In this document: positions 1 to 64,000 of the stretch, piece by piece
How positions within the stretch are numbered: the first letter of the stretch is position 1
How the letters are laid out: every line of letters starts with the position of its first letter
Source: an uncultured Phocaeicola sp.
Lineage (GTDB): Bacteria > Bacteroidota > Bacteroidia > Bacteroidales > Bacteroidaceae
Direction: 5' to 3'
Length of the DNA stretch: 64,000 nucleotides
Assembly (NCBI GenBank): GCA_944320845.1
Contig: CALUJA010000011.1
Span: forward strand, 1 to 64,000
Notes under the pieces: model-generated
The model's database searches: none
Told to the model about the DNA's origin: nothing
What the model saw: the letters and a program-made list of their open reading frames with translations, nothing else
Position numbers and translations under genes: made by a program

Positions 1-200
1 ACAGAACATTACAGAATCACAGCAAAAACGGAAACTTTTGACAGAATGCTACATACACATTTATTTATTATATAAAACGGGATAAGCGGAGCAGAGAAGA
101 ACGGAATGGAAAAGGGACGGGACGAAACAAGGGGAAGGAAAAACCGAAAAGGGGGAAGGGAAAGCCACATGCAGAGACCAACACCTTCAAAAACAATCAA
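1..200. other. Intergenic left edge, no gene seen
   Basis: A-rich then purine-rich sequence. Short open frames on both strands lack any recognisable domain, a promoter box or family resemblance, so none is called. The only structured element is the hairpin that follows at 201-242. Confidence 0.5.
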
Positions 201-252
201 CCCCTGTGCTTATAACGCAATAATGAATTATAAACACAGGGGCCGAATTTTT
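201..252. terminator. Hairpin terminator after the CBS-domain gene
   Basis: Arms 201-215 and 228-242 form a 15-bp stem with one mismatch around a 12-base loop. It lies about 25 bases past the stop of the minus-strand CBS gene. On the minus strand the stem is followed by TTGATTGTTTTTG; on the plus strand by a short T run at 248-252, so it could act in both directions. Confidence 0.7.
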
Positions 253-265
253 AACCACCTAAAAC

Positions 266-1564
266 CTATTTATCTCCCTTTTCCTCTTTCGATGTTGATG
301 GCATAGTAACCAATACTTTATCGATACGAGCACCATCCATATCTACAACCTCAAAGGCAAACCCATTCCATTCCATTGTTTCTCCACTTTGAGGAACATG
401 CTGCAAATCATTAAGAATCAATCCACCCACAGTATGGTAATCGGCGTTTTCCAACAATTCCTGCCGATCAAAATAGCATAAGAAATCATATAACGGACAC
501 TGCCCATCGACCAACCATCCATCTTTATTCACACGCTTTATGATGTCGGGCTCTTCACCTGCATCTTCCATAGAACCTACCAGTCCTTCTAAAATGTCAC
601 GCAATGTAATGATACCCATACATGTTCCAAACTCATCACACACCAAGGCACGACTGATTTTTTGCGCCTTCATCTGCTCCAAAGCCTTATACACATTCAT
701 GTTTTCATGGAAATACACAGGCTCCCTGGTCAGTGACTTCAAGTTAAAATCCTGTTCATGAAGATGCAGAACCAAATCTTTCAGGTCAACGACACCTTTC
801 ACATGGTCCAAATCCCCTTCCGCTATCGGATAAAACTCATACATTTGTTTAGACAGCACCTCTCTCACATCTTCCGAGGTCATCGATGTATCCAGCCAGG
901 CTATTTCATTTTTATGCGTCATGATAGAGCCAACCTTCAAATCGCCCAACAAAAAGACCCTCTGCATGATATCCTGCTCCACCGGCTGCACTTCCCCGTC
1001 TTCCGTTCCCTCCTGAATCATCGATTTGATTTCCTCTTCAGTCACCTTATTATCCGTCTCCTTAATCCCCAAGCAGTTAAAAATCAGTTCTGTACTTTTA
1101 GAAAGCAACCAGACGAACGGCAAAGCGATTTTAGCCAACACATTCATAGGACGCGCCACCGCCTTAGCCGCCTTCTCTGCTATTCCCAATCCGATGCGTT
1201 TGGGCACCAGTTCGCCGAATATAATCGTAAGATAAGTCACGATTACCACAATCGTCCCCTGAGCTATGACGGGCGCATAAGCCACAGACACCCCCCATAC
1301 CTTCATATACTCCGTAAGTTCTACCGCTATTTTATTTCCAGAATAGATACCGGTCAATATGCCGATTAATGTAATGCCTATCTGAACCGTTGAGAGAAAA
1401 CGATCCGGCTCGTTTGCCAGATTCAATGCCACACGGGCCGATTTACTACCTTTTTTTGCGTCTGCCGTAAGCCGGGATTTACGGGCTGATATTAATGCCA
1501 CCTCGGACATGGCGAAGATACCGTTAAGTACTATCAGCCCGACAATAATGATTATTTCATCCAT
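266..1564 (-). CDS. CNNM/CorC-type transporter with CBS domains (hemolysin-family membrane protein)
   Basis: Predicted 432-residue inner-membrane protein. The N-terminal ~190 residues are a DUF21/CNNM domain with several hydrophobic segments (it starts MDEIIIIVGLIVLNGIF). A CBS pair covers about 200-330 and a CorC_HlyC domain about 345-425. The family is linked to divalent cation (Mg2+/Co2+) efflux or homeostasis; the old hemolysin label is not supported by function. I chose the start at 1564 rather than 1609 because a perfect -7 box (TAAATTTG on the minus strand, 1589-1596) lies 25 bases upstream and the first membrane segment begins at once. It appears to be a single-gene unit ending at the hairpin at 201-242. 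The substrate cannot be told from sequence. Confidence 0.85.
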   Translation of the reverse strand: MDEIIIIVGLIVLNGIFAMSEVALISARKSRLTADAKKGSKSARVALNLANEPDRFLSTVQIGITLIGILTGIYSGNKIAVELTEYMKVWGVSVAYAPVIAQGTIVVIVTYLTIIFGELVPKRIGLGIAEKAAKAVARPMNVLAKIALPFVWLLSKSTELIFNCLGIKETDNKVTEEEIKSMIQEGTEDGEVQPVEQDIMQRVFLLGDLKVGSIMTHKNEIAWLDTSMTSEDVREVLSKQMYEFYPIAEGDLDHVKGVVDLKDLVLHLHEQDFNLKSLTREPVYFHENMNVYKALEQMKAQKISRALVCDEFGTCMGIITLRDILEGLVGSMEDAGEEPDIIKRVNKDGWLVDGQCPLYDFLCYFDRQELLENADYHTVGGLILNDLQHVPQSGETMEWNGFAFEVVDMDGARIDKVLVTMPSTSKEEKGDK

Positions 1565-1588
1565 ATAAAGTCGTGATATGTTCGGGAA

Positions 1589-1596
1589 CAAATTTA
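1589..1596 (-). promoter_or_regulatory. -7 box for the CBS-domain gene
   Basis: TAAATTTG on the minus strand, a perfect match to the Bacteroidetes -7 consensus TAnnTTTG, 25 bases before the ATG at 1564. It would exclude the longer start at 1609 from the transcript. Confidence 0.6.
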
Positions 1597-1775
1597 AAAT
1601 AATGTTCATAGTATTAAAAACTCATTTCCCTACAATTATATTGTTTTAACATATAGGCAATAAATAGACATGGCGCTTTCCAACCACCATTATGTCTCAT
1701 ATCCCAAACATCAAAGCATGTTCCCGCCGGAAAGATGCCCCCGCAAACCCCAATTAAACGGCCGATGTGAATCTT

Positions 1776-2372
1776 TTACATCGGGCGGACAGCCGAAACC
1801 GGAAGCTCCATCTCACCCCAATCAATCAGTGCATTGAAGAGGCGTATCCGTGAATAACGCCGCAAATCCTCTACCCGAATGTCGCGCTCCACAATCGTCC
1901 CGCTTTCCAGCAAGAAACGCCGCTTCACTCCACCAAGCAGCGGACGAATCGGAGTATGCCATTGTCTCCCGTCGAAAAGAGCAACGTTGGCAATCGATGT
2001 GTCAGTCAGCCTCCCCTCACGCACCATCAGCACATCGTCTGCCCCATCCCGACAGGCGAAACAGCGCTCCAGCGGCGTACGGTCATGATACTTATAGGCA
2101 TAATCCACATCCTCAGCCTCCACCAGCTGCAGGCTGAACACCGGACGCATCCGGTAAGGCATGCAGGAACATTCGTCCACGCCATCGCGGCCATAGACCA
2201 ACCGCCACTTCATCACACCACTTCCCGGCTCTTTTGTCCAGTAGTCAGACAAATGCAGCCAAGCCGCGCCGGGAAAGAACCGGGCACGCGTGCGGTTCAT
2301 ACGCTCCTCATGATAAGGCAGCAAGCAGGGAAATCCGTTTTCCACCCGGACAGTTTCAATAAATCGGCACAT
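1776..2372 (-). CDS. pabC: Aminotransferase class IV, probable 4-amino-4-deoxychorismate lyase
   Basis: 198-residue PLP-fold-IV protein. It would release pyruvate from aminodeoxychorismate to give p-aminobenzoate for folate synthesis. The segment DYAYKYHDRTPLE carries the likely PLP lysine, and VREGRLTDTSIANVALFDG matches the class IV cofactor-binding region. It is shorter than the E. coli enzyme (about 270 residues). The assignment rests largely on its position: the start overlaps the end of pabB by 17 bases on the same strand, so the two are translationally coupled. A branched-chain aminotransferase is the alternative, but context argues against it. A weak inverted repeat (1762-1768/1778-1784) overlaps the stop codon. 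Confidence 0.8.
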   Translation of the reverse strand: MCRFIETVRVENGFPCLLPYHEERMNRTRARFFPGAAWLHLSDYWTKEPGSGVMKWRLVYGRDGVDECSCMPYRMRPVFSLQLVEAEDVDYAYKYHDRTPLERCFACRDGADDVLMVREGRLTDTSIANVALFDGRQWHTPIRPLLGGVKRRFLLESGTIVERDIRVEDLRRYSRIRLFNALIDWGEMELPVSAVRPM

Positions 2373-3354
2373 ATACTTTCTGTTTCACTTCTTCATATTC
2401 ACCGTGCATACTGCTGCGGCTGGTGATACCGCCTCCGGCCTTGAACCATAGCCTGTCACCCTCCTGCTCGACAAAGCGGATAAGCACGCAACTATCCAAA
2501 TCACTGCCGTCGAAATATCCGGCTATACCGGTATAGAATCCGCGCTCATAGCCTTCGGCCTCGGCAATAATCTCCATTGTCTTCGGCTTAGGAGCTCCCG
2601 TGACAGAACCGGCAGGCAGCATGTCGTAAAGCAAATCGCCCAAATGCTCCCGATAGTCACCGGGCAACCTGCCGCCAATTTCCGAACTGGTCTGCCACAA
2701 TACTCCGCGGTTGGTCACCAAACGGTCAAAATACCGGTAACGGAAGACCGTCACCCCCGTAGCATACATGCTCAAGTCATTGCGCAGCAAATCTACGACC
2801 GTAGCATGTTCTGCCGCTTCCTTTTCATCTTCGCGCAATGCCTGCTGCGCATCGGGCAAAGCAGCGTCAATCGTACCTTTCATCGGATAGGCAAAAATAT
2901 TTCCGCCGCGGATACGCACAAATATCTCCGGGGAGAAACAGACAAAACGGCCGCGCAGCCACAAACGGTAGGGCGCACGCGAGCGGTGAAACATCTCTTC
3001 CAACGACAAGTTTGTGTCTATCGGAACCTTCCGCGTCAAATTGACCAAGAAGCTGTTTCCGGCCAGCAGATTGCGGCGCACCACCTCAAAAGCTCCGGCA
3101 AAACGGCTTTCGCTTTCGGGGAATGCCTGCCAACGTATATCCTGCGTATATGGAGCGAAGGCGGAACCGCCAGCGTTTGTTACGCCGCAAAAGTCATAAA
3201 GACAGACCGACGGGTCAATACCCTCCGGCGCCTCCACCAGCGACCTTTCCTGCTTATAGTCTATCACAAAAACAAACGGGCGGCGTTCCTTTCCCCATTC
3301 ATTCATGCGCCGGACGGCCTCATTCCTCGACAAAAACGACAAATCCTTTTCCAT
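2356..3354 (-). CDS. pabB: Aminodeoxychorismate synthase component I
   Basis: 332-residue chorismate-binding enzyme. With a glutamine amidotransferase partner (PabA/TrpG, not in this window) it converts chorismate to aminodeoxychorismate. Visible family motifs are DLLRNDLSMYA, PAGSVTGAPKPKTMEII and the C-terminal GGGITS...EYEEV. AYPMKGT has the lysine typical of PabB, where anthranilate synthases usually have alanine (PIAGT). The open frame runs to 3426, but I start at MEKDLSFL (3354): a perfect -7 box sits 33 bases upstream (3387-3394), inside the longer frame. It forms an operon with pabC and is divergent from aroA. Confidence 0.9.
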   Translation of the reverse strand: MEKDLSFLSRNEAVRRMNEWGKERRPFVFVIDYKQERSLVEAPEGIDPSVCLYDFCGVTNAGGSAFAPYTQDIRWQAFPESESRFAGAFEVVRRNLLAGNSFLVNLTRKVPIDTNLSLEEMFHRSRAPYRLWLRGRFVCFSPEIFVRIRGGNIFAYPMKGTIDAALPDAQQALREDEKEAAEHATVVDLLRNDLSMYATGVTVFRYRYFDRLVTNRGVLWQTSSEIGGRLPGDYREHLGDLLYDMLPAGSVTGAPKPKTMEIIAEAEGYERGFYTGIAGYFDGSDLDSCVLIRFVEQEGDRLWFKAGGGITSRSSMHGEYEEVKQKVYVPIY

Positions 3355-3386
3355 CAGTCTCCCCCAAACAACTTTTCCTGAGCGGG

Positions 3387-3394
3387 CAAAGATA
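3387..3394 (-). promoter_or_regulatory. -7 box for pabB-pabC
   Basis: TATCTTTG on the minus strand, perfect to TAnnTTTG, 33 bases before the pabB ATG at 3354. It decides the pabB start. Confidence 0.65.
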
Positions 3395-3574
3395 ATCTTT
3401 TTCGACCAAGAATCCGCAGAAACCACCGGAATATAAAATCATTCCATGCCGGCCGAAACAAGATATCGCCCGACAAAAACACCCGCCGGCCGAGACCTCC
3501 CCCCGACAATCCCGCCGTCATCCCCCTCCGAAAGTTTTGCCGGAAATATTTTCACCAAGTTAAACAGATTTCGC

Positions 3575-3582
3575 TATCTTTG
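3575..3582 (+). promoter_or_regulatory. -7 box for aroA
   Basis: TATCTTTG, perfect to TAnnTTTG, 23 bases before the aroA ATG at 3605. It lies inside the N-terminal extension of the longer frame, so that extension is unlikely to be translated. No clear -33 TTTG is seen. Confidence 0.65.
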
Positions 3583-3604
3583 CAGTCAACAATTTTTCAA
3601 CAAC

Positions 3605-4834
3605 ATGAAACGTATATCACTGACTCCTCCCGACAGCATCAACGCCACCATACAGCTGCCTTCCTCGAAAAGCATCTGCAACCGGGCCTTGATAATCAAT
3701 GCACTGTCTAAAGGAAAAAATCTTCCCGAAAATCTGTCCGACTGCGATGACACCCAAGTCATGATACATGCCCTCAGGGAAATGCCGTCCACTATCGACA
3801 TCATGGCGGCCGGCACGGCGATGCGCTTTCTTTCAGCCTACCTGTCGGTTACAGACGGCGTCCATGTCATCACCGGGACACAGCGAATGCAGCAGCGCCC
3901 CATCAGGATACTGGTCGATGCCCTGCGCACATTGGGAGCAGACATCGAATATATCGGTCAGGAAGGCTATCCGCCGCTTAAAATCAACGGACGAACGCTG
4001 AAAGGAGACAGCATCTCACTGCCGGGAAATGTCAGCTCGCAATACATTTCAGCGCTGCTGATGGTCGGTCCGGTGCTGGAAAAAGGACTCAGACTGACGC
4101 TTACGGGAGAAATCATCTCACGCCCCTACATCGATTTGACGCTGGAACTGATGAAGCACTTCGGCGCAAAAGCGCAATGGACGGCAGAAAACGAACTTAC
4201 CGTAGAAGCATGTGCCTACCAGCCCCGTCCCTATGCCATAGAAAGCGACTGGAGCGCCGCCTCTTACTGGTATGAAATGGCGGCTCTCTCAAAGGAAGCC
4301 ACGGTTGTATTGCCCCGACTGTCAGAAAACAGCCTTCAAGGCGACGCTAAAGTGGCCGCCCTGTTTGAAAACCTTGGCGTAAAGACCACTTATGAAGGAA
4401 ACCGCGTGGTTTTATCAAAGCATGAACAGCGGGTTTCACACTTAGAATATAACTTTATCGGCCAGCCAGACCTGGCACAGACATTGGTCGTAACCTGTGC
4501 CATGATGGGCATTCCTTTCCGTTTCTCCGGCCTGCAAAGCCTGAAGATAAAGGAAACCGACCGCATGGCGGCTCTGACCGCCGAAATGAAAAAGCTCGGC
4601 TACCGGATTACGGAAGCTGAAGGCTCGATGCTCTTATGGAACGGTGAGCGATGCGAGGCCGACGAGTGTCCCGCCATCGACACATACGAAGACCACCGCA
4701 TGGCGATGGCATTCGCTCCGGCATCCATCCGGTTAGGAAAACTGTCTATCAACCATCCGGAGGTGGTATCCAAATCTTATCCCCGATTCTGGGAAGACTT
4801 GTCTGCCGCCGGATTCTGCATTAAGGAGGATTAA
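3605..4834 (+). CDS. aroA: 3-phosphoshikimate 1-carboxyvinyltransferase (EPSP synthase)
   Basis: 409-residue enzyme of the shikimate pathway, joining PEP to shikimate-3-phosphate. Signatures: LPSSKSICNRALI near the N-terminus, GTAMRFL, QRPIRILVDALRTLGA, LKIKETDRMAAL and TYEDHRMAMAF near the C-terminus. The frame is open from 3446, but the protein family begins at MKRISLTPP and the promoter box at 3575-3582 lies within the extension. The length is slightly short for the family, as is common in Bacteroidetes. The next gene starts 3 bases after the stop, so it heads a three-gene operon with the small membrane protein and the ABC permease. Confidence 0.95.
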   Translation: MKRISLTPPDSINATIQLPSSKSICNRALIINALSKGKNLPENLSDCDDTQVMIHALREMPSTIDIMAAGTAMRFLSAYLSVTDGVHVITGTQRMQQRPIRILVDALRTLGADIEYIGQEGYPPLKINGRTLKGDSISLPGNVSSQYISALLMVGPVLEKGLRLTLTGEIISRPYIDLTLELMKHFGAKAQWTAENELTVEACAYQPRPYAIESDWSAASYWYEMAALSKEATVVLPRLSENSLQGDAKVAALFENLGVKTTYEGNRVVLSKHEQRVSHLEYNFIGQPDLAQTLVVTCAMMGIPFRFSGLQSLKIKETDRMAALTAEMKKLGYRITEAEGSMLLWNGERCEADECPAIDTYEDHRMAMAFAPASIRLGKLSINHPEVVSKSYPRFWEDLSAAGFCIKED

Positions 4835-4837
4835 ACG

Positions 4838-5260
4838 ATGTGGATACTTGTCTTTTTATTGATTGGAGTCGTGGTGTTCGGACTGGTTGTCGGCTACTTT
4901 TACAACCGGAACATCCAGAAAAAGATAGAACGAGGGGAGCTGAAGGAAGCTCCGCCCGTAGTGGATGTCGACAGCGAATGCTGCGGACAGCACGAAGTAT
5001 GCGAGAAAGAGAGCCTGCTGGCAGCAGTAAGCAAACAGATTGAATATTACGACGACGAGGAATTAGACCGCTTCAAAGGCCATCCGTCAGACCAATATAC
5101 GGAAGATGAAATAGAAGAATTCCGCGATGTCATGTATACCATGCAGGAAGTAGAGGTGGCCGGATGGTGCCGGAGCCTGCAACTGCGCGGAATCAACCTG
5201 CCCGACGAACTTAAAGACGAACTTTTCCTGATTGTCGGCGAGCGCCGATTCCATTCTTAA
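4838..5260 (+). CDS. Small membrane-anchored protein of unknown function
   Basis: 140 residues. The N-terminus is a single hydrophobic helix (WILVFLLIGVVVFGLVVGYF), followed by a basic stretch and an acidic cytoplasmic region. A cysteine/histidine cluster, CCGQHEVC, at about residue 48-55 could bind metal, and the rest is rich in Glu/Asp (YYDDEELDRF, YTEDEIEEF). No enzyme motif is recognised. It sits 3 bases after aroA and 4 bases before the ABC metal permease, so it is co-transcribed with both. The metal-ligand-like cluster beside a metal permease is suggestive only. Confidence 0.75.
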   Translation: MWILVFLLIGVVVFGLVVGYFYNRNIQKKIERGELKEAPPVVDVDSECCGQHEVCEKESLLAAVSKQIEYYDDEELDRFKGHPSDQYTEDEIEEFRDVMYTMQEVEVAGWCRSLQLRGINLPDELKDELFLIVGERRFHS

Positions 5261-5264
5261 GCCG

Positions 5265-6074
5265 ATGAACGACCTGACAGAACTCTTTCACTACACGTTT
5301 TTCCAGCATGCGCTGCTTGGAGGACTCTTTGCAAGCATCGCCTGCGGCATAATCGGAACCTATATCGTCACCCGCCGACTGGTCTTTATCAGCGGCGGAA
5401 TCACCCATGCATCCTTTGGCGGCATCGGCATCGGGCTTTATACCGGCATCTCTCCCCTGTTGGCAGCTGCCGTATTCTCCGTCCTTTCCGCCTTTGGAGT
5501 AGAGTGGCTCAGCAAGCGGAACGATATGCGCGAAGATTCTGCCATTGCCGTATTCTGGACTTTCGGCATGGCAGTCGGAATTATCTTCAGCTTTCTTGCC
5601 CCGGGCTTTACGCCCGACCTGTCTTCCTTCCTGTTCGGAAACATTCTGACCATTACCGAAGGAGACATTTGGCTGCTTGCAGTCCTTAGCATTGTACTGA
5701 GCATCTTTTTCGCCCTATTCCTCCGGCCGATTGTCGCCACGGCATTCGACCGCGAGTTTGCCCGTTCACAACGCATGCCTGTCGCCGCATTCGAATATAT
5801 TCTGATGATGTTTGTCGCCCTGACCATCGTTTCCTGTCTGCGTATGGTAGGCATCGTCCTGGCCATATCCCTGCTCACGCTTCCGCAGATGACCGCCAAC
5901 CTGTTCACCCACAGCTTCAAGCGCATCATCTGGCTCTCCATTCTCATCGGATACACAGGCTGCCTGGGCGGACTGTTACTGTCATACCAGCTCCAAGTCC
6001 CCTCAGGCGCAGCCATTATCTTTGTATCCATCCTGATTTACACAGGAGCAAAACTTTATAAGCTCAGGAGATAA
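5265..6074 (+). CDS. ABC-3 family metal transporter permease (ZnuB/MntB-like)
   Basis: 269-residue polytopic membrane protein with about 8 hydrophobic segments, matching permeases of zinc/manganese ABC importers. It has the family features TRRLVFISGGITHASFGGIGIG near the N-terminus (the HASFGGIG part is typical) and SLLTLPQMTAN in the later half. The start at 5265 (MNDLTELFHYTF) fits the family; the frame is open a little further upstream and overlaps the previous gene. No ATPase or substrate-binding protein is nearby, so its partners must be encoded elsewhere. It is last in the aroA operon and convergent with the PUL 6 bases later. Confidence 0.85.
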   Translation: MNDLTELFHYTFFQHALLGGLFASIACGIIGTYIVTRRLVFISGGITHASFGGIGIGLYTGISPLLAAAVFSVLSAFGVEWLSKRNDMREDSAIAVFWTFGMAVGIIFSFLAPGFTPDLSSFLFGNILTITEGDIWLLAVLSIVLSIFFALFLRPIVATAFDREFARSQRMPVAAFEYILMMFVALTIVSCLRMVGIVLAISLLTLPQMTANLFTHSFKRIIWLSILIGYTGCLGGLLLSYQLQVPSGAAIIFVSILIYTGAKLYKLRR

Positions 6075-6080
6075 ATTCCG

Positions 6081-8117
6081 TTATCTGCCTTCAATAAATT
6101 TTTCCGCCCGCCCCGGAGACAAGAGTTCCCAAAGTGAAGCGACCGTCCATCCCGGAGCAAAGATGTCATTGTAATAGCCCTTCCCGTTCTTTCCGTAGTC
6201 CCAATTCGTGTGCTGCACCACCTCCGGATAAAATCCTTCCTTAGCGATTCCGCACATATGGCCCTCATACGGCAACAGTTGTCTCATGGATGTATTGATG
6301 ACTTCTGCAAACTCGGCGAAACGCTGCTCACCGCATTCCTTCGACAGCCAGCGGAGCACATCCGCAAAGTCGAATACGAAAACATCGATATGGTTGTTTT
6401 CTACGGAAACATTTCCCCATCCGCGGGTCTTCAGGCCGATATCGCCCAGCATCTGTCCCGGAGCAAACGGAACATCCCACGTATAATACCACGACAAGGC
6501 AAAATAAGCCGACTTTTTGGCCAGTTCCGCATAATGCGCACGCTCTTTCCCTTTCGTCGCCAATGCCAGATAATAAGCGGCCGTCGACGCATAAAGCGAC
6601 GCTTCCTTATCTTCGCAGTTGGCATCGAGAGTAGATGAGAAATAGTCGGCCTTTGATATCAGCTCATTCTCCAAATAGGCAACAGAACGCTTTGCCGACT
6701 CCAGATAACGTTTGTCTTTAAAGTATTTGTAGCCCATCACCAAAGGAAGCGTGGCCGAGGGCGTGCTTCCGCCACTTTTGTCGATGACAGAAAGGTCGTC
6801 TTTAAACTTGCGCGGGAAACTTCCATCCTGATTCTGAATCTGCAGGAACTTGTCCAGCATGCCTTTCAAACGTTCCTCCCACTCCGGATGCCTGCGTCCC
6901 TGACGCTTTTCATAGTCCAGATAATACAAAACGGCATATACTCCCTCCGACTGGCGACGGATGCTGTGGACGGGATCAGCACCGCTCCGCTTGTAGTGGA
7001 CTACTTCATTCAGAAATCCCGCCTCTGAGAAGCCATGCTCCAGATACGAATCAAAAATGGCATTGGCATTGGTTACCAAATCTGTCCTGCGCATGCTCTC
7101 TCCATATTCCAGGGCATTGAACGCGTTCAGCAGTGTACGGCCCACGAAACCGACTTCCGCCACATCCATATTGTCGCAGGTAGCGGTCTTTATCTCCACT
7201 CCCGAATAATATTTGGTAGGCGTATCTCCCACAAAACTCTCGACAAAAAAATTGCTCATCACTTCTTTCATCCTCTCATCCGTATAGGGAGTCTCAACCG
7301 GAACGGGCTTATACAAATCGTAGCAATATTCCCACGCCTGCTTCACACAGTCGGAATAGTCGGCAGCCTCGGCCTCGCGGATTTCCCATGTCAGTGTCAC
7401 GCTTTTCCCTTTGCCAAGAAACTGGAACGCCTCTACCGAAGGAGCCAGCGTAAGCTTGCGGATATAGGTTTTAGGCGCTTCCTTATAGGGGAATCCAAAA
7501 GACAAAGCGGCCGTCCCGTTACTGTTCTCAAAACCCGTATATCCCACAGAAGTCTTGCCTGACAATATCACTTCACCCTCTTTATGGGTAGTCAACGCAT
7601 CCGTTTCAAAGTCACCGATGCGGGCGACAGACCATGAACGGCCGTTTTTCTCATCCCAAATGGTGGTCATCGGACTGCTCAAACGGTCTTCGCGCACCAC
7701 CCAACTGTCGGATGTATGGAATGAAGGCGCCTCTTTGGGCGAACGCAAATTGCGGCGATACCAGAATCCGGGCATGTAAAACAGGCAGTCGCCGTGACTT
7801 GCCCCGCTCTTTACCTGCTGCCCGTAATTGAAATACACATCTTCCGTCGCTACGATAAACAAGGTAACCCGCTTGATGTCTTCATTGCCAGACACCTTCT
7901 GGTAAATCATCACGGGCAATCTGTCTGAAGCCACCAACTGGTAATCGAATCCGCCCTTTTGAAGAGTCTGGAAAGTCAGCGGATAACGCACGGCATCATT
8001 GCCGGGAACTTTCAGCGAAATCGTTGCCGCCACATTTTCCGGCGTATACTCTACGGCGTTCACCGCGGCAATGCCGGCCAGCAGCAGCGTTCCACACAAT
8101 ACGTTTCTCAAAATCAT
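6081..8117 (-). CDS. Secreted alpha/alpha-toroid glycoside hydrolase-like protein, family not assigned
   Basis: 678 residues with a signal peptide (ILRNVLCGTLLLAGIAAVNA). The N-terminal ~260 residues look like beta-sandwich. From about 290 to the end the sequence is rich in aromatic and helical segments of the kind found in alpha/alpha-barrel glycosidases and lyases: EGVYAVLYYLDYEKRQGR, QNQDGSFPRKF, YASTAAYYLALA, NNHIDVFVFDFADVLRWL. QNQDGSFPR is typical of such toroids. I cannot place it in a named GH family. It is the last gene of the SusCD operon, 7 bases after a GH43 lipoprotein, so it should act on a side chain or uronic acid of the same glycan. Candidate acids are the Asp/Glu of the NNHID and DGSFP regions. 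Confidence 0.7.
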   Translation of the reverse strand: MILRNVLCGTLLLAGIAAVNAVEYTPENVAATISLKVPGNDAVRYPLTFQTLQKGGFDYQLVASDRLPVMIYQKVSGNEDIKRVTLFIVATEDVYFNYGQQVKSGASHGDCLFYMPGFWYRRNLRSPKEAPSFHTSDSWVVREDRLSSPMTTIWDEKNGRSWSVARIGDFETDALTTHKEGEVILSGKTSVGYTGFENSNGTAALSFGFPYKEAPKTYIRKLTLAPSVEAFQFLGKGKSVTLTWEIREAEAADYSDCVKQAWEYCYDLYKPVPVETPYTDERMKEVMSNFFVESFVGDTPTKYYSGVEIKTATCDNMDVAEVGFVGRTLLNAFNALEYGESMRRTDLVTNANAIFDSYLEHGFSEAGFLNEVVHYKRSGADPVHSIRRQSEGVYAVLYYLDYEKRQGRRHPEWEERLKGMLDKFLQIQNQDGSFPRKFKDDLSVIDKSGGSTPSATLPLVMGYKYFKDKRYLESAKRSVAYLENELISKADYFSSTLDANCEDKEASLYASTAAYYLALATKGKERAHYAELAKKSAYFALSWYYTWDVPFAPGQMLGDIGLKTRGWGNVSVENNHIDVFVFDFADVLRWLSKECGEQRFAEFAEVINTSMRQLLPYEGHMCGIAKEGFYPEVVQHTNWDYGKNGKGYYNDIFAPGWTVASLWELLSPGRAEKFIEGR

Positions 8118-8124
8118 AGTTTTT

Positions 8125-9126
8125 TTATTTTTGGTTTGGTTTAATTATTCCATTAGCATCCACCGATATGTCATAGGCCCCCTCCCTGTTCTTCTTCATC
8201 ACCAGAGGAACGATGCGGGTCTTCCGGGGAGAGACTGCCGTATCCGAGGCGTGCACATGATAGACATAATAATATTTTCCCTTGTCATCCGTAAACACAT
8301 CCCCATGCCCAGAGCCGTTTTCCTTTACAATGCTGCGGTGGATAATCGGATTGTTTGCAGATTTCTTCCAGGGGCCCAGAGGAGAAGAAGCCGTGGCATA
8401 CCCCACCGCATAGTCAATATTCATGAAATGATTGGCCGAATAGAAAAGATAATACAGGCTGTCCATCTTCATGACCGTGGGCCCTTCCATAATCGGGTCG
8501 GAAATATAGTTGGATGTCCTTTCCCAAGCCTCCGTACAGTCAAGACACTGGCGCAGAGTGCCCGGCTTTATTTCCTTTTTCTGCATATCAAACTCGCCCA
8601 CCCATATATAGTTTCCCCGGTTAAAGCGGACATGATACAGATAATACCTGCCGTCATCGTCCCGAAACAGGTATGAATCGATATTCTTCTCACTTCCGTC
8701 TATCGGTTTCACCTCATCCTGACGGAACGGCCCCTGCCACGTAGCGGCTTCGGCCAATACGGTCTGCTCGTTTGCCGTATAGGTAAAATAAACCTTGCCT
8801 CCGTCTGCGTCATCCTTGAACCATTGGGGAGCCCAGAATCCCTTGTCCCCAAAAACATGGTCTCCCTCTTTCAGGATATATTGCACTGAATCCCCCGACA
8901 TCACATGCCAGGTCTTCAAGTCTTCAGACTCAAGCATCGTGAAGCCTTGCGGGCGGTTATCCCCCGTTCCGGTCAGATAAAACTTCCCGTTTTCGCGGAT
9001 AACGGTAGGGTCGGCAAAGCAAATCTCCCGGCCTTCCTGCTCCGTCACATTTTTCTCACCCGTCTGCCCCACGCATCCGCATAAGGCAAACATACTTATC
9101 ACTGGCAGCAAAAATATTTTTTCCAT
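8125..9126 (-). CDS. Glycoside hydrolase family 43 lipoprotein (beta-xylosidase/arabinofuranosidase-like)
   Basis: 333-residue five-bladed propeller enzyme. The lipobox FALCGC near residue 18 predicts a lipoprotein. The three GH43 acidic residues are visible: base Asp in CFADPTV, pKa-modulating Asp in NIDSYLFRDDDG, and acid Glu in IMEGPTVMKMD. Segments such as GFWAPQWFKDD and YYLFYSANHF fit the family. The ATG at 9126 is preferred over the one two codons upstream. It is fifth in the susCD operon with 12 bases to the previous gene. Exact specificity (xylose or arabinose) cannot be read. Confidence 0.85.
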   Translation of the reverse strand: MEKIFLLPVISMFALCGCVGQTGEKNVTEQEGREICFADPTVIRENGKFYLTGTGDNRPQGFTMLESEDLKTWHVMSGDSVQYILKEGDHVFGDKGFWAPQWFKDDADGGKVYFTYTANEQTVLAEAATWQGPFRQDEVKPIDGSEKNIDSYLFRDDDGRYYLYHVRFNRGNYIWVGEFDMQKKEIKPGTLRQCLDCTEAWERTSNYISDPIMEGPTVMKMDSLYYLFYSANHFMNIDYAVGYATASSPLGPWKKSANNPIIHRSIVKENGSGHGDVFTDDKGKYYYVYHVHASDTAVSPRKTRIVPLVMKKNREGAYDISVDANGIIKPNQK

Positions 9127-9138
9127 GGTCAAAAAAAA

Positions 9139-10104
9139 TTACAGAACCGGCTTTTCAGATTTCAACGACGGCGAAGCAGTCTCCACATACGGCCATCCGT
9201 CTTTCCAGCATACTTTATCCAGCATCAATACACGCCCGTCCGGATTGGCCACGCTTACAGCGTGATAAAGCATCCAGTCGTTTCCGGCGTTGTCGGTTAC
9301 AATCTCCGAGTTATGCCCCGTTCCTACAAAAGCCTCATTCTTGTGTATCAAGATTTCATGATGATTGTCCAGCATGTTGCGTCCCTGCTTGTCGACATAG
9401 GGCCCGAACAAATTTTCGGAACGCCCCACCACCGTGGTATATGTACTCTTCAAGCCTTCACAGCATGAGCCTACAGAAGCAAACAGATAATAATATCCCC
9501 CGTGCTTGTGTATGTAAGTCCCCTCGTATGCCTTGCCTGCTATCTGCTTCGGCTTCTCGCCCGACTTGACTTTCAGGCCGTCGTCGGCCAGTTCTATCGC
9601 GTAAATTCCGCTGAAGCTCCCCCAAAACAGATATTTCTTCCCGCCATCTTCCATGTAGAAGGGGTCGATGGAGTTTTGAACCCCAATCCCGTTACTGCGG
9701 AACATCATCCCGCAGTCGGTAAACGGCCCGGAAGGACGGTCGGCTACCGCACAACCGATGCCGCAAGTCCATTCCCCTCCCCATACCGACATGGAATAAT
9801 AAAGCACATACTTGTCGCCGATTTTATTTATATCCGGCGCCCACAATCCCCCGTTCGGTTCAAAATCCGGGCGGGTCTCATCCGTAAATGCCGTTCCCAC
9901 CAGCTCCCAGTTCACCAAATCCTTTGAACGGTGAATGGGCAGATTACGAATATCCTCCGTTGCATAAAGATAAAAATAGCCGTCATCGCCCTTTATCACA
10001 GTCGGGTCAGGAAGACTGTAGTTTACCACAGGATTGACATAAAAGTCTGCCGCCGACAAATTCGCCGCAGCAAACAGCCCTAAAAATAAATACTTGAACT
10101 TCAT
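9139..10104 (-). CDS. Glycoside hydrolase family 43, arabinanase-like, secreted
   Basis: 321 residues with a signal peptide ending about AANLSA. The GH43 residues are base Asp (SLPDPTVIKGDDG), modulator Asp (NSIDPFYMEDGGKKYLFWG) and acid Glu (AYEGTYIHKHGGYYYLF). The last two segments and APDINKIGDKYVLYYS resemble endo-1,5-alpha-L-arabinanases and related arabinan-active enzymes more than the other three GH43 proteins here do. This is the best single clue to an arabinan-type substrate. It sits in the middle of the susCD operon, with 12 to 13 bases to both neighbours. Confidence 0.85.
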   Translation of the reverse strand: MKFKYLFLGLFAAANLSAADFYVNPVVNYSLPDPTVIKGDDGYFYLYATEDIRNLPIHRSKDLVNWELVGTAFTDETRPDFEPNGGLWAPDINKIGDKYVLYYSMSVWGGEWTCGIGCAVADRPSGPFTDCGMMFRSNGIGVQNSIDPFYMEDGGKKYLFWGSFSGIYAIELADDGLKVKSGEKPKQIAGKAYEGTYIHKHGGYYYLFASVGSCCEGLKSTYTTVVGRSENLFGPYVDKQGRNMLDNHHEILIHKNEAFVGTGHNSEIVTDNAGNDWMLYHAVSVANPDGRVLMLDKVCWKDGWPYVETASPSLKSEKPVL

Positions 10105-10117
10105 ATCTTACTTATCA

Positions 10118-11092
10118 TTATTTAACCAAACGCGGAACTATATAATCCTTGCTTATCCTCATCTTATCCTTACCATCCACCTGCACAAAATCAACTTTTC
10201 CAATATACATCGCCCGAGGATGTATATTCTGTGAATCCTTATGAGCGTGGTAAACAATACGCATATTCCCTTCTTTGTCTGTAAACATCGCACTATGTCC
10301 GACTCCCACCAAGCCTTCCGGCTTTTGCAGCAGGGGATTGTCATCATATTTCTCCCATCGTCCCATAATATCATCAGCAACAGCGCAACCGATTCCATAG
10401 AACTGGCTTTCATAACTGTTTGCCGAATAGGTCATATAATACCTCCCTTTGTGCTTTATGACGAAAGAACCTTCGTTCACTCTCGGCCAAACCTCTTCCC
10501 AAGCCTGAGAAACATGAATGCATGGACGCATCGTCTGTTCTTTTATCGTCATCAAATCTTCTTCCAGCTCTGCAACCCATATGTTCAATCCGTCATTAAA
10601 CCTGTCAAAAAACAAATAAGCCTTACCGTCATCATCAACAAACAAGGAATTGTCAATGCACTTTTCATCTTCAATCATAGGCTTCTTGACCGTTTGCCTA
10701 AACGGCCCCAACGGGGATTGGGATGTAGCGACACAGATATGCTCTTCTGCTGAATAATACATATAGAACATTCCGTCAATTTCATATACTTCAGGTGCCC
10801 AGAACCAATGGTCTCCCCACACATCCCCTTTAGCCAAAGCCAAGCCTTTCCGCCTCCAGTTCAGCAAATCATCAGACACATAAACCTCAATGCCTTCGTC
10901 CGCATTCGTTCCATACACATAATAAGTCCCGTCATGCAGCATAATAAACGGATCGGCCAAGGTCACCCTTTCATTCAATACCACCAGTGTGTCTTTTTGT
11001 CCGTCATCCAGGCTCTTCTTGCCGGTTCCTCCTCCGCAAGACACCAAGAGGAAAAAAACCGACATCAACCACAAATTTAATAATTTATTCAT
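10118..11092 (-). CDS. Glycoside hydrolase family 43 lipoprotein
   Basis: 324 residues; lipobox LLVSCGGG predicts lipidation at Cys19. GH43 acids: base Asp in TLADPFIMLHDG, modulator Asp in CIDNSLFVDDDGKAYLF, acid Glu in VNEGSFVIKHKGRYY. FWAPEVYEIDGMFYMYYSA and GHSAMFTDKEGN complete the propeller. It most resembles beta-xylosidase/alpha-L-arabinofuranosidase members. It lies 4 bases after the large GH43 gene and is transcribed with it. The base composition is more A/T-rich than the flanking housekeeping genes, as for the whole 10.1-18.5 kb stretch. Confidence 0.85.
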   Translation of the reverse strand: MNKLLNLWLMSVFFLLVSCGGGTGKKSLDDGQKDTLVVLNERVTLADPFIMLHDGTYYVYGTNADEGIEVYVSDDLLNWRRKGLALAKGDVWGDHWFWAPEVYEIDGMFYMYYSAEEHICVATSQSPLGPFRQTVKKPMIEDEKCIDNSLFVDDDGKAYLFFDRFNDGLNIWVAELEEDLMTIKEQTMRPCIHVSQAWEEVWPRVNEGSFVIKHKGRYYMTYSANSYESQFYGIGCAVADDIMGRWEKYDDNPLLQKPEGLVGVGHSAMFTDKEGNMRIVYHAHKDSQNIHPRAMYIGKVDFVQVDGKDKMRISKDYIVPRLVK

Positions 11093-11096
11093 CTTT

Positions 11097-13862
11097 TCAT
11101 TCAGCTATATGATAATATAATATCCCATTATAAGACACTTCACAATTTTCCGAATACAAACCGACGCGAGATTCTGCAAAATCGACAGCGTAACTGCCGA
11201 CTTCTTTCCCGTCGACAAACAGATAAAGTTTGTTTCCTCTTCTTACGGCACGCACATTATAAGAATCCTTAAACAATTCTCTTATACGAATCTTATATAT
11301 ATGACGCTTCAAGTCTTCCGCATTCTTATTGACAAACCGGAAGCCTTCCGCCTTTACCGGTTCAAAAACCGCTTTATTATACACCGGATGCTCAGCTAAA
11401 GATACATTTTTTATCGGCAGCGGATACCATTTTCCCTGTTTCAAGAATTCAATATTGAAGTTTGAAAACATATTTTCCACCAATCCGTCTTCCCCATCCA
11501 CTTCCTGACGGTTCAAATAAACAGCATCCAACCATGTAGGAAACCGCATTCGGTATCCTTTTTCTATAAAGTCCGTATATTTTACATCGGCATACAATGT
11601 CTGCAAATGCGCAAGCGGACTGTTCCATTGCCGGATTATCTTGCCGTCTTTCATCATCGTCACTTCAAGCTGGCGCTTTTCGGCATCCAGTCCCACCTTC
11701 AGATAATTCTGCGAATCTATGTACAACGGAAAAATTCCTGCCTTCCCTTTATCCGAATGATTCGTTACCTGCACTTCGAATTCATAATCCTCCAAGAGTT
11801 CTCCCTTTACGGCAACCGCCTTATCCGACCGTGTCTGCAATCCTTTGTCCGTCTGAACATAATTTCCCTCTACAGTTTCCCAGCGCGGCATCACCGCATC
11901 ATAGTCATCAAAACCTATCGTATAAGTCACGCCATCAAAAGCACTCGCCCCACCGTTGGAGAAGACTCCCGGAATGCCGGCTTCATCTGTCAGGCCGGTA
12001 AACAAAAACTGTCCGGGAGCCGGTATCTCGTCCAACCAAACCTTCAGGCAATCCATATTCCTTTCGGCACGTAAAGAATGGTATGCCCCCCATTTAAAGT
12101 CTGGAGACAAGGGGAAACTCTGCTTCCGTTCCACTCCATCCCGACTTTCAAGGAAATACCAGATGTTTTGTCCGGCATCAAGCCCTATTCTCATATAATT
12201 AAGCCTGTCCTTCCACCAGATTGTCACTCCCGCTTCAGTCTGTGTTTTTACGCCTGCCTCAAACAAATAAGTACGAGCAGCACGGCTCCCCTTTATCAAA
12301 GCCTGAGACAAAGCGGAAGAAGCAACCTTCATTTCTCCACCCAACACGCTCCAATCAGAACCGTTATCCCATTGCCAGTGACTTTTCAAACGGGCAGCAT
12401 CATCAAACACATCCCCATAAGTCGGCTTTCCCGGCTCCGGATGATAACCTTGAGTCTTCTTGTCCGTTATCCCATCAACATATAATGTCTTATCAAAGAA
12501 ATGTATGCGGTTTATATACTGTCCCCGGTCTTCTGCATTCTTGTTGGCCATATAAACCAGCCACCATTCAAAGCCGTTTACCCCTCTCACTATATTCGGC
12601 TGCCCTGGAGTAAACAAAATATTCTCTGCCCTATCGGCATTCATGTCAAACAAAGCGACATCAAAGAAATTATCCTTCTCTCCTTTGGAAGTCTCAACGG
12701 CAAGCAGATTACTGCCACTGTTCAGATTCTGCAACTGTTTCTCGTCCAAATTCAAGATACAATAATCAGCCTTATCCTTCTGATAAATCAATGAACCATT
12801 CAGATAAATCTTTGTTGCCCCGGCATGATTGATACGCAAAGCATAATTATGATTCAAGTTACCAACCACAAAATTCTTACGCAACCATAACCGGGCGGAT
12901 TTCCATACCGTATTCTGTTTTCGCACGGTAGAACCCTCGATATTGACTGACGAAAAGCCTGTCTTTCCCCATTTCCAACCTGTATCATCAAAACCGGCCT
13001 TGTTCCATCCGCTTGCCGGAGCCTGCTCTGTATAAGCAAAGTCTGAAGAATGAAGTCTCAAAACATCCGGATAACTTTCCTCCAAATCAATCTGATTAGA
13101 CTTTACCACCGGATAACTGTATTTACTTCCATTCTGAAAGCCCAAAGGAGATTCTGCTTCAGCTACTCCCAACTGGTAATTGCCCCAATCAGTCGCCGTA
13201 TGATTGGCGTTATACATCATATAATACCTTCCGCGGTACTTTATGACCCACGGGCCCTCCGCCACTCTATTATCCATTGTTTCCCAAGTGTCGGGCAAAG
13301 AAGCAAACTGACAGACCGGCTCTCCGGCAAACTCTTCCGGATTTTTCATTTTCCGCCCCCATATCGTATTTCCGTCTGTGAAACGAACCATATACATATA
13401 CAGTTGACCGTCATCGTCCTTAAAAACATGCGGGTCAATCCGGTTATCCATCCAAGTTGCCTTAACCGGCTCTCTATAAGGGCCTAATACATCATCACTT
13501 TGGGCATGGGCAATATGCACGGCATGCCTGTCTTTCCCCCAATAATTTACCGACCAGTACAGATGAAACTGCCCGTTCAAGTAAAGCATGTTATTGGCAT
13601 GAATCTGATTGTCTCCGGCACCCGTTCCTTTAGTCCATTCATTATCCATTGAAACTACATGAACAGGCTTTCCCCAATGAACCAAATCATCGGAAACATA
13701 AAAGTCGCCAAAGGTATTGACACCTCCAATAAAATATTTTCCATTATACTTGACAACTCCTGCATCTGCCACTCCCGGCAATACCGGATTGTCTATATTT
13801 TGGGCATTAGCCAGACTCAAGCCTCCTCCCACCAAAAGACAGATAAAAAAATGTGCTTTCAT
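11097..13862 (-). CDS. Large multidomain GH43 enzyme with inserted and C-terminal beta-sandwich domains
   Basis: 921 residues with a signal peptide (KAHFFICLLVGGGLSLANAQ). A GH43 propeller begins at about 25: base Asp in PGVADAGVVKYNGKYF, modulator Asp in RIDPHVFKDDDG, acid Glu in VAEGPWVIKYRGRYYMMY. At about 280-410 a galactose-binding-like sandwich (GWNKAGFDDTGWKWGKTGF ... YLNGSLIY) seems to interrupt the propeller, whose last blade returns near NIVRGVNGFEWWLVYMAN. Two ConA/LamG-like parts follow from about 490, the second apparently broken by a discoidin-like stretch before it ends with LYLFVDGKEVG. The start at MKAHFF (13862) gives a clean signal peptide; a promoter box lies 19 bases upstream at 13881-13888. 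First enzyme gene after susD. Confidence 0.8.
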   Translation of the reverse strand: MKAHFFICLLVGGGLSLANAQNIDNPVLPGVADAGVVKYNGKYFIGGVNTFGDFYVSDDLVHWGKPVHVVSMDNEWTKGTGAGDNQIHANNMLYLNGQFHLYWSVNYWGKDRHAVHIAHAQSDDVLGPYREPVKATWMDNRIDPHVFKDDDGQLYMYMVRFTDGNTIWGRKMKNPEEFAGEPVCQFASLPDTWETMDNRVAEGPWVIKYRGRYYMMYNANHTATDWGNYQLGVAEAESPLGFQNGSKYSYPVVKSNQIDLEESYPDVLRLHSSDFAYTEQAPASGWNKAGFDDTGWKWGKTGFSSVNIEGSTVRKQNTVWKSARLWLRKNFVVGNLNHNYALRINHAGATKIYLNGSLIYQKDKADYCILNLDEKQLQNLNSGSNLLAVETSKGEKDNFFDVALFDMNADRAENILFTPGQPNIVRGVNGFEWWLVYMANKNAEDRGQYINRIHFFDKTLYVDGITDKKTQGYHPEPGKPTYGDVFDDAARLKSHWQWDNGSDWSVLGGEMKVASSALSQALIKGSRAARTYLFEAGVKTQTEAGVTIWWKDRLNYMRIGLDAGQNIWYFLESRDGVERKQSFPLSPDFKWGAYHSLRAERNMDCLKVWLDEIPAPGQFLFTGLTDEAGIPGVFSNGGASAFDGVTYTIGFDDYDAVMPRWETVEGNYVQTDKGLQTRSDKAVAVKGELLEDYEFEVQVTNHSDKGKAGIFPLYIDSQNYLKVGLDAEKRQLEVTMMKDGKIIRQWNSPLAHLQTLYADVKYTDFIEKGYRMRFPTWLDAVYLNRQEVDGEDGLVENMFSNFNIEFLKQGKWYPLPIKNVSLAEHPVYNKAVFEPVKAEGFRFVNKNAEDLKRHIYKIRIRELFKDSYNVRAVRRGNKLYLFVDGKEVGSYAVDFAESRVGLYSENCEVSYNGILYYHIAE

Positions 13863-13880
13863 AATTTTCCAATTAAAGGA

Positions 13881-13888
13881 CAAAGGTA
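13881..13888 (-). promoter_or_regulatory. Internal -7 box before the GH43 gene block
   Basis: TACCTTTG on the minus strand, perfect to TAnnTTTG, 19 bases before the ATG at 13862. It lies in the downstream arm of the hairpin at 13882-13924, so the same bases could serve as a promoter element in DNA and a terminator arm in RNA. Confidence 0.45.
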
Positions 13889-13924
13889 CACCACGAATAT
13901 CCTACAATACCGTGGTGCACCTTT
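13882..13924 (-). terminator. Hairpin between susD and the enzyme genes (partial terminator or attenuator)
   Basis: Arms 13882-13895 and 13911-13924 form a 14-bp stem with one mismatch and a 15-base loop, starting 4 bases after the susD stop. On the minus strand the stem ends in CCTTT followed by GTCCTTTAATTG, a weak U-rich tail. This suits partial termination, leaving susCD mRNA in excess over the enzymes. Confidence 0.6.
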
Positions 13925-13928
13925 ATGA

Positions 13929-15500
13929 TTAATACATCGGATTCTGGGTTAACTGCCCTTCACTTTGGTCGATTTCTGATTGCGGAATAGGCAAACGGCG
14001 GTGCTTCCCTATCACAAAGTTATTGAAATCGGCATCGCGAGACTTCAGCTCGTCGATACCCGCCTGTGAATCCAACAATCCCCAACGCTTCAAATCGGCC
14101 CATCTCCAGCCTTCAAAACATAACTCCAAAGTTCTTTCCATCTGCAAACGCTTTAAGAAAGCTTCTTTTGAAGAAAGACAAGAAGCCCATTGACTGTCTT
14201 CCAGTTTGGCAAGACCGACACGCGTTCTTACTTGGTCTACATATTTGGCTGCATCCGATACTTTTCCATCAGTTTCAACAATACATTCGGCATAATTCAA
14301 CAGAATATCCGCATAGCGCATAATCCTATAATTGTTCCGGGCAAAATAATCTTCAACTTCCCGATAATATGAAGTGCTGTATTTACGGATGTAACAATCT
14401 TCCGGATCCTTTCCCCAACTGTTCCATTGCTCATCATTATCTGCGTCCGCTATACTATAATATTTCTTCGACTCGTCAGGAAAATCTTTTGAAAAGCCAT
14501 GATACAAAATACTATTATACAAGCGAATGTCATTCTTGCCGTCTTCCCGCTTTTCCTTCAGGAATTCATCGACCAACCAACGACGGGCCTTTCCGTCTCC
14601 CCAACCAATTCCACTCGGAGCATAGAACTGCGTACGTTGGAAACCCGTCGCCATACTTGCATCATTGCCTGTTCCTCCTTTATTGGTATCATCAAACTGG
14701 ATTTCAAAAATACCTTCCTTGTTGTTTTCATCCAAATCAGTAAAATTATCCACCCAATTATCTATCAATCCATACAGTGTCCCCTCTCTTTCTATCAACC
14801 AAGAAAGCTGCTCTTTGGCCTTATCATACAAATGCTGCTGCATATAAGCTTTTCCTAAAAGAGCTTTAGCCGCTCCTTTGGTAGCGCGCCCCACATTTTC
14901 CGCATTCCATGATTCTGGCAGATATTCAGCAGCAAACAGCAAGTCTTTCTCTATTTGACCCCAAATTTCAGCTTCCGAAGCATCTTTTGGTCTATATCCG
15001 GCCTCAACCGGCTCAAGAACCAAAGTTCCTTTTTCCCAAAGCAAATTTATCTGGAAATACCATAAAGCGCGCATAAACGAAGCTTGAGCCAGCACCCGAT
15101 TCTTTTCCGTTTCATCCATTTCTATATCCGGAACATATTTCAAGACCTGATTACAGCGGAATATACCCATATAGAAAAACTCCCAATGCTGGTTGTTCCC
15201 TTCGTTAAAGTTATAATTCGAATACAAAAAGCGCGTCCAATCTCCCAATTCAATCCAAGGAGAAGAACTCCATCCCTCATCAGAAGTCAAATCATATCTG
15301 AAAGAAAGCCATCGCATCCAAGTAGGCTCTTTATACAATGCGCTATAACAAGCATTTACTCCCGCTACAGCATCTTCGGCCTTATTCCAAAATGTTGGTA
15401 TAGTTACTTCATTCGGATTGTCTATATCCAACAAGTCTCCACTACATCCGGTGCATAAAGCAAAAGCACCACACATCAAAAACTTATATATATTTTTCAT
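13929..15500 (-). CDS. SusD/RagB-family outer-membrane glycan-binding lipoprotein
   Basis: 523-residue surface lipoprotein that forms the lid of the SusC channel and binds oligosaccharides. The N-terminus MKNIYKFLMCGAFALCTGC has a lipobox at Cys19, followed by SGDLLDIDNPNEVTIPTFW, typical of SusD. Internal TPR-like helices (ASFMRALWYFQINLLWEKG; GAAKALLGKAYMQQHLYDKA) and the C-terminal ERTLELCFEGWRWADLKRWG are family hallmarks. It starts 24 bases after susC and ends just before the hairpin at 13882-13924. The ligand is inferred to be an arabinose-rich glycan from the enzymes next to it. Confidence 0.95.
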   Translation of the reverse strand: MKNIYKFLMCGAFALCTGCSGDLLDIDNPNEVTIPTFWNKAEDAVAGVNACYSALYKEPTWMRWLSFRYDLTSDEGWSSSPWIELGDWTRFLYSNYNFNEGNNQHWEFFYMGIFRCNQVLKYVPDIEMDETEKNRVLAQASFMRALWYFQINLLWEKGTLVLEPVEAGYRPKDASEAEIWGQIEKDLLFAAEYLPESWNAENVGRATKGAAKALLGKAYMQQHLYDKAKEQLSWLIEREGTLYGLIDNWVDNFTDLDENNKEGIFEIQFDDTNKGGTGNDASMATGFQRTQFYAPSGIGWGDGKARRWLVDEFLKEKREDGKNDIRLYNSILYHGFSKDFPDESKKYYSIADADNDEQWNSWGKDPEDCYIRKYSTSYYREVEDYFARNNYRIMRYADILLNYAECIVETDGKVSDAAKYVDQVRTRVGLAKLEDSQWASCLSSKEAFLKRLQMERTLELCFEGWRWADLKRWGLLDSQAGIDELKSRDADFNNFVIGKHRRLPIPQSEIDQSEGQLTQNPMY

Positions 15501-15524
15501 ATCACATTTTCTTTAGATTATCTA

Positions 15525-18524
15525 TTAAAAGGTTAAATCCAAACCAAACATTACAGAGCGCGTATTAGGGAAAGCAAAGCTGCATGTTCCGCGATTCCAT
15601 ACATCTGTATTGACAAAGTCCGGGTCTAATCCACTATATCCAGTGATTGTTATCAGATTGCTTCCTGTTACATACAAGCGCAAATTGTCTATTCCATAGT
15701 TTGTCAAGAAAGTCTTCTTGAATGTATATCCCAAAGAAATATTCTTCAGCCTGAAATAAGAACCATTCTCCAAGAAACGGTCGCTATCCCAAGAATTCCG
15801 TTGGTCGCCATAAATGATGCGAGGCGTGCTTGAATTGGGATTTTCCTGATAAGGCTCCTCACCTTTATCAAAACGGATATAATTAGAGTTGTCGGAAAAC
15901 AAGCGTCCCTGCCAACGGTCTACATTATAAATCTTATTTCCAAACTGCCCATACCACATCATACTCAAATCAAAGTTTTTCCACTCAGCATTAAAAATCA
16001 AGGAAGTCTGCAATTTTGCCCACGGGCTGCCACAAATCTGACGGTCGTTTGCCGTGATATTCGTATCGTCATCCGTATTCACGTATCTTACATCTCCCAG
16101 CTGAGGCCGTTTCTCATTAATCAAAATCGGTTCACCCTTTGAGTTTACATAGTTGTCAATATCAGCCTGCGTTCTGAACAAGCCATCCGTTTTATAAAGA
16201 TAGAACATACCCAACGGTTCTCCCGGCTTGCTGATAGCCTGCCCCGAGATAACATAAGGTTTGTCATATCCCAAATCAGTCACTTCATTTTTCAAGGTTG
16301 TCAAGCTCAAGCTTACATTATATTTAAAGTCTGATACTTGGTCTCTCCATCCTACGGTCATTTCAAACCCTTGATTTTTCAAACTTGCCGCATTCGCCTT
16401 AGGCGCTCCTTCTTGATTACCGGTAGAAAGAGCGATGGGCATATCCGTCAACACATCCGAAGTCTTAGAAACATAATACTCCGCACTCACATTCAGCCGC
16501 TGGTTAAGGAAAGCCGCGTCAAAACCAAAGTTCATCGTCTCTTTCGTCTCCCAAACCAGGTCGCTGTTGACCAATTTAACCTGCGCAGCTCCTGACACGG
16601 GAACCCCTCCGATAATGGTTACCAGACTTTGATTTATCGTGCCAAGATAATCCCAATCGTCGATAGAAGAATTACCCAAGCGTCCCCAGTTTCCTCTAAT
16701 CTTCAAATCATCAATCCATGAAACCTTAAAGAATTTTTCTTTAGAGATTCTCCATGCCGCCGAGAAGGAAGGGAAATTTCCCCAACGATTTTCTTTTGAC
16801 AGGCGCGAAGTACCGTCACGACGGAAAGTCGCCGTCAAATAATACTTGTCATCATAAATATAATTTGCGCGTCCCAAATAAGAAATCATGGCATTCTCGC
16901 TGATGCTGTTCGTATTCTGCTGATTGCCTTTTCCTGCGTTCAGCACCTCCAGATAGTCTTCATAGCCAAGCATCGGGAAATTCAGGCGTGAAGCCCACAG
17001 ACCTTCCCATTCATGATGCTGGTAAGTAGTACCAACTACGGCATCTACATGATGCTTTCCGAAGTCTTTGTTAAAGTTCAGCGTATGTTCCACCAGCATA
17101 TTATAGGTGTTGTCACGCTGTTTCTGGCTTTCCGGGTCACGGTGTTCCTGATTCTGCGTCCAGTTTCCTTCCCCTCTGAACCATGACTTTTCATAGAAAT
17201 AAAGGTCAATACCTCCATTAAACTTATATGAAAGGAAATCAAAAGGCTTGAACTCCAGCCACAAAGAACCGTTCAAACGATTCTGGCGCTCATGCATCTT
17301 CTCCAGATTCTCGCGGGCTATCGGATTTGTGCCGAATGTATTATACTTGGCAGCGTCTCCATATCCGTATCCGCCCGGATTGTTTTCATCGTAAACCGGT
17401 ATCGTAGGCATCATACGCACGACATCATTGTAAGGGTTTGTCTGCAAGGGATCCTTGTTTGTCAGTGAATAGGCCAGATTTTCACCGAAAGAAAACCATC
17501 CTTTCTTGCCGGTGGTATTTACACGGAAACTGTATCGGTCGAAATTATTGCCGTATGAAACGCCATCGTTATTATAATACCCCGCCGACACATAATAGTT
17601 GCCCGAGTCACTGCCACCAGACAAAGACACGTTATAATCCTGCACCAAGGCCGTTTTAAACACTTCATCCTGCCAGTCTGTATCAAACTCAGAATGCTGC
17701 TGAAGAGCCGTAATGCTGGCAACGCCGTTCTTTATGGCCTCACTGTAAGCCATATCATTATATTTCTTATATTCAGCCGCGTTCATCAAATCGTATTTCG
17801 GACTCCATTCCAAGGTCTCCTTTACGCTGACTCCTACTTTCATCGGGCCTTCCTTACCCTTCTTGGTGGTAACGATAATCACACCGTTGGCGGCACGCGA
17901 ACCATAGATGGCTGCCGCAGAAGCATCCTTCAAGATTTGAATGGACTCGATATCCGCCGGATTAAAGTCTACGCCCGGATCGGCAATCATTCCGTCGACA
18001 ATCCACAACGGACTGTTGTCACTCAAAGAGCCAATGCCACGGATTTCAATGGAAGCGTCCTCGCCTGCACGCCCAGTACTGCGGACATTGATACCTGTTG
18101 CCAGACCCTGCAACTGGCTGGTGATGGTTCCTGCCGCACTCTTTTTCATTTCTTTGGCATCAACGACGGCAACCGCACCTGTCAAATCCGATTTTTTCAC
18201 CGTCTGGTATCCGATTACAACCACTTCATCGAGCGCTTCGGAATCATCCTTCAGAACTACCCTCAAGGGCTGACCCTTAAACTCTATTTCTTGCGAAACC
18301 ATTCCTATATAAGAAAAGACCAGAATGTCCCCATTTTTTCCTTCCAGCACGAAGTTTCCGTCCAAATCCGTGGTCGTACCCACAGTAGTTCCCTTTATAA
18401 CCACATTTACTCCTATGAGGGGAAGATCGTCTACATCGACCACACTACCGGTCATCTTCACATTTTGCGCCTGAATACTCAGTGTAAAAAGTAAAAGACA
18501 TAAAAATAACAGCTTTTTACTCAT
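15525..18524 (-). CDS. SusC/RagA-family TonB-dependent outer-membrane transporter
   Basis: 999 residues. Signal peptide (KKLLFLCLLLFTLSIQAQ), then a carboxypeptidase-like repeat (GSVVDVDDLPLIGVNVVIKG) about 25-100, a TonB-box region near DEVVVIGYQTVKKSDLTGA, a plug with the SusC signature SPLWIVDGM and DASAAAIYGSRAANGVI, and a 22-strand barrel ending in an aromatic residue (FGLDLTF). The start at 18524 is chosen because the longer frame (to 18626) crosses a perfect promoter box at 18615-18622 and lacks a signal peptide. It heads a seven-gene operon (susC, susD, four GH43 genes, toroid enzyme). Confidence 0.96.
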   Translation of the reverse strand: MSKKLLFLCLLLFTLSIQAQNVKMTGSVVDVDDLPLIGVNVVIKGTTVGTTTDLDGNFVLEGKNGDILVFSYIGMVSQEIEFKGQPLRVVLKDDSEALDEVVVIGYQTVKKSDLTGAVAVVDAKEMKKSAAGTITSQLQGLATGINVRSTGRAGEDASIEIRGIGSLSDNSPLWIVDGMIADPGVDFNPADIESIQILKDASAAAIYGSRAANGVIIVTTKKGKEGPMKVGVSVKETLEWSPKYDLMNAAEYKKYNDMAYSEAIKNGVASITALQQHSEFDTDWQDEVFKTALVQDYNVSLSGGSDSGNYYVSAGYYNNDGVSYGNNFDRYSFRVNTTGKKGWFSFGENLAYSLTNKDPLQTNPYNDVVRMMPTIPVYDENNPGGYGYGDAAKYNTFGTNPIARENLEKMHERQNRLNGSLWLEFKPFDFLSYKFNGGIDLYFYEKSWFRGEGNWTQNQEHRDPESQKQRDNTYNMLVEHTLNFNKDFGKHHVDAVVGTTYQHHEWEGLWASRLNFPMLGYEDYLEVLNAGKGNQQNTNSISENAMISYLGRANYIYDDKYYLTATFRRDGTSRLSKENRWGNFPSFSAAWRISKEKFFKVSWIDDLKIRGNWGRLGNSSIDDWDYLGTINQSLVTIIGGVPVSGAAQVKLVNSDLVWETKETMNFGFDAAFLNQRLNVSAEYYVSKTSDVLTDMPIALSTGNQEGAPKANAASLKNQGFEMTVGWRDQVSDFKYNVSLSLTTLKNEVTDLGYDKPYVISGQAISKPGEPLGMFYLYKTDGLFRTQADIDNYVNSKGEPILINEKRPQLGDVRYVNTDDDTNITANDRQICGSPWAKLQTSLIFNAEWKNFDLSMMWYGQFGNKIYNVDRWQGRLFSDNSNYIRFDKGEEPYQENPNSSTPRIIYGDQRNSWDSDRFLENGSYFRLKNISLGYTFKKTFLTNYGIDNLRLYVTGSNLITITGYSGLDPDFVNTDVWNRGTCSFAFPNTRSVMFGLDLTF

Positions 18525-18614
18525 GTCTAAATAGATTAGATTTAATACTATAAAATTGCTAATTAAAGAACAAAAATCAGGATCCTTCTTTCCTTCCCAT
18601 GTAATTACGTGGTG

Positions 18615-18622
18615 CAAATGTA
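18615..18622 (-). promoter_or_regulatory. -7 box of the susC operon
   Basis: TACATTTG on the minus strand, perfect to TAnnTTTG, with a TTG about 18 bases upstream as a possible -33 element. The predicted transcript has a leader of about 80 bases before the ATG at 18524. The neighbouring hybrid regulator is the likely activator. Confidence 0.65.
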
Positions 18623-18868
18623 GCAATCAGCCTTGCCTTACAAGACAACAAACGGCGCAAATCATAAAACAAAACATCCAAGGCAGAAACCTTTCCCCGC
18701 TTTTCCGAAAAATGGCAAGATTATTGCATGATAAGACCAAATTGTTTCATCTTTCCGCAAGATTCATACAGTACAGAAGCAGGCATCAAACAAAATTGCG
18801 GCAAGCATCCGCCCCAATTTCCGTGCGGACAGGCCTGCCGTTTCATGCTGTCAAAAACCGGCTTACGA

Positions 18869-18899
18869 CAAAGCCCGGCCTTGACAAGACCGGGCTTTG
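18869..18899 (-). terminator. Hairpin after the esterase gene
   Basis: Perfect 10-bp inverted repeat (18869-18878 and 18890-18899, CAAAGCCCGG/CCGGGCTTTG) with further pairing inside the loop. On the minus strand it lies about 38 bases after the esterase stop, and a T5 run comes some 10 bases later, so it is a plausible but not textbook terminator. Confidence 0.5.
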
Positions 18900-18936
18900 C
18901 CGCAAGAAACAACGGCCGCAAGAAGAAAGGGCCTCA

Positions 18937-19749
18937 TCATCTTCCCTTTTCATGCTTGCCGACAAACTGCAATATCAAGGGATAGGAAGCCAACGGCATA
19001 TTGCCGTGGTCATATCCATCGAGTTCATAAAGTGTGACATCGGGATGCCCCACCAGTTTCAACAGTCGGTAAAAGTATGCGGTCTCTTCATAGCGCCCGT
19101 AAAGCTCCAGTTCGCGGTCGCCGGAAAGTATCAGGATGGGCGGGCAATCTTTCCGGACATGATAAAGCGGGGCCGTACGGTCGACCAGCGGCTGCAAAGG
19201 AGACATTCCCATCTGTCGGCGCGTCTCGAAATGGGTTATCACCTGCCCGCTGCACGGTATCAGGCCTGCAATCCGGTCGGCATCTTTGCCGTATTTGCCC
19301 AACAGACTTTTATCCAGCCCCACCATGTCTACCAGATATCCTCCCGCAGAATGGCCGGACAGATAAATCTTGTCCGCGCTTCCCCCGTAACGGGCTATGT
19401 TTTCCATAGTCCATGCCACAGCGGCCGCGGCATCATCCAGTATTTCTGATATGTCCGCCCGAGGAGACAAACGGTATTCCACTCCCACCACAACCAGGCC
19501 GTCGGCCAACAGCTGAGGGGGAATCTCACGGTTTCCTCCCGTCAGGCCTCCGCCATGAAACCATACCACAACAGGAGCATCGGCTGCATCCGCCGGATAA
19601 GCAATGTCAAGCCGGCACAGCGAGTCGGCATACACATCGTCCGAAGGCACACTGCGATAGGGAACATTCCTATCGTAGCGGTAATCATCTGCCCATATTC
19701 CCGGCGGGCAAAGGCAGAAAAGCACAATCCATACCAATATCCGTTTCAT
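18937..19749 (-). CDS. Secreted alpha/beta-hydrolase (esterase/lipase-like)
   Basis: 270 residues with a signal peptide (KRILVWIVLFCLCPPGIWA). The oxyanion motif WFHGGGLTGG (about residue 65), the nucleophile elbow LSGHSAGGYL and a C-terminal HGN (GYDHGNMPL) with an upstream Asp give a complete Ser-His-Asp set, as in the HSL/acetylesterase group. In a plant-glycan locus it probably removes acetyl or feruloyl esters. The second ATG (19749) is preferred over one two codons earlier. It follows the hybrid regulator by 26 bases on the same strand and so may share its transcript; it lies upstream of the susC promoter. Confidence 0.8.
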   Translation of the reverse strand: MKRILVWIVLFCLCPPGIWADDYRYDRNVPYRSVPSDDVYADSLCRLDIAYPADAADAPVVVWFHGGGLTGGNREIPPQLLADGLVVVGVEYRLSPRADISEILDDAAAAVAWTMENIARYGGSADKIYLSGHSAGGYLVDMVGLDKSLLGKYGKDADRIAGLIPCSGQVITHFETRRQMGMSPLQPLVDRTAPLYHVRKDCPPILILSGDRELELYGRYEETAYFYRLLKLVGHPDVTLYELDGYDHGNMPLASYPLILQFVGKHEKGR

Positions 19750-19775
19750 TGACACTATCTTTTTTAGTTAATAAC

Positions 19776-22700
19776 CTATTTTCCATTTCCCGCAAAGTCT
19801 TTCGGCAGCACGCCGAACTGTTTCTGGAAACATTTGGCAAAGTAAGACGGGGTGTTGAATCCTACCATATAGCACACTTCATTTATCTTGCACGTGCCTT
19901 CCTGCAGGAGTTGGGCCGCCTTCTTCAGACGCTCGATGCGGATATAGTCGTTGGGAGTCACATCAAGCACGCCCTTAATCTTCCGATTCAGGCTCGAACG
20001 GCTCATACACAACTGTTCGGCCAAATCTATCATGCTGAAGTCCGGATTCTGTATATTGGCCTGCACCACTCCGTTCAGCTTCTTCAGGAAATCTTCATCG
20101 GCCTTGCTGATGGCGACACTGTTTGTCGGAACGAAAGGAGCGTGCATAAACGCGGCCTGCAACTGTTCCCGGTTCTTCAACAAACTGGAGATACAGACTT
20201 TCAGATAATCCATCGAGAAGGGTTTCTCTACGTACGCATCCGCTCCGGCATTGAGTCCGTCCATCTTTGCCTGCAAGGTAGTCCGGGCTGTCAGAAGTAT
20301 AACGGGGATATGGCTGTAGTCTAAATCCGACTTCACCTTATCACACAACTCCAGGCCGTCCATTTCCGGCATCATCACATCAGACACAATCAGGTTTATC
20401 ACCGCATCGCGCAAGACATCCAAAGCCTCCACACCGTTGGATGCGCACAATATCCGGTAAGAATCAGACAACTGCTTCTGCAAGAAGCGGCGCAGCTCGG
20501 CGTTGTCTTCCACAATCAGCACCGTATAACGGAATCCGGCCGGCGAACCGCCGCGCACTTCGTCCGTCTCCACCGCCGTTTCTTCCGGCTCTTTCCGGGT
20601 CAGACGCAATGCCTTTTCCTGATAAACCGGCAGTGTCAGGATGAAACGGTTGCACCCGGACGCGTCATCCATCTTCAGCGTGCCGCCGTGAAGCTCCGCC
20701 AGCGAGCGTGCCAGGGCCAGTCCGATGCCTGTTCCGGGAGTTTTGAAAGAGCCGCTCTCCCGATATTGAATGAAAGGCTTGAAGATTTCCTCGCGCATGG
20801 CCGGGGGAATCACCTTGCCGTCGTTGGTTATCCTGAGTGAAAAAGACTTTCCGTCCTCATCGGGTTTCAGTTCCACATGAATATAACTTCCGGCATACTT
20901 CACCGCATTCGTAAGCAGATTGCTGACAATCTTCGTAAAGCCCTCCTTATCGACCGCCGCATGCAGGCTGTCCACCGTTTCGACGGTAAACTCCAGTCCT
21001 TTGTCCTTTGCCAAAGGCGTAAACCGTATGTATGTCTTGCCGAGAATGTCCGAGATATTGTAATCCGCAAAGTTCAATTGGAAACCTTTTGTCTCGGTCT
21101 TACGGAAGTCGAGCAACTGGTTGACCAGGTCGAGCAGGCGGTTGGTGTTCATATCCATGATTTCAAGGTCGTCTTTCACGGCATCATCCACGTGTCCCGA
21201 CGAAAGGACATTTTCAAGCGGACTTTTGATAAGGGTGAGAGGCGTGCGGATTTCGTGCGCCACATTCGTGAAAAAATCGATTTTTGCCGCATACAGCTCG
21301 CGCTCCTTCTCATATTCCAGCTTTTCCATCGCCATCTGGTGTCTGCGGAGACTGCGCCTGCGGAAATAACGGACGAGCGCCAGCGCCATTCCAGCCGACA
21401 AAATGAAATAAAAGGCATAGGCCGCCCCCGACAGATAAAGGGGCGGGCGGACTTTTATCCGCAATGTCTTTTCCGACGGATTCCATATTCCGTCGCTGTT
21501 GGCCCCGCGAACCCGCAGCGTATAGCTGCCATAAGGAAGGTTTGAATAGCTGATGCGTGAGTCGGCATTATCCAGCAAGAACCATTCCTTATCGAATCCG
21601 TCCAGTTTGTAAAGCACCCGGTTCGACAAAGGAGCCTGATAACTCAGCACTACAGCCCGCAAAGAAAACGAATTCTGGTCTGCATCCAGCGTTATGGCAT
21701 CGGACAGCGTGACGCTCTGCTGCAGGGGAGAATCTTTTCCCCCTATCAAAATCCGTTTGTTATACAGGAAAAAATCCGTCAGCACAATAGGAGAAATCTG
21801 TTTGTTCCGGATAAAAGTGGAGGGGTCGAAAGAAACAAACCCGTTGATGCTGCCCAAATAAAGTTTCCCCTTTTCATCCTTATATCCCGACTGGTAATTA
21901 AACTGGTTGTCCAGCAGCCCGTTGGCCGTAGTATACAGATGCTTTATCTCCGTCTCAGGCTGAAAAGAAACCAGACCATTGTTTGTGGCCAGCCATAACA
22001 GGCCGTTGTCGTCTTCCAGCATTTTATAAACGATATTGCTCGGAAACCCGTCTGACATATCGTAACGGACAAAACTGTCCGTTTCAGGGACATACCGGCA
22101 GAATCCCGCCCCCTGCGTCATAAACCACAGCCGCTTCCGGCTGTCTTCGAATATGCTTATCACCTTATTGTAAGGCAGCGAGGTGGAATCGTCCGCCTGC
22201 CGGCTGTATTTCCTCCATTCTCCGTGCGGGATGTCATAGCAAAACACCCCGTCTGAATAGGTAGCCATCCACAGCCGTCCCGAACTGTCTTCCTGTATAT
22301 CATACACAAACACATTTTCCATCTGCCTTATGCGCGTAAAGTCGTCCGTTGTCCGATTATACCGCAGCAGTCCGGAGGTTGTGCCTATCCATACCTCATC
22401 CGTGCTGCTTCTGAATACCGAAAACACATTGTCGGCGTTCAGCGTATTGGGAGCATCGCCCTTGCGGTAATGCTTCAACCGGCGGGTGCGCAGGTCAATC
22501 CGGTTCAACCCTCCGGCGAAAGTTCCCACCCATAAGGAATTCCCGTCCAGACACAAGCCATGAATGTTGTGATACAAGTCGGGATGAACGAAAGGCTTGA
22601 GCGAACCGTCGGAAGGATTGAAGCAAAACAGCCCTTTGTCCTCGGTTCCAATCCAGACCATCCCGTCATTGTCCGCACAAAACTCACGCACGCGACGCCC

Positions 22701-23756
22701 CATATAGAGCAATCCGTCGTGCGGATAATATTTTTCGAAATAAGTATACGGATACGGATAATAGTTCACCCCGCCGAAATAAGACCCTATCCACATGCCG
22801 CCTTCCTTATCCTTGAACACAGAATAGATTGCATTGTCTGAAAGCGCGTAACGGTCGTCGGAAACCGAAGTTGTGAGATGCACGCATGTATCTTTCTTCA
22901 GGTCATAAATGTAAAGTCCCTGCTCCGTCCCGGCCCACAGCTCCGTATCTGTGCGCAGACAGACGCTGCGGACATATTCCTTTAAAAGGCTCCGCACCTT
23001 GCGGGTCGTCAGATTGATTTCCCATAACCCGTCAGAAGCCGCCACATACAGGCAGTTATGCAGGCCTTTCACCGAGGCGTTGATTATTTTGCCTTTGAAA
23101 GACTCCCGCCCTTCATTGTCTTTAAACCCTTTTATGCCGGACTTCTCATCAAAAAGATAAAGGTTGTCTTCGTAGCACCCCATCCACACACAGTCCTCAC
23201 CAAACCAGAAGTGAGTGATGTTGGGCAAAGCCTTTTCCGCATAGGCAATGCATGTCTTCAGACTGCCGGCCTTCTTGTCATAACAAAACAGCCCCTCACC
23301 GTCCGACGCTATCCAAACATTCCCCCGCCCGTCGGAAGCGATGCAGGTCACAGAGCGCTTTATCCGGCCATCCATACCCGAAGGAATCTTGTCAAACGAA
23401 GAAAAATCCTCACGGCCGGGATGATAAATGTAGACTCCGGCATCGGTGCCCACCCATATATCTCCGTCCTTGTCTTCATGAAGGGCAGTAACGAAATTGT
23501 TTCCCAATCCGGAATCCTCTTTATGGAATACCCGGAAAGATAATCCGTCGTATCTGTTCAGTCCGTCCTTTGTGCCCATCCACATAAAGCCGTTGCAATC
23601 CTGAAGCATTACATTGACCGTACTGTGAGAAAGTCCTGACTTGGTGTCGAGAGTCCTGAAGTAATAATAAAAGGGGACATCGGCCGCAACTCTTACCGCC
23701 ACGGCCAGAAAAATCAATGACAGGACCAAAAAGCATAAAGGATTCTGTTTTTTCAT
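19776..23756 (-). CDS. Hybrid two-component system regulator (HTCS) of the PUL
   Basis: 1326-residue one-protein sensor and regulator. Signal/anchor at the N-terminus, a periplasmic double propeller of two-component-regulator repeats (many FMWMGTKDGLNRYDG-like units) to about 690, a Y_Y_Y domain, a membrane segment near 770-793, HisKA with His in FFTNVAHEIRTPL (about 833), a HATPase domain (TKIVSNLLTNAVKYA; GTGIGLALA), a receiver with Asp in LIVSDVMMPEMDG (about 1126), and a C-terminal AraC HTH domain from about 1215. It would bind an oligosaccharide breakdown product and switch on susC. A -7 box lies only 6 bases before the ATG (23762-23769). Confidence 0.95.
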   Translation of the reverse strand: MKKQNPLCFLVLSLIFLAVAVRVAADVPFYYYFRTLDTKSGLSHSTVNVMLQDCNGFMWMGTKDGLNRYDGLSFRVFHKEDSGLGNNFVTALHEDKDGDIWVGTDAGVYIYHPGREDFSSFDKIPSGMDGRIKRSVTCIASDGRGNVWIASDGEGLFCYDKKAGSLKTCIAYAEKALPNITHFWFGEDCVWMGCYEDNLYLFDEKSGIKGFKDNEGRESFKGKIINASVKGLHNCLYVAASDGLWEINLTTRKVRSLLKEYVRSVCLRTDTELWAGTEQGLYIYDLKKDTCVHLTTSVSDDRYALSDNAIYSVFKDKEGGMWIGSYFGGVNYYPYPYTYFEKYYPHDGLLYMGRRVREFCADNDGMVWIGTEDKGLFCFNPSDGSLKPFVHPDLYHNIHGLCLDGNSLWVGTFAGGLNRIDLRTRRLKHYRKGDAPNTLNADNVFSVFRSSTDEVWIGTTSGLLRYNRTTDDFTRIRQMENVFVYDIQEDSSGRLWMATYSDGVFCYDIPHGEWRKYSRQADDSTSLPYNKVISIFEDSRKRLWFMTQGAGFCRYVPETDSFVRYDMSDGFPSNIVYKMLEDDNGLLWLATNNGLVSFQPETEIKHLYTTANGLLDNQFNYQSGYKDEKGKLYLGSINGFVSFDPSTFIRNKQISPIVLTDFFLYNKRILIGGKDSPLQQSVTLSDAITLDADQNSFSLRAVVLSYQAPLSNRVLYKLDGFDKEWFLLDNADSRISYSNLPYGSYTLRVRGANSDGIWNPSEKTLRIKVRPPLYLSGAAYAFYFILSAGMALALVRYFRRRSLRRHQMAMEKLEYEKERELYAAKIDFFTNVAHEIRTPLTLIKSPLENVLSSGHVDDAVKDDLEIMDMNTNRLLDLVNQLLDFRKTETKGFQLNFADYNISDILGKTYIRFTPLAKDKGLEFTVETVDSLHAAVDKEGFTKIVSNLLTNAVKYAGSYIHVELKPDEDGKSFSLRITNDGKVIPPAMREEIFKPFIQYRESGSFKTPGTGIGLALARSLAELHGGTLKMDDASGCNRFILTLPVYQEKALRLTRKEPEETAVETDEVRGGSPAGFRYTVLIVEDNAELRRFLQKQLSDSYRILCASNGVEALDVLRDAVINLIVSDVMMPEMDGLELCDKVKSDLDYSHIPVILLTARTTLQAKMDGLNAGADAYVEKPFSMDYLKVCISSLLKNREQLQAAFMHAPFVPTNSVAISKADEDFLKKLNGVVQANIQNPDFSMIDLAEQLCMSRSSLNRKIKGVLDVTPNDYIRIERLKKAAQLLQEGTCKINEVCYMVGFNTPSYFAKCFQKQFGVLPKDFAGNGK

Positions 23757-23761
23757 GGAAA

Positions 23762-23769
23762 CAAAGGTA
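23762..23769 (-). promoter_or_regulatory. -7 box abutting the HTCS start codon
   Basis: TACCTTTG on the minus strand, perfect to TAnnTTTG, only 5 bases from the ATG at 23756. If used, the mRNA would begin at or next to the ATG (leaderless). It may also be a chance match in a region where transcription reads through from the GH2 gene. Confidence 0.35.
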
Positions 23770-23851
23770 AACATTTTATTTAAAGAAAGAGGTACGGAAA
23801 TCGCTCTTTCGACAAAAAGAAACTTCCGTACCGTCTTCCACTATAAACCTG

Positions 23852-25669
23852 CTAACGATTCAATGAATTGCACAGCTTCTCATTTATTTCCCGCACACGC
23901 TTCTCATCCACTTTAATAACCTCGCGGTCGTATGTCATCAGTCCGTTTACTTCTATTTCCACATCCGTCGTCTGGGTATATACCGCTGCCGAGAAGCCCC
24001 GCAAGGCCAAACGGTAAAGCATATCGGCATATTTCACGTATTCATCGGTCACTTCCTTCGAAGAATTGAACTGTACGTATCCCCAGTTGCGGTCAGGCTC
24101 CCAGATATGCCCTTTCACTACCCATCCTATACCGCCATATTCGCCGAGCACCGTGGCACGCTGCGCATCATACAGATACATTTCAGGGGCGGGATAGTTA
24201 TGCAGGTCGAGCATGTCCCCGCAAGTGTAGTGATTGCCCCCGCTGGCCGGATTTACAAGGCGTGAAGGGTCGTAACGCTTCGTCCATTCTGCTATTTCGG
24301 GCGTCTTAAACTGCCCCCATGCCTCGTTAAACGGAACCCAGGTGCCGATGCAAGGATAAGAATACAGGCAGTCGATGATTTCTTTCCATTCCTTCCGGTA
24401 GCAAGCCTCCGATTCAAACGAGCGTTTCATCTCTGTTCCGTCGAAATACTTGCGGTTCTGCCACTCGGGATTGCGGTCTCCGCTCGGCATATCCTGCCAT
24501 ACGATGATTCCCAGCCGGTCGCAATGTGTATACCAACGTGCCGGCTCCACCTTAATGTGCTTGCGAATCATGTTGAAGCCGAAATCCTTCGTCTTTTGGA
24601 TGTCGTACACAAGCGCTTCGTCTGTAGGCGCGGTGTAAAGTCCGTCGGGCCACCATCCCTGGTCTAAAGGACCGAACTGGAACAAAGGCTTGTTGTTCAG
24701 CTCCAGACGAACGATGCCGTCGGCATCGCGACGGGAAGAATACTTACGCATGGCCGCATAGCTGGATATTTTGTCCACTTCCTTTCCCTGGTGCTTCAAT
24801 GTCACTTTCAGCGTATAAAGGAAAGGAGCGTCGGGCGACCACAGCTTGACATCTTCCGGCATCTCTATCTGCACGGTTTCTCCATTGATGCTCTTTCCGG
24901 ATGCCACCTGTGTCTGTCCGTCCCATACGGCAACTTCCACCATATCATCGGCAGTGGCATTTTCCATCACCGGGTCTAAATAAAGCAGATTATTGTCAAT
25001 GTCGGGTGTGATGCGCAGCCCATCGATGTGAGAAGCGTTCACCGGCTCAAGCCATACCGTTTGCCAGATTCCCGTCACCGGAGTATACCAGATGCCGTTC
25101 GGGTCGGAAACCTGCTTTCCCCGCGGCTGGTACCCCTTGTCGGTAGGGTCCCAAACCTTTACGAGCAGGGTGTTGTCTCCTTTCGGCTGCAGTGCCCCGG
25201 TTATATCAAAGGAGAAAGATGTAAATCCGCCCGTATGGCTGCCTACCTTGATGCCGTTCACCCAAACATCGGCTTTCCAGTCAACGGCCCCGAAATGCAG
25301 GAGAACTTTTTTTCCTCTCCATGCAGAAGGAATGTCAAACGTACGGCGATAGACCAGTACCTTAGACTCTCCCACTCTTTTGCCTACTCCCGACAGTGAC
25401 GACTCCACGGCAAAAGGCACCAATATCTGCCCGTCGAAAGCCGTCGGAGTATGGCTGCCCTTCTCTATGATGGCATATTCCCACAAGCCGTTGAGGTTCT
25501 TCCATTCCGCGCGCTCCATTATCGGACGGGGATATTCCGGCAATACGTTGTCCGGCTTTATCTGTTCCGCCCACCGGGTCTTGATTTTCCCTTCTACCGG
25601 CTTCCACTGCGCATATGTCTGCACAGACAAGAAACCTAAAAATGCTAATGCTACCCAAAGTTTTTTCAT
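23852..25669 (-). CDS. Glycoside hydrolase family 2 enzyme, secreted
   Basis: 605 residues with a signal peptide (KKLWVALAFLGFLSVQTYAQ). Domain order is sugar-binding jelly roll (about 25-220, with DWKADVWVNGIKVGSHTGGF), immunoglobulin-like (220-310), then a TIM barrel. The acid/base is the Glu of VPFNEAWGQF and the nucleophile probably the Glu of ATVLGEYGGIGW. MIRKHIKVEPARWY and WQDMPSGDRN are typical. GH2 members in plant-glycan loci cleave beta-galactosides, beta-glucuronides or arabinopyranosides; the exact bond cannot be chosen here. It has its own promoter box (25698-25705) and lies 95 bases upstream of the regulator. Confidence 0.85.
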   Translation of the reverse strand: MKKLWVALAFLGFLSVQTYAQWKPVEGKIKTRWAEQIKPDNVLPEYPRPIMERAEWKNLNGLWEYAIIEKGSHTPTAFDGQILVPFAVESSLSGVGKRVGESKVLVYRRTFDIPSAWRGKKVLLHFGAVDWKADVWVNGIKVGSHTGGFTSFSFDITGALQPKGDNTLLVKVWDPTDKGYQPRGKQVSDPNGIWYTPVTGIWQTVWLEPVNASHIDGLRITPDIDNNLLYLDPVMENATADDMVEVAVWDGQTQVASGKSINGETVQIEMPEDVKLWSPDAPFLYTLKVTLKHQGKEVDKISSYAAMRKYSSRRDADGIVRLELNNKPLFQFGPLDQGWWPDGLYTAPTDEALVYDIQKTKDFGFNMIRKHIKVEPARWYTHCDRLGIIVWQDMPSGDRNPEWQNRKYFDGTEMKRSFESEACYRKEWKEIIDCLYSYPCIGTWVPFNEAWGQFKTPEIAEWTKRYDPSRLVNPASGGNHYTCGDMLDLHNYPAPEMYLYDAQRATVLGEYGGIGWVVKGHIWEPDRNWGYVQFNSSKEVTDEYVKYADMLYRLALRGFSAAVYTQTTDVEIEVNGLMTYDREVIKVDEKRVREINEKLCNSLNR

Positions 25670-25697
25670 GATATAGATTTTTTATATTTCCGAGATA

Positions 25698-25705
25698 CAA
25701 AATTA
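25698..25705 (-). promoter_or_regulatory. -7 box for the GH2 gene
   Basis: TAATTTTG on the minus strand, perfect to TAnnTTTG, 28 bases before the ATG at 25669. It is divergent from the tsaE promoter at 25783-25790. Confidence 0.6.
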
Positions 25706-25782
25706 AGGCCAAGAAGCCACGAAATATAAAACTATTTACGCAAAAAATAGAAGTAATCAGCCAAAGGTTTCCTTTTTTGTTA

Positions 25783-25790
25783 TACTTTTG
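25783..25790 (+). promoter_or_regulatory. -7 box for tsaE
   Basis: TACTTTTG, perfect to TAnnTTTG, 25 bases before the tsaE ATG at 25816. It lies within the longer open frame and so supports the shorter protein. Confidence 0.6.
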
Positions 25791-25815
25791 CACCGTCAAC
25801 ATACTAACGGAATCT

Positions 25816-26247
25816 ATGGAATTAAAAATCACTTCACTCGACCATATCCACGAAGCGGCACGCCAGTTCATCGCTTCGATGGGAGACAACACCGTCTTTG
25901 CCTTCTACGGAAAGATGGGAGCAGGCAAGACAACCTTCATCAAGGCCGTATGCGAAGAATTGGGGGTTACGGACATAATCAACTCGCCTACTTTCGCCAT
26001 CGTCAACGAATACCGTTCTGACACGACGGGCGAACTGATTTACCACTTTGACTTCTATCGCATAAAGAAATTGGAAGAGGTGTATGACATGGGATACGAA
26101 GACTATTTCTACAGCGGAGCCTTGTGTTTCATCGAATGGCCGGAGCTGGTGGAAGACCTCCTGCCGGGAAACACGGTGAATGTGCATATCGAAGAAGCGG
26201 AAGACGGCAGCCGCAGCATCCGGTTCGATGCTGACGAAGAAATTTAA
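25816..26247 (+). CDS. tsaE: tRNA threonylcarbamoyladenosine biosynthesis ATPase TsaE
   Basis: 143 residues. TsaE is the P-loop ATPase that works with TsaB and TsaD to put t6A on ANN-decoding tRNAs. The Walker A motif is [14 protein letters not shown] near residue 37, followed by the family segment [11 protein letters not shown], then YHFDFYRIK and [14 protein letters not shown]. The start at [10 protein letters not shown] (25816) fits the family and the promoter box. It heads a short plus-strand cluster with the Imm17-like and NUDIX genes, with gaps of 6 and 4 bases. The threonylcarbamoyl-AMP synthase homologue lies at 41906 in this window. Confidence 0.93.
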
Positions 26248-26253
26248 TCCGCA

Positions 26254-26463
26254 ATGGAAATGCATTATTTCTTGCAGGCTCTGTTCGTTCTGATAGGACT
26301 GCTGTCGCTTTTGGCGGCTGTTTTCAACTGGAACTGGTTTTTCGACGCCCGCAACTCCCAGTTCATCGTAAAAAATGCCGGGCGCAAACAGGCCCGCCTG
26401 TTCTATGGCGCCATCGGATGCCTGATGATAGCGACGGGCGTATTCTTTTTCTTTTCCATATAG
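26254..26463 (+). CDS. Imm17-like small membrane protein
   Basis: 69 residues with two hydrophobic helices (about 6-24 and 48-68) separated by a basic loop. The pattern FNWNWFFDARNSQFIV ... GRKQARLFYGAIG resembles the immunity protein 17 family, small membrane proteins first named from polymorphic-toxin loci. No toxin gene is nearby: it sits between tsaE and a NUDIX hydrolase, 6 bases after one and 4 before the other, in one operon. A role as a toxin immunity factor is therefore doubtful. Family assignment is from memory of the motif. Confidence 0.65.
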   Translation: MEMHYFLQALFVLIGLLSLLAAVFNWNWFFDARNSQFIVKNAGRKQARLFYGAIGCLMIATGVFFFFSI

Positions 26464-26467
26464 CCCT

Positions 26468-26989
26468 ATGAAAGACAACGAAAAAGAAATGCTCCCGCTG
26501 GTGGACGAAGAAGGAAACCTTACCGGAGCCGCCACGCGAGGGGAATGCCATAACGGCAGCAAGCTGCTTCATCCGGTAGTCCACCTGCATGTGTTCAACA
26601 GCCGGGGAGATTTGTTCCTGCAGAAACGCCCTGCATGGAAAGACATCCAGCCCGGAAAATGGGACACTTCGGTGGGCGGACACATTGATTTGGGAGAAAA
26701 TGTCGAGGCGGCCTTAAAGCGCGAAGCTTGTGAAGAGCTCGGCATACAGGACTTTACATCCGAAAAGCTTGTCCATTACGTTTTTGAATCAGAACGGGAA
26801 AAGGAGCTGGTCTTTTCCTACAAGACCGTTTACGACGGCATCATCACGCCAAGCAGCGAGCTGGACGGCGGACGGTTCTGGACAATCGATGAGATACACA
26901 AGAACTTGGGGAAGGAAGTCTTTACCCCAAACTTTGAAAATGAGTTTCAAAAAGTTTTCATGAGCGGGGACAGTCTGCCTGCAACCTGA
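26468..26989 (+). CDS. NUDIX hydrolase
   Basis: 173 residues. The full NUDIX box reads GHIDLGENVEAALKREACEE then LGI (about residues 77-99), with all conserved Gly/Glu/Arg positions. Flanking segments (LFLQKRPAWKDIQPGKWDTS; ELVFSYKTVYDG) resemble the IPP-isomerase-like/YfcD branch. The substrate is probably a nucleoside diphosphate derivative, but this branch also includes unassigned enzymes. It is third in the tsaE operon. A short AT-rich hairpin (26988-27007) spans the stop codon and is followed by a T6 run. Confidence 0.9.
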   Translation: MKDNEKEMLPLVDEEGNLTGAATRGECHNGSKLLHPVVHLHVFNSRGDLFLQKRPAWKDIQPGKWDTSVGGHIDLGENVEAALKREACEELGIQDFTSEKLVHYVFESEREKELVFSYKTVYDGIITPSSELDGGRFWTIDEIHKNLGKEVFTPNFENEFQKVFMSGDSLPAT

Positions 26990-27025
26990 TGAAAATCCCT
27001 TTTCATCCGCACCCGATTCTTTTTT
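26988..27025 (+). terminator. Possible terminator of the tsaE-NUDIX operon
   Basis: Perfect 8-bp inverted repeat (26988-26995 and 27000-27007, GATGAAAA/TTTTCATC) with a 4-base loop overlapping the NUDIX stop, followed some 10 bases later by a T6 run. Weak stem, so moderate confidence. Confidence 0.45.
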
Positions 27026-27103
27026 GCCTTGATTAAAATCAATTATTGAAGCCTTTCGTCTGATTTTTTACGGAAAAAACGAACTTTTCTCCTTGGAAAA
27101 GCG

Positions 27104-27111
27104 TATTTTTG
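27104..27111 (+). promoter_or_regulatory. -7 box for a short transcript
   Basis: TATTTTTG, perfect to TAnnTTTG, 36 bases before the ATG of the 26-codon frame at 27148. No convincing -33 TTTG at the usual 19-20 base spacing. Confidence 0.45.
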
Positions 27112-27147
27112 TGTTGTAAAACATAAAAACTAAAAGGATAACACAAA

Positions 27148-27228
27148 ATGAAAAAGATTAAAGACATTCTAAAGCAAGGCATCAACGTAGCTTCTAAAAC
27201 CCATGTCTGGGGAAATGTTACCAGATAA
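27148..27228 (+). CDS. Possible 26-residue peptide gene
   Basis: A very short frame, too small for usual gene finding: basic N-terminus MKKIKDILKQGINV, then ASKTHVWGNVTR and TAA. It follows a perfect -7 box (27104-27111) with an A-rich leader, and a GC-rich hairpin region ending in TTTTT (27296-27317) lies 70 bases after the stop. Together these define a transcript of about 200 bases. The first half could form an amphipathic helix. No family is recognised. It may instead be a small RNA with a chance frame, or a leader peptide. Confidence 0.35.
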   Translation: MKKIKDILKQGINVASKTHVWGNVTR

Positions 27229-27276
27229 GCTACACGCATGCCGCTCCTCAAGGAGCTTTACGACGGACGAGATGAT

Positions 27277-27317
27277 GCCCGAACAAGTCACAAACGGGGC
27301 AGAATCCCGCCCTTTTT
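27277..27317 (+). terminator. Possible terminator of the short transcript
   Basis: GC-rich self-complementary stretch (GCCCG at 27277 with CGGGGC at 27295, or GGGC at 27297 with GCCC at 27309) ending in T5 at 27313-27317. Several foldings compete, so the exact stem is uncertain. Confidence 0.35.
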
Positions 27318-27407
27318 GTTGAAAAGCACTTGCAAAAGATTCCAGAGACACCCCGAAACCTTTATTTCAACCGTTCTTTCCGTACCTTTCAAGCATCAGC
27401 CGGCAAC

Positions 27408-27441
27408 AAAAAAGCCGCTTTCCTCAAAAGAGGAAAGCAGC
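27408..27441 (-). terminator. Terminator of the ferredoxin gene
   Basis: Stem arms 27430-27441 and 27414-27425 (12 bp, one wobble) with an AAAA loop; on the minus strand the stem is followed by six T (27408-27413). It lies 36 bases after the ferredoxin stop, an ordinary intrinsic terminator. Confidence 0.8.
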
Positions 27442-27476
27442 TCTGCGTTAGTTTGTCATACAGACGATTGCTCGGA

Positions 27477-27644
27477 TTATCCCAAGTGAATAGCTTCAGA
27501 AGGGCAAACATCAGCGCAAGTACCACATTCTGTACAAGCATCCGGATTGATGGAATATTTGTCACCTTCAGAAATTGCGCCAACCGGGCATTCATCGATA
27601 CAAGTACCGCATGCGATACAATCGTCACTAATTACGTAAGCCAT
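27477..27644 (-). CDS. 2[4Fe-4S] ferredoxin
   Basis: 55-residue clostridial-type ferredoxin, starting MAYVISDDCIACGTCIDECP. Two CxxCxxCxxxCP motifs, CIACGTCIDECP and CTECGTCADVCP, each bind a 4Fe-4S cluster. It is the usual low-potential carrier for pyruvate:ferredoxin oxidoreductase, Rnf and hydrogenases in anaerobes. It stands alone, with a perfect -7 box 47 bases upstream (27691-27698) and a strong terminator. It could be the electron partner of the ferredoxin-fused EtfA encoded at 47272, but that is inference. Confidence 0.95.
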   Translation of the reverse strand: MAYVISDDCIACGTCIDECPVGAISEGDKYSINPDACTECGTCADVCPSEAIHLG

Positions 27645-27690
27645 TGTTGTAAATAAGTTAAGTTATTATTTTAATACTAATTCTGTGTTA

Positions 27691-27698
27691 CAAAGGTA
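27691..27698 (-). promoter_or_regulatory. -7 box for the ferredoxin gene
   Basis: TACCTTTG on the minus strand, perfect to TAnnTTTG, 47 bases before the ATG at 27644. Confidence 0.65.
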
Positions 27699-27737
27699 GC
27701 GTTTTTACTTTTCATTGTAACATCCACATGGCAAAAT

Positions 27738-30700
27738 CTATTTAATTTGTACGTTGTCTAAATAGCTGTCGGATTTTACAAGTGACTCATACATCACTTG
27801 CTGCATGCGGGTGCGGATATCAAGGCTCATTAATTTCTTATGGTCGAACGGACGGGGATAAATGCGATTGCACAAAAAGACAAATACCAGGCGATTATCC
27901 GGATCTGCCCACGCACAAGTTCCCGTAAAGCCCGTATGCCCGAACACGGAAGCCGGCGCTTCGGCCGCACAAGGCCCTTTGTCGGGATTATTTGCATCGG
28001 GCCTGTCAAAGCCCAGCCCCCGGCGACTGTTCCTTGATTTCGTTTTCAAAAAAAGGTCGCACGTTGCACGCGTCAGATAACGACGGTCTCCACATACCCC
28101 CCGGTCAAGCAACATCTGGTAAATGCGGGCAACATCCTGAGCGGTTGAAAAGAGCCCGGCATTGCCTGATACGCCTCCCATAAAGGCTGCCGCCTCATCG
28201 TGCACATATCCCTGCAGCGGCCCCCGCAGAAAGTCCTGTCTGACCGTCGGAACAATCTGTTCTTTTGGGAAGTGCTTCAGCGGACAAAAGGCCGTATTGG
28301 TCAGCCCCATCGGTTTATAGAATACACTATCCAGGTATATGTCCATAGGCATCCCCGATATTTTCTCCACCATTTCCTTGAGAAGCATAAAGTTTAAGCA
28401 ACTATAGCGGTACGAACGGCTCTTCAAGGGAAGGGAAACAATCTTGTCCAATATGACCTGACGAAATTCTTCCTTTATATAAAGACTGTCTGCCACCTGT
28501 AGCGGATAATCTGCCGACGGCACGCGCGACACCCATTCAGGCTTGTAACTGAAGTCTGAACAGGCATAAAGCTCTTCTTCTATCCGGATGCGGTGATGGG
28601 CATCGGCATGCTTGCGGAACAGTCCGCCTCGGCAGCTGCCCAAATCAATAGCCTCACGATAGAAAGGATAGTAGGAAACTATACCAGACTCATGAAAAAG
28701 CAAATCCTGGACGGTGATACGGCTTTTGTCTGTACCTTTCAAAAAAGGCAGATACTCTGATACTTTGTCGGTCAGACCAAAGTGCCCTTCATCATATAGC
28801 TTCATCACGGCGAGCAGTGTAGCCGTTGTTTTCGTCAATGAAGCAAGGTCATAAATATCGTTTGCACTGACCGAATCTTTTCCTTCATAGGTATGTTTTC
28901 CGAAACACTTGTCATAAACGGGCATTCCGTCGCGCATGATAAGTATGTGGCATCCCGGATAAGCCTCTGCCTTGATGCCTTCAAGAGCAATGCTGTCTAT
29001 GCGTGACAAGACAGCCGGATTCATACCCAACTCAGCTGCGCTATACTGGCGCGGCCGGTTTGGATCAAGCGAAATTCCCGTTCCGGCAGGAAACAGATTC
29101 TGGACCGCGACGGACAAACGTCCGTCAACCTTTGATTTTCCCAACAGCACATCGGCCACATAATCCTGTATTCCGGCATCATCCGAATGGGCCACAACTA
29201 CACCCGATGCCTTTGCCACTACTTCCTCCATCTTTTCCAAGACCTTGGGGGAGGTAAAGCATACCAGAACTATCGGCTTATCAGTAGCCAAACGCTCCAG
29301 CAAATCCCGATAAGGCGCTACCTTGTCCGTGTGTAAGGCCACAATCACCCGCTGGGCCGGACGAAGACGGCGGTTCAACGAACTTATTGAATCGAGATTG
29401 GCACGCATCCATGCCACCGAAACGGTTTCACGCAGGCGGCGATAAAAAGGATAGTTCTCGGCCAACGTAGGCGAAATGCTGAGCAAAACCGTGCCCGACA
29501 AGGAGAGGTCGAGCGGAAGTATATCGTCTGCATTCTTTGCAACAGTAACCGCAGCCTGCTTCATGCGGGCTATAAGCGTATCCGACTGCGGAGTATGCAG
29601 ACGCTCCATGATGTTTTCTTCGGATATTTCGGGCTTCCTTTCCAATCCCAATATATATTTATAGGTAAGAACCTTCCGGCATTTCTTTTCAATCTCTTCT
29701 TCCGTAAGCTTCCCCGCCTTGATGGCGCGCATTACTCCGTCCAGCTCGCGCTTTAGATTGCGCGGAGCCAGCAGCATGTCATTGCCCGCAATCAGCGCCT
29801 GTGCACACACATCCGCGTTTCCCGATATACCCTTCATCTCGAGAGCATCGGTAAACACCAGTCCATCGAAACCAAAATCTTTTTTCAACAGCATCCGAAT
29901 AATTTCCGGCGATATGGAGGCCGGCTTTTTGCCTAAGGCGGGAACATTGAGATGTCCGACCATCATTCCGCCGACTCCCGCACGGACAGCTTCGCGAAAA
30001 GGATAAAGCTCCACACTGTCGAGGCGGGCGCGGTCGAAATTCAGGACGGGAAGAGACTTGTGCGAGTCGGTCTCCGTATCTCCATGCCCCGGAAAATGCT
30101 TGCATACGGACAATACGCCGCCATCCTCCAGTCCCCGGCAATATGCGACCACCTTTCGGGCGACTTCTTGAGGCACGCTCCCGAAGGAACGGGTGTTGAT
30201 GACAGGATTATGAGGGTTATTGTCCACATCTGCCACCGGAGCAAAATTCACCTGCACGCCGATTTCCCGACATTGGCGGGCCACCTCGCGCCCGTAAGCA
30301 TAGATGAGCGAATCGTCATGAATGCATCCCAGCACCCGATTGCGGGGGAAAGAGGGCGTTCCCTTCAGGCGCATGGCCAGCCCCCACTCTCCGTCGAATG
30401 TTATCATCAAGGGAACAGCCGCCAAATCCTGCGCATAATTGGTCAGCTGAATCTGCTTGCGGACATCTCCGCCCGAGAAAAGCAGGCCGCCCACCTTATA
30501 TTCACGCACCGCCTGCTCGATGTTTTTCCTGTTCGCCTGCGTAGTAACCGGCGCTACCGTATGGATAAACAGCTGGCCGACCTTTTCCTTCAGCGTCATC
30601 GATGCCATCCGTTCGTCCACCCACTTACGGCACGCCGCCTCGTCTCCGGCATGCAAACGGAGGGCGGGAGACTGCGCCATCATCGCCTGCCCGATGAAAA

Positions 30701-30740
30701 GCAGGCATATACCTAACCAGTTCATATTTTTTCTCTTCAT
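27738..30740 (-). CDS. GH3 beta-N-acetylhexosaminidase fused to a serine beta-lactamase-fold domain
   Basis: 1000 residues with a signal peptide (NWLGICLLFIGQAMMAQ). Residues about 30-370 are a NagZ-like GH3 barrel with KHFPGHGDTETDSHKSLP and nucleophile Asp in VFTDALEMKGIS. A linker region with a GH3-C-like fold follows (about 390-570). From about 590 a beta-lactamase/penicillin-binding fold shows SxxK (ASLTKTTA) and HTG (GHTGFTG); the middle motif reads YSCLN rather than YxN. The fusion suggests combined trimming of cell-wall sugar and peptide. It starts 5 bases after the metallophosphatase gene, third in an operon. Confidence 0.9.
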   Translation of the reverse strand: MKRKNMNWLGICLLFIGQAMMAQSPALRLHAGDEAACRKWVDERMASMTLKEKVGQLFIHTVAPVTTQANRKNIEQAVREYKVGGLLFSGGDVRKQIQLTNYAQDLAAVPLMITFDGEWGLAMRLKGTPSFPRNRVLGCIHDDSLIYAYGREVARQCREIGVQVNFAPVADVDNNPHNPVINTRSFGSVPQEVARKVVAYCRGLEDGGVLSVCKHFPGHGDTETDSHKSLPVLNFDRARLDSVELYPFREAVRAGVGGMMVGHLNVPALGKKPASISPEIIRMLLKKDFGFDGLVFTDALEMKGISGNADVCAQALIAGNDMLLAPRNLKRELDGVMRAIKAGKLTEEEIEKKCRKVLTYKYILGLERKPEISEENIMERLHTPQSDTLIARMKQAAVTVAKNADDILPLDLSLSGTVLLSISPTLAENYPFYRRLRETVSVAWMRANLDSISSLNRRLRPAQRVIVALHTDKVAPYRDLLERLATDKPIVLVCFTSPKVLEKMEEVVAKASGVVVAHSDDAGIQDYVADVLLGKSKVDGRLSVAVQNLFPAGTGISLDPNRPRQYSAAELGMNPAVLSRIDSIALEGIKAEAYPGCHILIMRDGMPVYDKCFGKHTYEGKDSVSANDIYDLASLTKTTATLLAVMKLYDEGHFGLTDKVSEYLPFLKGTDKSRITVQDLLFHESGIVSYYPFYREAIDLGSCRGGLFRKHADAHHRIRIEEELYACSDFSYKPEWVSRVPSADYPLQVADSLYIKEEFRQVILDKIVSLPLKSRSYRYSCLNFMLLKEMVEKISGMPMDIYLDSVFYKPMGLTNTAFCPLKHFPKEQIVPTVRQDFLRGPLQGYVHDEAAAFMGGVSGNAGLFSTAQDVARIYQMLLDRGVCGDRRYLTRATCDLFLKTKSRNSRRGLGFDRPDANNPDKGPCAAEAPASVFGHTGFTGTCAWADPDNRLVFVFLCNRIYPRPFDHKKLMSLDIRTRMQQVMYESLVKSDSYLDNVQIK

Positions 30741-30744
30741 AAAA

Positions 30745-31593
30745 TCATTGTTCCTTTTGCAATTTCACCGACATCCACCCTACAAACGCCGCGTGTTTCC
30801 CCATCTGTTGGAGAGGGACATCCATTCCATCCAGATTTTTGTACACCTTGGGCGAATCAAAGTAAGAGTGCGAATGCCCTCCCAGCACAATATCAATGTT
30901 GCGAGTGTTCTCTATCAGCTCCACATCCGAATAGGGCTCTCCCTCCCATCCCAAGTGGGAAAGACAAATGACCACATCACAATGCTCTTCTTCCTTAAGC
31001 AGCCGGGCCACCCGGTCGGCTTCCACCACCGGATCCTCGAATCTCACGCCTTCATAGTTGGCATGGGCCACCAGTCCGTCAAGCTCAGCGCCCAGTCCGA
31101 ATACGCCGATACGCATCCCTTCACGGCGGACAACCACGTATTCCTTCACCACTCCCTCGAGCGGAGTACCCGTCACTTCATAATTCGCGCATACGATGGG
31201 GAAACGCGCCATGCTAAACAAACGTGCCATATTCTCAAGCCCGAAATCAAATTCATGGTTGCCAATCGTTCCGGCATCATAGCCCATCTCGTTCATTGCC
31301 TTAATCTCCACTTCGCCCTTAAAGAGATTATAGTAAGGACTCCCCTGCGAAAAGTCGCCACAGTCGAAGAGTAGCAGATGCGGATGCTCCTTACGCAGCT
31401 TTCTGACAAGGGAAGCCCGGCGGACTACCCCGGCCTTTCCCGCCAGGAGCGTGTCGGGATAGCCGGAATCAAAGGGCACGATGCGGCTGTGCATATCATT
31501 CGTATGAAGAATATACAATTCCTTGGCATCCTGAGCCGCCGACAAAGCAGCCATCAGACATAGCAGACACAAAAAAACAAACCTTCTCTTCAT
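30745..31593 (-). CDS. Metallophosphatase (5'-nucleotidase N-terminal domain only)
   Basis: 282 residues with a signal peptide (KRRFVFLCLLCLMAALSAAQ). All metallophosphoesterase motifs of the UshA family are present: LHTNDMHSR, FDCGDFSQGSP, IGNHEFDFG, CLSHLGWEGE, LGGHSHSYF. The protein stops where the UshA substrate-binding domain would begin; that domain is encoded by the gene just upstream. The start at MKRRF (31593) is preferred. It lies between the C-terminal-domain gene and the GH3 fusion with gaps of a few bases. Likely a periplasmic nucleotidase or nucleotide-sugar hydrolase. Confidence 0.9.
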   Translation of the reverse strand: MKRRFVFLCLLCLMAALSAAQDAKELYILHTNDMHSRIVPFDSGYPDTLLAGKAGVVRRASLVRKLRKEHPHLLLFDCGDFSQGSPYYNLFKGEVEIKAMNEMGYDAGTIGNHEFDFGLENMARLFSMARFPIVCANYEVTGTPLEGVVKEYVVVRREGMRIGVFGLGAELDGLVAHANYEGVRFEDPVVEADRVARLLKEEEHCDVVICLSHLGWEGEPYSDVELIENTRNIDIVLGGHSHSYFDSPKVYKNLDGMDVPLQQMGKHAAFVGWMSVKLQKEQ

Positions 31594-31595
31594 AA

Positions 31596-32366
31596 TCACC
31601 ATACTTTTATCCTTCCTTCTACAGAGGCCTTTACCAGGCGCCCCTCAGACTCACATTCTTTTATATAGTCAATCAACAGATTCCGCAACACCATATTCTC
31701 CGGATAAGTCTTCAGCTTCGCACTGCGAAAAGCCGACATTCTGTCGTTTCCCTCGGCCAAATAATCTATGGTGGCTACTGTATATTCCCGTTTCGGGTCG
31801 ACCGGCCGTCCGTTTACCGCCGCCTCCTTCAGCTCCCCATCCGGCGTTATGACCAGGCGTGCGCCGCTCAATCCCTCGCCATGCGCAGCCGCCATCTGGC
31901 GGAAAAGGCAAAGCAGACTTTCCCCATCCATCGTCAGCACACATAAAGCATTCTCAAAAGGGGCTATCTCATAGGCAGTCCCGACCGTAACAGGGCCTTC
32001 GGGCAAGGATGCACGGATTCCCCCCATGTTCATCACGCCCACATCGGCAGGTTTCCCCGTCACCCGCACGACACTCATCCGGAGTATGTCGGCCATCAGG
32101 TTAGACAACGGAGATTCGGGACGGTATGCCGCAAGCGTCTCCGCCGCATAACCGATGACAGGCGACATGATGCTGTCGACCTTCCCCTGATACAGTTCCA
32201 CTATCGCCGCCACATCCTTGTCCGGGCATTCGTCATAATCCTCCGTCACAGGAAACCTTCCTCCCGTTACACCCGTCACCGAATATTTCGGGCTGCATCC
32301 TCCCATCAAGAGGAAGAAGCCCGCCATCAGTACTGACAGACTCTTTTCAATCAAACTTCTGACCAT
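31596..32366 (-). CDS. 5'-nucleotidase C-terminal-domain lipoprotein
   Basis: 256 residues. The N-terminus ends in the lipobox LLMGGCS (Cys24), so it is membrane-anchored in the periplasm. The body matches the substrate-specificity domain of UshA-type nucleotidases: NLMADILRM, NMGGIRASLPEGPVTVG, PFENALCVLTMDGESL and YTVATIDYLAEGND. It lacks the metallophosphatase domain, which is the next gene, 3 bases downstream. The two therefore probably work as a complex. A -7 box (32387-32394) 21 bases upstream makes this the operon head. Confidence 0.9.
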   Translation of the reverse strand: MVRSLIEKSLSVLMAGFFLLMGGCSPKYSVTGVTGGRFPVTEDYDECPDKDVAAIVELYQGKVDSIMSPVIGYAAETLAAYRPESPLSNLMADILRMSVVRVTGKPADVGVMNMGGIRASLPEGPVTVGTAYEIAPFENALCVLTMDGESLLCLFRQMAAAHGEGLSGARLVITPDGELKEAAVNGRPVDPKREYTVATIDYLAEGNDRMSAFRSAKLKTYPENMVLRNLLIDYIKECESEGRLVKASVEGRIKVW

Positions 32367-32386
32367 CGTCTTCTCTTTTTATTGTC

Positions 32387-32394
32387 CAAAAGTA
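32387..32394 (-). promoter_or_regulatory. -7 box of the nucleotidase-GH3 operon
   Basis: TACTTTTG on the minus strand, perfect to TAnnTTTG, 21 bases before the ATG at 32366. Confidence 0.6.
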
Positions 32395-32498
32395 ACCAAA
32401 AAAGCAAAACTCCGCAAGAAAACTTTTTCCTAAAGCAATTTTCTCCCTCCATAACGCAAAATGTCCGTGAAATATTTGGCTGTTTGACAGGAATTAAC

Positions 32499-32506
32499 TT
32501 ACTTTG
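32499..32506 (+). promoter_or_regulatory. Possible -7 box for rplS
   Basis: TTACTTTG differs from TAnnTTTG at one place. It lies 84 bases before the rplS ATG, leaving a fairly long leader that could carry ribosomal-protein control; no leader structure is evident. Confidence 0.35.
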
Positions 32507-32589
32507 CAACCGCTTTCGCGCAATCGCTGTCAAGAGGAGTTACTTGATATGTTGCGTTGTTACGATCAAACAATTTAATAAAAAAGAAA

Positions 32590-32952
32590 ATGGATTTAAT
32601 TAAAATTGCAGAAGAAGCATTTGCTACCGGCAAACAGCATCCTTCTTTCAAGGCAGGTGATACGGTGACGGTGGCATATCGTATCGTTGAAGGTAACAAG
32701 GAACGCATCCAGCTGTATCGCGGCGTTGTTATCAAAATCTCAGGTCACGGTGAGAAAAAACGTTTTACCGTGCGCAAAATGTCAGGAACAGTAGGTGTAG
32801 AACGTATTTTCCCGCTGGAGTCTCCGGCTATTGACAGCATTACCGTCAACAAAATCGGTAAAGTACGCCGCGCCAAGCTATATTACCTGCGCAAACTTAC
32901 AGGTAAAAAGGCAAGAATCCAGGAGAAGCGTAGTGCCAGCACCAACGCATAA
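32590..32952 (+). CDS. rplS: 50S ribosomal protein L19
   Basis: 120 residues. L19 sits at the interface of the ribosomal subunits. Conserved segments [47 protein letters not shown] and [20 protein letters not shown] identify it. The start [11 protein letters not shown] (32590) matches the family; the frame is open 33 bases further. It stands alone here, not with rpsP/rimM/trmD as in many bacteria. A large structured terminator (32989-33070) follows. Confidence 0.97.
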
Positions 32953-32988
32953 CTTCGGAAACTTATTTAGTTCTTACATATTCTATCG

Positions 32989-33070
32989 GACGCAGATTGC
33001 GTAAACCCTACGCGGAATTTCCTTCAAACAGACTCCGCATCAGGCTTGCACAATCTGCGTCTGTTTTTTT
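32989..33070 (+). terminator. Terminator after rplS with a long structured loop
   Basis: Perfect 11-bp stem (32989-32999 with 33051-33061, GACGCAGATTG/CAATCTGCGTC) closed by T7 (33064-33070). The 51-base loop can form further helices, GCGTA/TACGC (32999-33013) or GCGGA/TCCGC (33012-33038), which share bases and so exclude each other. It lies 41 bases before the next gene. Confidence 0.65.
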
Positions 33071-33110
33071 CAACGAGCATCCATCTTTTTCATCCCTTCA
33101 AAAAAATATT

Positions 33111-34706
33111 ATGATACTGGACTTACTGCAATCTTCTTACTTCTCCATATTCCTTATTGTAGCTTTCGGCTTCATGCTGGGCCGCATCAAAGTCATGGGT
33201 CTCTCCCTTGATGTCTCGGCCGTGATATTTATAGCCCTCGCTTTCGGACATTGGGGAGTATCCATTCCCAAGGAGTTAGGAAACTTCGGGTTAGTATTGT
33301 TCATCTTTACCATCGGCATCCAGGCGGGGCCCGGCTTCTTCCATTCTTTCCGGAGCAAAGGCCGGACGCTCATTCTGATTACCTTGCTCATCGTGGCTTC
33401 CGCCTGCCTGACGGGCATCGGCATGAAGTATCTGTTCGGCATTGATACGCCAAGTCTCGTGGGACTGATAGCGGGAGCTCTGACCAGCACGCCCGGACTG
33501 GCCGTTGCCATCGACAGTACCAATTCTCCTTCAGCATCCATAGCCTACGGCATCGCCTATCCGTTTGGCGTTATCGGGGTCATACTGTTTGTCAAGCTAT
33601 TGCCAAAACTGCTGAAGGTCGACTTGGAACAGGAAGCAGCCCGGCTGGAAAAAGAGCGACGCAGCCACTTTCCCGAGCTGAGCACCTGTCTGTTCCGTGT
33701 AACAAACCCTACCATATTCGGCCATACACTGCAGCAACTGAACATACGGGCCATGACCGGCGCCGTCATCTCGCGTCTCAAGCACGAAGATGAAATAATC
33801 ATCCCTTCCGCCCATACCGTATTAAACGAAAATGATATCATACAAGCCGTAGGGAGTGAAGAAGCATTGGGCAATCTGGCCGTCATGTTAGGGACGCGGG
33901 AAGAGGGTGAACTGCCTCTGGAGCATACGCAAACCATCGAGTCGCTACTGCTCACAAAAAAAGATATGATAAACAAACAGCTCGGCGACCTTAATCTGCA
34001 ACGGAACTTTGGCTGCACCGTAACGCGCATCCGCCGCAGTGGAATCGACCTTTCTCCCTCACCAGACCTGGCTCTTAAATTCGGTGATAAACTGATGGTG
34101 GTAGGGGAAAAAGAAGGGATACAAAGCATGGCGCGTCTGTTAGGAAACGATGCAAAACGGCTTTCGGATACAGACTTTTTCCCGATTGCCATGGGCATCG
34201 TGTTGGGCGTATTATTTGGAAAACTGAATATCTCCTTTGGAGAAAACATTTCTTTCTCGCCCGGACTGACGGGCGGAATACTGATGATGGCACTTTTCCT
34301 CAGTGCAATCGGCAAGACCGGCCCTATATTATGGTCTATGTCCGGCTCGGCCAACCAGCTGTTGCGCCAGTTAGGCCTGCTTTTGTTCCTGGCCGAAGTC
34401 GGGACATCCGCGGGAAAAAATCTGGTATCCACCTTCCAGGGAAGCGGTTTCATGCTGTTCGGAGTGGGGGCTGCCATAACCGTAATCCCGATGCTGATAG
34501 CCGCACTGGTAGGAAAGCTCGTATTTAAGATAAGTTTGCTTGACCTGCTCGGCACGATTACGGGAGGAATGACCAGCACTCCCGGACTGGCAGCAGCCGA
34601 TTCAATGACAGACAGCAACATTCCCGGCGTGGCGTACGCTACTGTATACCCGATAGCGATGGTGCTGCTCATTCTTTTTATCCAGATAATAGCTGTCAGC
34701 CTGTAA
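33111..34706 (+). CDS. YidE/YbjL-family transporter with TrkA-C domains
   Basis: 531 residues. Two AspT/YidE/YbjL membrane repeats flank two TrkA-C ligand-binding domains (about 190-345). Each repeat carries the duplicated signature: AGALTSTPGLAVAIDSTNS in the first and GGMTSTPGLAAADSMTDS in the second. The family includes the aspartate:alanine exchanger AspT, but YidE-type members have no settled substrate. The start is MILDLLQSSYF (33111); the upstream extension would run through the rplS terminator. The gene is monocistronic and ends at the hairpin at 34726-34774. Confidence 0.9.
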   Translation: MILDLLQSSYFSIFLIVAFGFMLGRIKVMGLSLDVSAVIFIALAFGHWGVSIPKELGNFGLVLFIFTIGIQAGPGFFHSFRSKGRTLILITLLIVASACLTGIGMKYLFGIDTPSLVGLIAGALTSTPGLAVAIDSTNSPSASIAYGIAYPFGVIGVILFVKLLPKLLKVDLEQEAARLEKERRSHFPELSTCLFRVTNPTIFGHTLQQLNIRAMTGAVISRLKHEDEIIIPSAHTVLNENDIIQAVGSEEALGNLAVMLGTREEGELPLEHTQTIESLLLTKKDMINKQLGDLNLQRNFGCTVTRIRRSGIDLSPSPDLALKFGDKLMVVGEKEGIQSMARLLGNDAKRLSDTDFFPIAMGIVLGVLFGKLNISFGENISFSPGLTGGILMMALFLSAIGKTGPILWSMSGSANQLLRQLGLLLFLAEVGTSAGKNLVSTFQGSGFMLFGVGAAITVIPMLIAALVGKLVFKISLLDLLGTITGGMTSTPGLAAADSMTDSNIPGVAYATVYPIAMVLLILFIQIIAVSL

Positions 34707-34725
34707 CTGAAAGCTGCCTTTTATA

Positions 34726-34774
34726 AAAAAGAATGGATGAGATGGCTTGTTCCAACATCTCATCCATTCTTTTT
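34726..34774. terminator. Bidirectional terminator between the transporter and the GNAT gene
   Basis: Perfect 19-bp inverted repeat (34726-34744 and 34756-34774) with an 11-base loop. The arm ends are A5 and T5, so either strand gives a stem followed by U residues. It touches the stop codon of the minus-strand GNAT gene. Confidence 0.9.
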
Positions 34775-35300
34775 ACTGATTGTATACCTCCTTATATATA
34801 CAGTCGCGTATCCGACCAAAGTCGTCATCGATGCTGTCTGCCCCCGCAAACATCAGATAAAGCGGCAGTCCCTCGCCGCCTTTCCTATATGGCGGCTGCA
34901 TATAATCCTTTTCACACAGCGAGAAGCCGCAGCGCTTATAAAATCCGATACGCCGTATACTCATCTCATCCTCCGGACGCTCCACCTCCAGCACGATGAC
35001 TCCCGGAAAAGATTCCCGTATCTTGTCCATCACTTGCCTGCCATATCCTTTATTCCGGATAGACGGCGAAGTGGCCAGATGCTCAAGATAATGGAATCCG
35101 CCCAGATTCCAAACCGTAATCAGTCCTACCGGAGCATCATCATCCTTTATAAAATAGCAAGCAAAAAGCGGATTAAAGTCGGTATTGTACCGCTGCATAT
35201 CATCATCCCTGCGCTCTACGGCAGGAAACGACTCATGCAAAAGATTCTCGACAAAAGGATAAGACTCATGATTGGTCTTGACAGGAACAAGTTGTAACAT
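34773..35300 (-). CDS. GNAT-family N-acetyltransferase
   Basis: 175 residues. The acetyl-CoA pyrophosphate loop is seen as RNKGYGRQVMDKIR (about 82-95), after a beta-strand LEHLATSPS; the C-terminal part has FYKRCGFSLCEKDYMQPPY. The substrate is not predictable. It starts 9 bases after the M64 peptidase and is in its operon. Its stop lies in the bidirectional terminator. Confidence 0.88.
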   Translation of the reverse strand: MLQLVPVKTNHESYPFVENLLHESFPAVERRDDDMQRYNTDFNPLFACYFIKDDDAPVGLITVWNLGGFHYLEHLATSPSIRNKGYGRQVMDKIRESFPGVIVLEVERPEDEMSIRRIGFYKRCGFSLCEKDYMQPPYRKGGEGLPLYLMFAGADSIDDDFGRIRDCIYKEVYNQ

Positions 35301-35309
35301 GGCTGCAAT

Positions 35310-36599
35310 TTATTTATCAGTATAAAAACGAATTATTCTCTCCAACGCACGTTCGCAGACCGGGCAAAAACGCGGCGCTTCATTAATCTTCATCCGGCAT
35401 TCGGTAGCAGGACGATAAACTCCCTTCTTGGTATACCCACCTCCTTCAAAGACCCCGACCTTCGTATAGATAGTCGCCGAATCGGTTTCTACCGGAGTCG
35501 GAACCGGAGTGCCTTCGGGCAACATATCTTTCCACTTGCTCTTAAAGTCGACAAGCGTGGTGATATTCTGTTCCCACGGCTCAACCGTATACGGATATAA
35601 AGGGCTCGGGGCCTCATCATAGGCATATTCGTCGGCCAGTCCGCCGAAGCTGTGTCCGAATTCATGCACCACAACCGGCCAGAACATGGGATGATGCGCC
35701 GTGGTCAGGGTATAAGAATTATAGATTCCGCCGCCACCGTAAGTGTCTGTATTGGCAAGAATGATGATATGCTCATACGGGATGCCAGCCAGCCAGTCGT
35801 GTATGGCTTTTACACGGCGGGTCGTCAGGTATCGGTCCGAATAGAAAGTATCGAAATGAGAGCTGACGGCAGTGGCTTTCCACTTGTTTTCTCTCGGTAT
35901 GCTTACGCCACTATCTTCAGACGGACAGGCCACCGCCACCACATTGAAGCGCCCTTTAAAGCGTTTGAACGGTTCGTGTGCAAACAATGCATCGCATGCT
36001 TTCTGTGCATCGGCATAAAACAAATCCATTTCAGCCTCGGTATAGCCTTCTGCCATGATGGCCACATCGATGCAGTCTGCCGTCGAACCGCTCTGGAGCA
36101 AGTAGCGATGAGGAGTTATCCGCGCAATCCCGCGCTGGTGAATCAGTATGTCGTCCGGATTCACTTCATGTGAAAAAACCGCACAAGGCTTGTGATATGC
36201 ATCTTTCAAACGGACAGTAACTTCAGCCGCCTGCTTGGGATAAGGCAGAAGAAACGTGTTTTCAAATCCTCTCCCTACATGCTTTGCCTCTTCCTCACTT
36301 ATCCATTCCTGAAACAGACTGGAAAAAGAAGTGCGATAAATGACTTTTCCCGTCGCCTTGTCGGTCATGGTTATGTCTCCGTTCCCTTCCAAAGGGAGTT
36401 CGCCAAGGTGATGCCGGCGTCCCGCCCATCCGGGCAGCGAGCAAAGCTCGTCCAAATAAATTTCCTGACGAGTGGCATCGCCCGTAAAGATATAGTCCAC
36501 GCGCAGGGTCTTGTCCGCAAAATAACGGTCGAAGTCCTGCGAAAAAGCATGAAACGGCATGCAAAGGCACAAGAATAAAGCAACAAACAAACTTTTCAT
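35310..36599 (-). CDS. Secreted M64-family metallopeptidase (IgA peptidase M64-like)
   Basis: 429 residues with a signal peptide (KSLFVALFLCLCMPFHAFSQ). An N-terminal beta domain (about 25-150) precedes the zinc-peptidase domain, which contains VVHEFGHSFGGLADEY near residue 315: HExxH plus the downstream acidic ligand typical of M64. DVAIMAEGYTEAEMDLF and ANTDTYGGGGIYNSY are further family features. A CxxC-type set near the end (CRMK ... FCPVCERAL) is common in these proteins. The founding M64 member cleaves human IgA; substrates of gut homologues are mostly unknown. A -7 box lies at 36625-36632. Confidence 0.9.
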   Translation of the reverse strand: MKSLFVALFLCLCMPFHAFSQDFDRYFADKTLRVDYIFTGDATRQEIYLDELCSLPGWAGRRHHLGELPLEGNGDITMTDKATGKVIYRTSFSSLFQEWISEEEAKHVGRGFENTFLLPYPKQAAEVTVRLKDAYHKPCAVFSHEVNPDDILIHQRGIARITPHRYLLQSGSTADCIDVAIMAEGYTEAEMDLFYADAQKACDALFAHEPFKRFKGRFNVVAVACPSEDSGVSIPRENKWKATAVSSHFDTFYSDRYLTTRRVKAIHDWLAGIPYEHIIILANTDTYGGGGIYNSYTLTTAHHPMFWPVVVHEFGHSFGGLADEYAYDEAPSPLYPYTVEPWEQNITTLVDFKSKWKDMLPEGTPVPTPVETDSATIYTKVGVFEGGGYTKKGVYRPATECRMKINEAPRFCPVCERALERIIRFYTDK

Positions 36600-36624
36600 A
36601 TCGTATTTAATATTTTATAGGCTA

Positions 36625-36632
36625 CAAAGTTA
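36625..36632 (-). promoter_or_regulatory. -7 box for the M64 peptidase operon
   Basis: TAACTTTG on the minus strand, perfect to TAnnTTTG, 25 bases before the ATG at 36599. It lies 21 bases from the divergent lrp box. Confidence 0.6.
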
Positions 36633-36653
36633 AAGAATGAAACCGAAAAATGC

Positions 36654-36661
36654 TATCTTTG
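36654..36661 (+). promoter_or_regulatory. -7 box for the Lrp-family gene
   Basis: TATCTTTG, perfect to TAnnTTTG, 26 bases before the ATG at 36688. Confidence 0.65.
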
Positions 36662-36687
36662 CATTAAAAGAATAAAATAATTACGAG

Positions 36688-37167
36688 ATGGGACATCACC
36701 AATTAGACAGCTTAGACGAACAGATTTTACGATTGATTGCCAACAATGCGCGCATTCCTTTCCTGGAAGTGGCCCGTGCATGCAACGTGTCGGGTGCCGC
36801 CATCCACCAGCGCATCCAGAAACTGACAAATTTGGGAATCCTGAAAGGCTCTGAATTCATCATCGATCCGGAAAAAATCGGCTATGAAACCTGCGCCTAC
36901 ATCGGATTATATCTGAAAGATCCGGAGCAGTTTGACACTGTGACCGAAGCCCTGAAACATATCCCCGAGGTGGTAGAATGCCATTACACCACGGGACAGT
37001 ATGATATGTTCATCAAAATCTACGCAAGAAACAACCATCATCTGCTGGAGGTCATTCACGACAAGCTCCAGCCCTTGGGACTGGCACGCTCGGAAACCAT
37101 CATCTCATTCCGCGAAGCCATCAAGCGCCAGATGCCCATTATCGGGCTGACCGACGAGAACGAGTGA
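36688..37167 (+). CDS. Lrp/AsnC-family transcriptional regulator
   Basis: 159 residues. N-terminal winged helix (DEQILRLIANNARIPFLEVA; GAAIHQRIQKLTNLGILKG) and a C-terminal RAM ligand-binding domain (about 70-150, with PEVVECHYTTGQYDMFIKIY). Proteins of this type form octamers and respond to amino acids. The neighbours give no regulon: it faces the M64 peptidase promoter, which it could control, and is convergent with folA, whose stop is 3 bases away. Its terminator lies inside folA (37203-37246). Confidence 0.93.
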   Translation: MGHHQLDSLDEQILRLIANNARIPFLEVARACNVSGAAIHQRIQKLTNLGILKGSEFIIDPEKIGYETCAYIGLYLKDPEQFDTVTEALKHIPEVVECHYTTGQYDMFIKIYARNNHHLLEVIHDKLQPLGLARSETIISFREAIKRQMPIIGLTDENE

Positions 37168-37169
37168 TT

Positions 37170-37658
37170 TCAGCGCCGCACGTAATCTACAAAACTATAA
37201 GAGTAGAGATGCCTTTCGTCCGACGGATGGCATTCTCTACTTTTTTCTTGCCACAAATCCTGGTTTATCTCAGGAAAGAAGACATCGGCCGGAGCCTTGT
37301 CATCGTCCACCTCGGTAATGCAAAGCTTGTCGGCTATCGGCATGGCCTCTTCATACAGCGATGCTCCGCCTATCACATACACTTCTTCCTCGCTGCCGCA
37401 ATGCTCCAGCGCCTCGCCCAGCGAATGATAGGTTTCCGCTCCCGCAAAACTCATCTCCTGACGGGTCAGCACAATGTTTCGACGGTTGGGCAGGGCTCCT
37501 TTCGGGAGCGAATCGAACGTTTTACGCCCCATAATGATGGTATGCCCCGTAGTAAGCGACTTGAAGCGTTTCATATCGTTCGGAAGCCAGTACAATAATT
37601 TGTTTTGATACCCGATTCCCCGGTTCTTGTTTATGGCAACAATGACAGATAATACCAT
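37170..37658 (-). CDS. folA: Dihydrofolate reductase
   Basis: 162 residues. It reduces dihydrofolate to tetrahydrofolate with NADPH. Signatures: SVIVAINKNRGIGYQNKLLY with the WLPNDMKRFKSLT segment (catalytic acid Asp), GRKTFDSLP, NRRNIVLTR, VYVIGGASLYEEAM and YSYSFVDYVRR. The start MVLSVIVAIN (37658) is the family start; the open frame extends to 37778 into thyA without homology. It lies 43 bases after thyA in one operon. Its last 25 codons also encode the terminator of the convergent lrp gene. Confidence 0.95.
   Translation of the reverse strand: MVLSVIVAINKNRGIGYQNKLLYWLPNDMKRFKSLTTGHTIIMGRKTFDSLPKGALPNRRNIVLTRQEMSFAGAETYHSLGEALEHCGSEEEVYVIGGASLYEEAMPIADKLCITEVDDDKAPADVFFPEINQDLWQEKSRECHPSDERHLYSYSFVDYVRR
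37203..37246 (+). terminator. lrp terminator embedded in the folA coding sequence
   Basis: Arms 37203-37213 and 37229-37240 pair over 11 bp with one bulged base and are followed by T6 (37241-37246) on the plus strand. The whole element lies in the 3' part of the opposite-strand folA gene and encodes part of its C-terminus. Confidence 0.75.
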
Positions 37659-37701
37659 TTGCTCTATTTTTTCAATGTGAAACACAACTTTGGCTACAGA
37701 C

Positions 37702-38496
37702 TCAGACAGACACTTTCCCGGCAATATGCGGCCACGGGTCATATCCTTCGAGCTGAAAGTCCTCGTATCTGAAATCAAAGATATTCTTTATGTCGGGATT
37801 CAGCTTCATTACCGGCAGAGGACGGGGCTCACGCGTAAGCTGCAAGTCGACCTGCTCCAGATGGTTCAGGTAAATGTGCGCGTCGCCTAAGGTATGGACG
37901 AAATCTCCCGCCTTCAGTCCGGTGACTTGCGCCATCATCTGGAGCAGCAGGGCATAGGAAGCGATGTTGAACGGCACGCCCAAAAAAGTGTCTGCACTGC
38001 GCTGATACATCTGCAGGCTTAACCGTCCTTCAGCCACATAGAATTGAAAAAACATGTGGCAAGGGGGAAGATTCATGTTCTTCAGGTCGGCCACATTCCA
38101 TGCATTCACAATAATCCGGCGCGAATCCGGATTATGCCTGATTGTGTCAACAGCTTCCGCTATCTGGTCGATGAACCCGCCGTCGTAAGCAGGCCACGAA
38201 CGCCACTGATACCCGTAGATATGCCCCAGGTCGCCGTTTTCATCCGCCCATTCGTTCCAGATGCGCACGCCGTTTTCCTGCAGATACCTCACGTTTGTGT
38301 CTCCTTTCAACATCCATAGCAACTCATGGATAATGGATTTCAAATGCAGCTTCTTGGTGGTTACAAGGGGGAAACCCTCATCCAGATTAAAGCGCATCTG
38401 ATGTCCGAATATGCTGACGGTTCCTGTTCCCGTGCGGTCTTCCTTTCTTACTCCTTCGGTACGTATGCGGCGGAGCAGGTCCAAATATTGTTTCAT
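37702..38496 (-). CDS. thyA: Thymidylate synthase
   Basis: 264 residues, the same length as the E. coli enzyme. It methylates dUMP with methylene-tetrahydrofolate. The catalytic cysteine lies in [12 protein letters not shown]; other signatures are [49 protein letters not shown] and HIYLNH. The start [11 protein letters not shown] (38496) matches the family and lies 49 bases downstream of a perfect -7 box (38545-38552), which excludes the longer frame. First gene of the thyA-folA operon. Confidence 0.97.
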
Positions 38497-38544
38497 CGCT
38501 TCCGAATTGACTTTTAAAATACGAACATTTTCTATAACGGGGGA

Positions 38545-38552
38545 CAAAGGTA
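38545..38552 (-). promoter_or_regulatory. -7 box for thyA-folA
   Basis: TACCTTTG on the minus strand, perfect to TAnnTTTG, 49 bases before the thyA ATG at 38496. The 200 bases from here to the divergent box at 38760 contain no supported gene. Confidence 0.65.
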
Positions 38553-38759
38553 AGAAATATGCCGGAATTTATCAAGCTTCTTCAGCATCCGCCAGCCCCA
38601 GGCCCGTTTCGTCCCGTCCCTCCACGCCCTGCCGGTGTCTTTGTTGCAGGGGCAAGCGAAGCGTCTGCTCCTGCAATAAAAAAATCCCGTCCGGCCAAAA
38701 CCCCACTTGGCCCAGCATGAAAAAGAGAAGAAGCAGAAGCAAGATTCATTTAATTTGCG

Positions 38760-38767
38760 TATCTTTG
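38760..38767 (+). promoter_or_regulatory. -7 box for the radical SAM gene
   Basis: TATCTTTG, perfect to TAnnTTTG, 20 bases before the ATG at 38788. Confidence 0.65.
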
Positions 38768-38787
38768 CGGGCAAACGGTAACTTCCC

Positions 38788-39717
38788 ATGAAAGAAAGCA
38801 TACGATACAACGATTTTGCCGGCTTCCTGACGCAGCAATTCCCCTTCAAGGTACAGAAGATTTCGGTCAACGCAGGATTTACCTGCCCCAACCGCGACGG
38901 AAGCAAAGGCTACGGCGGGTGTACGTACTGCAACAACCAGACATTCAATCCTGAATACTGCAGCGGAGGGAAAAGCATAACGCAGCAGCTGGAAGAGGGA
39001 AAACTGTTTTTCGCGCACAAGTATCCCCAGATGAAATATCTGGCCTACTTTCAGGCCTATACCAACACTTACGGAGAGCTGAGCAGGCTGAAAGAAATGT
39101 ATGAGGAAGCGCTCCGGGTAAAGGATGTGGAGGGACTGGTCATAGGAACTCGTCCGGACTGCATGCCGGACGAACTGCTCGACTATCTGGAAAGGCTGAA
39201 CAAGGAAACCTTCCTGCTTGTGGAATACGGGATAGAAAGTACGGAAAACCGCACGCTAAAGCGGATTAACCGCGGACATACGTTCGAATGCTCGGCCGAA
39301 ACCATACGCCGCACCGCCGGACGCGGCATCCGGACAGGCGGTCATGTGATTTTGGGACTGCCCGGAGAAGGAACTGAAACCCTGCTGGCCCAGGCGGAGA
39401 AAATATCCGAACTGCCGCTGACCACCCTGAAAATGCACCAGCTGCAGCTGATAAAGGGCACACGCATGGCACATGAGTATGAAACGAACCCGCAAGACTT
39501 CCACCTCTACACGGCAGACGAGTACATCGACCTGGTCATCGGATATGTGGAACGGCTCCGTCCGAATCTTGTACTGGAGCGTTTCGTCTCGCAATCGCCT
39601 AAAGAACTGCTTATCGCCCCTGACTGGGGGCTGAAGAACCACGAATTCAGCTGCCGGATAAGGAAGCGGATGCGCGAGAGAGATACCTGGCAAGGGAAAT
39701 ATTATAACCATAAATAA
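38788..39717 (+). CDS. Radical SAM protein of the TIGR01212/YhcC type
   Basis: 309 residues. The cluster cysteines lie in TCPNRDGSKGYGGCTYCNNQ (about 31-50), spaced wider than the canonical CxxxCxxC and typical of this group. YLAYFQAYTNTY, GTRPDCMPDELLDYL, EYGIESTENRTLKRINRGH and GHVILGLPGEGTETLL follow the Elp3-like pattern. The E. coli homologue is of uncertain function. It is followed by the flavodiiron gene after 8 bases, so the two share a transcript. Confidence 0.9.
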   Translation: MKESIRYNDFAGFLTQQFPFKVQKISVNAGFTCPNRDGSKGYGGCTYCNNQTFNPEYCSGGKSITQQLEEGKLFFAHKYPQMKYLAYFQAYTNTYGELSRLKEMYEEALRVKDVEGLVIGTRPDCMPDELLDYLERLNKETFLLVEYGIESTENRTLKRINRGHTFECSAETIRRTAGRGIRTGGHVILGLPGEGTETLLAQAEKISELPLTTLKMHQLQLIKGTRMAHEYETNPQDFHLYTADEYIDLVIGYVERLRPNLVLERFVSQSPKELLIAPDWGLKNHEFSCRIRKRMRERDTWQGKYYNHK

Positions 39718-39725
39718 ATCACAAC

Positions 39726-40919
39726 ATGGAACTAAAAGGAAAAGTACATTATGTAGGCGTAAACGACCGGACAAAAGCTCTGTTCGAAAACTTATGGCCG
39801 CTGCCTTACGGCGTTTCTTACAACTCTTATCTGATAGCCGACGACGAGATGGTGGCCTTGGTAGACACGGTAGATGTGGCTTTCTTTGAGGTTTACCTTA
39901 AGAAGATACGCAACATCATCGGCGACCGGAAAATCAATTATCTAATCATAAACCACATGGAGCCAGACCATTCGGGCTCTATCGCACTAATCAAACAATA
40001 TTATCCCGACATCATACTGGTAGGAAACAAGAAGACTTTCGACATGGTGGAAGGATACTACGGCGTTACGGGCGACCGCTACGTGGTGGGAGAAGGCGAC
40101 TTCCTGAAGCTGGGCCACCACAATCTGCGCTTTTACCTGATTCCGATGGTGCATTGGCCCGAAACGATGGTTACATTCGACGAGACTGAAGGCATCCTCT
40201 TCTCCGGCGATGCCTTCGGATGCTTCGGCGCACTGAACGGCGGATGCATAGACAAGAACATCAATACCGACATCTACTGGAACGAGATGCGCCGCTATTA
40301 CTCCAACATCGTGGGAAAATTCGGCAATCCAGTGCAGAAAGCCTTGCAGAAATGCGGCGGACTGCCCATCAAGATGATTTGTTCCACACACGGACCGGTA
40401 TGGGAGGAAAAGATTCCCCAAGTAATCGACATGTATGACAAGATGAGCCGCTATCAGGGCGAAGAAGGGGTGGTCATTGTCTACGGCACAATGTACGGAA
40501 ACACCGAGCAACTGGCAGAAACCATCGCCGAAGAGCTGAGTGCGCAGGGCATAAAGAACATTGTCATGCACAATGCCTCTCATACGCACCATTCATACAT
40601 CCTGGCCGATGTATTCAAATACAAAGGACTGATAGTGGGATGCACGACTTACAACATGAATCTGTATCCGGAAGTCCAGTCACTGCTCGACAAGATAGCG
40701 GCCCGCGAGATGAAGAACCGTGTCATCGGATACTTCGGCTCCTATACCTGGGCCAGTGCGGCTGTGAAGAAACTGGGCGAATATGCCGAAAAGCTGAAAT
40801 TTGAAGTGGTGGGAAATCCGATAGAGATGAAGCAAAGCATGAAGACGGACAATTACCTCCAGGCCAAAGAACTTGCCAAAGCCATGGCCGACCGCCTGAA
40901 AGCCGACCGGAACCAATGA
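39726..40919 (+). CDS. Flavodiiron protein (FprA-type A flavoprotein)
   Basis: 397 residues. An N-terminal metallo-beta-lactamase-like domain (about 1-250) carries all diiron ligands: NHMEPDHSG (His, Glu, Asp, His), MVHWPETM (His), LFSGDAFG (Asp) and STHGPVW (His). A C-terminal flavodoxin domain follows (VYGTMYGNTEQLAETIAEEL, then SYTWASAAVKKLGE). Such proteins reduce O2 to water, or NO, and protect anaerobes. The electron donor is usually rubredoxin, not found here. It is second in the radical SAM operon and ends at a strong bidirectional terminator. Confidence 0.95.
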   Translation: MELKGKVHYVGVNDRTKALFENLWPLPYGVSYNSYLIADDEMVALVDTVDVAFFEVYLKKIRNIIGDRKINYLIINHMEPDHSGSIALIKQYYPDIILVGNKKTFDMVEGYYGVTGDRYVVGEGDFLKLGHHNLRFYLIPMVHWPETMVTFDETEGILFSGDAFGCFGALNGGCIDKNINTDIYWNEMRRYYSNIVGKFGNPVQKALQKCGGLPIKMICSTHGPVWEEKIPQVIDMYDKMSRYQGEEGVVIVYGTMYGNTEQLAETIAEELSAQGIKNIVMHNASHTHHSYILADVFKYKGLIVGCTTYNMNLYPEVQSLLDKIAAREMKNRVIGYFGSYTWASAAVKKLGEYAEKLKFEVVGNPIEMKQSMKTDNYLQAKELAKAMADRLKADRNQ

Positions 40920-40937
40920 CCGGCTGTAGAAATCCGG

Positions 40938-40979
40938 GCATGAAAAAGGCAGACCGCAAAGGCCTGCCTTTTTTCATGC
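40938..40979. terminator. Bidirectional terminator between the flavodiiron and mscS-type genes
   Basis: Arms 40938-40952 and 40964-40979 pair over 15 bp with one bulged T (GCATGAAAAAGGCAG). A5 and T6 runs within the arms make it work on both strands. Convergent genes flank it. Confidence 0.85.
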
Positions 40980-41003
40980 AATATCGAAAACGCCGATACA
41001 TGC

Positions 41004-41864
41004 TCAATCTTTTGCCTGATGCACCGTAAGCTGCGGATACGGGAAGCCGATGCCTTCTTTGTTGAAGGTTTCATAGACAATCCTGTTCATGTCAAAATAC
41101 ACATCCCAATAGTCGCTGCTTTTCGTCCACACGCGCACTTTTATGTCTACGCTGCTGGCCGAGAGAGCGTCCAGCCCGACAAACGGAGCGGGACTCTTCA
41201 GTATACGCTCGTCTGCCGCAATGATACGGTCAAGAACTGCCTTCACGCGCTCGTAATCCTCGCCGTATTCCACGCCGAAGACCCATTCGGCGCGGCGCGT
41301 TACCTGCCGACTATAGTTGGTAACAGCATCACTGCTCAACGTTCCGTTAGGGACATAAATGATTTTGTTGTCGAGCGTAGTCAGGATGGTATGGAATATC
41401 TGAATCTCTTTCACCGTACCGCTCGCATCGTTTGTCTCGATGTAATCGCCCACCTTATAGGGCTTGAAGACCAGAATGATTAGTCCGCCCGCAAAGTTTG
41501 AAAGGTTTCCCGACAATGCCATACCCACGGCAACGCCGGCAGATGCCAGCAATGCGGCAAGGCTGGTGGTTTCCACTCCCAGTTTGCTGATGATGGCAAA
41601 AGCCAATACAAGGTTCAATATCAGGCTTACGAGACTGCGCAAAAATGTTTGCACGCTAACCTCCAGCTTCCTTCTCTCTAATATTTTCGCCAGCAGCTTA
41701 TTGATTTGCTTGATTACGAACCTACCGATAATGTAAATCAATACGGCCGCAAGGATGTCTTTCCCCATCTCTATCGCCCAGTTCAACAGCTTGTCAAGAA
41801 TTTGTTCTACATTAATCTTCGAAGCTATCTTCGATGAAGCGTCCAACAATGTAACTAAAAACAT
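41004..41864 (-). CDS. MscS-family mechanosensitive channel
   Basis: 286 residues, like E. coli MscS. Three hydrophobic helices lie at about 30-48, 68-90 and 95-115; the pore helix is seen as AALLASAGVAVGMALSGNLS with the Gly/Ala pattern. The beta domain follows with FKPYKVGDYIETNDASGTV and KIIYVPNGTLSSDAVTNYSR. It would open under hypo-osmotic shock. It is the last gene of an msrA-sua5-mscS transcript, 41 bases after the sua5-like gene. Confidence 0.93.
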   Translation of the reverse strand: MFLVTLLDASSKIASKINVEQILDKLLNWAIEMGKDILAAVLIYIIGRFVIKQINKLLAKILERRKLEVSVQTFLRSLVSLILNLVLAFAIISKLGVETTSLAALLASAGVAVGMALSGNLSNFAGGLIILVFKPYKVGDYIETNDASGTVKEIQIFHTILTTLDNKIIYVPNGTLSSDAVTNYSRQVTRRAEWVFGVEYGEDYERVKAVLDRIIAADERILKSPAPFVGLDALSASSVDIKVRVWTKSSDYWDVYFDMNRIVYETFNKEGIGFPYPQLTVHQAKD

Positions 41865-41905
41865 AATTTTCCTTCTTTCTAAAAAACTTTTTTATCAATA
41901 TCCAA

Positions 41906-42517
41906 TCAATTTTCCAACACGCCCTTTCCCTGACGGACTATTTCGGGCTCATCTCCGCAACAGTTGATGACCGTCGAAGGCTCTATCCCGCCCATTCCGC
42001 CATCAATGACCAAATCCACCTTGCCGCCGAACTTTTCGTCTATCAACTCAGGGTCTGTAACATATTCAATGTCTTCCCCTTCTTTCAAAGGAAGAGTCGT
42101 GGTCAGAATCGGAGCATCCAGCATCCGGCATATATCACGGATGATGTTATTGTCGGGCACACGGATACCCACCTCCTTACGGTTGCGGAATATCTTCGGC
42201 AGGCGGCTGTCGGCGTTCAGGATAAAAGTGAACGGGCCAGGCAGCGTACGCTTCATCAGCTTAAAGGTAGCGTTGCTCACACGGGCATACTCGCTGATGT
42301 TGCTTAGGTCATAACAAATGACAGACAGGTTATGTTTGCGCGGATCGATACTTTTAAGCTTGCAGATGCGCTCGATGGGACGCTCTTTCAAAGCATGACA
42401 ACCGATGGCATACATCGTGTCTGTCGGGTAAATGATAGTACCCCCGTCGTTCAGAATATCGACCACCCGCTGCAAGTCATCGGGATTATTGTTTTTTTCA
42501 TACAGCTTCAGCATCAT
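41906..42517 (-). CDS. L-threonylcarbamoyladenylate synthase family (Sua5/YciO/YrdC)
   Basis: 203 residues. The family makes threonylcarbamoyl-AMP, the first step of tRNA t6A synthesis. Visible features: GGTIIYPTDTMYAIGCHA, ICKLKSIDPRKHNLSVIC, LPGPFTFIL, RVPDNNIIRDIC and DGGMGGIEPSTVINC. The lysine-poor KSIDPRKHNLS segment is closer to YciO-type proteins than to classical TsaC, so it may be the bona fide enzyme or a YciO paralogue. It starts 3 bases after msrA. Confidence 0.88.
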   Translation of the reverse strand: MMLKLYEKNNNPDDLQRVVDILNDGGTIIYPTDTMYAIGCHALKERPIERICKLKSIDPRKHNLSVICYDLSNISEYARVSNATFKLMKRTLPGPFTFILNADSRLPKIFRNRKEVGIRVPDNNIIRDICRMLDAPILTTTLPLKEGEDIEYVTDPELIDEKFGGKVDLVIDGGMGGIEPSTVINCCGDEPEIVRQGKGVLEN

Positions 42518-42520
42518 ATC

Positions 42521-43015
42521 TCAGAACTTTTTCACGCGGATATGGCAATAAGGCTCGCCTCCCGTCTTGTCATAATACTGCTGATGATAGTCTTCCGCCT
42601 TCCAGAAGACAGTAGCCGGCGTCAGTCTGGTATTCACTTCATAACCTTTTGAGCGAAGCAGCTCCATCACTTCCTCCGCCTGCCGCTTCTGCCGCTCGGA
42701 AAGATAAAAGATTTCGCTGCGGTATTGCGGCCCGATATCCGGGCCTTGCCCGTCTGTCTGCGCGGGGTCATGGATTTCAAAAAACAGCTTGCACAAATCT
42801 GTAAAGGATGTCTGCTCCGGATCATACTCAACTTCCGTAGCTTCTGCATGGCCGGTAACATGCGCCTTCACTTCCTCATAGGTAGGATGCTCCTTATATC
42901 CTCCGATATAGCCTACGGTAGAGCGGACTACTCCCTTGGCACGCTCAAACTGATGCTGAGCCCCCCAGAAACATCCGCAGGCAAAAATAGCTTTCTCCGT
43001 CTTCATTTCAGTCAT
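42521..43015 (-). CDS. msrA: Peptide-methionine (S)-S-oxide reductase
   Basis: 164 residues. The catalytic cysteine lies in FACGCFWGAQHQF near the N-terminus, followed by GVVRSTVGYIGGYKEHPTYEEV, ATEVEYDP and QTDGQGPDIGPQYRSEIFY, all standard MsrA signatures. It repairs methionine sulfoxide in proteins. No MsrB domain is fused. A perfect -7 box lies 24 bases upstream (43039-43046), so it heads the msrA-sua5-mscS operon. Confidence 0.95.
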   Translation of the reverse strand: MTEMKTEKAIFACGCFWGAQHQFERAKGVVRSTVGYIGGYKEHPTYEEVKAHVTGHAEATEVEYDPEQTSFTDLCKLFFEIHDPAQTDGQGPDIGPQYRSEIFYLSERQKRQAEEVMELLRSKGYEVNTRLTPATVFWKAEDYHQQYYDKTGGEPYCHIRVKKF

Positions 43016-43038
43016 GATGTCTTAATATAATAATCGTT

Positions 43039-43046
43039 CAAACTTA
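43039..43046 (-). promoter_or_regulatory. -7 box for msrA
   Basis: TAAGTTTG on the minus strand, perfect to TAnnTTTG, 24 bases before the ATG at 43015. Confidence 0.6.
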
Positions 43047-43089
43047 CAAAAAGTTTTTAATATAACGGCCATTACCCTGACAAATACAT

Positions 43090-43097
43090 TACTTTTG
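43090..43097 (+). promoter_or_regulatory. -7 box for the TPR gene
   Basis: TACTTTTG, perfect to TAnnTTTG, 20 bases before the ATG at 43117. Confidence 0.6.
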
Positions 43098-43116
43098 CCC
43101 GAAAACTTACGAAAAA

Positions 43117-43947
43117 ATGAACCGGACACTTTTGACAATCCTGCTGGCATGCCTGACAGCCGCCCTGCCTGTCAAGGCACAATCTTCATACAACGAGCTT
43201 GTGGAAGAAGCGATGAAGTGTATAAAGCTTGACAGTCTGGCGCAAGCGGAGAATCTTTTCAGGCAAGCCCTGAAGACCGACCCGACAAACGCGCGAAACG
43301 CTCTGGTCTTTTCCAACCTCGGGACGGTATTGAAACGGCAGGGGAAAACGGACGAAGCCATCAGCAACTATACGTTTGCGCTGAACATCACGCCTTATGC
43401 CACATCTATCCTGCTCAACCGCGCCGCCTTGTATCTGGAAAAAGGCATGCAGGACAAGGCATACATCGATTACTGCAATGTGATAGACCTGATTCCGGAC
43501 AACACAGAGGCAAGGCTGTTCCGGGCATATATCTATATGCAGCGGCGGCAATACGACGAAGCACGGATTGACTACAATGCCATACTGGGAAAAGACATGA
43601 AAAACCGTACAGCCCGGCTCGGCATCGTGATGCTCGACCAGAAGGAAGGGCGCTATCCGGCCGCACGCGACGGGCTGAACCTGCTCTTGCAGGAGTATCC
43701 GCACGACACGACCCTGCTGAAAATGCGCGCCAACCTTGAATTGGAGCAAAACCGTCCGGACATCGCACTGATTGACATCGACCAGATTCTGTCCGTCAAC
43801 CCGTCAGACGCTGAAGCGTATGTGATGAAAGGAGACATCTGCCTCACCCAAAAGAAAAAAGACGAGGCACGAAAGGCATACGAACAGGCCATCGCACACG
43901 GAATCCCGCGGCCGGAACTGAACGACAGGCTGATGCAATGCAAATAG
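43117..43947 (+). CDS. Secreted tetratricopeptide-repeat protein
   Basis: 276 residues with a signal peptide (NRTLLTILLACLTAALPVKA). At least six TPR units follow, for example ARNALVFSNLGTVLKRQGKT, ATSILLNRAALYLEKGMQDK, RLFRAYIYMQRRQYDEARID and EAYVMKGDICLTQKKKDEAR. No enzymatic domain; a periplasmic scaffold or chaperone role is likely. It is monocistronic and convergent with the helicase gene. Confidence 0.9.
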   Translation: MNRTLLTILLACLTAALPVKAQSSYNELVEEAMKCIKLDSLAQAENLFRQALKTDPTNARNALVFSNLGTVLKRQGKTDEAISNYTFALNITPYATSILLNRAALYLEKGMQDKAYIDYCNVIDLIPDNTEARLFRAYIYMQRRQYDEARIDYNAILGKDMKNRTARLGIVMLDQKEGRYPAARDGLNLLLQEYPHDTTLLKMRANLELEQNRPDIALIDIDQILSVNPSDAEAYVMKGDICLTQKKKDEARKAYEQAIAHGIPRPELNDRLMQCK

Positions 43948-44034
43948 CATACTGTCAAAACCGCCGGATTGTCTTGACCGAAAGGCAGGACGGAAGTATC
44001 AGACAGGCCGGATGACCCGACAAAGGCATCCCGC

Positions 44035-45918
44035 CTACAAGCCCTTTATGTAGTCGTACAGCTTCCGGTAAAAGGCATGCCATGTCAGTGTCGAGGCATC
44101 GCCCAGGATAATCAGCTTCATGCGGGCACGGGTGATGGCTACATTCATGCGGCGCAGGTCGTTGAGAAAGCCAATCTGACCTTCTTCATTGGCACGGACC
44201 AGACTAATCAGTATCACATCGCGCTCCTGCCCCTGAAAACCGTCGACTGTATTGACCGTTATCAGCGGACGGTAAGGCTTAAAAAACGAATCACACCTCA
44301 TCAGCTGCCTGAGATACTGCACTTGTGCCTTATAAGGGGAGATTATCCCCACATCAATGCGCTCTGACAGGAAACGCTCCCGCCCAATCCGCGTAATGTA
44401 TTGCTTAAGCTGCCCGATGCACAGCTCTGCCTCCGGCTTGTTGATACGCCCGTAGCTTTCGCCTATGAACTCCTCGTTGCAGTCCATACCTTCCGTGTTC
44501 ACCCACTCTATCGGCGTATCGAAATCAAGGATGCTGCGGTATTTTACCTCAGGAGCAGACCGCAGCACTCCCCCATAAAACCACTCGGATGAAAAGCGCA
44601 TAATCTCATCGTTCATGCGGTATTGCAGCGTGAGAAGCGAAACAACGCCGGGTTTGTTGCGCACCACAGCCTGCATCAGCGTCTCTCCCAGTCCGCCGCG
44701 AAGCGCTTCATAACACTTTACTGTAGGAGGAAGCTGGCAATGGTCTCCGGCAAAAATCACGCGGTCTGCCTTCGCAATGGGAATCCAGCAAGCCGCTTCG
44801 AGCGCTTGGGCGGCTTCATCGATGAACAAGGTGCCGAACTTCTGTCCCATCAACAGGCGGTTGGCACTGCTTACCAGTGTACAGGCTATCACCCGCGCTT
44901 CACTAAAGAGGGATTCATTGATGCGAATCTCCAGTTCCGTGGCACGGTCTTTCAGCGAATTTATCTTCTGACGGATGTTTTCACGCTCCGCACCTTTCCG
45001 ATTGCGGGAGTAAAGCTCACGGATGGCGCGGCGGATTCCCCACAGATGCGGATAATCGGGATGAGACTCAAAGCGCCGTTCGTAAGTAAACGAAAGCATC
45101 TTGTCGTTTACCCGGCTCGGATTGCCGATTCGGAGCACGCTGACCCCGCGGTCGACCAGTTTCTCGCTAATCCAGTCCACAGCCATATTGCTCTGGGCAC
45201 AGACCAGAACCTGGCTTTCCCGGTGCAAAGTTTCATAAATGGCCTCCACAAGGGTGGTTGTCTTGCCTGTTCCCGGAGGGCCATGGACAATCGCCACATC
45301 TTTGGCATGAAGCACCTTGTTTACGGCCGCCTCCTGAGCCGGATTGAGCCAGGGGAAACGTATCGGCTGGAAAGAGAAGGAAGAGGCCGGATGCGCACCG
45401 TGAAAAATTTCGCGCAGTTCGGCCAGACGGTTGTTCTTGGCCGAAATCACCCGCTTCAGCGCATCAAACATGAGGCGATAGCTGGTTTCGTCGAAATAAA
45501 GCTGCACCCCAAGCACCTCTTTGCCCTGCAAAGCGAGCAAAGCGTCCGGCCCGGAAAGAATAACGACCATCCGGTCTTCATCCACATAGTTCACCGTTGC
45601 GGTGAAGTCGAGATAAGACAGGCGTCCCGTCGCATCCTGCGTAAAGAAGCATACCGGCCGCCCGTATTCAAACAAATGCTCTATCTCCTTATCCTCGCGC
45701 CGTTCCACCTCTACGACCAGTTGGTTTAAGGCATTATAATAGTTCCGCCCAAGATTCAGCGGATACCAGCACATGCCCCGCTTTATCTTGCGCCCCACTC
45801 CCATCAGTTCAGTCTGCTGCTTGAACTGCTCCTTTTCATATTCATACTCCATCTTCAGCAAATCATAATGGTGCTGCAAGCGGAGTATGGGCGAATGTAA
45901 CGCTGCGTTGTCTCCCAT
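44035..45918 (-). CDS. Upf1/IGHMBP2-like superfamily 1 helicase
   Basis: 627 residues. Helicase motifs in order: Walker A VHGPPGTGKTTTLVEAI (about 213), Walker B LFIDEAAQALEAACW, motif III IFAGDHCQLPPTVK, LLTLQYRMNDEIM, motif V NTVDGFQGQERDVILISLVR and motif VI RRMNVAITRARMKLI. An N-terminal beta-barrel region precedes the motor, as in IGHMBP2/SMUBP-2. It probably acts on DNA or RNA 5' to 3'; the bacterial role is unknown. No nuclease domain is seen. A perfect -7 box lies 40 bases upstream (45958-45965). Confidence 0.9.
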   Translation of the reverse strand: MGDNAALHSPILRLQHHYDLLKMEYEYEKEQFKQQTELMGVGRKIKRGMCWYPLNLGRNYYNALNQLVVEVERREDKEIEHLFEYGRPVCFFTQDATGRLSYLDFTATVNYVDEDRMVVILSGPDALLALQGKEVLGVQLYFDETSYRLMFDALKRVISAKNNRLAELREIFHGAHPASSFSFQPIRFPWLNPAQEAAVNKVLHAKDVAIVHGPPGTGKTTTLVEAIYETLHRESQVLVCAQSNMAVDWISEKLVDRGVSVLRIGNPSRVNDKMLSFTYERRFESHPDYPHLWGIRRAIRELYSRNRKGAERENIRQKINSLKDRATELEIRINESLFSEARVIACTLVSSANRLLMGQKFGTLFIDEAAQALEAACWIPIAKADRVIFAGDHCQLPPTVKCYEALRGGLGETLMQAVVRNKPGVVSLLTLQYRMNDEIMRFSSEWFYGGVLRSAPEVKYRSILDFDTPIEWVNTEGMDCNEEFIGESYGRINKPEAELCIGQLKQYITRIGRERFLSERIDVGIISPYKAQVQYLRQLMRCDSFFKPYRPLITVNTVDGFQGQERDVILISLVRANEEGQIGFLNDLRRMNVAITRARMKLIILGDASTLTWHAFYRKLYDYIKGL

Positions 45919-45957
45919 CTTTCATCTTTTTCCGGGTATCCCGCCCCGGTTTTCATG

Positions 45958-45965
45958 CAAAGGTA
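45958..45965 (-). promoter_or_regulatory. -7 box for the helicase gene
   Basis: TACCTTTG on the minus strand, perfect to TAnnTTTG, 40 bases before the ATG at 45918. The rest of the gap to 46150 shows no further signal. Confidence 0.6.
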
Positions 45966-46150
45966 CGGAAAAATATGCTTTCCCGCCGCATCCGGGATAT
46001 TTTTTGCACGCTCTTTTCCCTTATTCCGGAAAAGTGTCTGCCCCTGCCAAACTTTCGGCGGATGCTGTCGGAAAAACACTGCGGACAGAAGCAAAGACAG
46101 CAGGAAACCCTGCCGCCCGGCCGAAGGATGCCGGCAACAGCAGGATTTGC

Positions 46151-47275
46151 TCAGAATACATACTGCAACCGCAGCTGCGCCAGGAAGAAATCTCCCTGAT
46201 AAAAAGCATTGCAATGCTTGCCTGTCCACACGTAACTGCCGTTCAGCTTCACGGCGATATACGGGTTCAGGTAAAAATTCACGCCCAAAGAAAGGTCTTT
46301 CTCTTCTCCTCCCATGATTCCGGCCTGCCCGTCGTTCAGATTGGTATAATCAAACCGCGCCACCAACTCGACGGCCTGCGGCGTGAGCGGCCTTCCGGGA
46401 ATGCCATACATGGCATCGTATGCAAATCCGCTCCCTTTCAACAAGAATCCGCCCTGTATATACCCGCCTTGCGGACGGTATGCCCGCTTTCCCGCCACGC
46501 GGTTCCGGCGGTCGAAATGATATTCCGCCTGCAGCATGAAGCGGGGAGCCATGTAAAGTGCCTCAACCAATCCCTTTACTTCCGTACCCATATCCGGAAT
46601 TTCAGCTTCCATCATCGGCTCCGGAAACATGGATGTCACTCCCGCACTGCTGACACTGCCCGACGGACTGCCTTCCGTGTTCACTTCCTTCGTGCGGAAA
46701 GAGAACGCTCCTCCTATATGAACCAGACGATTGTCAGCACCCTGCCAGCGCCAGACGGCGCGCGAGGTGGAGACAAAGGCGTTCCGCTGGCCGCTTCCCA
46801 ATTTGTTTATGTCATTATGGGTATATACCCCCGTGGCGAGATACCAATGCTTGTCGTAGAAATGATAGGTCACTCCCAGCTTCCGGCTGTCGGCAAACGC
46901 CAGTACGGAAGCGGCCGACTGATGGAAACGCATGTCAACCGTGCTGATGAGCATATCCATCGAATAAGGTTCATAGGCATTTCCGAACGAAAGCACGCTG
47001 TTTCTGAAATGATAGTTCAGCAATAAATCCTTGATGGCTACTTTTCCCCCGCCCAGACCAATGTCGGCCTTCAGCTCAAGACGCTTGTAAGTGGCCTTAA
47101 ACCCTACCCGAAAATCTTCCAGACGATAATATCCCTGCGTGCTTTCCTTGCCGTAACCCGACAGAGACGCATCAAGCAGGGCGCGCGAACGGAACTTAAC
47201 CTTCAAAGTCTCTTGGGCCTGTACGCCCATTACACCAAGCAATGCCGCCAGGATGCCGGTCAACAGTTTTTTCAT
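46151..47275 (-). CDS. Outer-membrane porin, OprO/OprP-like
   Basis: 374 residues with a signal peptide (KKLLTGILAALLGVMGVQAQ). Alternating hydrophobic/polar strands with aromatic belts (FRVGFKATYKRLELKADIGL, IKDLLLNYHFRNSVLSFGNA, LGVTYHFYDKHWYLATGVY) and an aromatic C-terminus (LRLQYVF) indicate a beta-barrel of the phosphate-selective porin type. It starts inside the stop of etfA (ATGA overlap, 4 bases), so it is co-translated with the ETF/amine dehydrogenase operon. I infer uptake of the anionic substrate of that pathway across the outer membrane. Confidence 0.8.
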   Translation of the reverse strand: MKKLLTGILAALLGVMGVQAQETLKVKFRSRALLDASLSGYGKESTQGYYRLEDFRVGFKATYKRLELKADIGLGGGKVAIKDLLLNYHFRNSVLSFGNAYEPYSMDMLISTVDMRFHQSAASVLAFADSRKLGVTYHFYDKHWYLATGVYTHNDINKLGSGQRNAFVSTSRAVWRWQGADNRLVHIGGAFSFRTKEVNTEGSPSGSVSSAGVTSMFPEPMMEAEIPDMGTEVKGLVEALYMAPRFMLQAEYHFDRRNRVAGKRAYRPQGGYIQGGFLLKGSGFAYDAMYGIPGRPLTPQAVELVARFDYTNLNDGQAGIMGGEEKDLSLGVNFYLNPYIAVKLNGSYVWTGKHCNAFYQGDFFLAQLRLQYVF

Positions 47276-48474
47276 AAGCCGCCAGCCGTTAGTTGGGAAA
47301 GTGCTTCTTCGGCCGACACCGCCCATCCGTAATCCGCTATGCCGAAGATAGGAGCCGTCCGGTCCGGATTTATCGCTATAATCTTCTTTGCTCCGGCAAG
47401 CGCCGCCGTATGCTGAATCTGTCCGCTTATGCCGATTGCTATATACAAATCGGGCGAAATGGCATGCCCCGTCTGCCCTACCTGCATGTGAGCGTCAATC
47501 AAGCCGGCTTCCACCGCTGCGCGCGAGCCTGCCACCACGGCTCCAAACCGTGCAGCCCATTCACGGATGCGGTTTACCATATCCAGGCTTTTCACTCCCC
47601 GGCCTATTCCGACGACAATCCGGCTGTTTTCCAGCGAATCGCCGCAGGAAGCCTCGACGGTTTCCCTAATCAGGCGTATCCGCCTGTCGCTGCTCACCTT
47701 CGATACATCGGCATAAACGACCTCTCCGCTCCGTGAATAATCCGGTTCGGACGCCTTCATAACCCCCGGGCGTACGGACGCCATTTGCGGACGATGCGCA
47801 GGAGTCTTGATTGTGGCCATAAGATTACCTCCGAATGCCGGGCGTATCTGAAGCAGAAGTCCCGTATCCGAATCAATGTCCAACTCGGTGCAATCCGCCG
47901 TCAGTCCTGTCTGAAGCAAGGCCGCCATACGTGCAGACAACCCGCGTCCCCGCGGCGTAGCTCCCACAAGCAGTATCTCAGGACGGCATTCCCTTACCAG
48001 CCTCACCAGTTCACAGGCATAGTTCTCTTCGATAAACGCAGCCAGCGACTCATGCTCGACTATCCGGACCCGTCTTGCGCCATAGGCTATCAGCTCGGAT
48101 GCACAGGCAGAAACATTGCCGCCTATCAGCACCGCCTCCACATCATGATGAAGCTTTTCCGACAGCACCACGGCCTTGCCCAAAAGTTCCCTTGCAACCG
48201 GTGCCAGACAGCCGTCCTCCACCTCTGCAAGCACCCATATCCCCTTCGTCTCTTCCTGCGGAACCGCCGTTTTTCCTGTTTCCGGCTCACTTATCTGCAG
48301 CGCCCCGGCCGGACAGGCCTGCACACAACTTCCGCAAAGACGGCAGGCGTAAGAATCTATCTCAGGAACATCAGCAAACTTTATGGCATTATAGGCACAC
48401 GTATCTGCGCACAATCCGCATCCCGTGCACCGCTCTTTCAGCACCCGAAGTGCAAATGAAGTATCATTGTTCAT
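47272..48474 (-). CDS. etfA: Electron transfer flavoprotein alpha subunit with N-terminal ferredoxin domain
   Basis: 400 residues. Residues 1-65 are a 2[4Fe-4S] ferredoxin module (CTGCGLCADTC and CRLCGSCVQAC). The EtfA N-domain follows, then the FAD-binding C-domain with GIGRGVKSLDMVNRI, GSRAAVEAGLI, MQVGQTGHAISPDLYIAIG and AINPDRTAPIFGIADYG. The ferredoxin-fused form is known from anaerobes, including bifurcating systems such as lactate dehydrogenase/Etf. Here the neighbours are an amine-type flavin dehydrogenase and EtfB (13 bases upstream), so it probably receives electrons from that enzyme and may pass them to or from ferredoxin. Confidence 0.93.
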   Translation of the reverse strand: MNNDTSFALRVLKERCTGCGLCADTCAYNAIKFADVPEIDSYACRLCGSCVQACPAGALQISEPETGKTAVPQEETKGIWVLAEVEDGCLAPVARELLGKAVVLSEKLHHDVEAVLIGGNVSACASELIAYGARRVRIVEHESLAAFIEENYACELVRLVRECRPEILLVGATPRGRGLSARMAALLQTGLTADCTELDIDSDTGLLLQIRPAFGGNLMATIKTPAHRPQMASVRPGVMKASEPDYSRSGEVVYADVSKVSSDRRIRLIRETVEASCGDSLENSRIVVGIGRGVKSLDMVNRIREWAARFGAVVAGSRAAVEAGLIDAHMQVGQTGHAISPDLYIAIGISGQIQHTAALAGAKKIIAINPDRTAPIFGIADYGWAVSAEEALSQLTAGGL

Positions 48475-48487
48475 ATATTATCAACTT

Positions 48488-49267
48488 TTAGCTCAAAGAA
48501 TCGACACATTTATCAATAATCTCGGCAACGGAACTGCCGGAGGAAAGCCACCGAATCTCCTTTGCCGTCTGAGGAACATCCGTAGAAACCACCTTCGTAG
48601 GCGAGGCATACAGCCCGACAACCTTGCCATCCAGCTGCAAGTCGCCTTCATCCCACCGGATGACTTCTTGCCGCTGCGCCCGTCTCCATCCAGACAGGGT
48701 GGGACAAGCCAGCTCCCCGTTTTCCCGACTTACCATAACCGCACACGGAGTCTCAATCTCCACACGCTGCAACAGGCTTCCCGCCTTCTTGTCTGCAACA
48801 AGCCAATTTCCCTTCACTTCGTGGATGGAAGACAGACAGGTCACTTGAGGAATATCCAACTGTCCGGCCACTTCCGGGCCTACTTGAGCCGTGTCGCCGT
48901 CGATAGCCATACGCCCAAAAAACAAGATATCATAGTCTCCTATCCTGCGCACCGCCGAAGCCAGCACCAAGCTTGTGCACCATGTGTCACTGCCGGCAAA
49001 AGCCGGAGACGAGAGCAAAACGGCGCGGTCAGCCCCATACTGAAGCGCTTCACGCAGTACCGCCTCCGCTGAAGCCGGACCCATGCTGACGGCCACCACT
49101 TCCGCCCCGGTGTTCTGCCGCAGGTCAAGCGCAGCCTGCAGCGCATGCAAGTCGTCCGGATTGGTCTGTGTAAGTGCAGACGAACGTTTCAAAGTTTTGG
49201 TTACAGGGTCAATCTCCACCCTTGTAGAGCGAGGAACCTGCTTGAGAAACACGATATAACGTTTCAT
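48488..49267 (-). CDS. etfB: Electron transfer flavoprotein beta subunit
   Basis: 259 residues. Family segments: YIVFLKQVPRSTRVEIDP, NPDDLHALQAALDL, AVSMGPASAEAVLREALQYG and GRMAIDGDTAQVGPEVAGQL. The DGDTAQVGP loop is the form I recall from bifurcating, NAD-interacting ETFs; AMP-type ETFs read differently there. It lies 61 bases after the flavin dehydrogenase gene and 13 bases before etfA, in one operon. Confidence 0.93.
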   Translation of the reverse strand: MKRYIVFLKQVPRSTRVEIDPVTKTLKRSSALTQTNPDDLHALQAALDLRQNTGAEVVAVSMGPASAEAVLREALQYGADRAVLLSSPAFAGSDTWCTSLVLASAVRRIGDYDILFFGRMAIDGDTAQVGPEVAGQLDIPQVTCLSSIHEVKGNWLVADKKAGSLLQRVEIETPCAVMVSRENGELACPTLSGWRRAQRQEVIRWDEGDLQLDGKVVGLYASPTKVVSTDVPQTAKEIRWLSSGSSVAEIIDKCVDSLS

Positions 49268-49328
49268 AATCCTATCATCACTTTTTATTTACTTGACAAA
49301 AAAACTTTTCTGAGCTGTAAAAAATCAT

Positions 49329-50564
49329 TTATCCCCCTTTCTTGTTCGAACGGGCATCGGCACAACGCCGCTGAAACTCGGGCGAAAACGGATTGACCTC
49401 GCCGAAACGTTCCGGAGCGAACAGTTCGGGACTGACAAACGGACGCTCTCCCGTAATCATTTCCGCCGCCAAACGCCCCATTCCACCTCCGGCGGCCACG
49501 CCGCCACCGCAGCATCCCGTCACAGTGAACAGACCTTCATAGCGTTTGACCGGGCCGATAACAAACATGGCATCGGGAACGTAACAGGAAGGCCCTGCCA
49601 TATAATGGGCAATCGGGAGGTCGTCAATATCATGCAGGTAACGTTTCAGCAGCGGAGCGCATTCATCCAAGACTGTCCACTTTGCAGCCTGATTGAAATC
49701 AAAGTCTTCCAGCCGTTCGGTCAGAGCAGACGGGTCGAATGCCTGACAACAACTTTCGCGCAAGCCTATAATCAAGGCTCCGACATCGGAGCGGGTGAAG
49801 GCACGAGCGTCCGGAATGACGGTAAACGGGTGTCCGGCGGGAAAACGCTCCGAATCTATCGCCGTAATCCAGAAATGGCTGCGCACCGGAGTAAAGGGCA
49901 AACCCACGTTCAGAGGGCGCATCAGAAGATTGGCCCATGCTCCGGCCGCGTTCACGACCAAAGAAGCCGACAGCACTTCCCCATTAAAGAGTCTTACCCC
50001 GCTGACTTGCCTGCCGTTTTCCACCAGAATCTCCTTCACCTTACAGTTCGGACGGAGTTCAACTCCCAGTTTCGATGCAGCCCTGGCATAGCCGGAGCAA
50101 AGCAGGGCCGAATCAATGAAAGCGTCGGTAGGCATATACAAGGCCACATCCACCGCCTCGGCATCAATCCACGGGAGCAGCTTCCGGGTCTGCTCGCGGC
50201 TGATGCGCTCATTGGGTATGCCAAAACGTGTGGCTGCCTCCTCCAAAGCCTCCAGTCCCTTCAGCGAAACCTCCGAAGAGGCTATCGTAACGCTTCCGCA
50301 CTGCTGCAATTCAAGCGATTCTCCCAACAAGTCTTCCATTTCCGCTATGCAGTCGTAAGTTTCCTGCACAATCTCCATCAGTCCCGGCTTGGTACGGGCG
50401 CGTGTCAGGAGGCAGGCCGCACGCGCCGATGCCTGCGAAGCAATCTCATTTCCATCGAGAAGCAAAATCCTTCCGGCCTTTCTCTTGGCCAGCTGATAGG
50501 CCGTGGCACATCCCAAAAGCCCGCCTCCTATTATAATAATGTCGAATCTGTTTTCCATTTTCAT
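49329..50564 (-). CDS. DAO-family FAD-dependent amine dehydrogenase/oxidase
   Basis: 411 residues. N-terminal FAD-binding GxGxxG is DIIIIGGGLLGCATAYQLA, followed by SQASARAACLLTRART and, in the middle, VVNAAGAWANLL; the C-terminus has GCCGGGVAAGGGMGRLAAEM. This is the sarcosine/glycine oxidase and dimethylglycine dehydrogenase superfamily, which oxidises C-N bonds. Adjacent etfBA suggest ETF as acceptor rather than O2, as in sarcosine and dimethylglycine dehydrogenases. With phnWX nearby, an N-substituted aminoethylphosphonate or the free amine is a candidate substrate; an amino acid is the alternative. It starts 6 bases after the transporter gene. Confidence 0.85.
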   Translation of the reverse strand: MKMENRFDIIIIGGGLLGCATAYQLAKRKAGRILLLDGNEIASQASARAACLLTRARTKPGLMEIVQETYDCIAEMEDLLGESLELQQCGSVTIASSEVSLKGLEALEEAATRFGIPNERISREQTRKLLPWIDAEAVDVALYMPTDAFIDSALLCSGYARAASKLGVELRPNCKVKEILVENGRQVSGVRLFNGEVLSASLVVNAAGAWANLLMRPLNVGLPFTPVRSHFWITAIDSERFPAGHPFTVIPDARAFTRSDVGALIIGLRESCCQAFDPSALTERLEDFDFNQAAKWTVLDECAPLLKRYLHDIDDLPIAHYMAGPSCYVPDAMFVIGPVKRYEGLFTVTGCCGGGVAAGGGMGRLAAEMITGERPFVSPELFAPERFGEVNPFSPEFQRRCADARSNKKGG

Positions 50565-50569
50565 AAGGA

Positions 50570-51880
50570 TTATATCGTATTATATTGAACATAAGTCTGG
50601 TTTGCCTCCTTCATCCGGTACATCTTGTTGTATTTCCGGTAAATCAAGATAGCCGCAACCGTAAAGAAAACCGTGCATACCGCCCCTACCGCACAGGCAA
50701 TATGGTTGAACAAATCAAACCATTCCAGATTTATGCCAAACAGTTCTTTGGTTGAGAGCAGGGTAACCGTCCCCATATAGCCGATGAAATCAATCATTGC
50801 AATAAAGAATCCTACATTTCCCTTGATACGGAAGCAAGCGATGAAGCGGTCGAAAAAGATGGTCTGGAATGTAAGATAAGCGATATACAAGGACAAACTC
50901 TCTACAAACAGCCAGGTAACCGGTTCCAAATCAAGGGTCTTATAATGATAAGATACGTATGTCATGGTCAGACATCCGGCAATCACCAGTGTCATCAACC
51001 ATAGCAAAGCCTTGATATTGCTGCGGAAAAAGACAAACAAGGCAAAGAGTCCCAGGATTATCAAAGTAACAATCGTGTCGATTCGAGCGAACATCCACGA
51101 CGACTGGTTACTCATATCGAGAATGTTTACAAGGAAATCCTCCTTGATATCACGCAGCACAAGCAACATGAAGTTACCGACAAACAGCAGCGAGAGTATG
51201 GGGGCATACTTCATAAACAAGGCCTTTCTTCCCTTACCGTCCAACACAACGCGCTCATTGCGCAGGGCAATGTCCTCGGCCGTAGGATGAGGAAGCCTTT
51301 TCAACATGTATCCCATGAAGACCAGAAGGGGCAAAGCAAATCCGCCTATAAGCGCCGGCATCCAGAACTGGTCAACGTGCAGCTCGTTCATCGCAAACAA
51401 ACCGAAGCTTTTCGCCACTCCCGAACTGAAAACCATGCTTACTCCAAGCAGGCTTGCCAAGATGTCGGTCACCTTCCGCCCTTCAATAAAACTGAATATC
51501 ACGCCCCACATGCATCCCAAAGAGAGCCCGTTGACAAACATCGCTATCACATTATAGGGAGTATCCAGCAAACCGAAGCCTATCAAGGCAGCCTCTGCAA
51601 GGATGGCCGAACCAACGAAGAAGCGGAAACGGTTTTCCTTCTTCAGCTCCGAGATAATCTTGATTCCGAAAAACTTCGCAATCACGTATCCCAATATCTG
51701 AATGGTGGTTACCGCCACTTTATAGTCGCTTCCCAAAAAGGAAAGCCCCTCGAACGATGCGGCAGTATACGGCTTGCGCAAGGCATAGACCAGCGAATAA
51801 GAGAGCAAGGCAGCCCCTCCCGCCCAGAGAATCAAAAGCAAATCTGATAATTTCTTGTTTTTTTCCATATTCCGTAACAT
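50570..51880 (-). CDS. DUF5690-type MFS transporter, copy 1
   Basis: 436 residues (432 if started at the inner MEKNKK) with about 12 membrane helices. The motifs SLVYALRKPYTAASFEGL, ILGYVIAKFFGIKIISEL, NGLSLGCMWGVIFSFIEGRK and LRDIKEDFLV match what I recall of the Bacteroidetes DUF5690 family, distantly related to GlpT/UhpT-like organophosphate carriers. A close paralogue lies at 54936. It heads the ETF operon, with a -7 box 26 bases upstream (51906-51913), and is divergent from an HTH regulator. A phosphonate or amine-phosphonate substrate is inferred from context. Confidence 0.85.
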   Translation of the reverse strand: MLRNMEKNKKLSDLLLILWAGGAALLSYSLVYALRKPYTAASFEGLSFLGSDYKVAVTTIQILGYVIAKFFGIKIISELKKENRFRFFVGSAILAEAALIGFGLLDTPYNVIAMFVNGLSLGCMWGVIFSFIEGRKVTDILASLLGVSMVFSSGVAKSFGLFAMNELHVDQFWMPALIGGFALPLLVFMGYMLKRLPHPTAEDIALRNERVVLDGKGRKALFMKYAPILSLLFVGNFMLLVLRDIKEDFLVNILDMSNQSSWMFARIDTIVTLIILGLFALFVFFRSNIKALLWLMTLVIAGCLTMTYVSYHYKTLDLEPVTWLFVESLSLYIAYLTFQTIFFDRFIACFRIKGNVGFFIAMIDFIGYMGTVTLLSTKELFGINLEWFDLFNHIACAVGAVCTVFFTVAAILIYRKYNKMYRMKEANQTYVQYNTI

Positions 51881-51905
51881 TAAGTAAGATTCAACTTTAC
51901 GGCGG

Positions 51906-51913
51906 CAAAGCTA
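51906..51913 (-). promoter_or_regulatory. -7 box of the transporter-dehydrogenase-ETF operon
   Basis: TAGCTTTG on the minus strand, perfect to TAnnTTTG, 26 bases before the transporter start. It would drive 50570 down to 46151. Confidence 0.6.
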
Positions 51914-52003
51914 CAACAGGCGGGTATCTGAAAGAATTAATTTATTATGTATTATGAAGCGTCTGCCTGCGCCTTTTATAATGTCACATTTATTACAAGA
52001 TTA

Positions 52004-52021
52004 TGTTGCAGAAATGCAACA
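52004..52021. promoter_or_regulatory. Palindrome, candidate operator of regulator 1
   Basis: Perfect inverted repeat TGTTGCA-N4-TGCAACA in the divergent region between the copy 1 transporter and regulator 1, 30 bases upstream of the regulator -7 box. The symmetry and position suit a dimeric HTH protein. The word TTGTAACAT (52034-52042) follows and recurs in the other module (56472-56480). Confidence 0.45.
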
Positions 52022-52050
52022 AATGAAACAGTATTGTAACATACAAATCG

Positions 52051-52058
52051 TATTTTTG
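52051..52058 (+). promoter_or_regulatory. -7 box for regulator 1
   Basis: TATTTTTG, perfect to TAnnTTTG, 18 bases before the ATG at 52077. It lies inside the longer open frame and so decides the start. TTGTAACAT sits just upstream, where a repressor or activator would contact the promoter. Confidence 0.65.
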
Positions 52059-52076
52059 TCCCAAACAAAAGTTATT

Positions 52077-52967
52077 ATGGACAGATTGGTATCTCTTTAT
52101 GAACGAATGAAAAAACTCCGCGAATCGGGAGTAAGGATGAAAGACATTTCAGAAGAAACGGATATCGCCTCCAGCGTGCTGTCATCGCTGTATTCGTCCG
52201 TGCTTCCCATGTATGTAAACCTGCTTTCAAACGGAGAGGAAAAAGAAAAGGCGTTGGACAAATCGCTCCAGCAAGTGAACAACGTTTCCAAAAGAAAGCT
52301 CTTGGGATGTCTGGACTCTTTGTACGAAAAGGTTCATGCCATCGAGCCGCGGCTTGTCAACACGAAAAACGGCGGACGCCCTTTCCTTGACGACATCGAA
52401 AAGGAGGCAATCAACTATCTGCCCAATGCCGGCGTGTATACGGGCCTGTATCTGGCATACAGCTCCTCGTCATTTTCCGACGGACTGAAGGTGGAACCCT
52501 ACATGATAGCCTCTATCAACGACGGCGAGACCATGCCCAAGGTCTACTCGCAAAGCATGTCGGGAGACTATTACACGGGCATCGGACTGTTTTCACCCTT
52601 TCAGATAGGCTATCTGATGTTCAACGAACAGAAGCGGCTGCAGCTGGCGCTGAAGGTGGTATACCTCCAACTGCCCATTATCGAATATCCAAACTTGCTG
52701 AAGGGCATTTATCTCACGCACGATTATAACCGGAATCCGATTGCCCGCAGGGTCATCTTCATCCGCCAAGGCGATGAAATCCCTCTGGATGAATTTGCAA
52801 AGATGAGAACGGAAGTGATTCCGAAAGAAAAGCTTACGGAAGAACAGGAAACCTTCTACAACTATACCTGCGAAACAGGCGACGTAATCAAAAGCATGAT
52901 GCTTGTTTCACCAGACAAGAATCCTGACAACCTGACACGGGAAAAAGAGCTTCTGAAGCTTTTATAA
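52077..52967 (+). CDS. HTH transcriptional regulator with unclassified ligand domain, copy 1
   Basis: 296 residues. Residues about 12-40 form a helix-turn-helix (LRESGVRMKDISEETDIASS then VLSSLYSSVLP). The remaining ~230 residues match no sensor family I know but are shared with the second copy at 56545: NNVSKRKLLG, GLKVEPYMIA, LMFNEQKRLQLAL, GIYLTHDYNRNPIARRVIFI and a C-terminal YNYTCETGDVIKSM. A bound ligand is inferred. The start at MDRLVSLYERM fits copy 2 and the promoter box. It is divergent from the copy 1 transporter, whose operon it likely controls. Confidence 0.75.
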   Translation: MDRLVSLYERMKKLRESGVRMKDISEETDIASSVLSSLYSSVLPMYVNLLSNGEEKEKALDKSLQQVNNVSKRKLLGCLDSLYEKVHAIEPRLVNTKNGGRPFLDDIEKEAINYLPNAGVYTGLYLAYSSSSFSDGLKVEPYMIASINDGETMPKVYSQSMSGDYYTGIGLFSPFQIGYLMFNEQKRLQLALKVVYLQLPIIEYPNLLKGIYLTHDYNRNPIARRVIFIRQGDEIPLDEFAKMRTEVIPKEKLTEEQETFYNYTCETGDVIKSMMLVSPDKNPDNLTREKELLKLL

Positions 52968-52976
52968 GACAAAAAT

Positions 52977-53007
52977 CCCTGCCACAGCCATAACAACCGC
53001 AGCAGGG
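52977..53007. terminator. Weak hairpin between regulator 1 and phnW
   Basis: CCCTGC (52977-52982) and GCAGGG (53002-53007) pair over 6 bp with a 19-base loop; A runs on the left give U residues on the minus strand. Convergent genes flank it. Confidence 0.4.
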
Positions 53008-53034
53008 AGGAAGCGTAAAAAAACAATATGCCTG

Positions 53035-54117
53035 TCAAAGTTCCTTTATCGCTTCTACAAGTCTGACAAAATCAGCAGGATATACATCTCCGATATTTCC
53101 GATGCGGAACGTATCTGCCTGAGAAATCTTTCCCGGATAAATCACAAAACCTTTAGCCTTCAGCTTCTGGTAGAAATCATTGAAGTCAAAATCTGCGTTC
53201 GGATAATAAAACGAAGTGATGACGGGAGACTGTTCTTCGTCTTTCAGCAGAGTCTCGAATCCGATAGAGCGCATGCCGTCTACCAAGGTGCGGTGATTTT
53301 CACAGTAGCGGGCATGGCGTGCCTCGATTCCCCCTTCAGCCGAAAGTTCCTTCAAGGCCTGCATAAAGGCGCGCACTACATGCGTAGGTGAAGTAAAGCG
53401 CCATTTGCCGTGTCCCTCCTCCATCGTTTTCCACTGGTCATAGATATCAAGCGACAGCGAGCGGGCAACTCCCTTGCACTGTTCCAGCAGCGAACGGCGG
53501 GCGATAATGAATCCGAATCCCGGAACACCCTGAATACATTTGTTTGCACTGCTTATCAAAAAGTCGATTCCAAGCTGCGCCATGTCGATAGGCACACCGC
53601 CAAAGCTGCTCATCGCATCGACAATCAACACCTTTCCATGCTTCTTCACCACTTCTGCAACAGCCTGCAAAGGATTCAGCACCCCCGTGGTCGTTTCGCA
53701 ATGAACGACTGAAACATGGGTTACCTCCGGATGCTCCGTCAGGTAGGCATCTATCATCTGCGGAGAAACCTGCTGCGTCTCTTCAAACTTCATTACGAAA
53801 TGGTTGATTCCATAATAGTCGGCAATCACTCCCATACGTTTTCCGTAAGCTCCGTTGGCGGCAACCAGCAGATTGTCTTCCGGCCGAACCACAGAGCCCA
53901 GCATAGCTTCCACGCAGAAAGTGCCGCTGCCCTGCATCAATACGGCGGTATAATCGTCGGGGCGACTGCTTGCAAGCTGCACAAGCTGCTTGCGGATAAC
54001 CTCTACAATACCTTCATTATAATCTTTATCCCACGTACACCAGTCGCTCATCATAGCTTCCTTTACAGTCTCGCTCGTGGTCAGCGGACCTGGAGTCAGT
54101 AACAAATAAGGTCTCAT
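53035..54117 (-). CDS. phnW: 2-aminoethylphosphonate:pyruvate transaminase
   Basis: 360-residue PLP enzyme. It moves the amino group of 2-aminoethylphosphonate to pyruvate, giving phosphonoacetaldehyde and alanine. Signatures: [20 protein letters not shown] with [53 protein letters not shown] and the PLP lysine in [29 protein letters not shown] closes the domain. It follows phnX by 27 bases in the same operon. No pepM or ppd (phosphonate synthesis) is present, so the direction is catabolic. Confidence 0.95.
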
Positions 54118-54144
54118 ATTATATAATAAATGTGTTTGATTGTT

Positions 54145-54939
54145 TCATTCATTGTTCATTCTCTCGTTGATAGCCTCTATCAAAGCAGGCAGTTCCTCGA
54201 TGGAGTCGACTACATAATGTGCTCCGGCCGCGTACATGCGGTATCTTACCTCCATCATTCTCCGCTTCAGCTCCTCGGCTGGCAGCGCTTCGACCTCTTC
54301 TTCCGTCAGTCCCAACTCGTTGCTGCCAAGAATTACTCCTACCGTCCAGACCCCGGCATTCACTCCCTCGCGGATGTCGGATATGGTATCGCCGTATTTC
54401 AATACTGAGAAACGGGAAGGAACAGCGAGGTCGCACATGTTTTTATATATCATATACGGATAAGGACGTCCGGCCGGAAGCCCGTCGGAAGTAACGCAAT
54501 TGTCCACGCGATACCCTTGCTCCTCAGCTGCGGGTATGACAATATCCATCATTTCACGGGTATAACCGGTGGTCGAGCCTATCTTAATGCCCTGTTCACG
54601 CAGGTGGTCAATCGTTTCCACCACCTTCAAAATCGGGCCTGAATAGCTGCGCAAGGTAGAAAACAGCAGCCGCTGGAACTCCGCATAACAAGACTGCACA
54701 TCGTTTTCATTGTAATCCCGTCCGTATTTCGCGCGAAACTCGTCTGACACACGCTCAATGCGGAACAGAGCCCGTATCTCCTCTATTTTTGTCAGGCCCA
54801 TGTGAGCGCGCGTCTCCGCGGCCGTCACTTCAAGACCAAGAGTTCTGAAACTTTCGATAAATGCTGACACCGGTGCAAAGCAACCATAATCAACGGCAGT
54901 ACCTGCCCAATCCAAGATAACACATTCAATTTTTTTCAT
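54145..54939 (-). CDS. phnX: Phosphonoacetaldehyde hydrolase (phosphonatase)
   Basis: 264-residue HAD enzyme that splits phosphonoacetaldehyde to acetaldehyde and phosphate. The nucleophile Asp is in CVILDWAGTAVDYG. The Schiff-base lysine lies in MGLTKIEEIRALF, as in the known enzyme. Later motifs are IKIGSTTGYTREMMDIV, CVTSDGLPAGRPYPYMIYKN and VLKYGDTISDIREGVNAG. The start MKKIECVILDW (54939) matches the family and overlaps the transporter stop by 4 bases (ATGA), so the two are coupled. It is second in the operon transporter-phnX-phnW. Confidence 0.96.
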   Translation of the reverse strand: MKKIECVILDWAGTAVDYGCFAPVSAFIESFRTLGLEVTAAETRAHMGLTKIEEIRALFRIERVSDEFRAKYGRDYNENDVQSCYAEFQRLLFSTLRSYSGPILKVVETIDHLREQGIKIGSTTGYTREMMDIVIPAAEEQGYRVDNCVTSDGLPAGRPYPYMIYKNMCDLAVPSRFSVLKYGDTISDIREGVNAGVWTVGVILGSNELGLTEEEVEALPAEELKRRMMEVRYRMYAAGAHYVVDSIEELPALIEAINERMNNE

Positions 54940-56312
54940 ATAGCAGTAGTTGTTGTTAAATACATATTGTCTTTCGCGGTTTCTTCCGCAGGTTCCGTTT
55001 CGGTTTCCTCCTGCTTTCCCGGCAGCGGCTCGGGCTTGCGGTTGCGGGCATGAATCATATAAATCAGCGAGCCTACGAACGCCGCGCAGCATGCCACGCC
55101 TATATAGAGGCTCATCTGGTTGTAGAATGACGCCCAGTCAATATGAGAAGCGTAAAACTCCTTGAAAAGCAGCAAGGCCAACGTACCCAAATACCCGACA
55201 AAGTCTATCGTTATGATGAAGAACCCTACATTCCCCCTTATCTTGAAGCAGGCAATGAACCGTTCGAAAAAGATGGTCTGGAAACTCAGATAGGCCATAT
55301 CCAGGCAAAGGCTCTGCATGAACAGCCATACGGTGGTAGGAAGCCCGATTCTTCCGGCATCCGCCCCAAGGAATGCAAGGGCTCCCATTCCGCAGGTGGA
55401 AAGAACCAGAAGGATGCACAGCACACGCAAGTGGTTATATGTAGATGCCAGCAAAGCAAAGACAGCAAGCAAAACCAATGTGGCTATGGAGTCAATCTGG
55501 GCAAATGCCCATGAAGAGATGGTATCGACATCGATGATGCACACGATGAAGTCTTCTTTGATGTCGCGCTGCACGGTAAGCAGCAGGTTTGCCCCGAAAA
55601 GCATCAGAAGCAGCGGCATGAAACGGCGGAACAGTGCCCATCGCTGGTGTCCGTTGAGCGTGACACGCACCGAGCGCGACGCGATATCGGCGGCGGTAGG
55701 ACGGGGGAAACGGGTCATCATCCACCCTGTAAAGCAAAGAAGAGGAAAGGCAGCCGCGCCAATCAAGGCGGGCATCCAGAATTCGCTCACGTGAAGATGG
55801 TTGAGCGCATAAAGCCCCAAAGATTTTGCCACGCCCGAACTGAGCGCCATGCTCACGCCCATAATGCTGGCAAGTATATCCGTCGTCCGCCGGCCCTCGA
55901 GAAAACTGAATATCACCCCCCACATACATCCCAGTGACAGGCCGTTAAAAAACAGCGCCACGATATTGTAAGGAATCGGCAAAAGGCCGAAAGCAACCAG
56001 CGAGACTTCAGACAGAGCGGCCGAACCGATGATAAACTTCAAGCGCCCTTCGGGACGCAATTCGGATATATACTTGATGCCCAAAAGCTTCGCACATACA
56101 TATCCCAGCAACTGGATAATGCTGACAGCAATCTTATAATCCATTCCGCAGACCTGCAGCCCCTCGAATTCGGCCGCCGTGAAAGGCTTGCGCAAGGCAT
56201 ATACCAGCGAATAGGAAAGAAGAGCCGTACCTCCGGCCCACAAGACAAAAAGCCAGTCGGGCATCGCGTGCTTCTCTTCCGCATTCGGCAATATATTCAC
56301 TGAATCTTTCAT
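54936..56312 (-). CDS. DUF5690-type MFS transporter, copy 2
   Basis: 458 residues with about 12 membrane helices. It is a clear paralogue of copy 1: SLVYALRKPFTAAEFEGL, LLGYVCAKLLGIKYISEL, NGLSLGCMWGVIFSFLEGRR, LASIMGVSMALSSGVAKSLG and QRDIKEDFIVCIIDVD. The C-terminal tail is longer and acidic (KQEETETEPAEET). Being fused in one operon with phnX and phnW by a 4-base overlap makes 2-aminoethylphosphonate or phosphonoacetaldehyde the likely cargo. The start at MKDSVNIL (56312) is chosen because a perfect -7 box (56341-56348) lies in the longer frame. Confidence 0.85.
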   Translation of the reverse strand: MKDSVNILPNAEEKHAMPDWLFVLWAGGTALLSYSLVYALRKPFTAAEFEGLQVCGMDYKIAVSIIQLLGYVCAKLLGIKYISELRPEGRLKFIIGSAALSEVSLVAFGLLPIPYNIVALFFNGLSLGCMWGVIFSFLEGRRTTDILASIMGVSMALSSGVAKSLGLYALNHLHVSEFWMPALIGAAAFPLLCFTGWMMTRFPRPTAADIASRSVRVTLNGHQRWALFRRFMPLLLMLFGANLLLTVQRDIKEDFIVCIIDVDTISSWAFAQIDSIATLVLLAVFALLASTYNHLRVLCILLVLSTCGMGALAFLGADAGRIGLPTTVWLFMQSLCLDMAYLSFQTIFFERFIACFKIRGNVGFFIITIDFVGYLGTLALLLFKEFYASHIDWASFYNQMSLYIGVACCAAFVGSLIYMIHARNRKPEPLPGKQEETETEPAEETAKDNMYLTTTTAI

Positions 56313-56340
56313 AACCAATCTTCTGCTTTTGATTTCGCTG

Positions 56341-56348
56341 CAAATGTA
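56341..56348 (-). promoter_or_regulatory. -7 box of the transporter-phnX-phnW operon
   Basis: TACATTTG on the minus strand, perfect to TAnnTTTG, 28 bases before the ATG at 56312. Confidence 0.6.
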
Positions 56349-56471
56349 AGGGCTTCCGCAAAACGGGAAAATGAATAAAGCAGGAATCATAAAGGCGTAA
56401 CAATTCAGAAACATTCATGAAACAGCATTTTTACAGCAAAGAAACAGGTATTAAACCCGATTGAAACGACT

Positions 56472-56480
56472 TTGTAACAT
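56472..56480. promoter_or_regulatory. Shared word TTGTAACAT, possible operator half-site
   Basis: The same 9 bases occur at 52034-52042 in the other transporter/regulator gap; GTAACA also recurs at the copy 1 transporter start and at 56397. A pair of 8-base inverted words, CATTCATG (56412-56419) and CATGAATG (56478-56485), lies around it. These may be contacts for the paralogous regulators. Confidence 0.35.
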
Positions 56481-56488
56481 GAATGATT

Positions 56489-56519
56489 TTTGAATAATAA
56501 AGAATTATGAGTAACTTCG
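56489..56519 (+). promoter_or_regulatory. Promoter of regulator 2
   Basis: -33 element TTTG (56489-56492), spacer of 19 bases, then TAACTTCG (56512-56519), one mismatch from TAnnTTTG. The spacing is the Bacteroidetes optimum. The ATG is 26 bases downstream at 56545. Confidence 0.55.
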
Positions 56520-56544
56520 CCCACGAACGACACACTTTACATCT

Positions 56545-57438
56545 ATGACGGAAGAACTGAAAGACATATACGAACGGATGACATTCCTGAGGCAAAAGGG
56601 AATCAAGATGAAGGAAATGGCGGAAAAGTCGGGATTCTCGCCCAGTGTCTTGTCGGCCATCTACTCGACCGTACTGCCTGCCTACTTCAAAAACCGGGAG
56701 GAAAAAGGCATGAATGAAGATGAAGCCCTCAACAATGCCCTGGTATGGGTAAACAATGTCTCAAGAAAAAAGCTGCTTGGCTCGCTTGCCAGCCTGAAAG
56801 AGTCGCTGTTTTCCATGGACTTCAACATCAAGTCTGCTCCGGAGGATGCCCGCAATCCCTTTCTTGCGCAACTTGAAAGCAACATGCAGGAAGCTGTGGG
56901 GAGGATTATCAACTTCAGCGGAATCTATCTGAGCTACAGCATATCGTCCGGAAGCCGCAGCCTGAAAGTGGAGCCGTACCTTATCGCCCCCGCCGAAAAC
57001 GGACATTATGTGGAGGTGGGCCATAACAATGCATACGGAGCAACCCACTGGGGAACGGTTTTCATGAACGGATTCAACCATCTGAACCTGATGTTCAACG
57101 AAAACCAGCCGCCACAGCTGTCGCTTTTCCATATCTGCCTGAAACTTCCCATGTATGACCATCCTCCTTTCCTGCGCGGACTGTACATGTGCTTTGACTA
57201 TAACTACAATCCGGTGGCGCGCCGCATCCTTTTCGTCAAGCATTCCGACAGCATTGCCCGCGATGAATTCCTGCAACTGAAGGGGGAACTGAAGGCTCCC
57301 GAAATGCTGAACGAAAAAGAAAAGGCTTATTATGACTATACCTGCGGGGCGGAAGACATCATCCGCATGTGCAACATCCCCTCGCCGCAGATGACCGAAG
57401 AGGATTTGGCGGTCGAGAAAAAGATTCTTTCCTTATGA
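56545..57438 (+). CDS. HTH transcriptional regulator with unclassified ligand domain, copy 2
   Basis: 297 residues, paralogue of copy 1 over its whole length. HTH: LRQKGIKMKEMAEKSGFSPS then VLSAIYSTVLP. Shared C-domain words: NNVSRKKLLGSL, LKVEPYLIAP, NLMFNENQPPQLSLF, GLYMCFDYNYNPVARRILFV, YYDYTCGAEDIIRM. It is divergent from the transporter-phnX-phnW operon, as copy 1 is from the ETF operon, so each likely reads a ligand linked to its own operon. It is convergent with the dehydrogenase-like gene, 26 bases away. Confidence 0.75.
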   Translation: MTEELKDIYERMTFLRQKGIKMKEMAEKSGFSPSVLSAIYSTVLPAYFKNREEKGMNEDEALNNALVWVNNVSRKKLLGSLASLKESLFSMDFNIKSAPEDARNPFLAQLESNMQEAVGRIINFSGIYLSYSISSGSRSLKVEPYLIAPAENGHYVEVGHNNAYGATHWGTVFMNGFNHLNLMFNENQPPQLSLFHICLKLPMYDHPPFLRGLYMCFDYNYNPVARRILFVKHSDSIARDEFLQLKGELKAPEMLNEKEKAYYDYTCGAEDIIRMCNIPSPQMTEEDLAVEKKILSL

Positions 57439-57464
57439 AAAAATCTTTTCCGTCCTGACCCGAA

Positions 57465-58367
57465 TCATTTTCCGCCGGACAGAAAATCCAGCAGGTTCTG
57501 CAACGCCTTCCTGTTCAGCCTTTCCACACTTTGTTCCGACTTGCCTGATATATACGGCGTATACAGGACATTTTCTATTCCGGAAAGTCTGTCCGCCAGA
57601 TTTCCCATAGCCGTCGCATCACACAGATACCAGCTTTGGGGATTTTCATGCAGCCATTCTTCAAGCGCGCCTACTTGAAACGTAAGCCCGACCGAGGTGT
57701 TCACCAGGATTTTACGGTTGCCAAACAGCGCAAACTCCTCCTTTCCCAGCAGAAAGGTATTGCGCGGCAGGCAGGTGCATACGATGTCACACTCTTTCAG
57801 CAGGATGTGCAAAGGTTTGTATGCATATCCTCTCGCGTCTCCGTCAGGCTTCCGGCTACGGCTGTAATACGAAACCGAGGCTCCGAACAGCCGAAACGCG
57901 TCCGCCACCATGCCTCCCGTCTTGCCGAGGCCGACAATACCCACTTTCTGTCCGGTCAGCTCAGTGGGCTGCTCCTTCCATCTCCGCCCGCCGAAGCCGT
58001 GAAGCAGCCTTACCAGCTCGGATATGACATATTCCACCACGCCCTCGTCGCCGTAATCCCTTACACCCTTTACGGCGATTCCTCTCCTTTCGGCTTCCTG
58101 CAAGTCCACATTGCAGCTGCGCGGGTCGTAAACCGAGCAATACATGCCTATATATTTCAGGTTCCGGCATGCATCCATCACCTCTTTCCCTACCGGCGTG
58201 CGGAAAGACACCAGCAGACAGTCGGCATCCCCTATGCGTCTTTTCACTTCTTCCACTTCCGAAGGAAAATCGTGATAGACCACCACTTCCTTTCCCCACT
58301 TGCAAAGCTCACGTTCATACGCTCCGGTCAACAGCGTTTCGTCGACCGCCACTATTTTTTCAAACAT
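57465..58367 (-). CDS. D-2-hydroxyacid dehydrogenase-like protein lacking usual catalytic residues
   Basis: 300 residues with the two-domain fold of NAD-dependent D-2-hydroxyacid dehydrogenases. The nucleotide-binding motif GQKVGIVGLGKTGGMVADAF is intact (about 145-165). However, where the family has Arg in a NxARG motif this reads LVNTSVGLTFQVGAL; the region of the catalytic Glu reads LCDATAMGN; and the catalytic His of TPH is Tyr in YTPYISGKSE. So it is probably not an ordinary dehydrogenase. The start at MFEKIVAVDETLL (58367) follows a perfect -7 box (58399-58406). Not clearly part of the phosphonate region. Confidence 0.75.
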   Translation of the reverse strand: MFEKIVAVDETLLTGAYERELCKWGKEVVVYHDFPSEVEEVKRRIGDADCLLVSFRTPVGKEVMDACRNLKYIGMYCSVYDPRSCNVDLQEAERRGIAVKGVRDYGDEGVVEYVISELVRLLHGFGGRRWKEQPTELTGQKVGIVGLGKTGGMVADAFRLFGASVSYYSRSRKPDGDARGYAYKPLHILLKECDIVCTCLPRNTFLLGKEEFALFGNRKILVNTSVGLTFQVGALEEWLHENPQSWYLCDATAMGNLADRLSGIENVLYTPYISGKSEQSVERLNRKALQNLLDFLSGGK

Positions 58368-58398
58368 ACTCCTTTTTCTTTTAACGAAATTAGCCGGA

Positions 58399-58406
58399 CA
58401 AATATA
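58399..58406 (-). promoter_or_regulatory. -7 box for the dehydrogenase-like gene
   Basis: TATATTTG on the minus strand, perfect to TAnnTTTG, 32 bases before the ATG at 58367. The divergent queA box starts 23 bases away, so the two promoters overlap. Confidence 0.6.
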
Positions 58407-58429
58407 AGGATTTATCGACAAGAAAGTCT

Positions 58430-58437
58430 TACTTTTG
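58430..58437 (+). promoter_or_regulatory. -7 box for queA
   Basis: TACTTTTG, perfect to TAnnTTTG, 19 bases before the ATG at 58457. Confidence 0.6.
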
Positions 58438-58456
58438 CACGACAAATCCACAAGAC

Positions 58457-59674
58457 ATGGAAGATACCAGACATATCAAGATAAGCGATTACAACTATCC
58501 GCTTCCGGACGAACGCATTGCAAAATTTCCGCTGCCCGTAAGAGACCAGTCCAAACTGCTGGTCTACCGGCACGGAGAAGTCAGCGAATCGCTCTTTACC
58601 TCCTTGCCCGACTACATAGAACCGGGCGAACTGATGGTTTTCAACAATACGAAAGTCATCCAGGCACGCCTGCATTTCCGCAAAGAGACCGGCGCTCTGA
58701 TTGAAATATTCTGTCTGGAGCCGATTCAGCCCAATGACTATGCGCTGAACTTCCAGCAAACCAGCCATTCGGCCTGGCTCTGCATGATAGGCAACCTGAA
58801 GAAATGGAAGGAAGGCCCTTTGCGCCGCGAAATGACCGTGAAGGGAAAGCCGCTTACACTGACCGCCACACGCGGAACATGCCGCGGAACCAGTCATTGG
58901 ATAGACTTTACGTGGGACAATGACGAAGTAACCTTTGCCGACATACTGGAGATGTTCGGCGAATTGCCCATTCCTCCCTACTTGAACCGCGAGACACAAG
59001 AGAGCGATAAAGAGACCTACCAGACGGTTTACTCGAAGATAAAGGGCTCGGTGGCCGCACCTACCGCGGGGCTGCACTTTACCCGACGGGTGCTTGATGC
59101 GCTTCAAGAGAAAGGAACAGACCTGGAAGAAGTCACGCTGCACGTAGGAGCCGGCACGTTCAAACCGGTGAAAAGTGAAGAAATCGAGGGGCATGAAATG
59201 CATACCGAATATATATCCGTAAACCGACAGATGATTGAAAAACTGATTGCCCACGGCGGAAAGGCCGTAGCCGTAGGCACTACGTCTGTCCGCACCCTGG
59301 AAAGTCTGTATTACATCGGGGCAACCGTCAGCCTTCATCCCGATGCCAGCCAGGAAGAACTGCACGTAAGCCAGTGGCAGCCCTATGACACCCGTCCGTC
59401 GCTGACCGCAACAGAAGCCTTGCAATGCATATCAGACTACATGAGCCGGCATCAGATTGACGCCTTGCATACGAGCACGCAGATTATCATCGCACCCGGA
59501 TATGAATATAAAATCGTGAAAAAGATGATAACCAACTTTCATCAGCCGCAAAGCACCCTGCTCTTGCTCGTGTCTGCATTCGTGAAAGGAGACTGGCATA
59601 CCATCTACGACTATGCCCTTGCCCACGGTTTCCGTTTCTTGAGCTATGGCGACAGTTCGCTGCTGATACCTTAA
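58457..59674 (+). CDS. queA: tRNA preQ1(34) S-adenosylmethionine ribosyltransferase-isomerase
   Basis: 405 residues. QueA adds the ribosyl part of SAM to preQ1 in tRNA, giving epoxyqueuosine. Signatures: DYNYPLPDERIAKFPLP near the start, MVFNNTKVIQARLHFRK, GELPIPPYLNRE, SVAAPTAGLHFTRRVLD, HVGAGTFKPVKSEEIEGHEM, VGTTSVRTLES and the C-terminal NFHQPQSTLLLLVSAFV. No other queuosine gene is in the window. It is convergent with rodA, 9 bases away. Confidence 0.96.
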   Translation: MEDTRHIKISDYNYPLPDERIAKFPLPVRDQSKLLVYRHGEVSESLFTSLPDYIEPGELMVFNNTKVIQARLHFRKETGALIEIFCLEPIQPNDYALNFQQTSHSAWLCMIGNLKKWKEGPLRREMTVKGKPLTLTATRGTCRGTSHWIDFTWDNDEVTFADILEMFGELPIPPYLNRETQESDKETYQTVYSKIKGSVAAPTAGLHFTRRVLDALQEKGTDLEEVTLHVGAGTFKPVKSEEIEGHEMHTEYISVNRQMIEKLIAHGGKAVAVGTTSVRTLESLYYIGATVSLHPDASQEELHVSQWQPYDTRPSLTATEALQCISDYMSRHQIDALHTSTQIIIAPGYEYKIVKKMITNFHQPQSTLLLLVSAFVKGDWHTIYDYALAHGFRFLSYGDSSLLIP

Positions 59675-59683
59675 ATGGCCGGG

Positions 59684-61147
59684 CTACCCTTCTCTGCCGG
59701 CATCAATGCGGAGAAATACAAAAAGCAGAATGGTAAATCCCCAAAGTGAAGAACCTCCGTAGCTGAAGAACGGCAGAGGAATGCCGATTACAGGGGTCAG
59801 CCCAAGCACCATGCCGATGTTGATGAAAAGATGGAAGAAGAAGATGCTCAACACGCAATATCCATATACCCTTCCGAAACGGGTGGTCTGGCGCTCCGCC
59901 AGCCGGATAAGCCGGAGTATCAATGCCATAAACAGAAAAAGGACAAGTGCAGAACCGAAAAATCCCTGCTCCTCACCCACCGTACAAAAGATGAAGTCCG
60001 TATCCTGCTCGGGTACATACTTCAGCTTGGTCTGTGTTCCGTTCAGAAAACCCTTTCCCAACAATCCGCCCGACCCGATGGCAATCTTGCTTTGATTTAC
60101 ATTATACCCGGCACCTGCCGGGTCGTCCTTCATTCCCAACAGCACTTCGATACGAATCTTCTGATGAGGCTCCAATACGCGATTGAACACGTAGTCCGTT
60201 GAAAAGAAGAAAACAGCAGACCCAATTACAAAAACCGCCGCATAAAAGTAGTTGGCCAACCGTTCGCGCAGAAACAGAAATGTCAGATAAGCCACAATCG
60301 CCACGTAAATGCTTACCAACAGGACGGTTACATCAAACGGAATGACATAGCAGGAGAACAAAACGCCCAAAACGGCCAGTCCTCCCCCGATTGAGGCTAT
60401 GTATAAAGCCGGGCGCATCCCGCCCTGACGACAATACAGCCGCACAAGCAGGGCAGAAAGCAAGACAATCAGGAGCGACACCGAGAACTCGCCCCACGAA
60501 GTCAGGTCATCGGGCAGCATATCACCGCCGAAACGGATTCCGACAATAAAGAAAACGATGGCGCAGATTCCGGAAAAAAGCACCGCACCCGTCATCCCTT
60601 CGCGGTAAAGCACCAGGAAAAGAGAGAGATAAACCAAGGCCGAACCCGTTTCACGCTGCAAGATGATGAGCGTCATGGGCAATAATATCAGTCCCAAGCA
60701 GACCAACATGTCGCGCATGCGGTGCATGGAGAAGGTATATTCGCCCATAAACTTTCCGAGTGCCAGTGCCGTGGCGAACTTGGCAAATTCAGCCGGCTGG
60801 ATGCTCACCGGCCCCAACACAATCCAAGAGCGCGAACCCTTTATCTCATGAGGGTTAAAGATTGTTCCCAAAAGCAAAAGCATCAGGATGCCATAGACCA
60901 GATAGGCATACGCATCATACATACGCGAGTCAAGCATCAGCAAGATGAATCCCAGACAGAGCGAACAGCCAATCCACATCAGCTGTTTTCCGGCCCGGGT
61001 AGAGAAGTCCAGAAAGTCGGGCTCGCCATAATCGTAGCTTGCCCCGCAAACGCTGAGCCATCCCAAGACAATCAGAAACAAATATATTCCCACTGTCCAC
61101 CAGTCCAAGGCCTTCCACCAGCTATTGTTACCTTTCAAGTATGCCAT
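59684..61147 (-). CDS. rodA: Rod-shape SEDS glycosyltransferase RodA
   Basis: 487 residues with about 10 or more membrane helices. RodA polymerises lipid II in the elongasome with PBP2. SEDS signatures: LGPVSIQPAEFAKFATALAL, TFILQRETGSALVYLSLFLV-like segment around residue 165 and, near the C-terminus, GMVLGLTPVIGIPLPFFSYG with GGSSLWGF. It is somewhat longer than E. coli RodA (370), with an extended central loop region, as in other Bacteroidetes. Its start overlaps the mrdA end by 20 bases. Last gene of mreC-mreD-mrdA-rodA. Confidence 0.95.
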   Translation of the reverse strand: MAYLKGNNSWWKALDWWTVGIYLFLIVLGWLSVCGASYDYGEPDFLDFSTRAGKQLMWIGCSLCLGFILLMLDSRMYDAYAYLVYGILMLLLLGTIFNPHEIKGSRSWIVLGPVSIQPAEFAKFATALALGKFMGEYTFSMHRMRDMLVCLGLILLPMTLIILQRETGSALVYLSLFLVLYREGMTGAVLFSGICAIVFFIVGIRFGGDMLPDDLTSWGEFSVSLLIVLLSALLVRLYCRQGGMRPALYIASIGGGLAVLGVLFSCYVIPFDVTVLLVSIYVAIVAYLTFLFLRERLANYFYAAVFVIGSAVFFFSTDYVFNRVLEPHQKIRIEVLLGMKDDPAGAGYNVNQSKIAIGSGGLLGKGFLNGTQTKLKYVPEQDTDFIFCTVGEEQGFFGSALVLFLFMALILRLIRLAERQTTRFGRVYGYCVLSIFFFHLFINIGMVLGLTPVIGIPLPFFSYGGSSLWGFTILLFVFLRIDAGREG

Positions 61148-62978
61148 AATCTATCCGTCTGTTTTGAATGTCAGTAGCAAGCGCCTCGTCTTCCGGCGAC
61201 AGCCCGCCCTTCAGATACTGCTCTATCATCAGCCGCCCAATCGGAACGCCGTAAGTGGCTCCCCATCCACCGTTTTCCACATAGACGGCAATCGCTATCT
61301 TCGGGTCATTCATCGGGGCAAATCCCATGAAAGCGGAATGGTCTCTTCCTTTATTCTGGGCAGTCCCCGTCTTTCCGCACACTTCGATATCGGGAAGATT
61401 GGCCAGACGGCAGGTTCCGCCCAATACGGCCGCACGCATCCCCTCGATTACCTCTTCATAATGCGAGGCCTCCACCTTTGTATAGTGGCGCTTGGTATAG
61501 GCTTCATCCAGCTTCTCGCCTTCCACCGCCTTCACCACATGGGGAGTAATGTAATATCCCCGGTTGGCTATCGTCGCTCCCAAATTGGCAATCTGAAGCG
61601 GAGTGGCTGTAACCTCACCTTGCCCGATGGCAATACTGATTATTGTCAGACCATTCCACGAGCCGCGATAGGCCTTGTCGTAATACTGCGCATTCGGAAT
61701 CATCCCGCGCTTTTCACCGGGGAGATCTATTCCCAATGTATATCCGAATCCCATTGACACCATGTAGTCGCGCCAAGTATTCATCGCCCTCTGCACGGTA
61801 CCGTACTTCTGCCTTGCCCCAATCATATAATATAGTCCCCAACAGAAATAACCGTTGCACGAGGTGGCTATGGCCGGAATCAGGGTCAAGGGCGAAGGAT
61901 GGCCGTGACACCCCACATGCAGCCCCCTGAAATTAAATCCCCCGGAGCAAGGAAAAGGCGTACCGGGCACGATTATCCCTTCTTGCAGAAAGGTCAGGGC
62001 CTGGGTTGTCTTGAATGTAGAGCCCGGAGGATAGGTTCCCATTATCGCGCGGTTCAGCAAAGGCTTCCACGGGTCGGACACCATCTTCTGATGATTCTTT
62101 CCCCGGTTTCGCCCAATCATCAGATGCGGGTCGTATGTCGGCGAAGAAACCATGCAGAGCACTTCGCCGGTCGACGGTTCGATGGCAACAATGCTTCCGA
62201 TTTTCCCTTCCAAAAGCCGTTCGCCCAGCATCTGGAGATTTATATCCAGACCCAGCGTCAGGTTTTTGCCGGCCACAGGCGACTTGTCAAACTTGCCTTC
62301 CATATAATTGCCCTGGATACGCCCGCGCACATCGCGCAGCAAGATTTCAACGCCCTTTTCTCCCCGGAGCTGCTTCTCGTAAAACCGTTCCACTCCCAGC
62401 TTCCCGATGAAGTCGCCCGATATGTAATAGTCGTCTTCCTCCATCTCTTTCCTCGACACTTCGCCGATATCTCCCAATATGTGCGCACCGGCATTGTATC
62501 CGTACTGGCGTATCGTACGCCGCTGGATATAGAATCCGGGGAACTTGAAAAGCTTTTCCTGAAACACTCCACATTCCTTTGCCGAGAGTTGGGTCAGAAA
62601 AACCTGGTTTGTATAGGGAGAATATCCCGGATTGCGCCTCCTGTCCTTGATTTCCTTAAAGCGCTCGCGCAGAAACTCGGGCGTGATGCCCAGTGTCTCG
62701 CACAAATCCAGCGAATCGAGGCTGGCAATCTCCTTCATCACCACCGTTATGTCATAGGCTGCCTGATTGAACACCAGCAGATTGTCATTGCGGTCGTAAA
62801 TGTTTCCCCTACTCGGATACTGTATCTTCTTCAGCAGAGCGTTGCTGTCTGCGTTCTTCTTGTAATCGTCACTCATTATCTGCAGGGCAAGCAGGCGAAT
62901 CAGGAAGACCAGCACCACGACAATCACCGCCCCGCCGATTACATATTTCCGTTTTTCCAGGTCATAATTACGTTCCAC
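61128..62978 (-). CDS. mrdA: Penicillin-binding protein 2, peptidoglycan transpeptidase
   Basis: 616 residues. A short cytoplasmic tail and one membrane anchor (KYVIGGAVIVVVLVFLIRLL) precede the pedestal domain and the transpeptidase. Active-site motifs: SxxK in TYPPGSTFKTTQ, SxN in IATSCNGYFCWG and KTG in EVCGKTGTAQN. Class B signatures such as QYPSRGNIYDRN (residue ~52) and GSIVAIEPSTGEVLCMVSSP are present. It is the elongation transpeptidase and partner of RodA. Its start touches the mreD stop by one base. Confidence 0.95.
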   Translation of the reverse strand: MERNYDLEKRKYVIGGAVIVVVLVFLIRLLALQIMSDDYKKNADSNALLKKIQYPSRGNIYDRNDNLLVFNQAAYDITVVMKEIASLDSLDLCETLGITPEFLRERFKEIKDRRRNPGYSPYTNQVFLTQLSAKECGVFQEKLFKFPGFYIQRRTIRQYGYNAGAHILGDIGEVSRKEMEEDDYYISGDFIGKLGVERFYEKQLRGEKGVEILLRDVRGRIQGNYMEGKFDKSPVAGKNLTLGLDINLQMLGERLLEGKIGSIVAIEPSTGEVLCMVSSPTYDPHLMIGRNRGKNHQKMVSDPWKPLLNRAIMGTYPPGSTFKTTQALTFLQEGIIVPGTPFPCSGGFNFRGLHVGCHGHPSPLTLIPAIATSCNGYFCWGLYYMIGARQKYGTVQRAMNTWRDYMVSMGFGYTLGIDLPGEKRGMIPNAQYYDKAYRGSWNGLTIISIAIGQGEVTATPLQIANLGATIANRGYYITPHVVKAVEGEKLDEAYTKRHYTKVEASHYEEVIEGMRAAVLGGTCRLANLPDIEVCGKTGTAQNKGRDHSAFMGFAPMNDPKIAIAVYVENGGWGATYGVPIGRLMIEQYLKGGLSPEDEALATDIQNRRIDYGILER

Positions 62979-63475
62979 TACTTCCTCCTCCTCACCAGTT
63001 CAACACATACGATACAAAACAAGGTCATCAAGACATCGCTCACTACTGCAAACAGCAGTGCCCTCATGTGAACAAACGAAAAAGCATCCAACACATCCAG
63101 CATCCCGACATGAACCAACGTTCCGATAAAAGCATATCGCAGGAAATGTGAAAAGCCCATCGCACGGATGCCCGGCTCGAACACATCGGGGGAGCCGCGC
63201 AAAATCTGGCTGCGCAGCAGCAACGGACGGCAGAAAGCCAGCAGAACGGAAGCCGCCGCATTCATTCCGGGCGTATTGGAGAACACATCGACGCAAAGGC
63301 CAAGGGCAAAGGCCCAAAGCATCAGGTTCTTTCTTCCGATATCCGAATCAACCTTCAGAATAAAATAGATGTAAAAAAGCGGAGTGGCATAATGATTGAT
63401 ATGTACATAATTGAGAACCAGTACTTGAACAAGCACCAGAAAAACAAACCACCGGATACGCTGAAATTTCTGCAT
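62978..63475 (-). CDS. mreD: Rod shape-determining protein MreD
   Basis: 165 residues with five to six hydrophobic segments (FVFLVLVQVLVLNYVHINHY; LMLWAFALGLCVDVFSNTPG; RYAFIGTLVHVGMLDVLDAF). The GLCVDVFSNTPGMNAAAS stretch is typical of MreD. Position between mreC and mrdA confirms it. It is an inner-membrane part of the elongasome. Confidence 0.93.
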   Translation of the reverse strand: MQKFQRIRWFVFLVLVQVLVLNYVHINHYATPLFYIYFILKVDSDIGRKNLMLWAFALGLCVDVFSNTPGMNAAASVLLAFCRPLLLRSQILRGSPDVFEPGIRAMGFSHFLRYAFIGTLVHVGMLDVLDAFSFVHMRALLFAVVSDVLMTLFCIVCVELVRRRK

Positions 63476-63478
63476 AGA

Positions 63479-64000
63479 CTAAAACTCTACTCTGTCCTCT
63501 AAAGATGTACGTTCTTCTTTTCTGACCGAAGTTATCACCATCACATCGGTCAGCCGTGCAAAGTCGGTAAACAACTTTACCCGCAGCAAATACGAAAGCC
63601 CGTCATGGCTGTCGACCATATCGTCTACCGTTCCCACCGGAATGCCCTCGGGAAACACCGCACTGTGCCCGCTCGTCACAATCGTATCGCCCAGCATAAA
63701 CTCCGAATGGCGGGGCATATCCTTTACGTAGGCATATTGCGGATTCCCCCCTTCCCATTTCAAAAATCCGAAATACTCCGTCCGCCGTATCTTGCAGCTT
63801 ATGCTGCTCTTGGGATTCAATACCGGCAAAACGATGGAATGATGAGGGCCCGTCATGTAAATGATGCCCACCACACCGTTTCCGCAAACCACTCCCATCT
63901 CGGGACGGATACCGTCATCGCTGCCTTTGTCAAGAGTCATATAGTTGTTTAGACGGGCAATGCTGTTGTTTACCACGCGTGCCGGATAAACATGATAGTT
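63479..64000 (-). CDS. mreC: Rod shape-determining protein MreC, cut by the window edge
   Basis: C-terminal part of MreC; the frame stays open through 64000, so the N-terminus with its membrane anchor lies outside. A GTG at 63976 is internal: the residues before it (YHVYPARV) continue the family sequence. Recognisable segments are NNSIARLNNYMTLDKGSDDG, GVVCGNGVVGIIY, HSIVLPVLNPKSSISCKI, GDTIVTSGHSAVFPEGIPVG and YLLRVKLFTDFARL, the beta-barrel core of MreC. It links MreB filaments to PBP2 and RodA and lies 3 bases upstream of mreD. Confidence 0.93.
   Translation of the reverse strand, partial: NYHVYPARVVNNSIARLNNYMTLDKGSDDGIRPEMGVVCGNGVVGIIYMTGPHHSIVLPVLNPKSSISCKIRRTEYFGFLKWEGGNPQYAYVKDMPRHSEFMLGDTIVTSGHSAVFPEGIPVGTVDDMVDSHDGLSYLLRVKLFTDFARLTDVMVITSVRKEERTSLEDRVEF

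Follow-up and report, generated by a model that had tools for sequence, protein, structure and literature searches.

The region from 46151 to 57438 of the window, the 64,000-nucleotide stretch of a Phocaeicola contig analysed here, probably encodes two linked routes to phosphonoacetaldehyde, one of which would pass the electrons of a PbfC-like flavoenzyme to an electron-transferring flavoprotein (ETF) encoded directly behind it. In the scheme of substrates, transport, regulation and electron flow that we infer from sequence, free 2-aminoethylphosphonate (AEP) would enter via a transporter, T2, and be transaminated by PhnW, while N-methyl-AEP (or a close N-alkyl AEP), which PhnW could not use, would enter through a porin and a second transporter, T1, and be converted by the flavoenzyme to phosphonoacetaldehyde and methylamine. 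On either route PhnX would turn phosphonoacetaldehyde into phosphate and acetaldehyde. The electrons of the flavoenzyme would go to its dedicated ETF and not to O2; since this ETF looks like the bifurcating type, it is proposed to act in the confurcating direction, combining electrons from the amine with those of reduced ferredoxin to reduce NAD+, as in lactate dehydrogenase-Etf.

The first operon lies on the minus strand and consists of T2 (54936..56414; DUF5690, PF18943, 417 bits), phnX for phosphonoacetaldehyde hydrolase (54145..54939; TIGR01422, 333 bits) and phnW for 2-AEP:pyruvate transaminase (53035..54117; TIGR02326, 592 bits), the last two both over their curated cut-offs (220 and 401 bits, respectively). 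The listed start of phnX at 55092 is too early, because residue 55 of the open reading frame is the first that TIGR01422 covers; it was moved to the ATG at 54939, which gives a 4-base overlap (ATGA) with the T2 stop. A gap of 27 bases separates phnX from phnW, and a terminator-like hairpin (52976..53008, minus strand; 15 pairs and a T run, a consensus match only) lies 3' of phnW. The second operon, also on the minus strand, begins with T1 (50570..51880; DUF5690, PF18943, 429 bits), a proposed aminophosphonate importer, followed after 5 bases by the DAO-family flavoenzyme gene (49329..50564; PF01266, 220 bits), after a further 61 by etfB (48488..49267; Pfam ETF) and after another 13 by etfA (47272..48474; Pfam ETF, ETF_alpha and Fer4), whose product has an N-terminal ferredoxin domain with eight Cys, two [4Fe-4S] sites. 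A gene for an outer-membrane porin of the Porin O/P family (46151..47275; PF07396, 84.9 bits) completes it; its likely start at 47275 would give a 4-base overlap with the stop of etfA. On the plus strand are two related genes, R1 (51954..52967, conserved from about 52077), divergent from T1, and R2 (56545..57438), divergent from T2 and 37% identical to R1. Every gene and junction of the transporter-phnX-phnW operon named in the original prediction is thus present, as is every gene of the second operon, and the tie that it drew between the two through paralogous transporters and regulators is borne out by the common DUF5690 family of T1 and T2 and by the kinship of R1 and R2. Between 42000 and 60000 no Rfam family was found over its gathering score. 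Scans returned 15 promoter sites where 10.3 were expected (sd 3.7) and 20 terminators where 13.4 were expected (sd 3.8).

The flavoenzyme is related to PbfC. Over its full length it is 41% identical (412 aligned positions, about 239 bits) to the product of a DAO gene on a plasmid of Azospirillum sp. B510, which was taken as PbfC from the strain and from its position between phnX and pbfA in a phnW-phnX-DAO-pbfA cluster. PbfC of this strain is a proven N-methyl-AEP dehydrogenase, which prefers N-methyl-AEP about 400-fold over AEP and reacts poorly with O2, and whose physiological electron acceptor is not clear (PMC10590968). The B510 gene scores 302 bits with the PbfC-like protein of genome G654, 259 with that of Millionella and 238 with that of the window, and at most 137 with six others compared; similarly, the window flavoenzyme scores 274 bits with the G654 protein, and at most 135 with the DAO enzymes compared other than those of B510, G654 and its own Bacteroidales kin. 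A C-terminal CA-ARS segment is common to the flavoenzyme and PbfC. A DAO tree with long, saturated outgroup branches does not resolve the two as one clade: they lie on one side of a branch, but its support is 37/0. They are alike in family and in clustering with phnW and phnX; the window enzyme differs in having etfB-etfA behind it and a DUF5690 transporter, and no match to the window EtfA or EtfB was found in 17 kb around the B510 gene. Other assignments were rejected: the flavoenzyme reaches 52 bits as PbfD (TIGR03364, cut-off 285) and 34.5 bits as the putative aminophosphonate oxidoreductase TIGR03329 (cut-off 633), and the best score for PbfA in the window genome is 157 bits (cut-off 525).

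The original prediction allowed the flavoenzyme an N-substituted or a free aminophosphonate as substrate; we now place N-methyl-AEP ahead of free AEP. We lean towards N-methyl-AEP as the main substrate, though 41% identity alone does not fix a substrate. Free AEP, or another aminophosphonate such as a different N-alkyl or a hydroxylated AEP, would also be consistent with the existence of T1 and R1 as a set apart from T2 and R2, an arrangement compatible with any related substrate, and with the behaviour of PbfD2, which oxidises plain AEP only 4-fold slower than N-methyl-AEP in a route that works under aerobic conditions only (PMC10590968). We consider this unlikely, and for free AEP it is opposed both by the discrimination of B510 PbfC and by the presence, beside phnX in all 20 of the phnX genomes described below, of PhnW, which itself handles AEP. 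Alternatively, the flavoenzyme could reoxidise to pyruvate the alanine made by PhnW and so be a mere helper of the PhnW route. It weakly matches models of D-amino acid dehydrogenases and shares one operon with phnW in Millionella; it scores only 61 bits with E. coli DadA, however, and its own transporter and regulator and its likeness to PbfC make this the least credible of the readings weighed here.

A scan with two conserved peptide patterns found the same flavoenzyme gene in 21 other Bacteroidales genomes; remoter flavoenzyme-ETF pairs, perhaps without phnX, would therefore be missed. The Bacteroidales carrying this set are gut anaerobes, and include Phocaeicola plebeius DSM 17135, P. coprophilus DSM 18228, Millionella massiliensis Marseille-P3215T, Paraprevotella clara YIT 11840 and P. 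xylaniphila YIT 11841. In all 20 loci that continue, etfB lies directly 3' of the flavoenzyme gene, with etfA next in 19 of 19, and the keeping of this order in the other loci makes chance implausible as its cause. As a rule phnX accompanies the set: it is over cut-off in 20 of the 21 genomes, against a background of 12/121 sampled genomes of the family and 12/393 of the order (one phnX of the order sample, in G284, has a TGA in frame and was counted nonetheless). The exception, the genome of locus L074, has no phnX over cut-off; its genes include phnW, pbfA and one resembling phnX. In the family sample the 5 flavoenzyme genomes all fall within the 12 phnX genomes (p = 4e-6, kinship ignored); these 5 represent 2 genera and, counted by hand, neither genus by itself gives a significant link. 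Such co-occurrence, together with the PbfC kinship and the conserved etfBA order, supports the proposal that the flavoenzyme acts on an aminophosphonate with the ETF as electron route, and we regard the ETF as likely to be the partner of an aminophosphonate dehydrogenase.

In principle the flavoenzyme-ETF operon could be devoted to an unrelated amine, sarcosine or dimethylglycine for example, in which case chance or a common habitat would explain why phnWX occur in the same genomes. The best solved-structure matches of the flavoenzyme are dimethylglycine dehydrogenases (top) and sarcosine oxidases, and phnW and phnX lie outside the fetched stretch in 16/21 loci, being near the flavoenzyme in the window and five others (L056, L057, L071, L072 and L073). 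Yet the excess of phnX over the order background holds even so, and the T1 family occurs in exactly the same 12/121 family-sample genomes as phnX. Furthermore, the flavoenzyme gene stands directly behind transporter-phnX-phnW in two genomes of other families, one of them Millionella massiliensis, where transporter-phnX-phnW-flavoenzyme-etfB-etfA form one operon. The original prediction had named, as evidence against itself, ETF operons lying without phnWX beside another amine pathway; a rough neighbour count over the 21 loci, which can miss neighbours, showed no recurring amine pathway. Beyond the known parts it returned one frame resembling a short-chain dehydrogenase, in 3 loci, and three frames that look antisense; because the longest frames were taken first, antisense frames displaced real genes, and the count is an undercount (DAO in 19/21 loci, ETFB in 11/21). 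Service to an unrelated amine thus appears very improbable.

The ETF itself carries what look like the marks of the bifurcating type. Among solved structures EtfA scores highest with CarE (281 bits), from the caffeyl-CoA reductase-Etf complex, and the five best matches of EtfB are 4kpu, 6fah, 5ol2, 7koe and 7qh2. The beta-FAD motif DGDTAQVGP, with its small Gly, as defined in PMC9232219 and PMC12630350, is present in 20/21 EtfB sequences, the remaining one being cut by a contig end, and SPT is kept in all 20 uncut sequences. In EtfA the eight Cys and an RPAF-GN arginine segment, whose arginine is, by alignment with CarE, the probable counterpart of Acetobacterium woodii R205 next to beta-FAD, are kept in 19/20, the exception being a split gene in a MAG. 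Removal of such features harmed confurcation in Ldh-EtfAB (PMC9232219). No match to ETF-quinone oxidoreductase (ETF-QO; PF05187, E 0.001) was found in the window genome, which is 99.59% complete, and the same search was positive in 3/14 control genomes; transfer to quinone through ETF-QO was rejected on this ground. RnfC is over cut-off in the same genome, and NAD+ may therefore accept the electrons in combination with those of reduced ferredoxin. A further ETF pair, at G000:C22, carries the same motif, so that the ETF of the window is not the only one of the cell and need not be the sole acceptor; the further pair adjoins a frame that by eye resembles an acyl-CoA dehydrogenase.

Confurcation with NAD+ is nevertheless a tentative reading, a little short of an even chance. 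In the window EtfB a proline replaces the arginine of the NAD site (R87 in EtfB of A. woodii, the first residue of RXFXG), and this counts against confurcation; the 21 sequences, that of the window among them, have P at this place 11 times, R 6 times, K twice, and V and A once each. In A. woodii, NADH:DCPIP activity was lost when R87, F89 and G91 were all replaced (PMC9232219). It could thus be that an ETF of bifurcating ancestry has changed its function to that of a one-way carrier, which would take two electrons from the flavoenzyme and deliver them to ferredoxin, to a quinone or to some other flavoprotein, with neither NAD+ nor confurcation involved. The 15/21 EtfB without the arginine would suit this; against it, all 21 sequences retain F and G of the motif, the beta-FAD motif and SPT are kept in 20/20 uncut sequences and the EtfA features in 19/20, and ETF-QO is unmatched. 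We judge such a carrier less probable than confurcation, which we retain as the working proposal.

Known ETF systems resemble the window set in part. The lactate dehydrogenase of A. woodii is unrelated in family and substrate to the window flavoenzyme. Its EtfAB is of the bifurcating type, has a ferredoxin domain on EtfA and serves one flavin dehydrogenase, as here; the EtfA has one cluster and that of the window two, and the NAD-motif arginine is often replaced in window-type EtfB (PMC9232219). In CarCDE (6FAH), CarE, with two clusters, is the best solved match of EtfA, and 6FAH is the second best for EtfB; this ETF works with a reductase of the acyl-CoA dehydrogenase type, and the overall reaction is a reduction. 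The mitochondrial sarcosine and dimethylglycine dehydrogenases are likewise DAO-family amine dehydrogenases that give electrons to ETF (PMC12630350). That system has a canonical ETF feeding ETF-QO, whereas the window has a bifurcating-type ETF in a genome with no ETF-QO match.

T1 lies directly 5' of the flavoenzyme gene in 17/21 loci. In relatives, the counterparts of T2 are matched by T1, and those of T1 by T2, at about 51-60%, with about 36% for the L050 transporter; in G022 T1 is the sole DUF5690 gene although phnX-phnW lie on another contig. No solved chain matched T1 up to E = 0.1, and no mention of the word DUF5690 was found in the literature searched. A possible model for T1 and T2 is AepP, a GlpT-related AEP permease of the major facilitator type (PMC8316502). 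A porin counterpart follows etfA in 13/19 loci that continue past it. At the limits used, R1 matched neither Pfam nor NCBIfam; its counterparts adjoin T1 in most loci and those of R2 adjoin phnWX operons, and from position and inspection by eye both are proposed as putative regulators. These findings suggest roles for DUF5690 and for the R1/R2 regulator-like family.

AEP clusters with PbfC homologues have been reported before from the FCB group (PMC10590968); what is new is the ETF link. In a Bacteroidota-wide search a flavoenzyme-like gene was found in 3/395 genomes (E 1e-70), two being the window genome and G013, and the wiring of PbfC-like genes elsewhere in the phylum therefore rests on a single locus, L109, where no match to the window etf genes was found in 19 kb. 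The lack of etf genes around the PbfC-like gene of G654 counts against the ETF link. The recurrence of the flavoenzyme with etfBA in anaerobes may answer the question of the PbfC electron acceptor, and it hints at a way for gut bacteria to exploit N-methyl aminophosphonates. Free AEP has been found on a flagellin glycan of a gut bacterium (PMC8861647). If confurcation is correct, bifurcating ETFs would gain a new class of partner, a confurcating amine dehydrogenase, and phosphonate catabolism would include an electron-confurcating step.

The flavoenzyme-ETF genes appear to be a portable set among gut Bacteroidales. A module of 5,695 bp (47277..52971), comprising etfA minus its last 5 bases, etfB, the flavoenzyme gene, T1 and R1, is absent from G097, of the same genus, in which the flanks are conserved; at locus L053 the flanks lie 25 bases apart and are 89% and 90% identical to those of the window over 5.3 and 9.0 kb. 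The combined reading, that these five genes were gained or lost as a unit and encode a confurcating DAO-family N-methyl aminophosphonate dehydrogenase with a bifurcating-type ETF, is slightly more tentative than confurcation by itself.

The region from 46151 to 57438 contains two minus-strand operons, each with one divergent gene. One consists of T2-phnX-phnW with the proposed regulator gene R2 (56545-57438) as its divergent partner, and the other of T1, the flavoenzyme gene (49329-50564), etfB, etfA and a porin gene, with R1 (51954-52967) as its partner; the putative transporters T1 (50570-51880) and T2 (54936-56414) both belong to the DUF5690 family (PF18943), and both PhnW and PhnX exceed curated cut-offs. 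T2 and phnX overlap by 4 bases, as do etfA and the porin gene if the likely porin start is taken, while T1 and the flavoenzyme are separated by 5 bases, the flavoenzyme and etfB by 61, and etfB and etfA by 13. The arrangement originally predicted is confirmed, with both operons and all of their named parts present. Comparative genomics lends good support to the accompanying proposal, that the flavoenzyme oxidises an aminophosphonate and works with the ETF, with one refinement of the substrate and a second of the ETF type.

The flavoenzyme belongs to the DAO family. None of its 25 best NCBIfam families is matched above cut-off; the highest score is 100.6 bits, to N-methyl-L-tryptophan oxidase, for which the cut-off is 257. 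In a plasmid collection its best match was on pAB510a of Azospirillum sp. B510 (40.8%; 41% over a whole-length alignment), the next listed record being at 28.5% (best 40 of 337 records). The B510 gene lies 3' of phnW and phnX and 5' of a gene over the PbfA cut-off. According to PMC10590968, PhnWX in B510 is enriched by PbfA and PbfC; PbfC oxidises N-methyl-2-aminoethylphosphonate (N-methyl-AEP), yielding phosphonoacetaldehyde, with a preference of about 400-fold over AEP and little use of O2, and its electron acceptor, for which a quinone or carrier protein is suggested, is described as unclear. The same source describes PbfC homologues as frequent in AEP clusters of the FCB group, and its main text does not contain the words ETF or Bacteroid. 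Four papers matching "PbfC" concern phosphonates by title, among the matches listed. The window flavoenzyme, its B510 counterpart and a PbfC-like protein from a genome of the same class but another family (G654) score 231-302 bits against one another, and at most 177 bits outside that trio (two DMGDH-like proteins, SolA, DadA, PuuB and one other FAD oxidoreductase); a tree did not resolve the grouping. In G654 the PbfC-like gene lies between phnW and DUF5690, and the window's etf genes have no match in that 19 kb locus. From these sequence comparisons, N-methyl-AEP would be the most likely substrate of the flavoenzyme.

Of 121 genomes sampled from the family, 5 have the flavoenzyme (E 1e-30), and phnX and DUF5690 were each over cut-off in an identical set of 12. 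All 5 flavoenzyme genomes fall within these 12 (p = 4e-6, kinship ignored); they represent two genera, within either of which alone the link is not significant by hand count. The flavoenzyme is missing from the other 7, as would be expected of an accessory route. Among 393 genomes of the order, 3 carry the flavoenzyme (E 1e-45), two of which also belong to the family sample; 12 have phnX, including all 3. Scanning contigs with the flavoenzyme alignment, by way of two conserved peptide patterns, yielded 21 loci, including Phocaeicola plebeius, P. coprophilus, P. faecium, P. intestinalis, Paraprevotella clara and xylaniphila, Xylanibacter rarus and Millionella massiliensis. Since five of these are sampled genomes (G013, G022, G069, G087, G131), the two sets of counts are not independent. 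phnX is over cut-off in 20 of the 21 genomes, and phnW adjoins it in 20/20. Downstream of the flavoenzyme, etfB follows in all 20 continuing loci (L073 stops just after the flavoenzyme) and etfA in all 19 (L071 stops too), with a porin gene after etfA in 13/19; T1 is immediately 5' in 17/21. The single genome without phnX over cut-off is a lake MAG (L074); a different contig of this MAG encodes DUF5690-phnW (571 bits), PbfA over cut-off (655 bits) and a PhnX-like gene below both phosphonatase cut-offs. No PbfA over cut-off was found in the window genome. In a lake Bacteroidales MAG (L120, G528:C400), a PhnX-like gene lies together with DUF5690, PhnW and a PbfA that passes its cut-off, probably forming a hydroxy-AEP route.

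Besides the window, 5 of the 21 loci (L056, L057, L071, L072, L073) contain phnW and phnX within the stretch that was fetched. M. massiliensis has T-phnX-phnW-flavoenzyme-etfB-etfA on a single strand, and L073, from another family, has T-phnX-phnW-flavoenzyme up to the contig end; P. faecium has the window's arrangement, and in P. plebeius the module (etfA-etfB-flavoenzyme-T1-R1) adjoins a convergent phnW-phnX-T2. A genome of the window's genus, G097, lacks 5,695 bases (47277-52971), comprising etfA except its last 5 bases, etfB, the flavoenzyme, T1 and R1. Its flanks are kept at 89-90% nucleotide identity, with msrA-TPR-helicase-porin on one side and phnW-phnX-T2-R2-2-hydroxyacid dehydrogenase-queA on the other. 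The module therefore appears to be gained or lost as one block; the presence of the porin gene in G097 without it would fit a loss there.

The second refinement is that the ETF appears to be of the bifurcating kind. The window EtfA is closest to CarE, and for EtfB the five top solved matches are bifurcating-type ETFs. DGDTAQVGP is present in 20/21 EtfB sequences, the remaining one being cut off, and SPT in 20/20; 19/20 EtfA sequences have the arginine segment together with eight cysteines, the exception being a split gene. One MAG (L062:11947-13079) has EtfA broken into two overlapping frames, either by sequencing error or by decay of the gene. For the A. woodii Ldh-EtfAB complex, PMC9232219 shows that altering these features harms confurcation. 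At the first position of RXFXG, 11 of the 21 EtfB sequences have P, the window's among them, 6 have R, 2 have K, and V and A occur once each; this residue speaks against NAD use. The window genome has RnfC over cut-off and no match to ETF-quinone oxidoreductase. Because the ETF looks to be of the bifurcating kind, confurcation, in which electrons from the amine and from reduced ferredoxin would jointly reduce NAD+, is the single likeliest and most interesting route; because the NAD motif is changed, we give it below an even chance. A second ETF pair in the genome (G000:C22:31047-32437), whose EtfB has DGDTAQVGP and an intact RAFAG, adjoins a frame resembling acyl-CoA dehydrogenase by eye.

No ETF-coupled phosphonate pathway was found in the literature searched, the coverage of which stops short of preprints and most subscription papers. 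Judged by title and start of abstract, papers on AEP and electron transfer flavoprotein describe no such pathway; by title, none on ETF confurcation and amine dehydrogenases concerns aminophosphonates, among the matches listed; and the only match for bifurcating ETF with sarcosine dehydrogenase concerns a canonical ETF. The term "electron transfer" is absent from PMC12366243.

At the limits used, neither R1 nor R2 matched any family of Pfam or NCBIfam. They belong to a conserved family whose genes, in many phnWX and flavoenzyme-ETF loci, lie divergent to DUF5690 transporters, and are candidate aminophosphonate-sensing regulators. DUF5690 is a candidate aminophosphonate importer, and adjoins phnW in more distant Bacteroidota too (L109:7212-8513; L120:3403-4698). 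In G022, T1 is the sole DUF5690 gene, and phnX-phnW lies on a separate contig with an R gene beside it and no transporter. Adjoining R2 in the window, as in G097, is a D-2-hydroxyacid dehydrogenase family gene (57465-58451; PF02826), unmatched in P. faecium L056 and G013 L047; the phosphonate racemase PbfF also belongs to PF02826 (PMC12366243). One genome, G058, carries two phnX-DUF5690 operons (L050, L051), and in the L050 copy the window PhnW is unmatched and the transporter is distant (36%).
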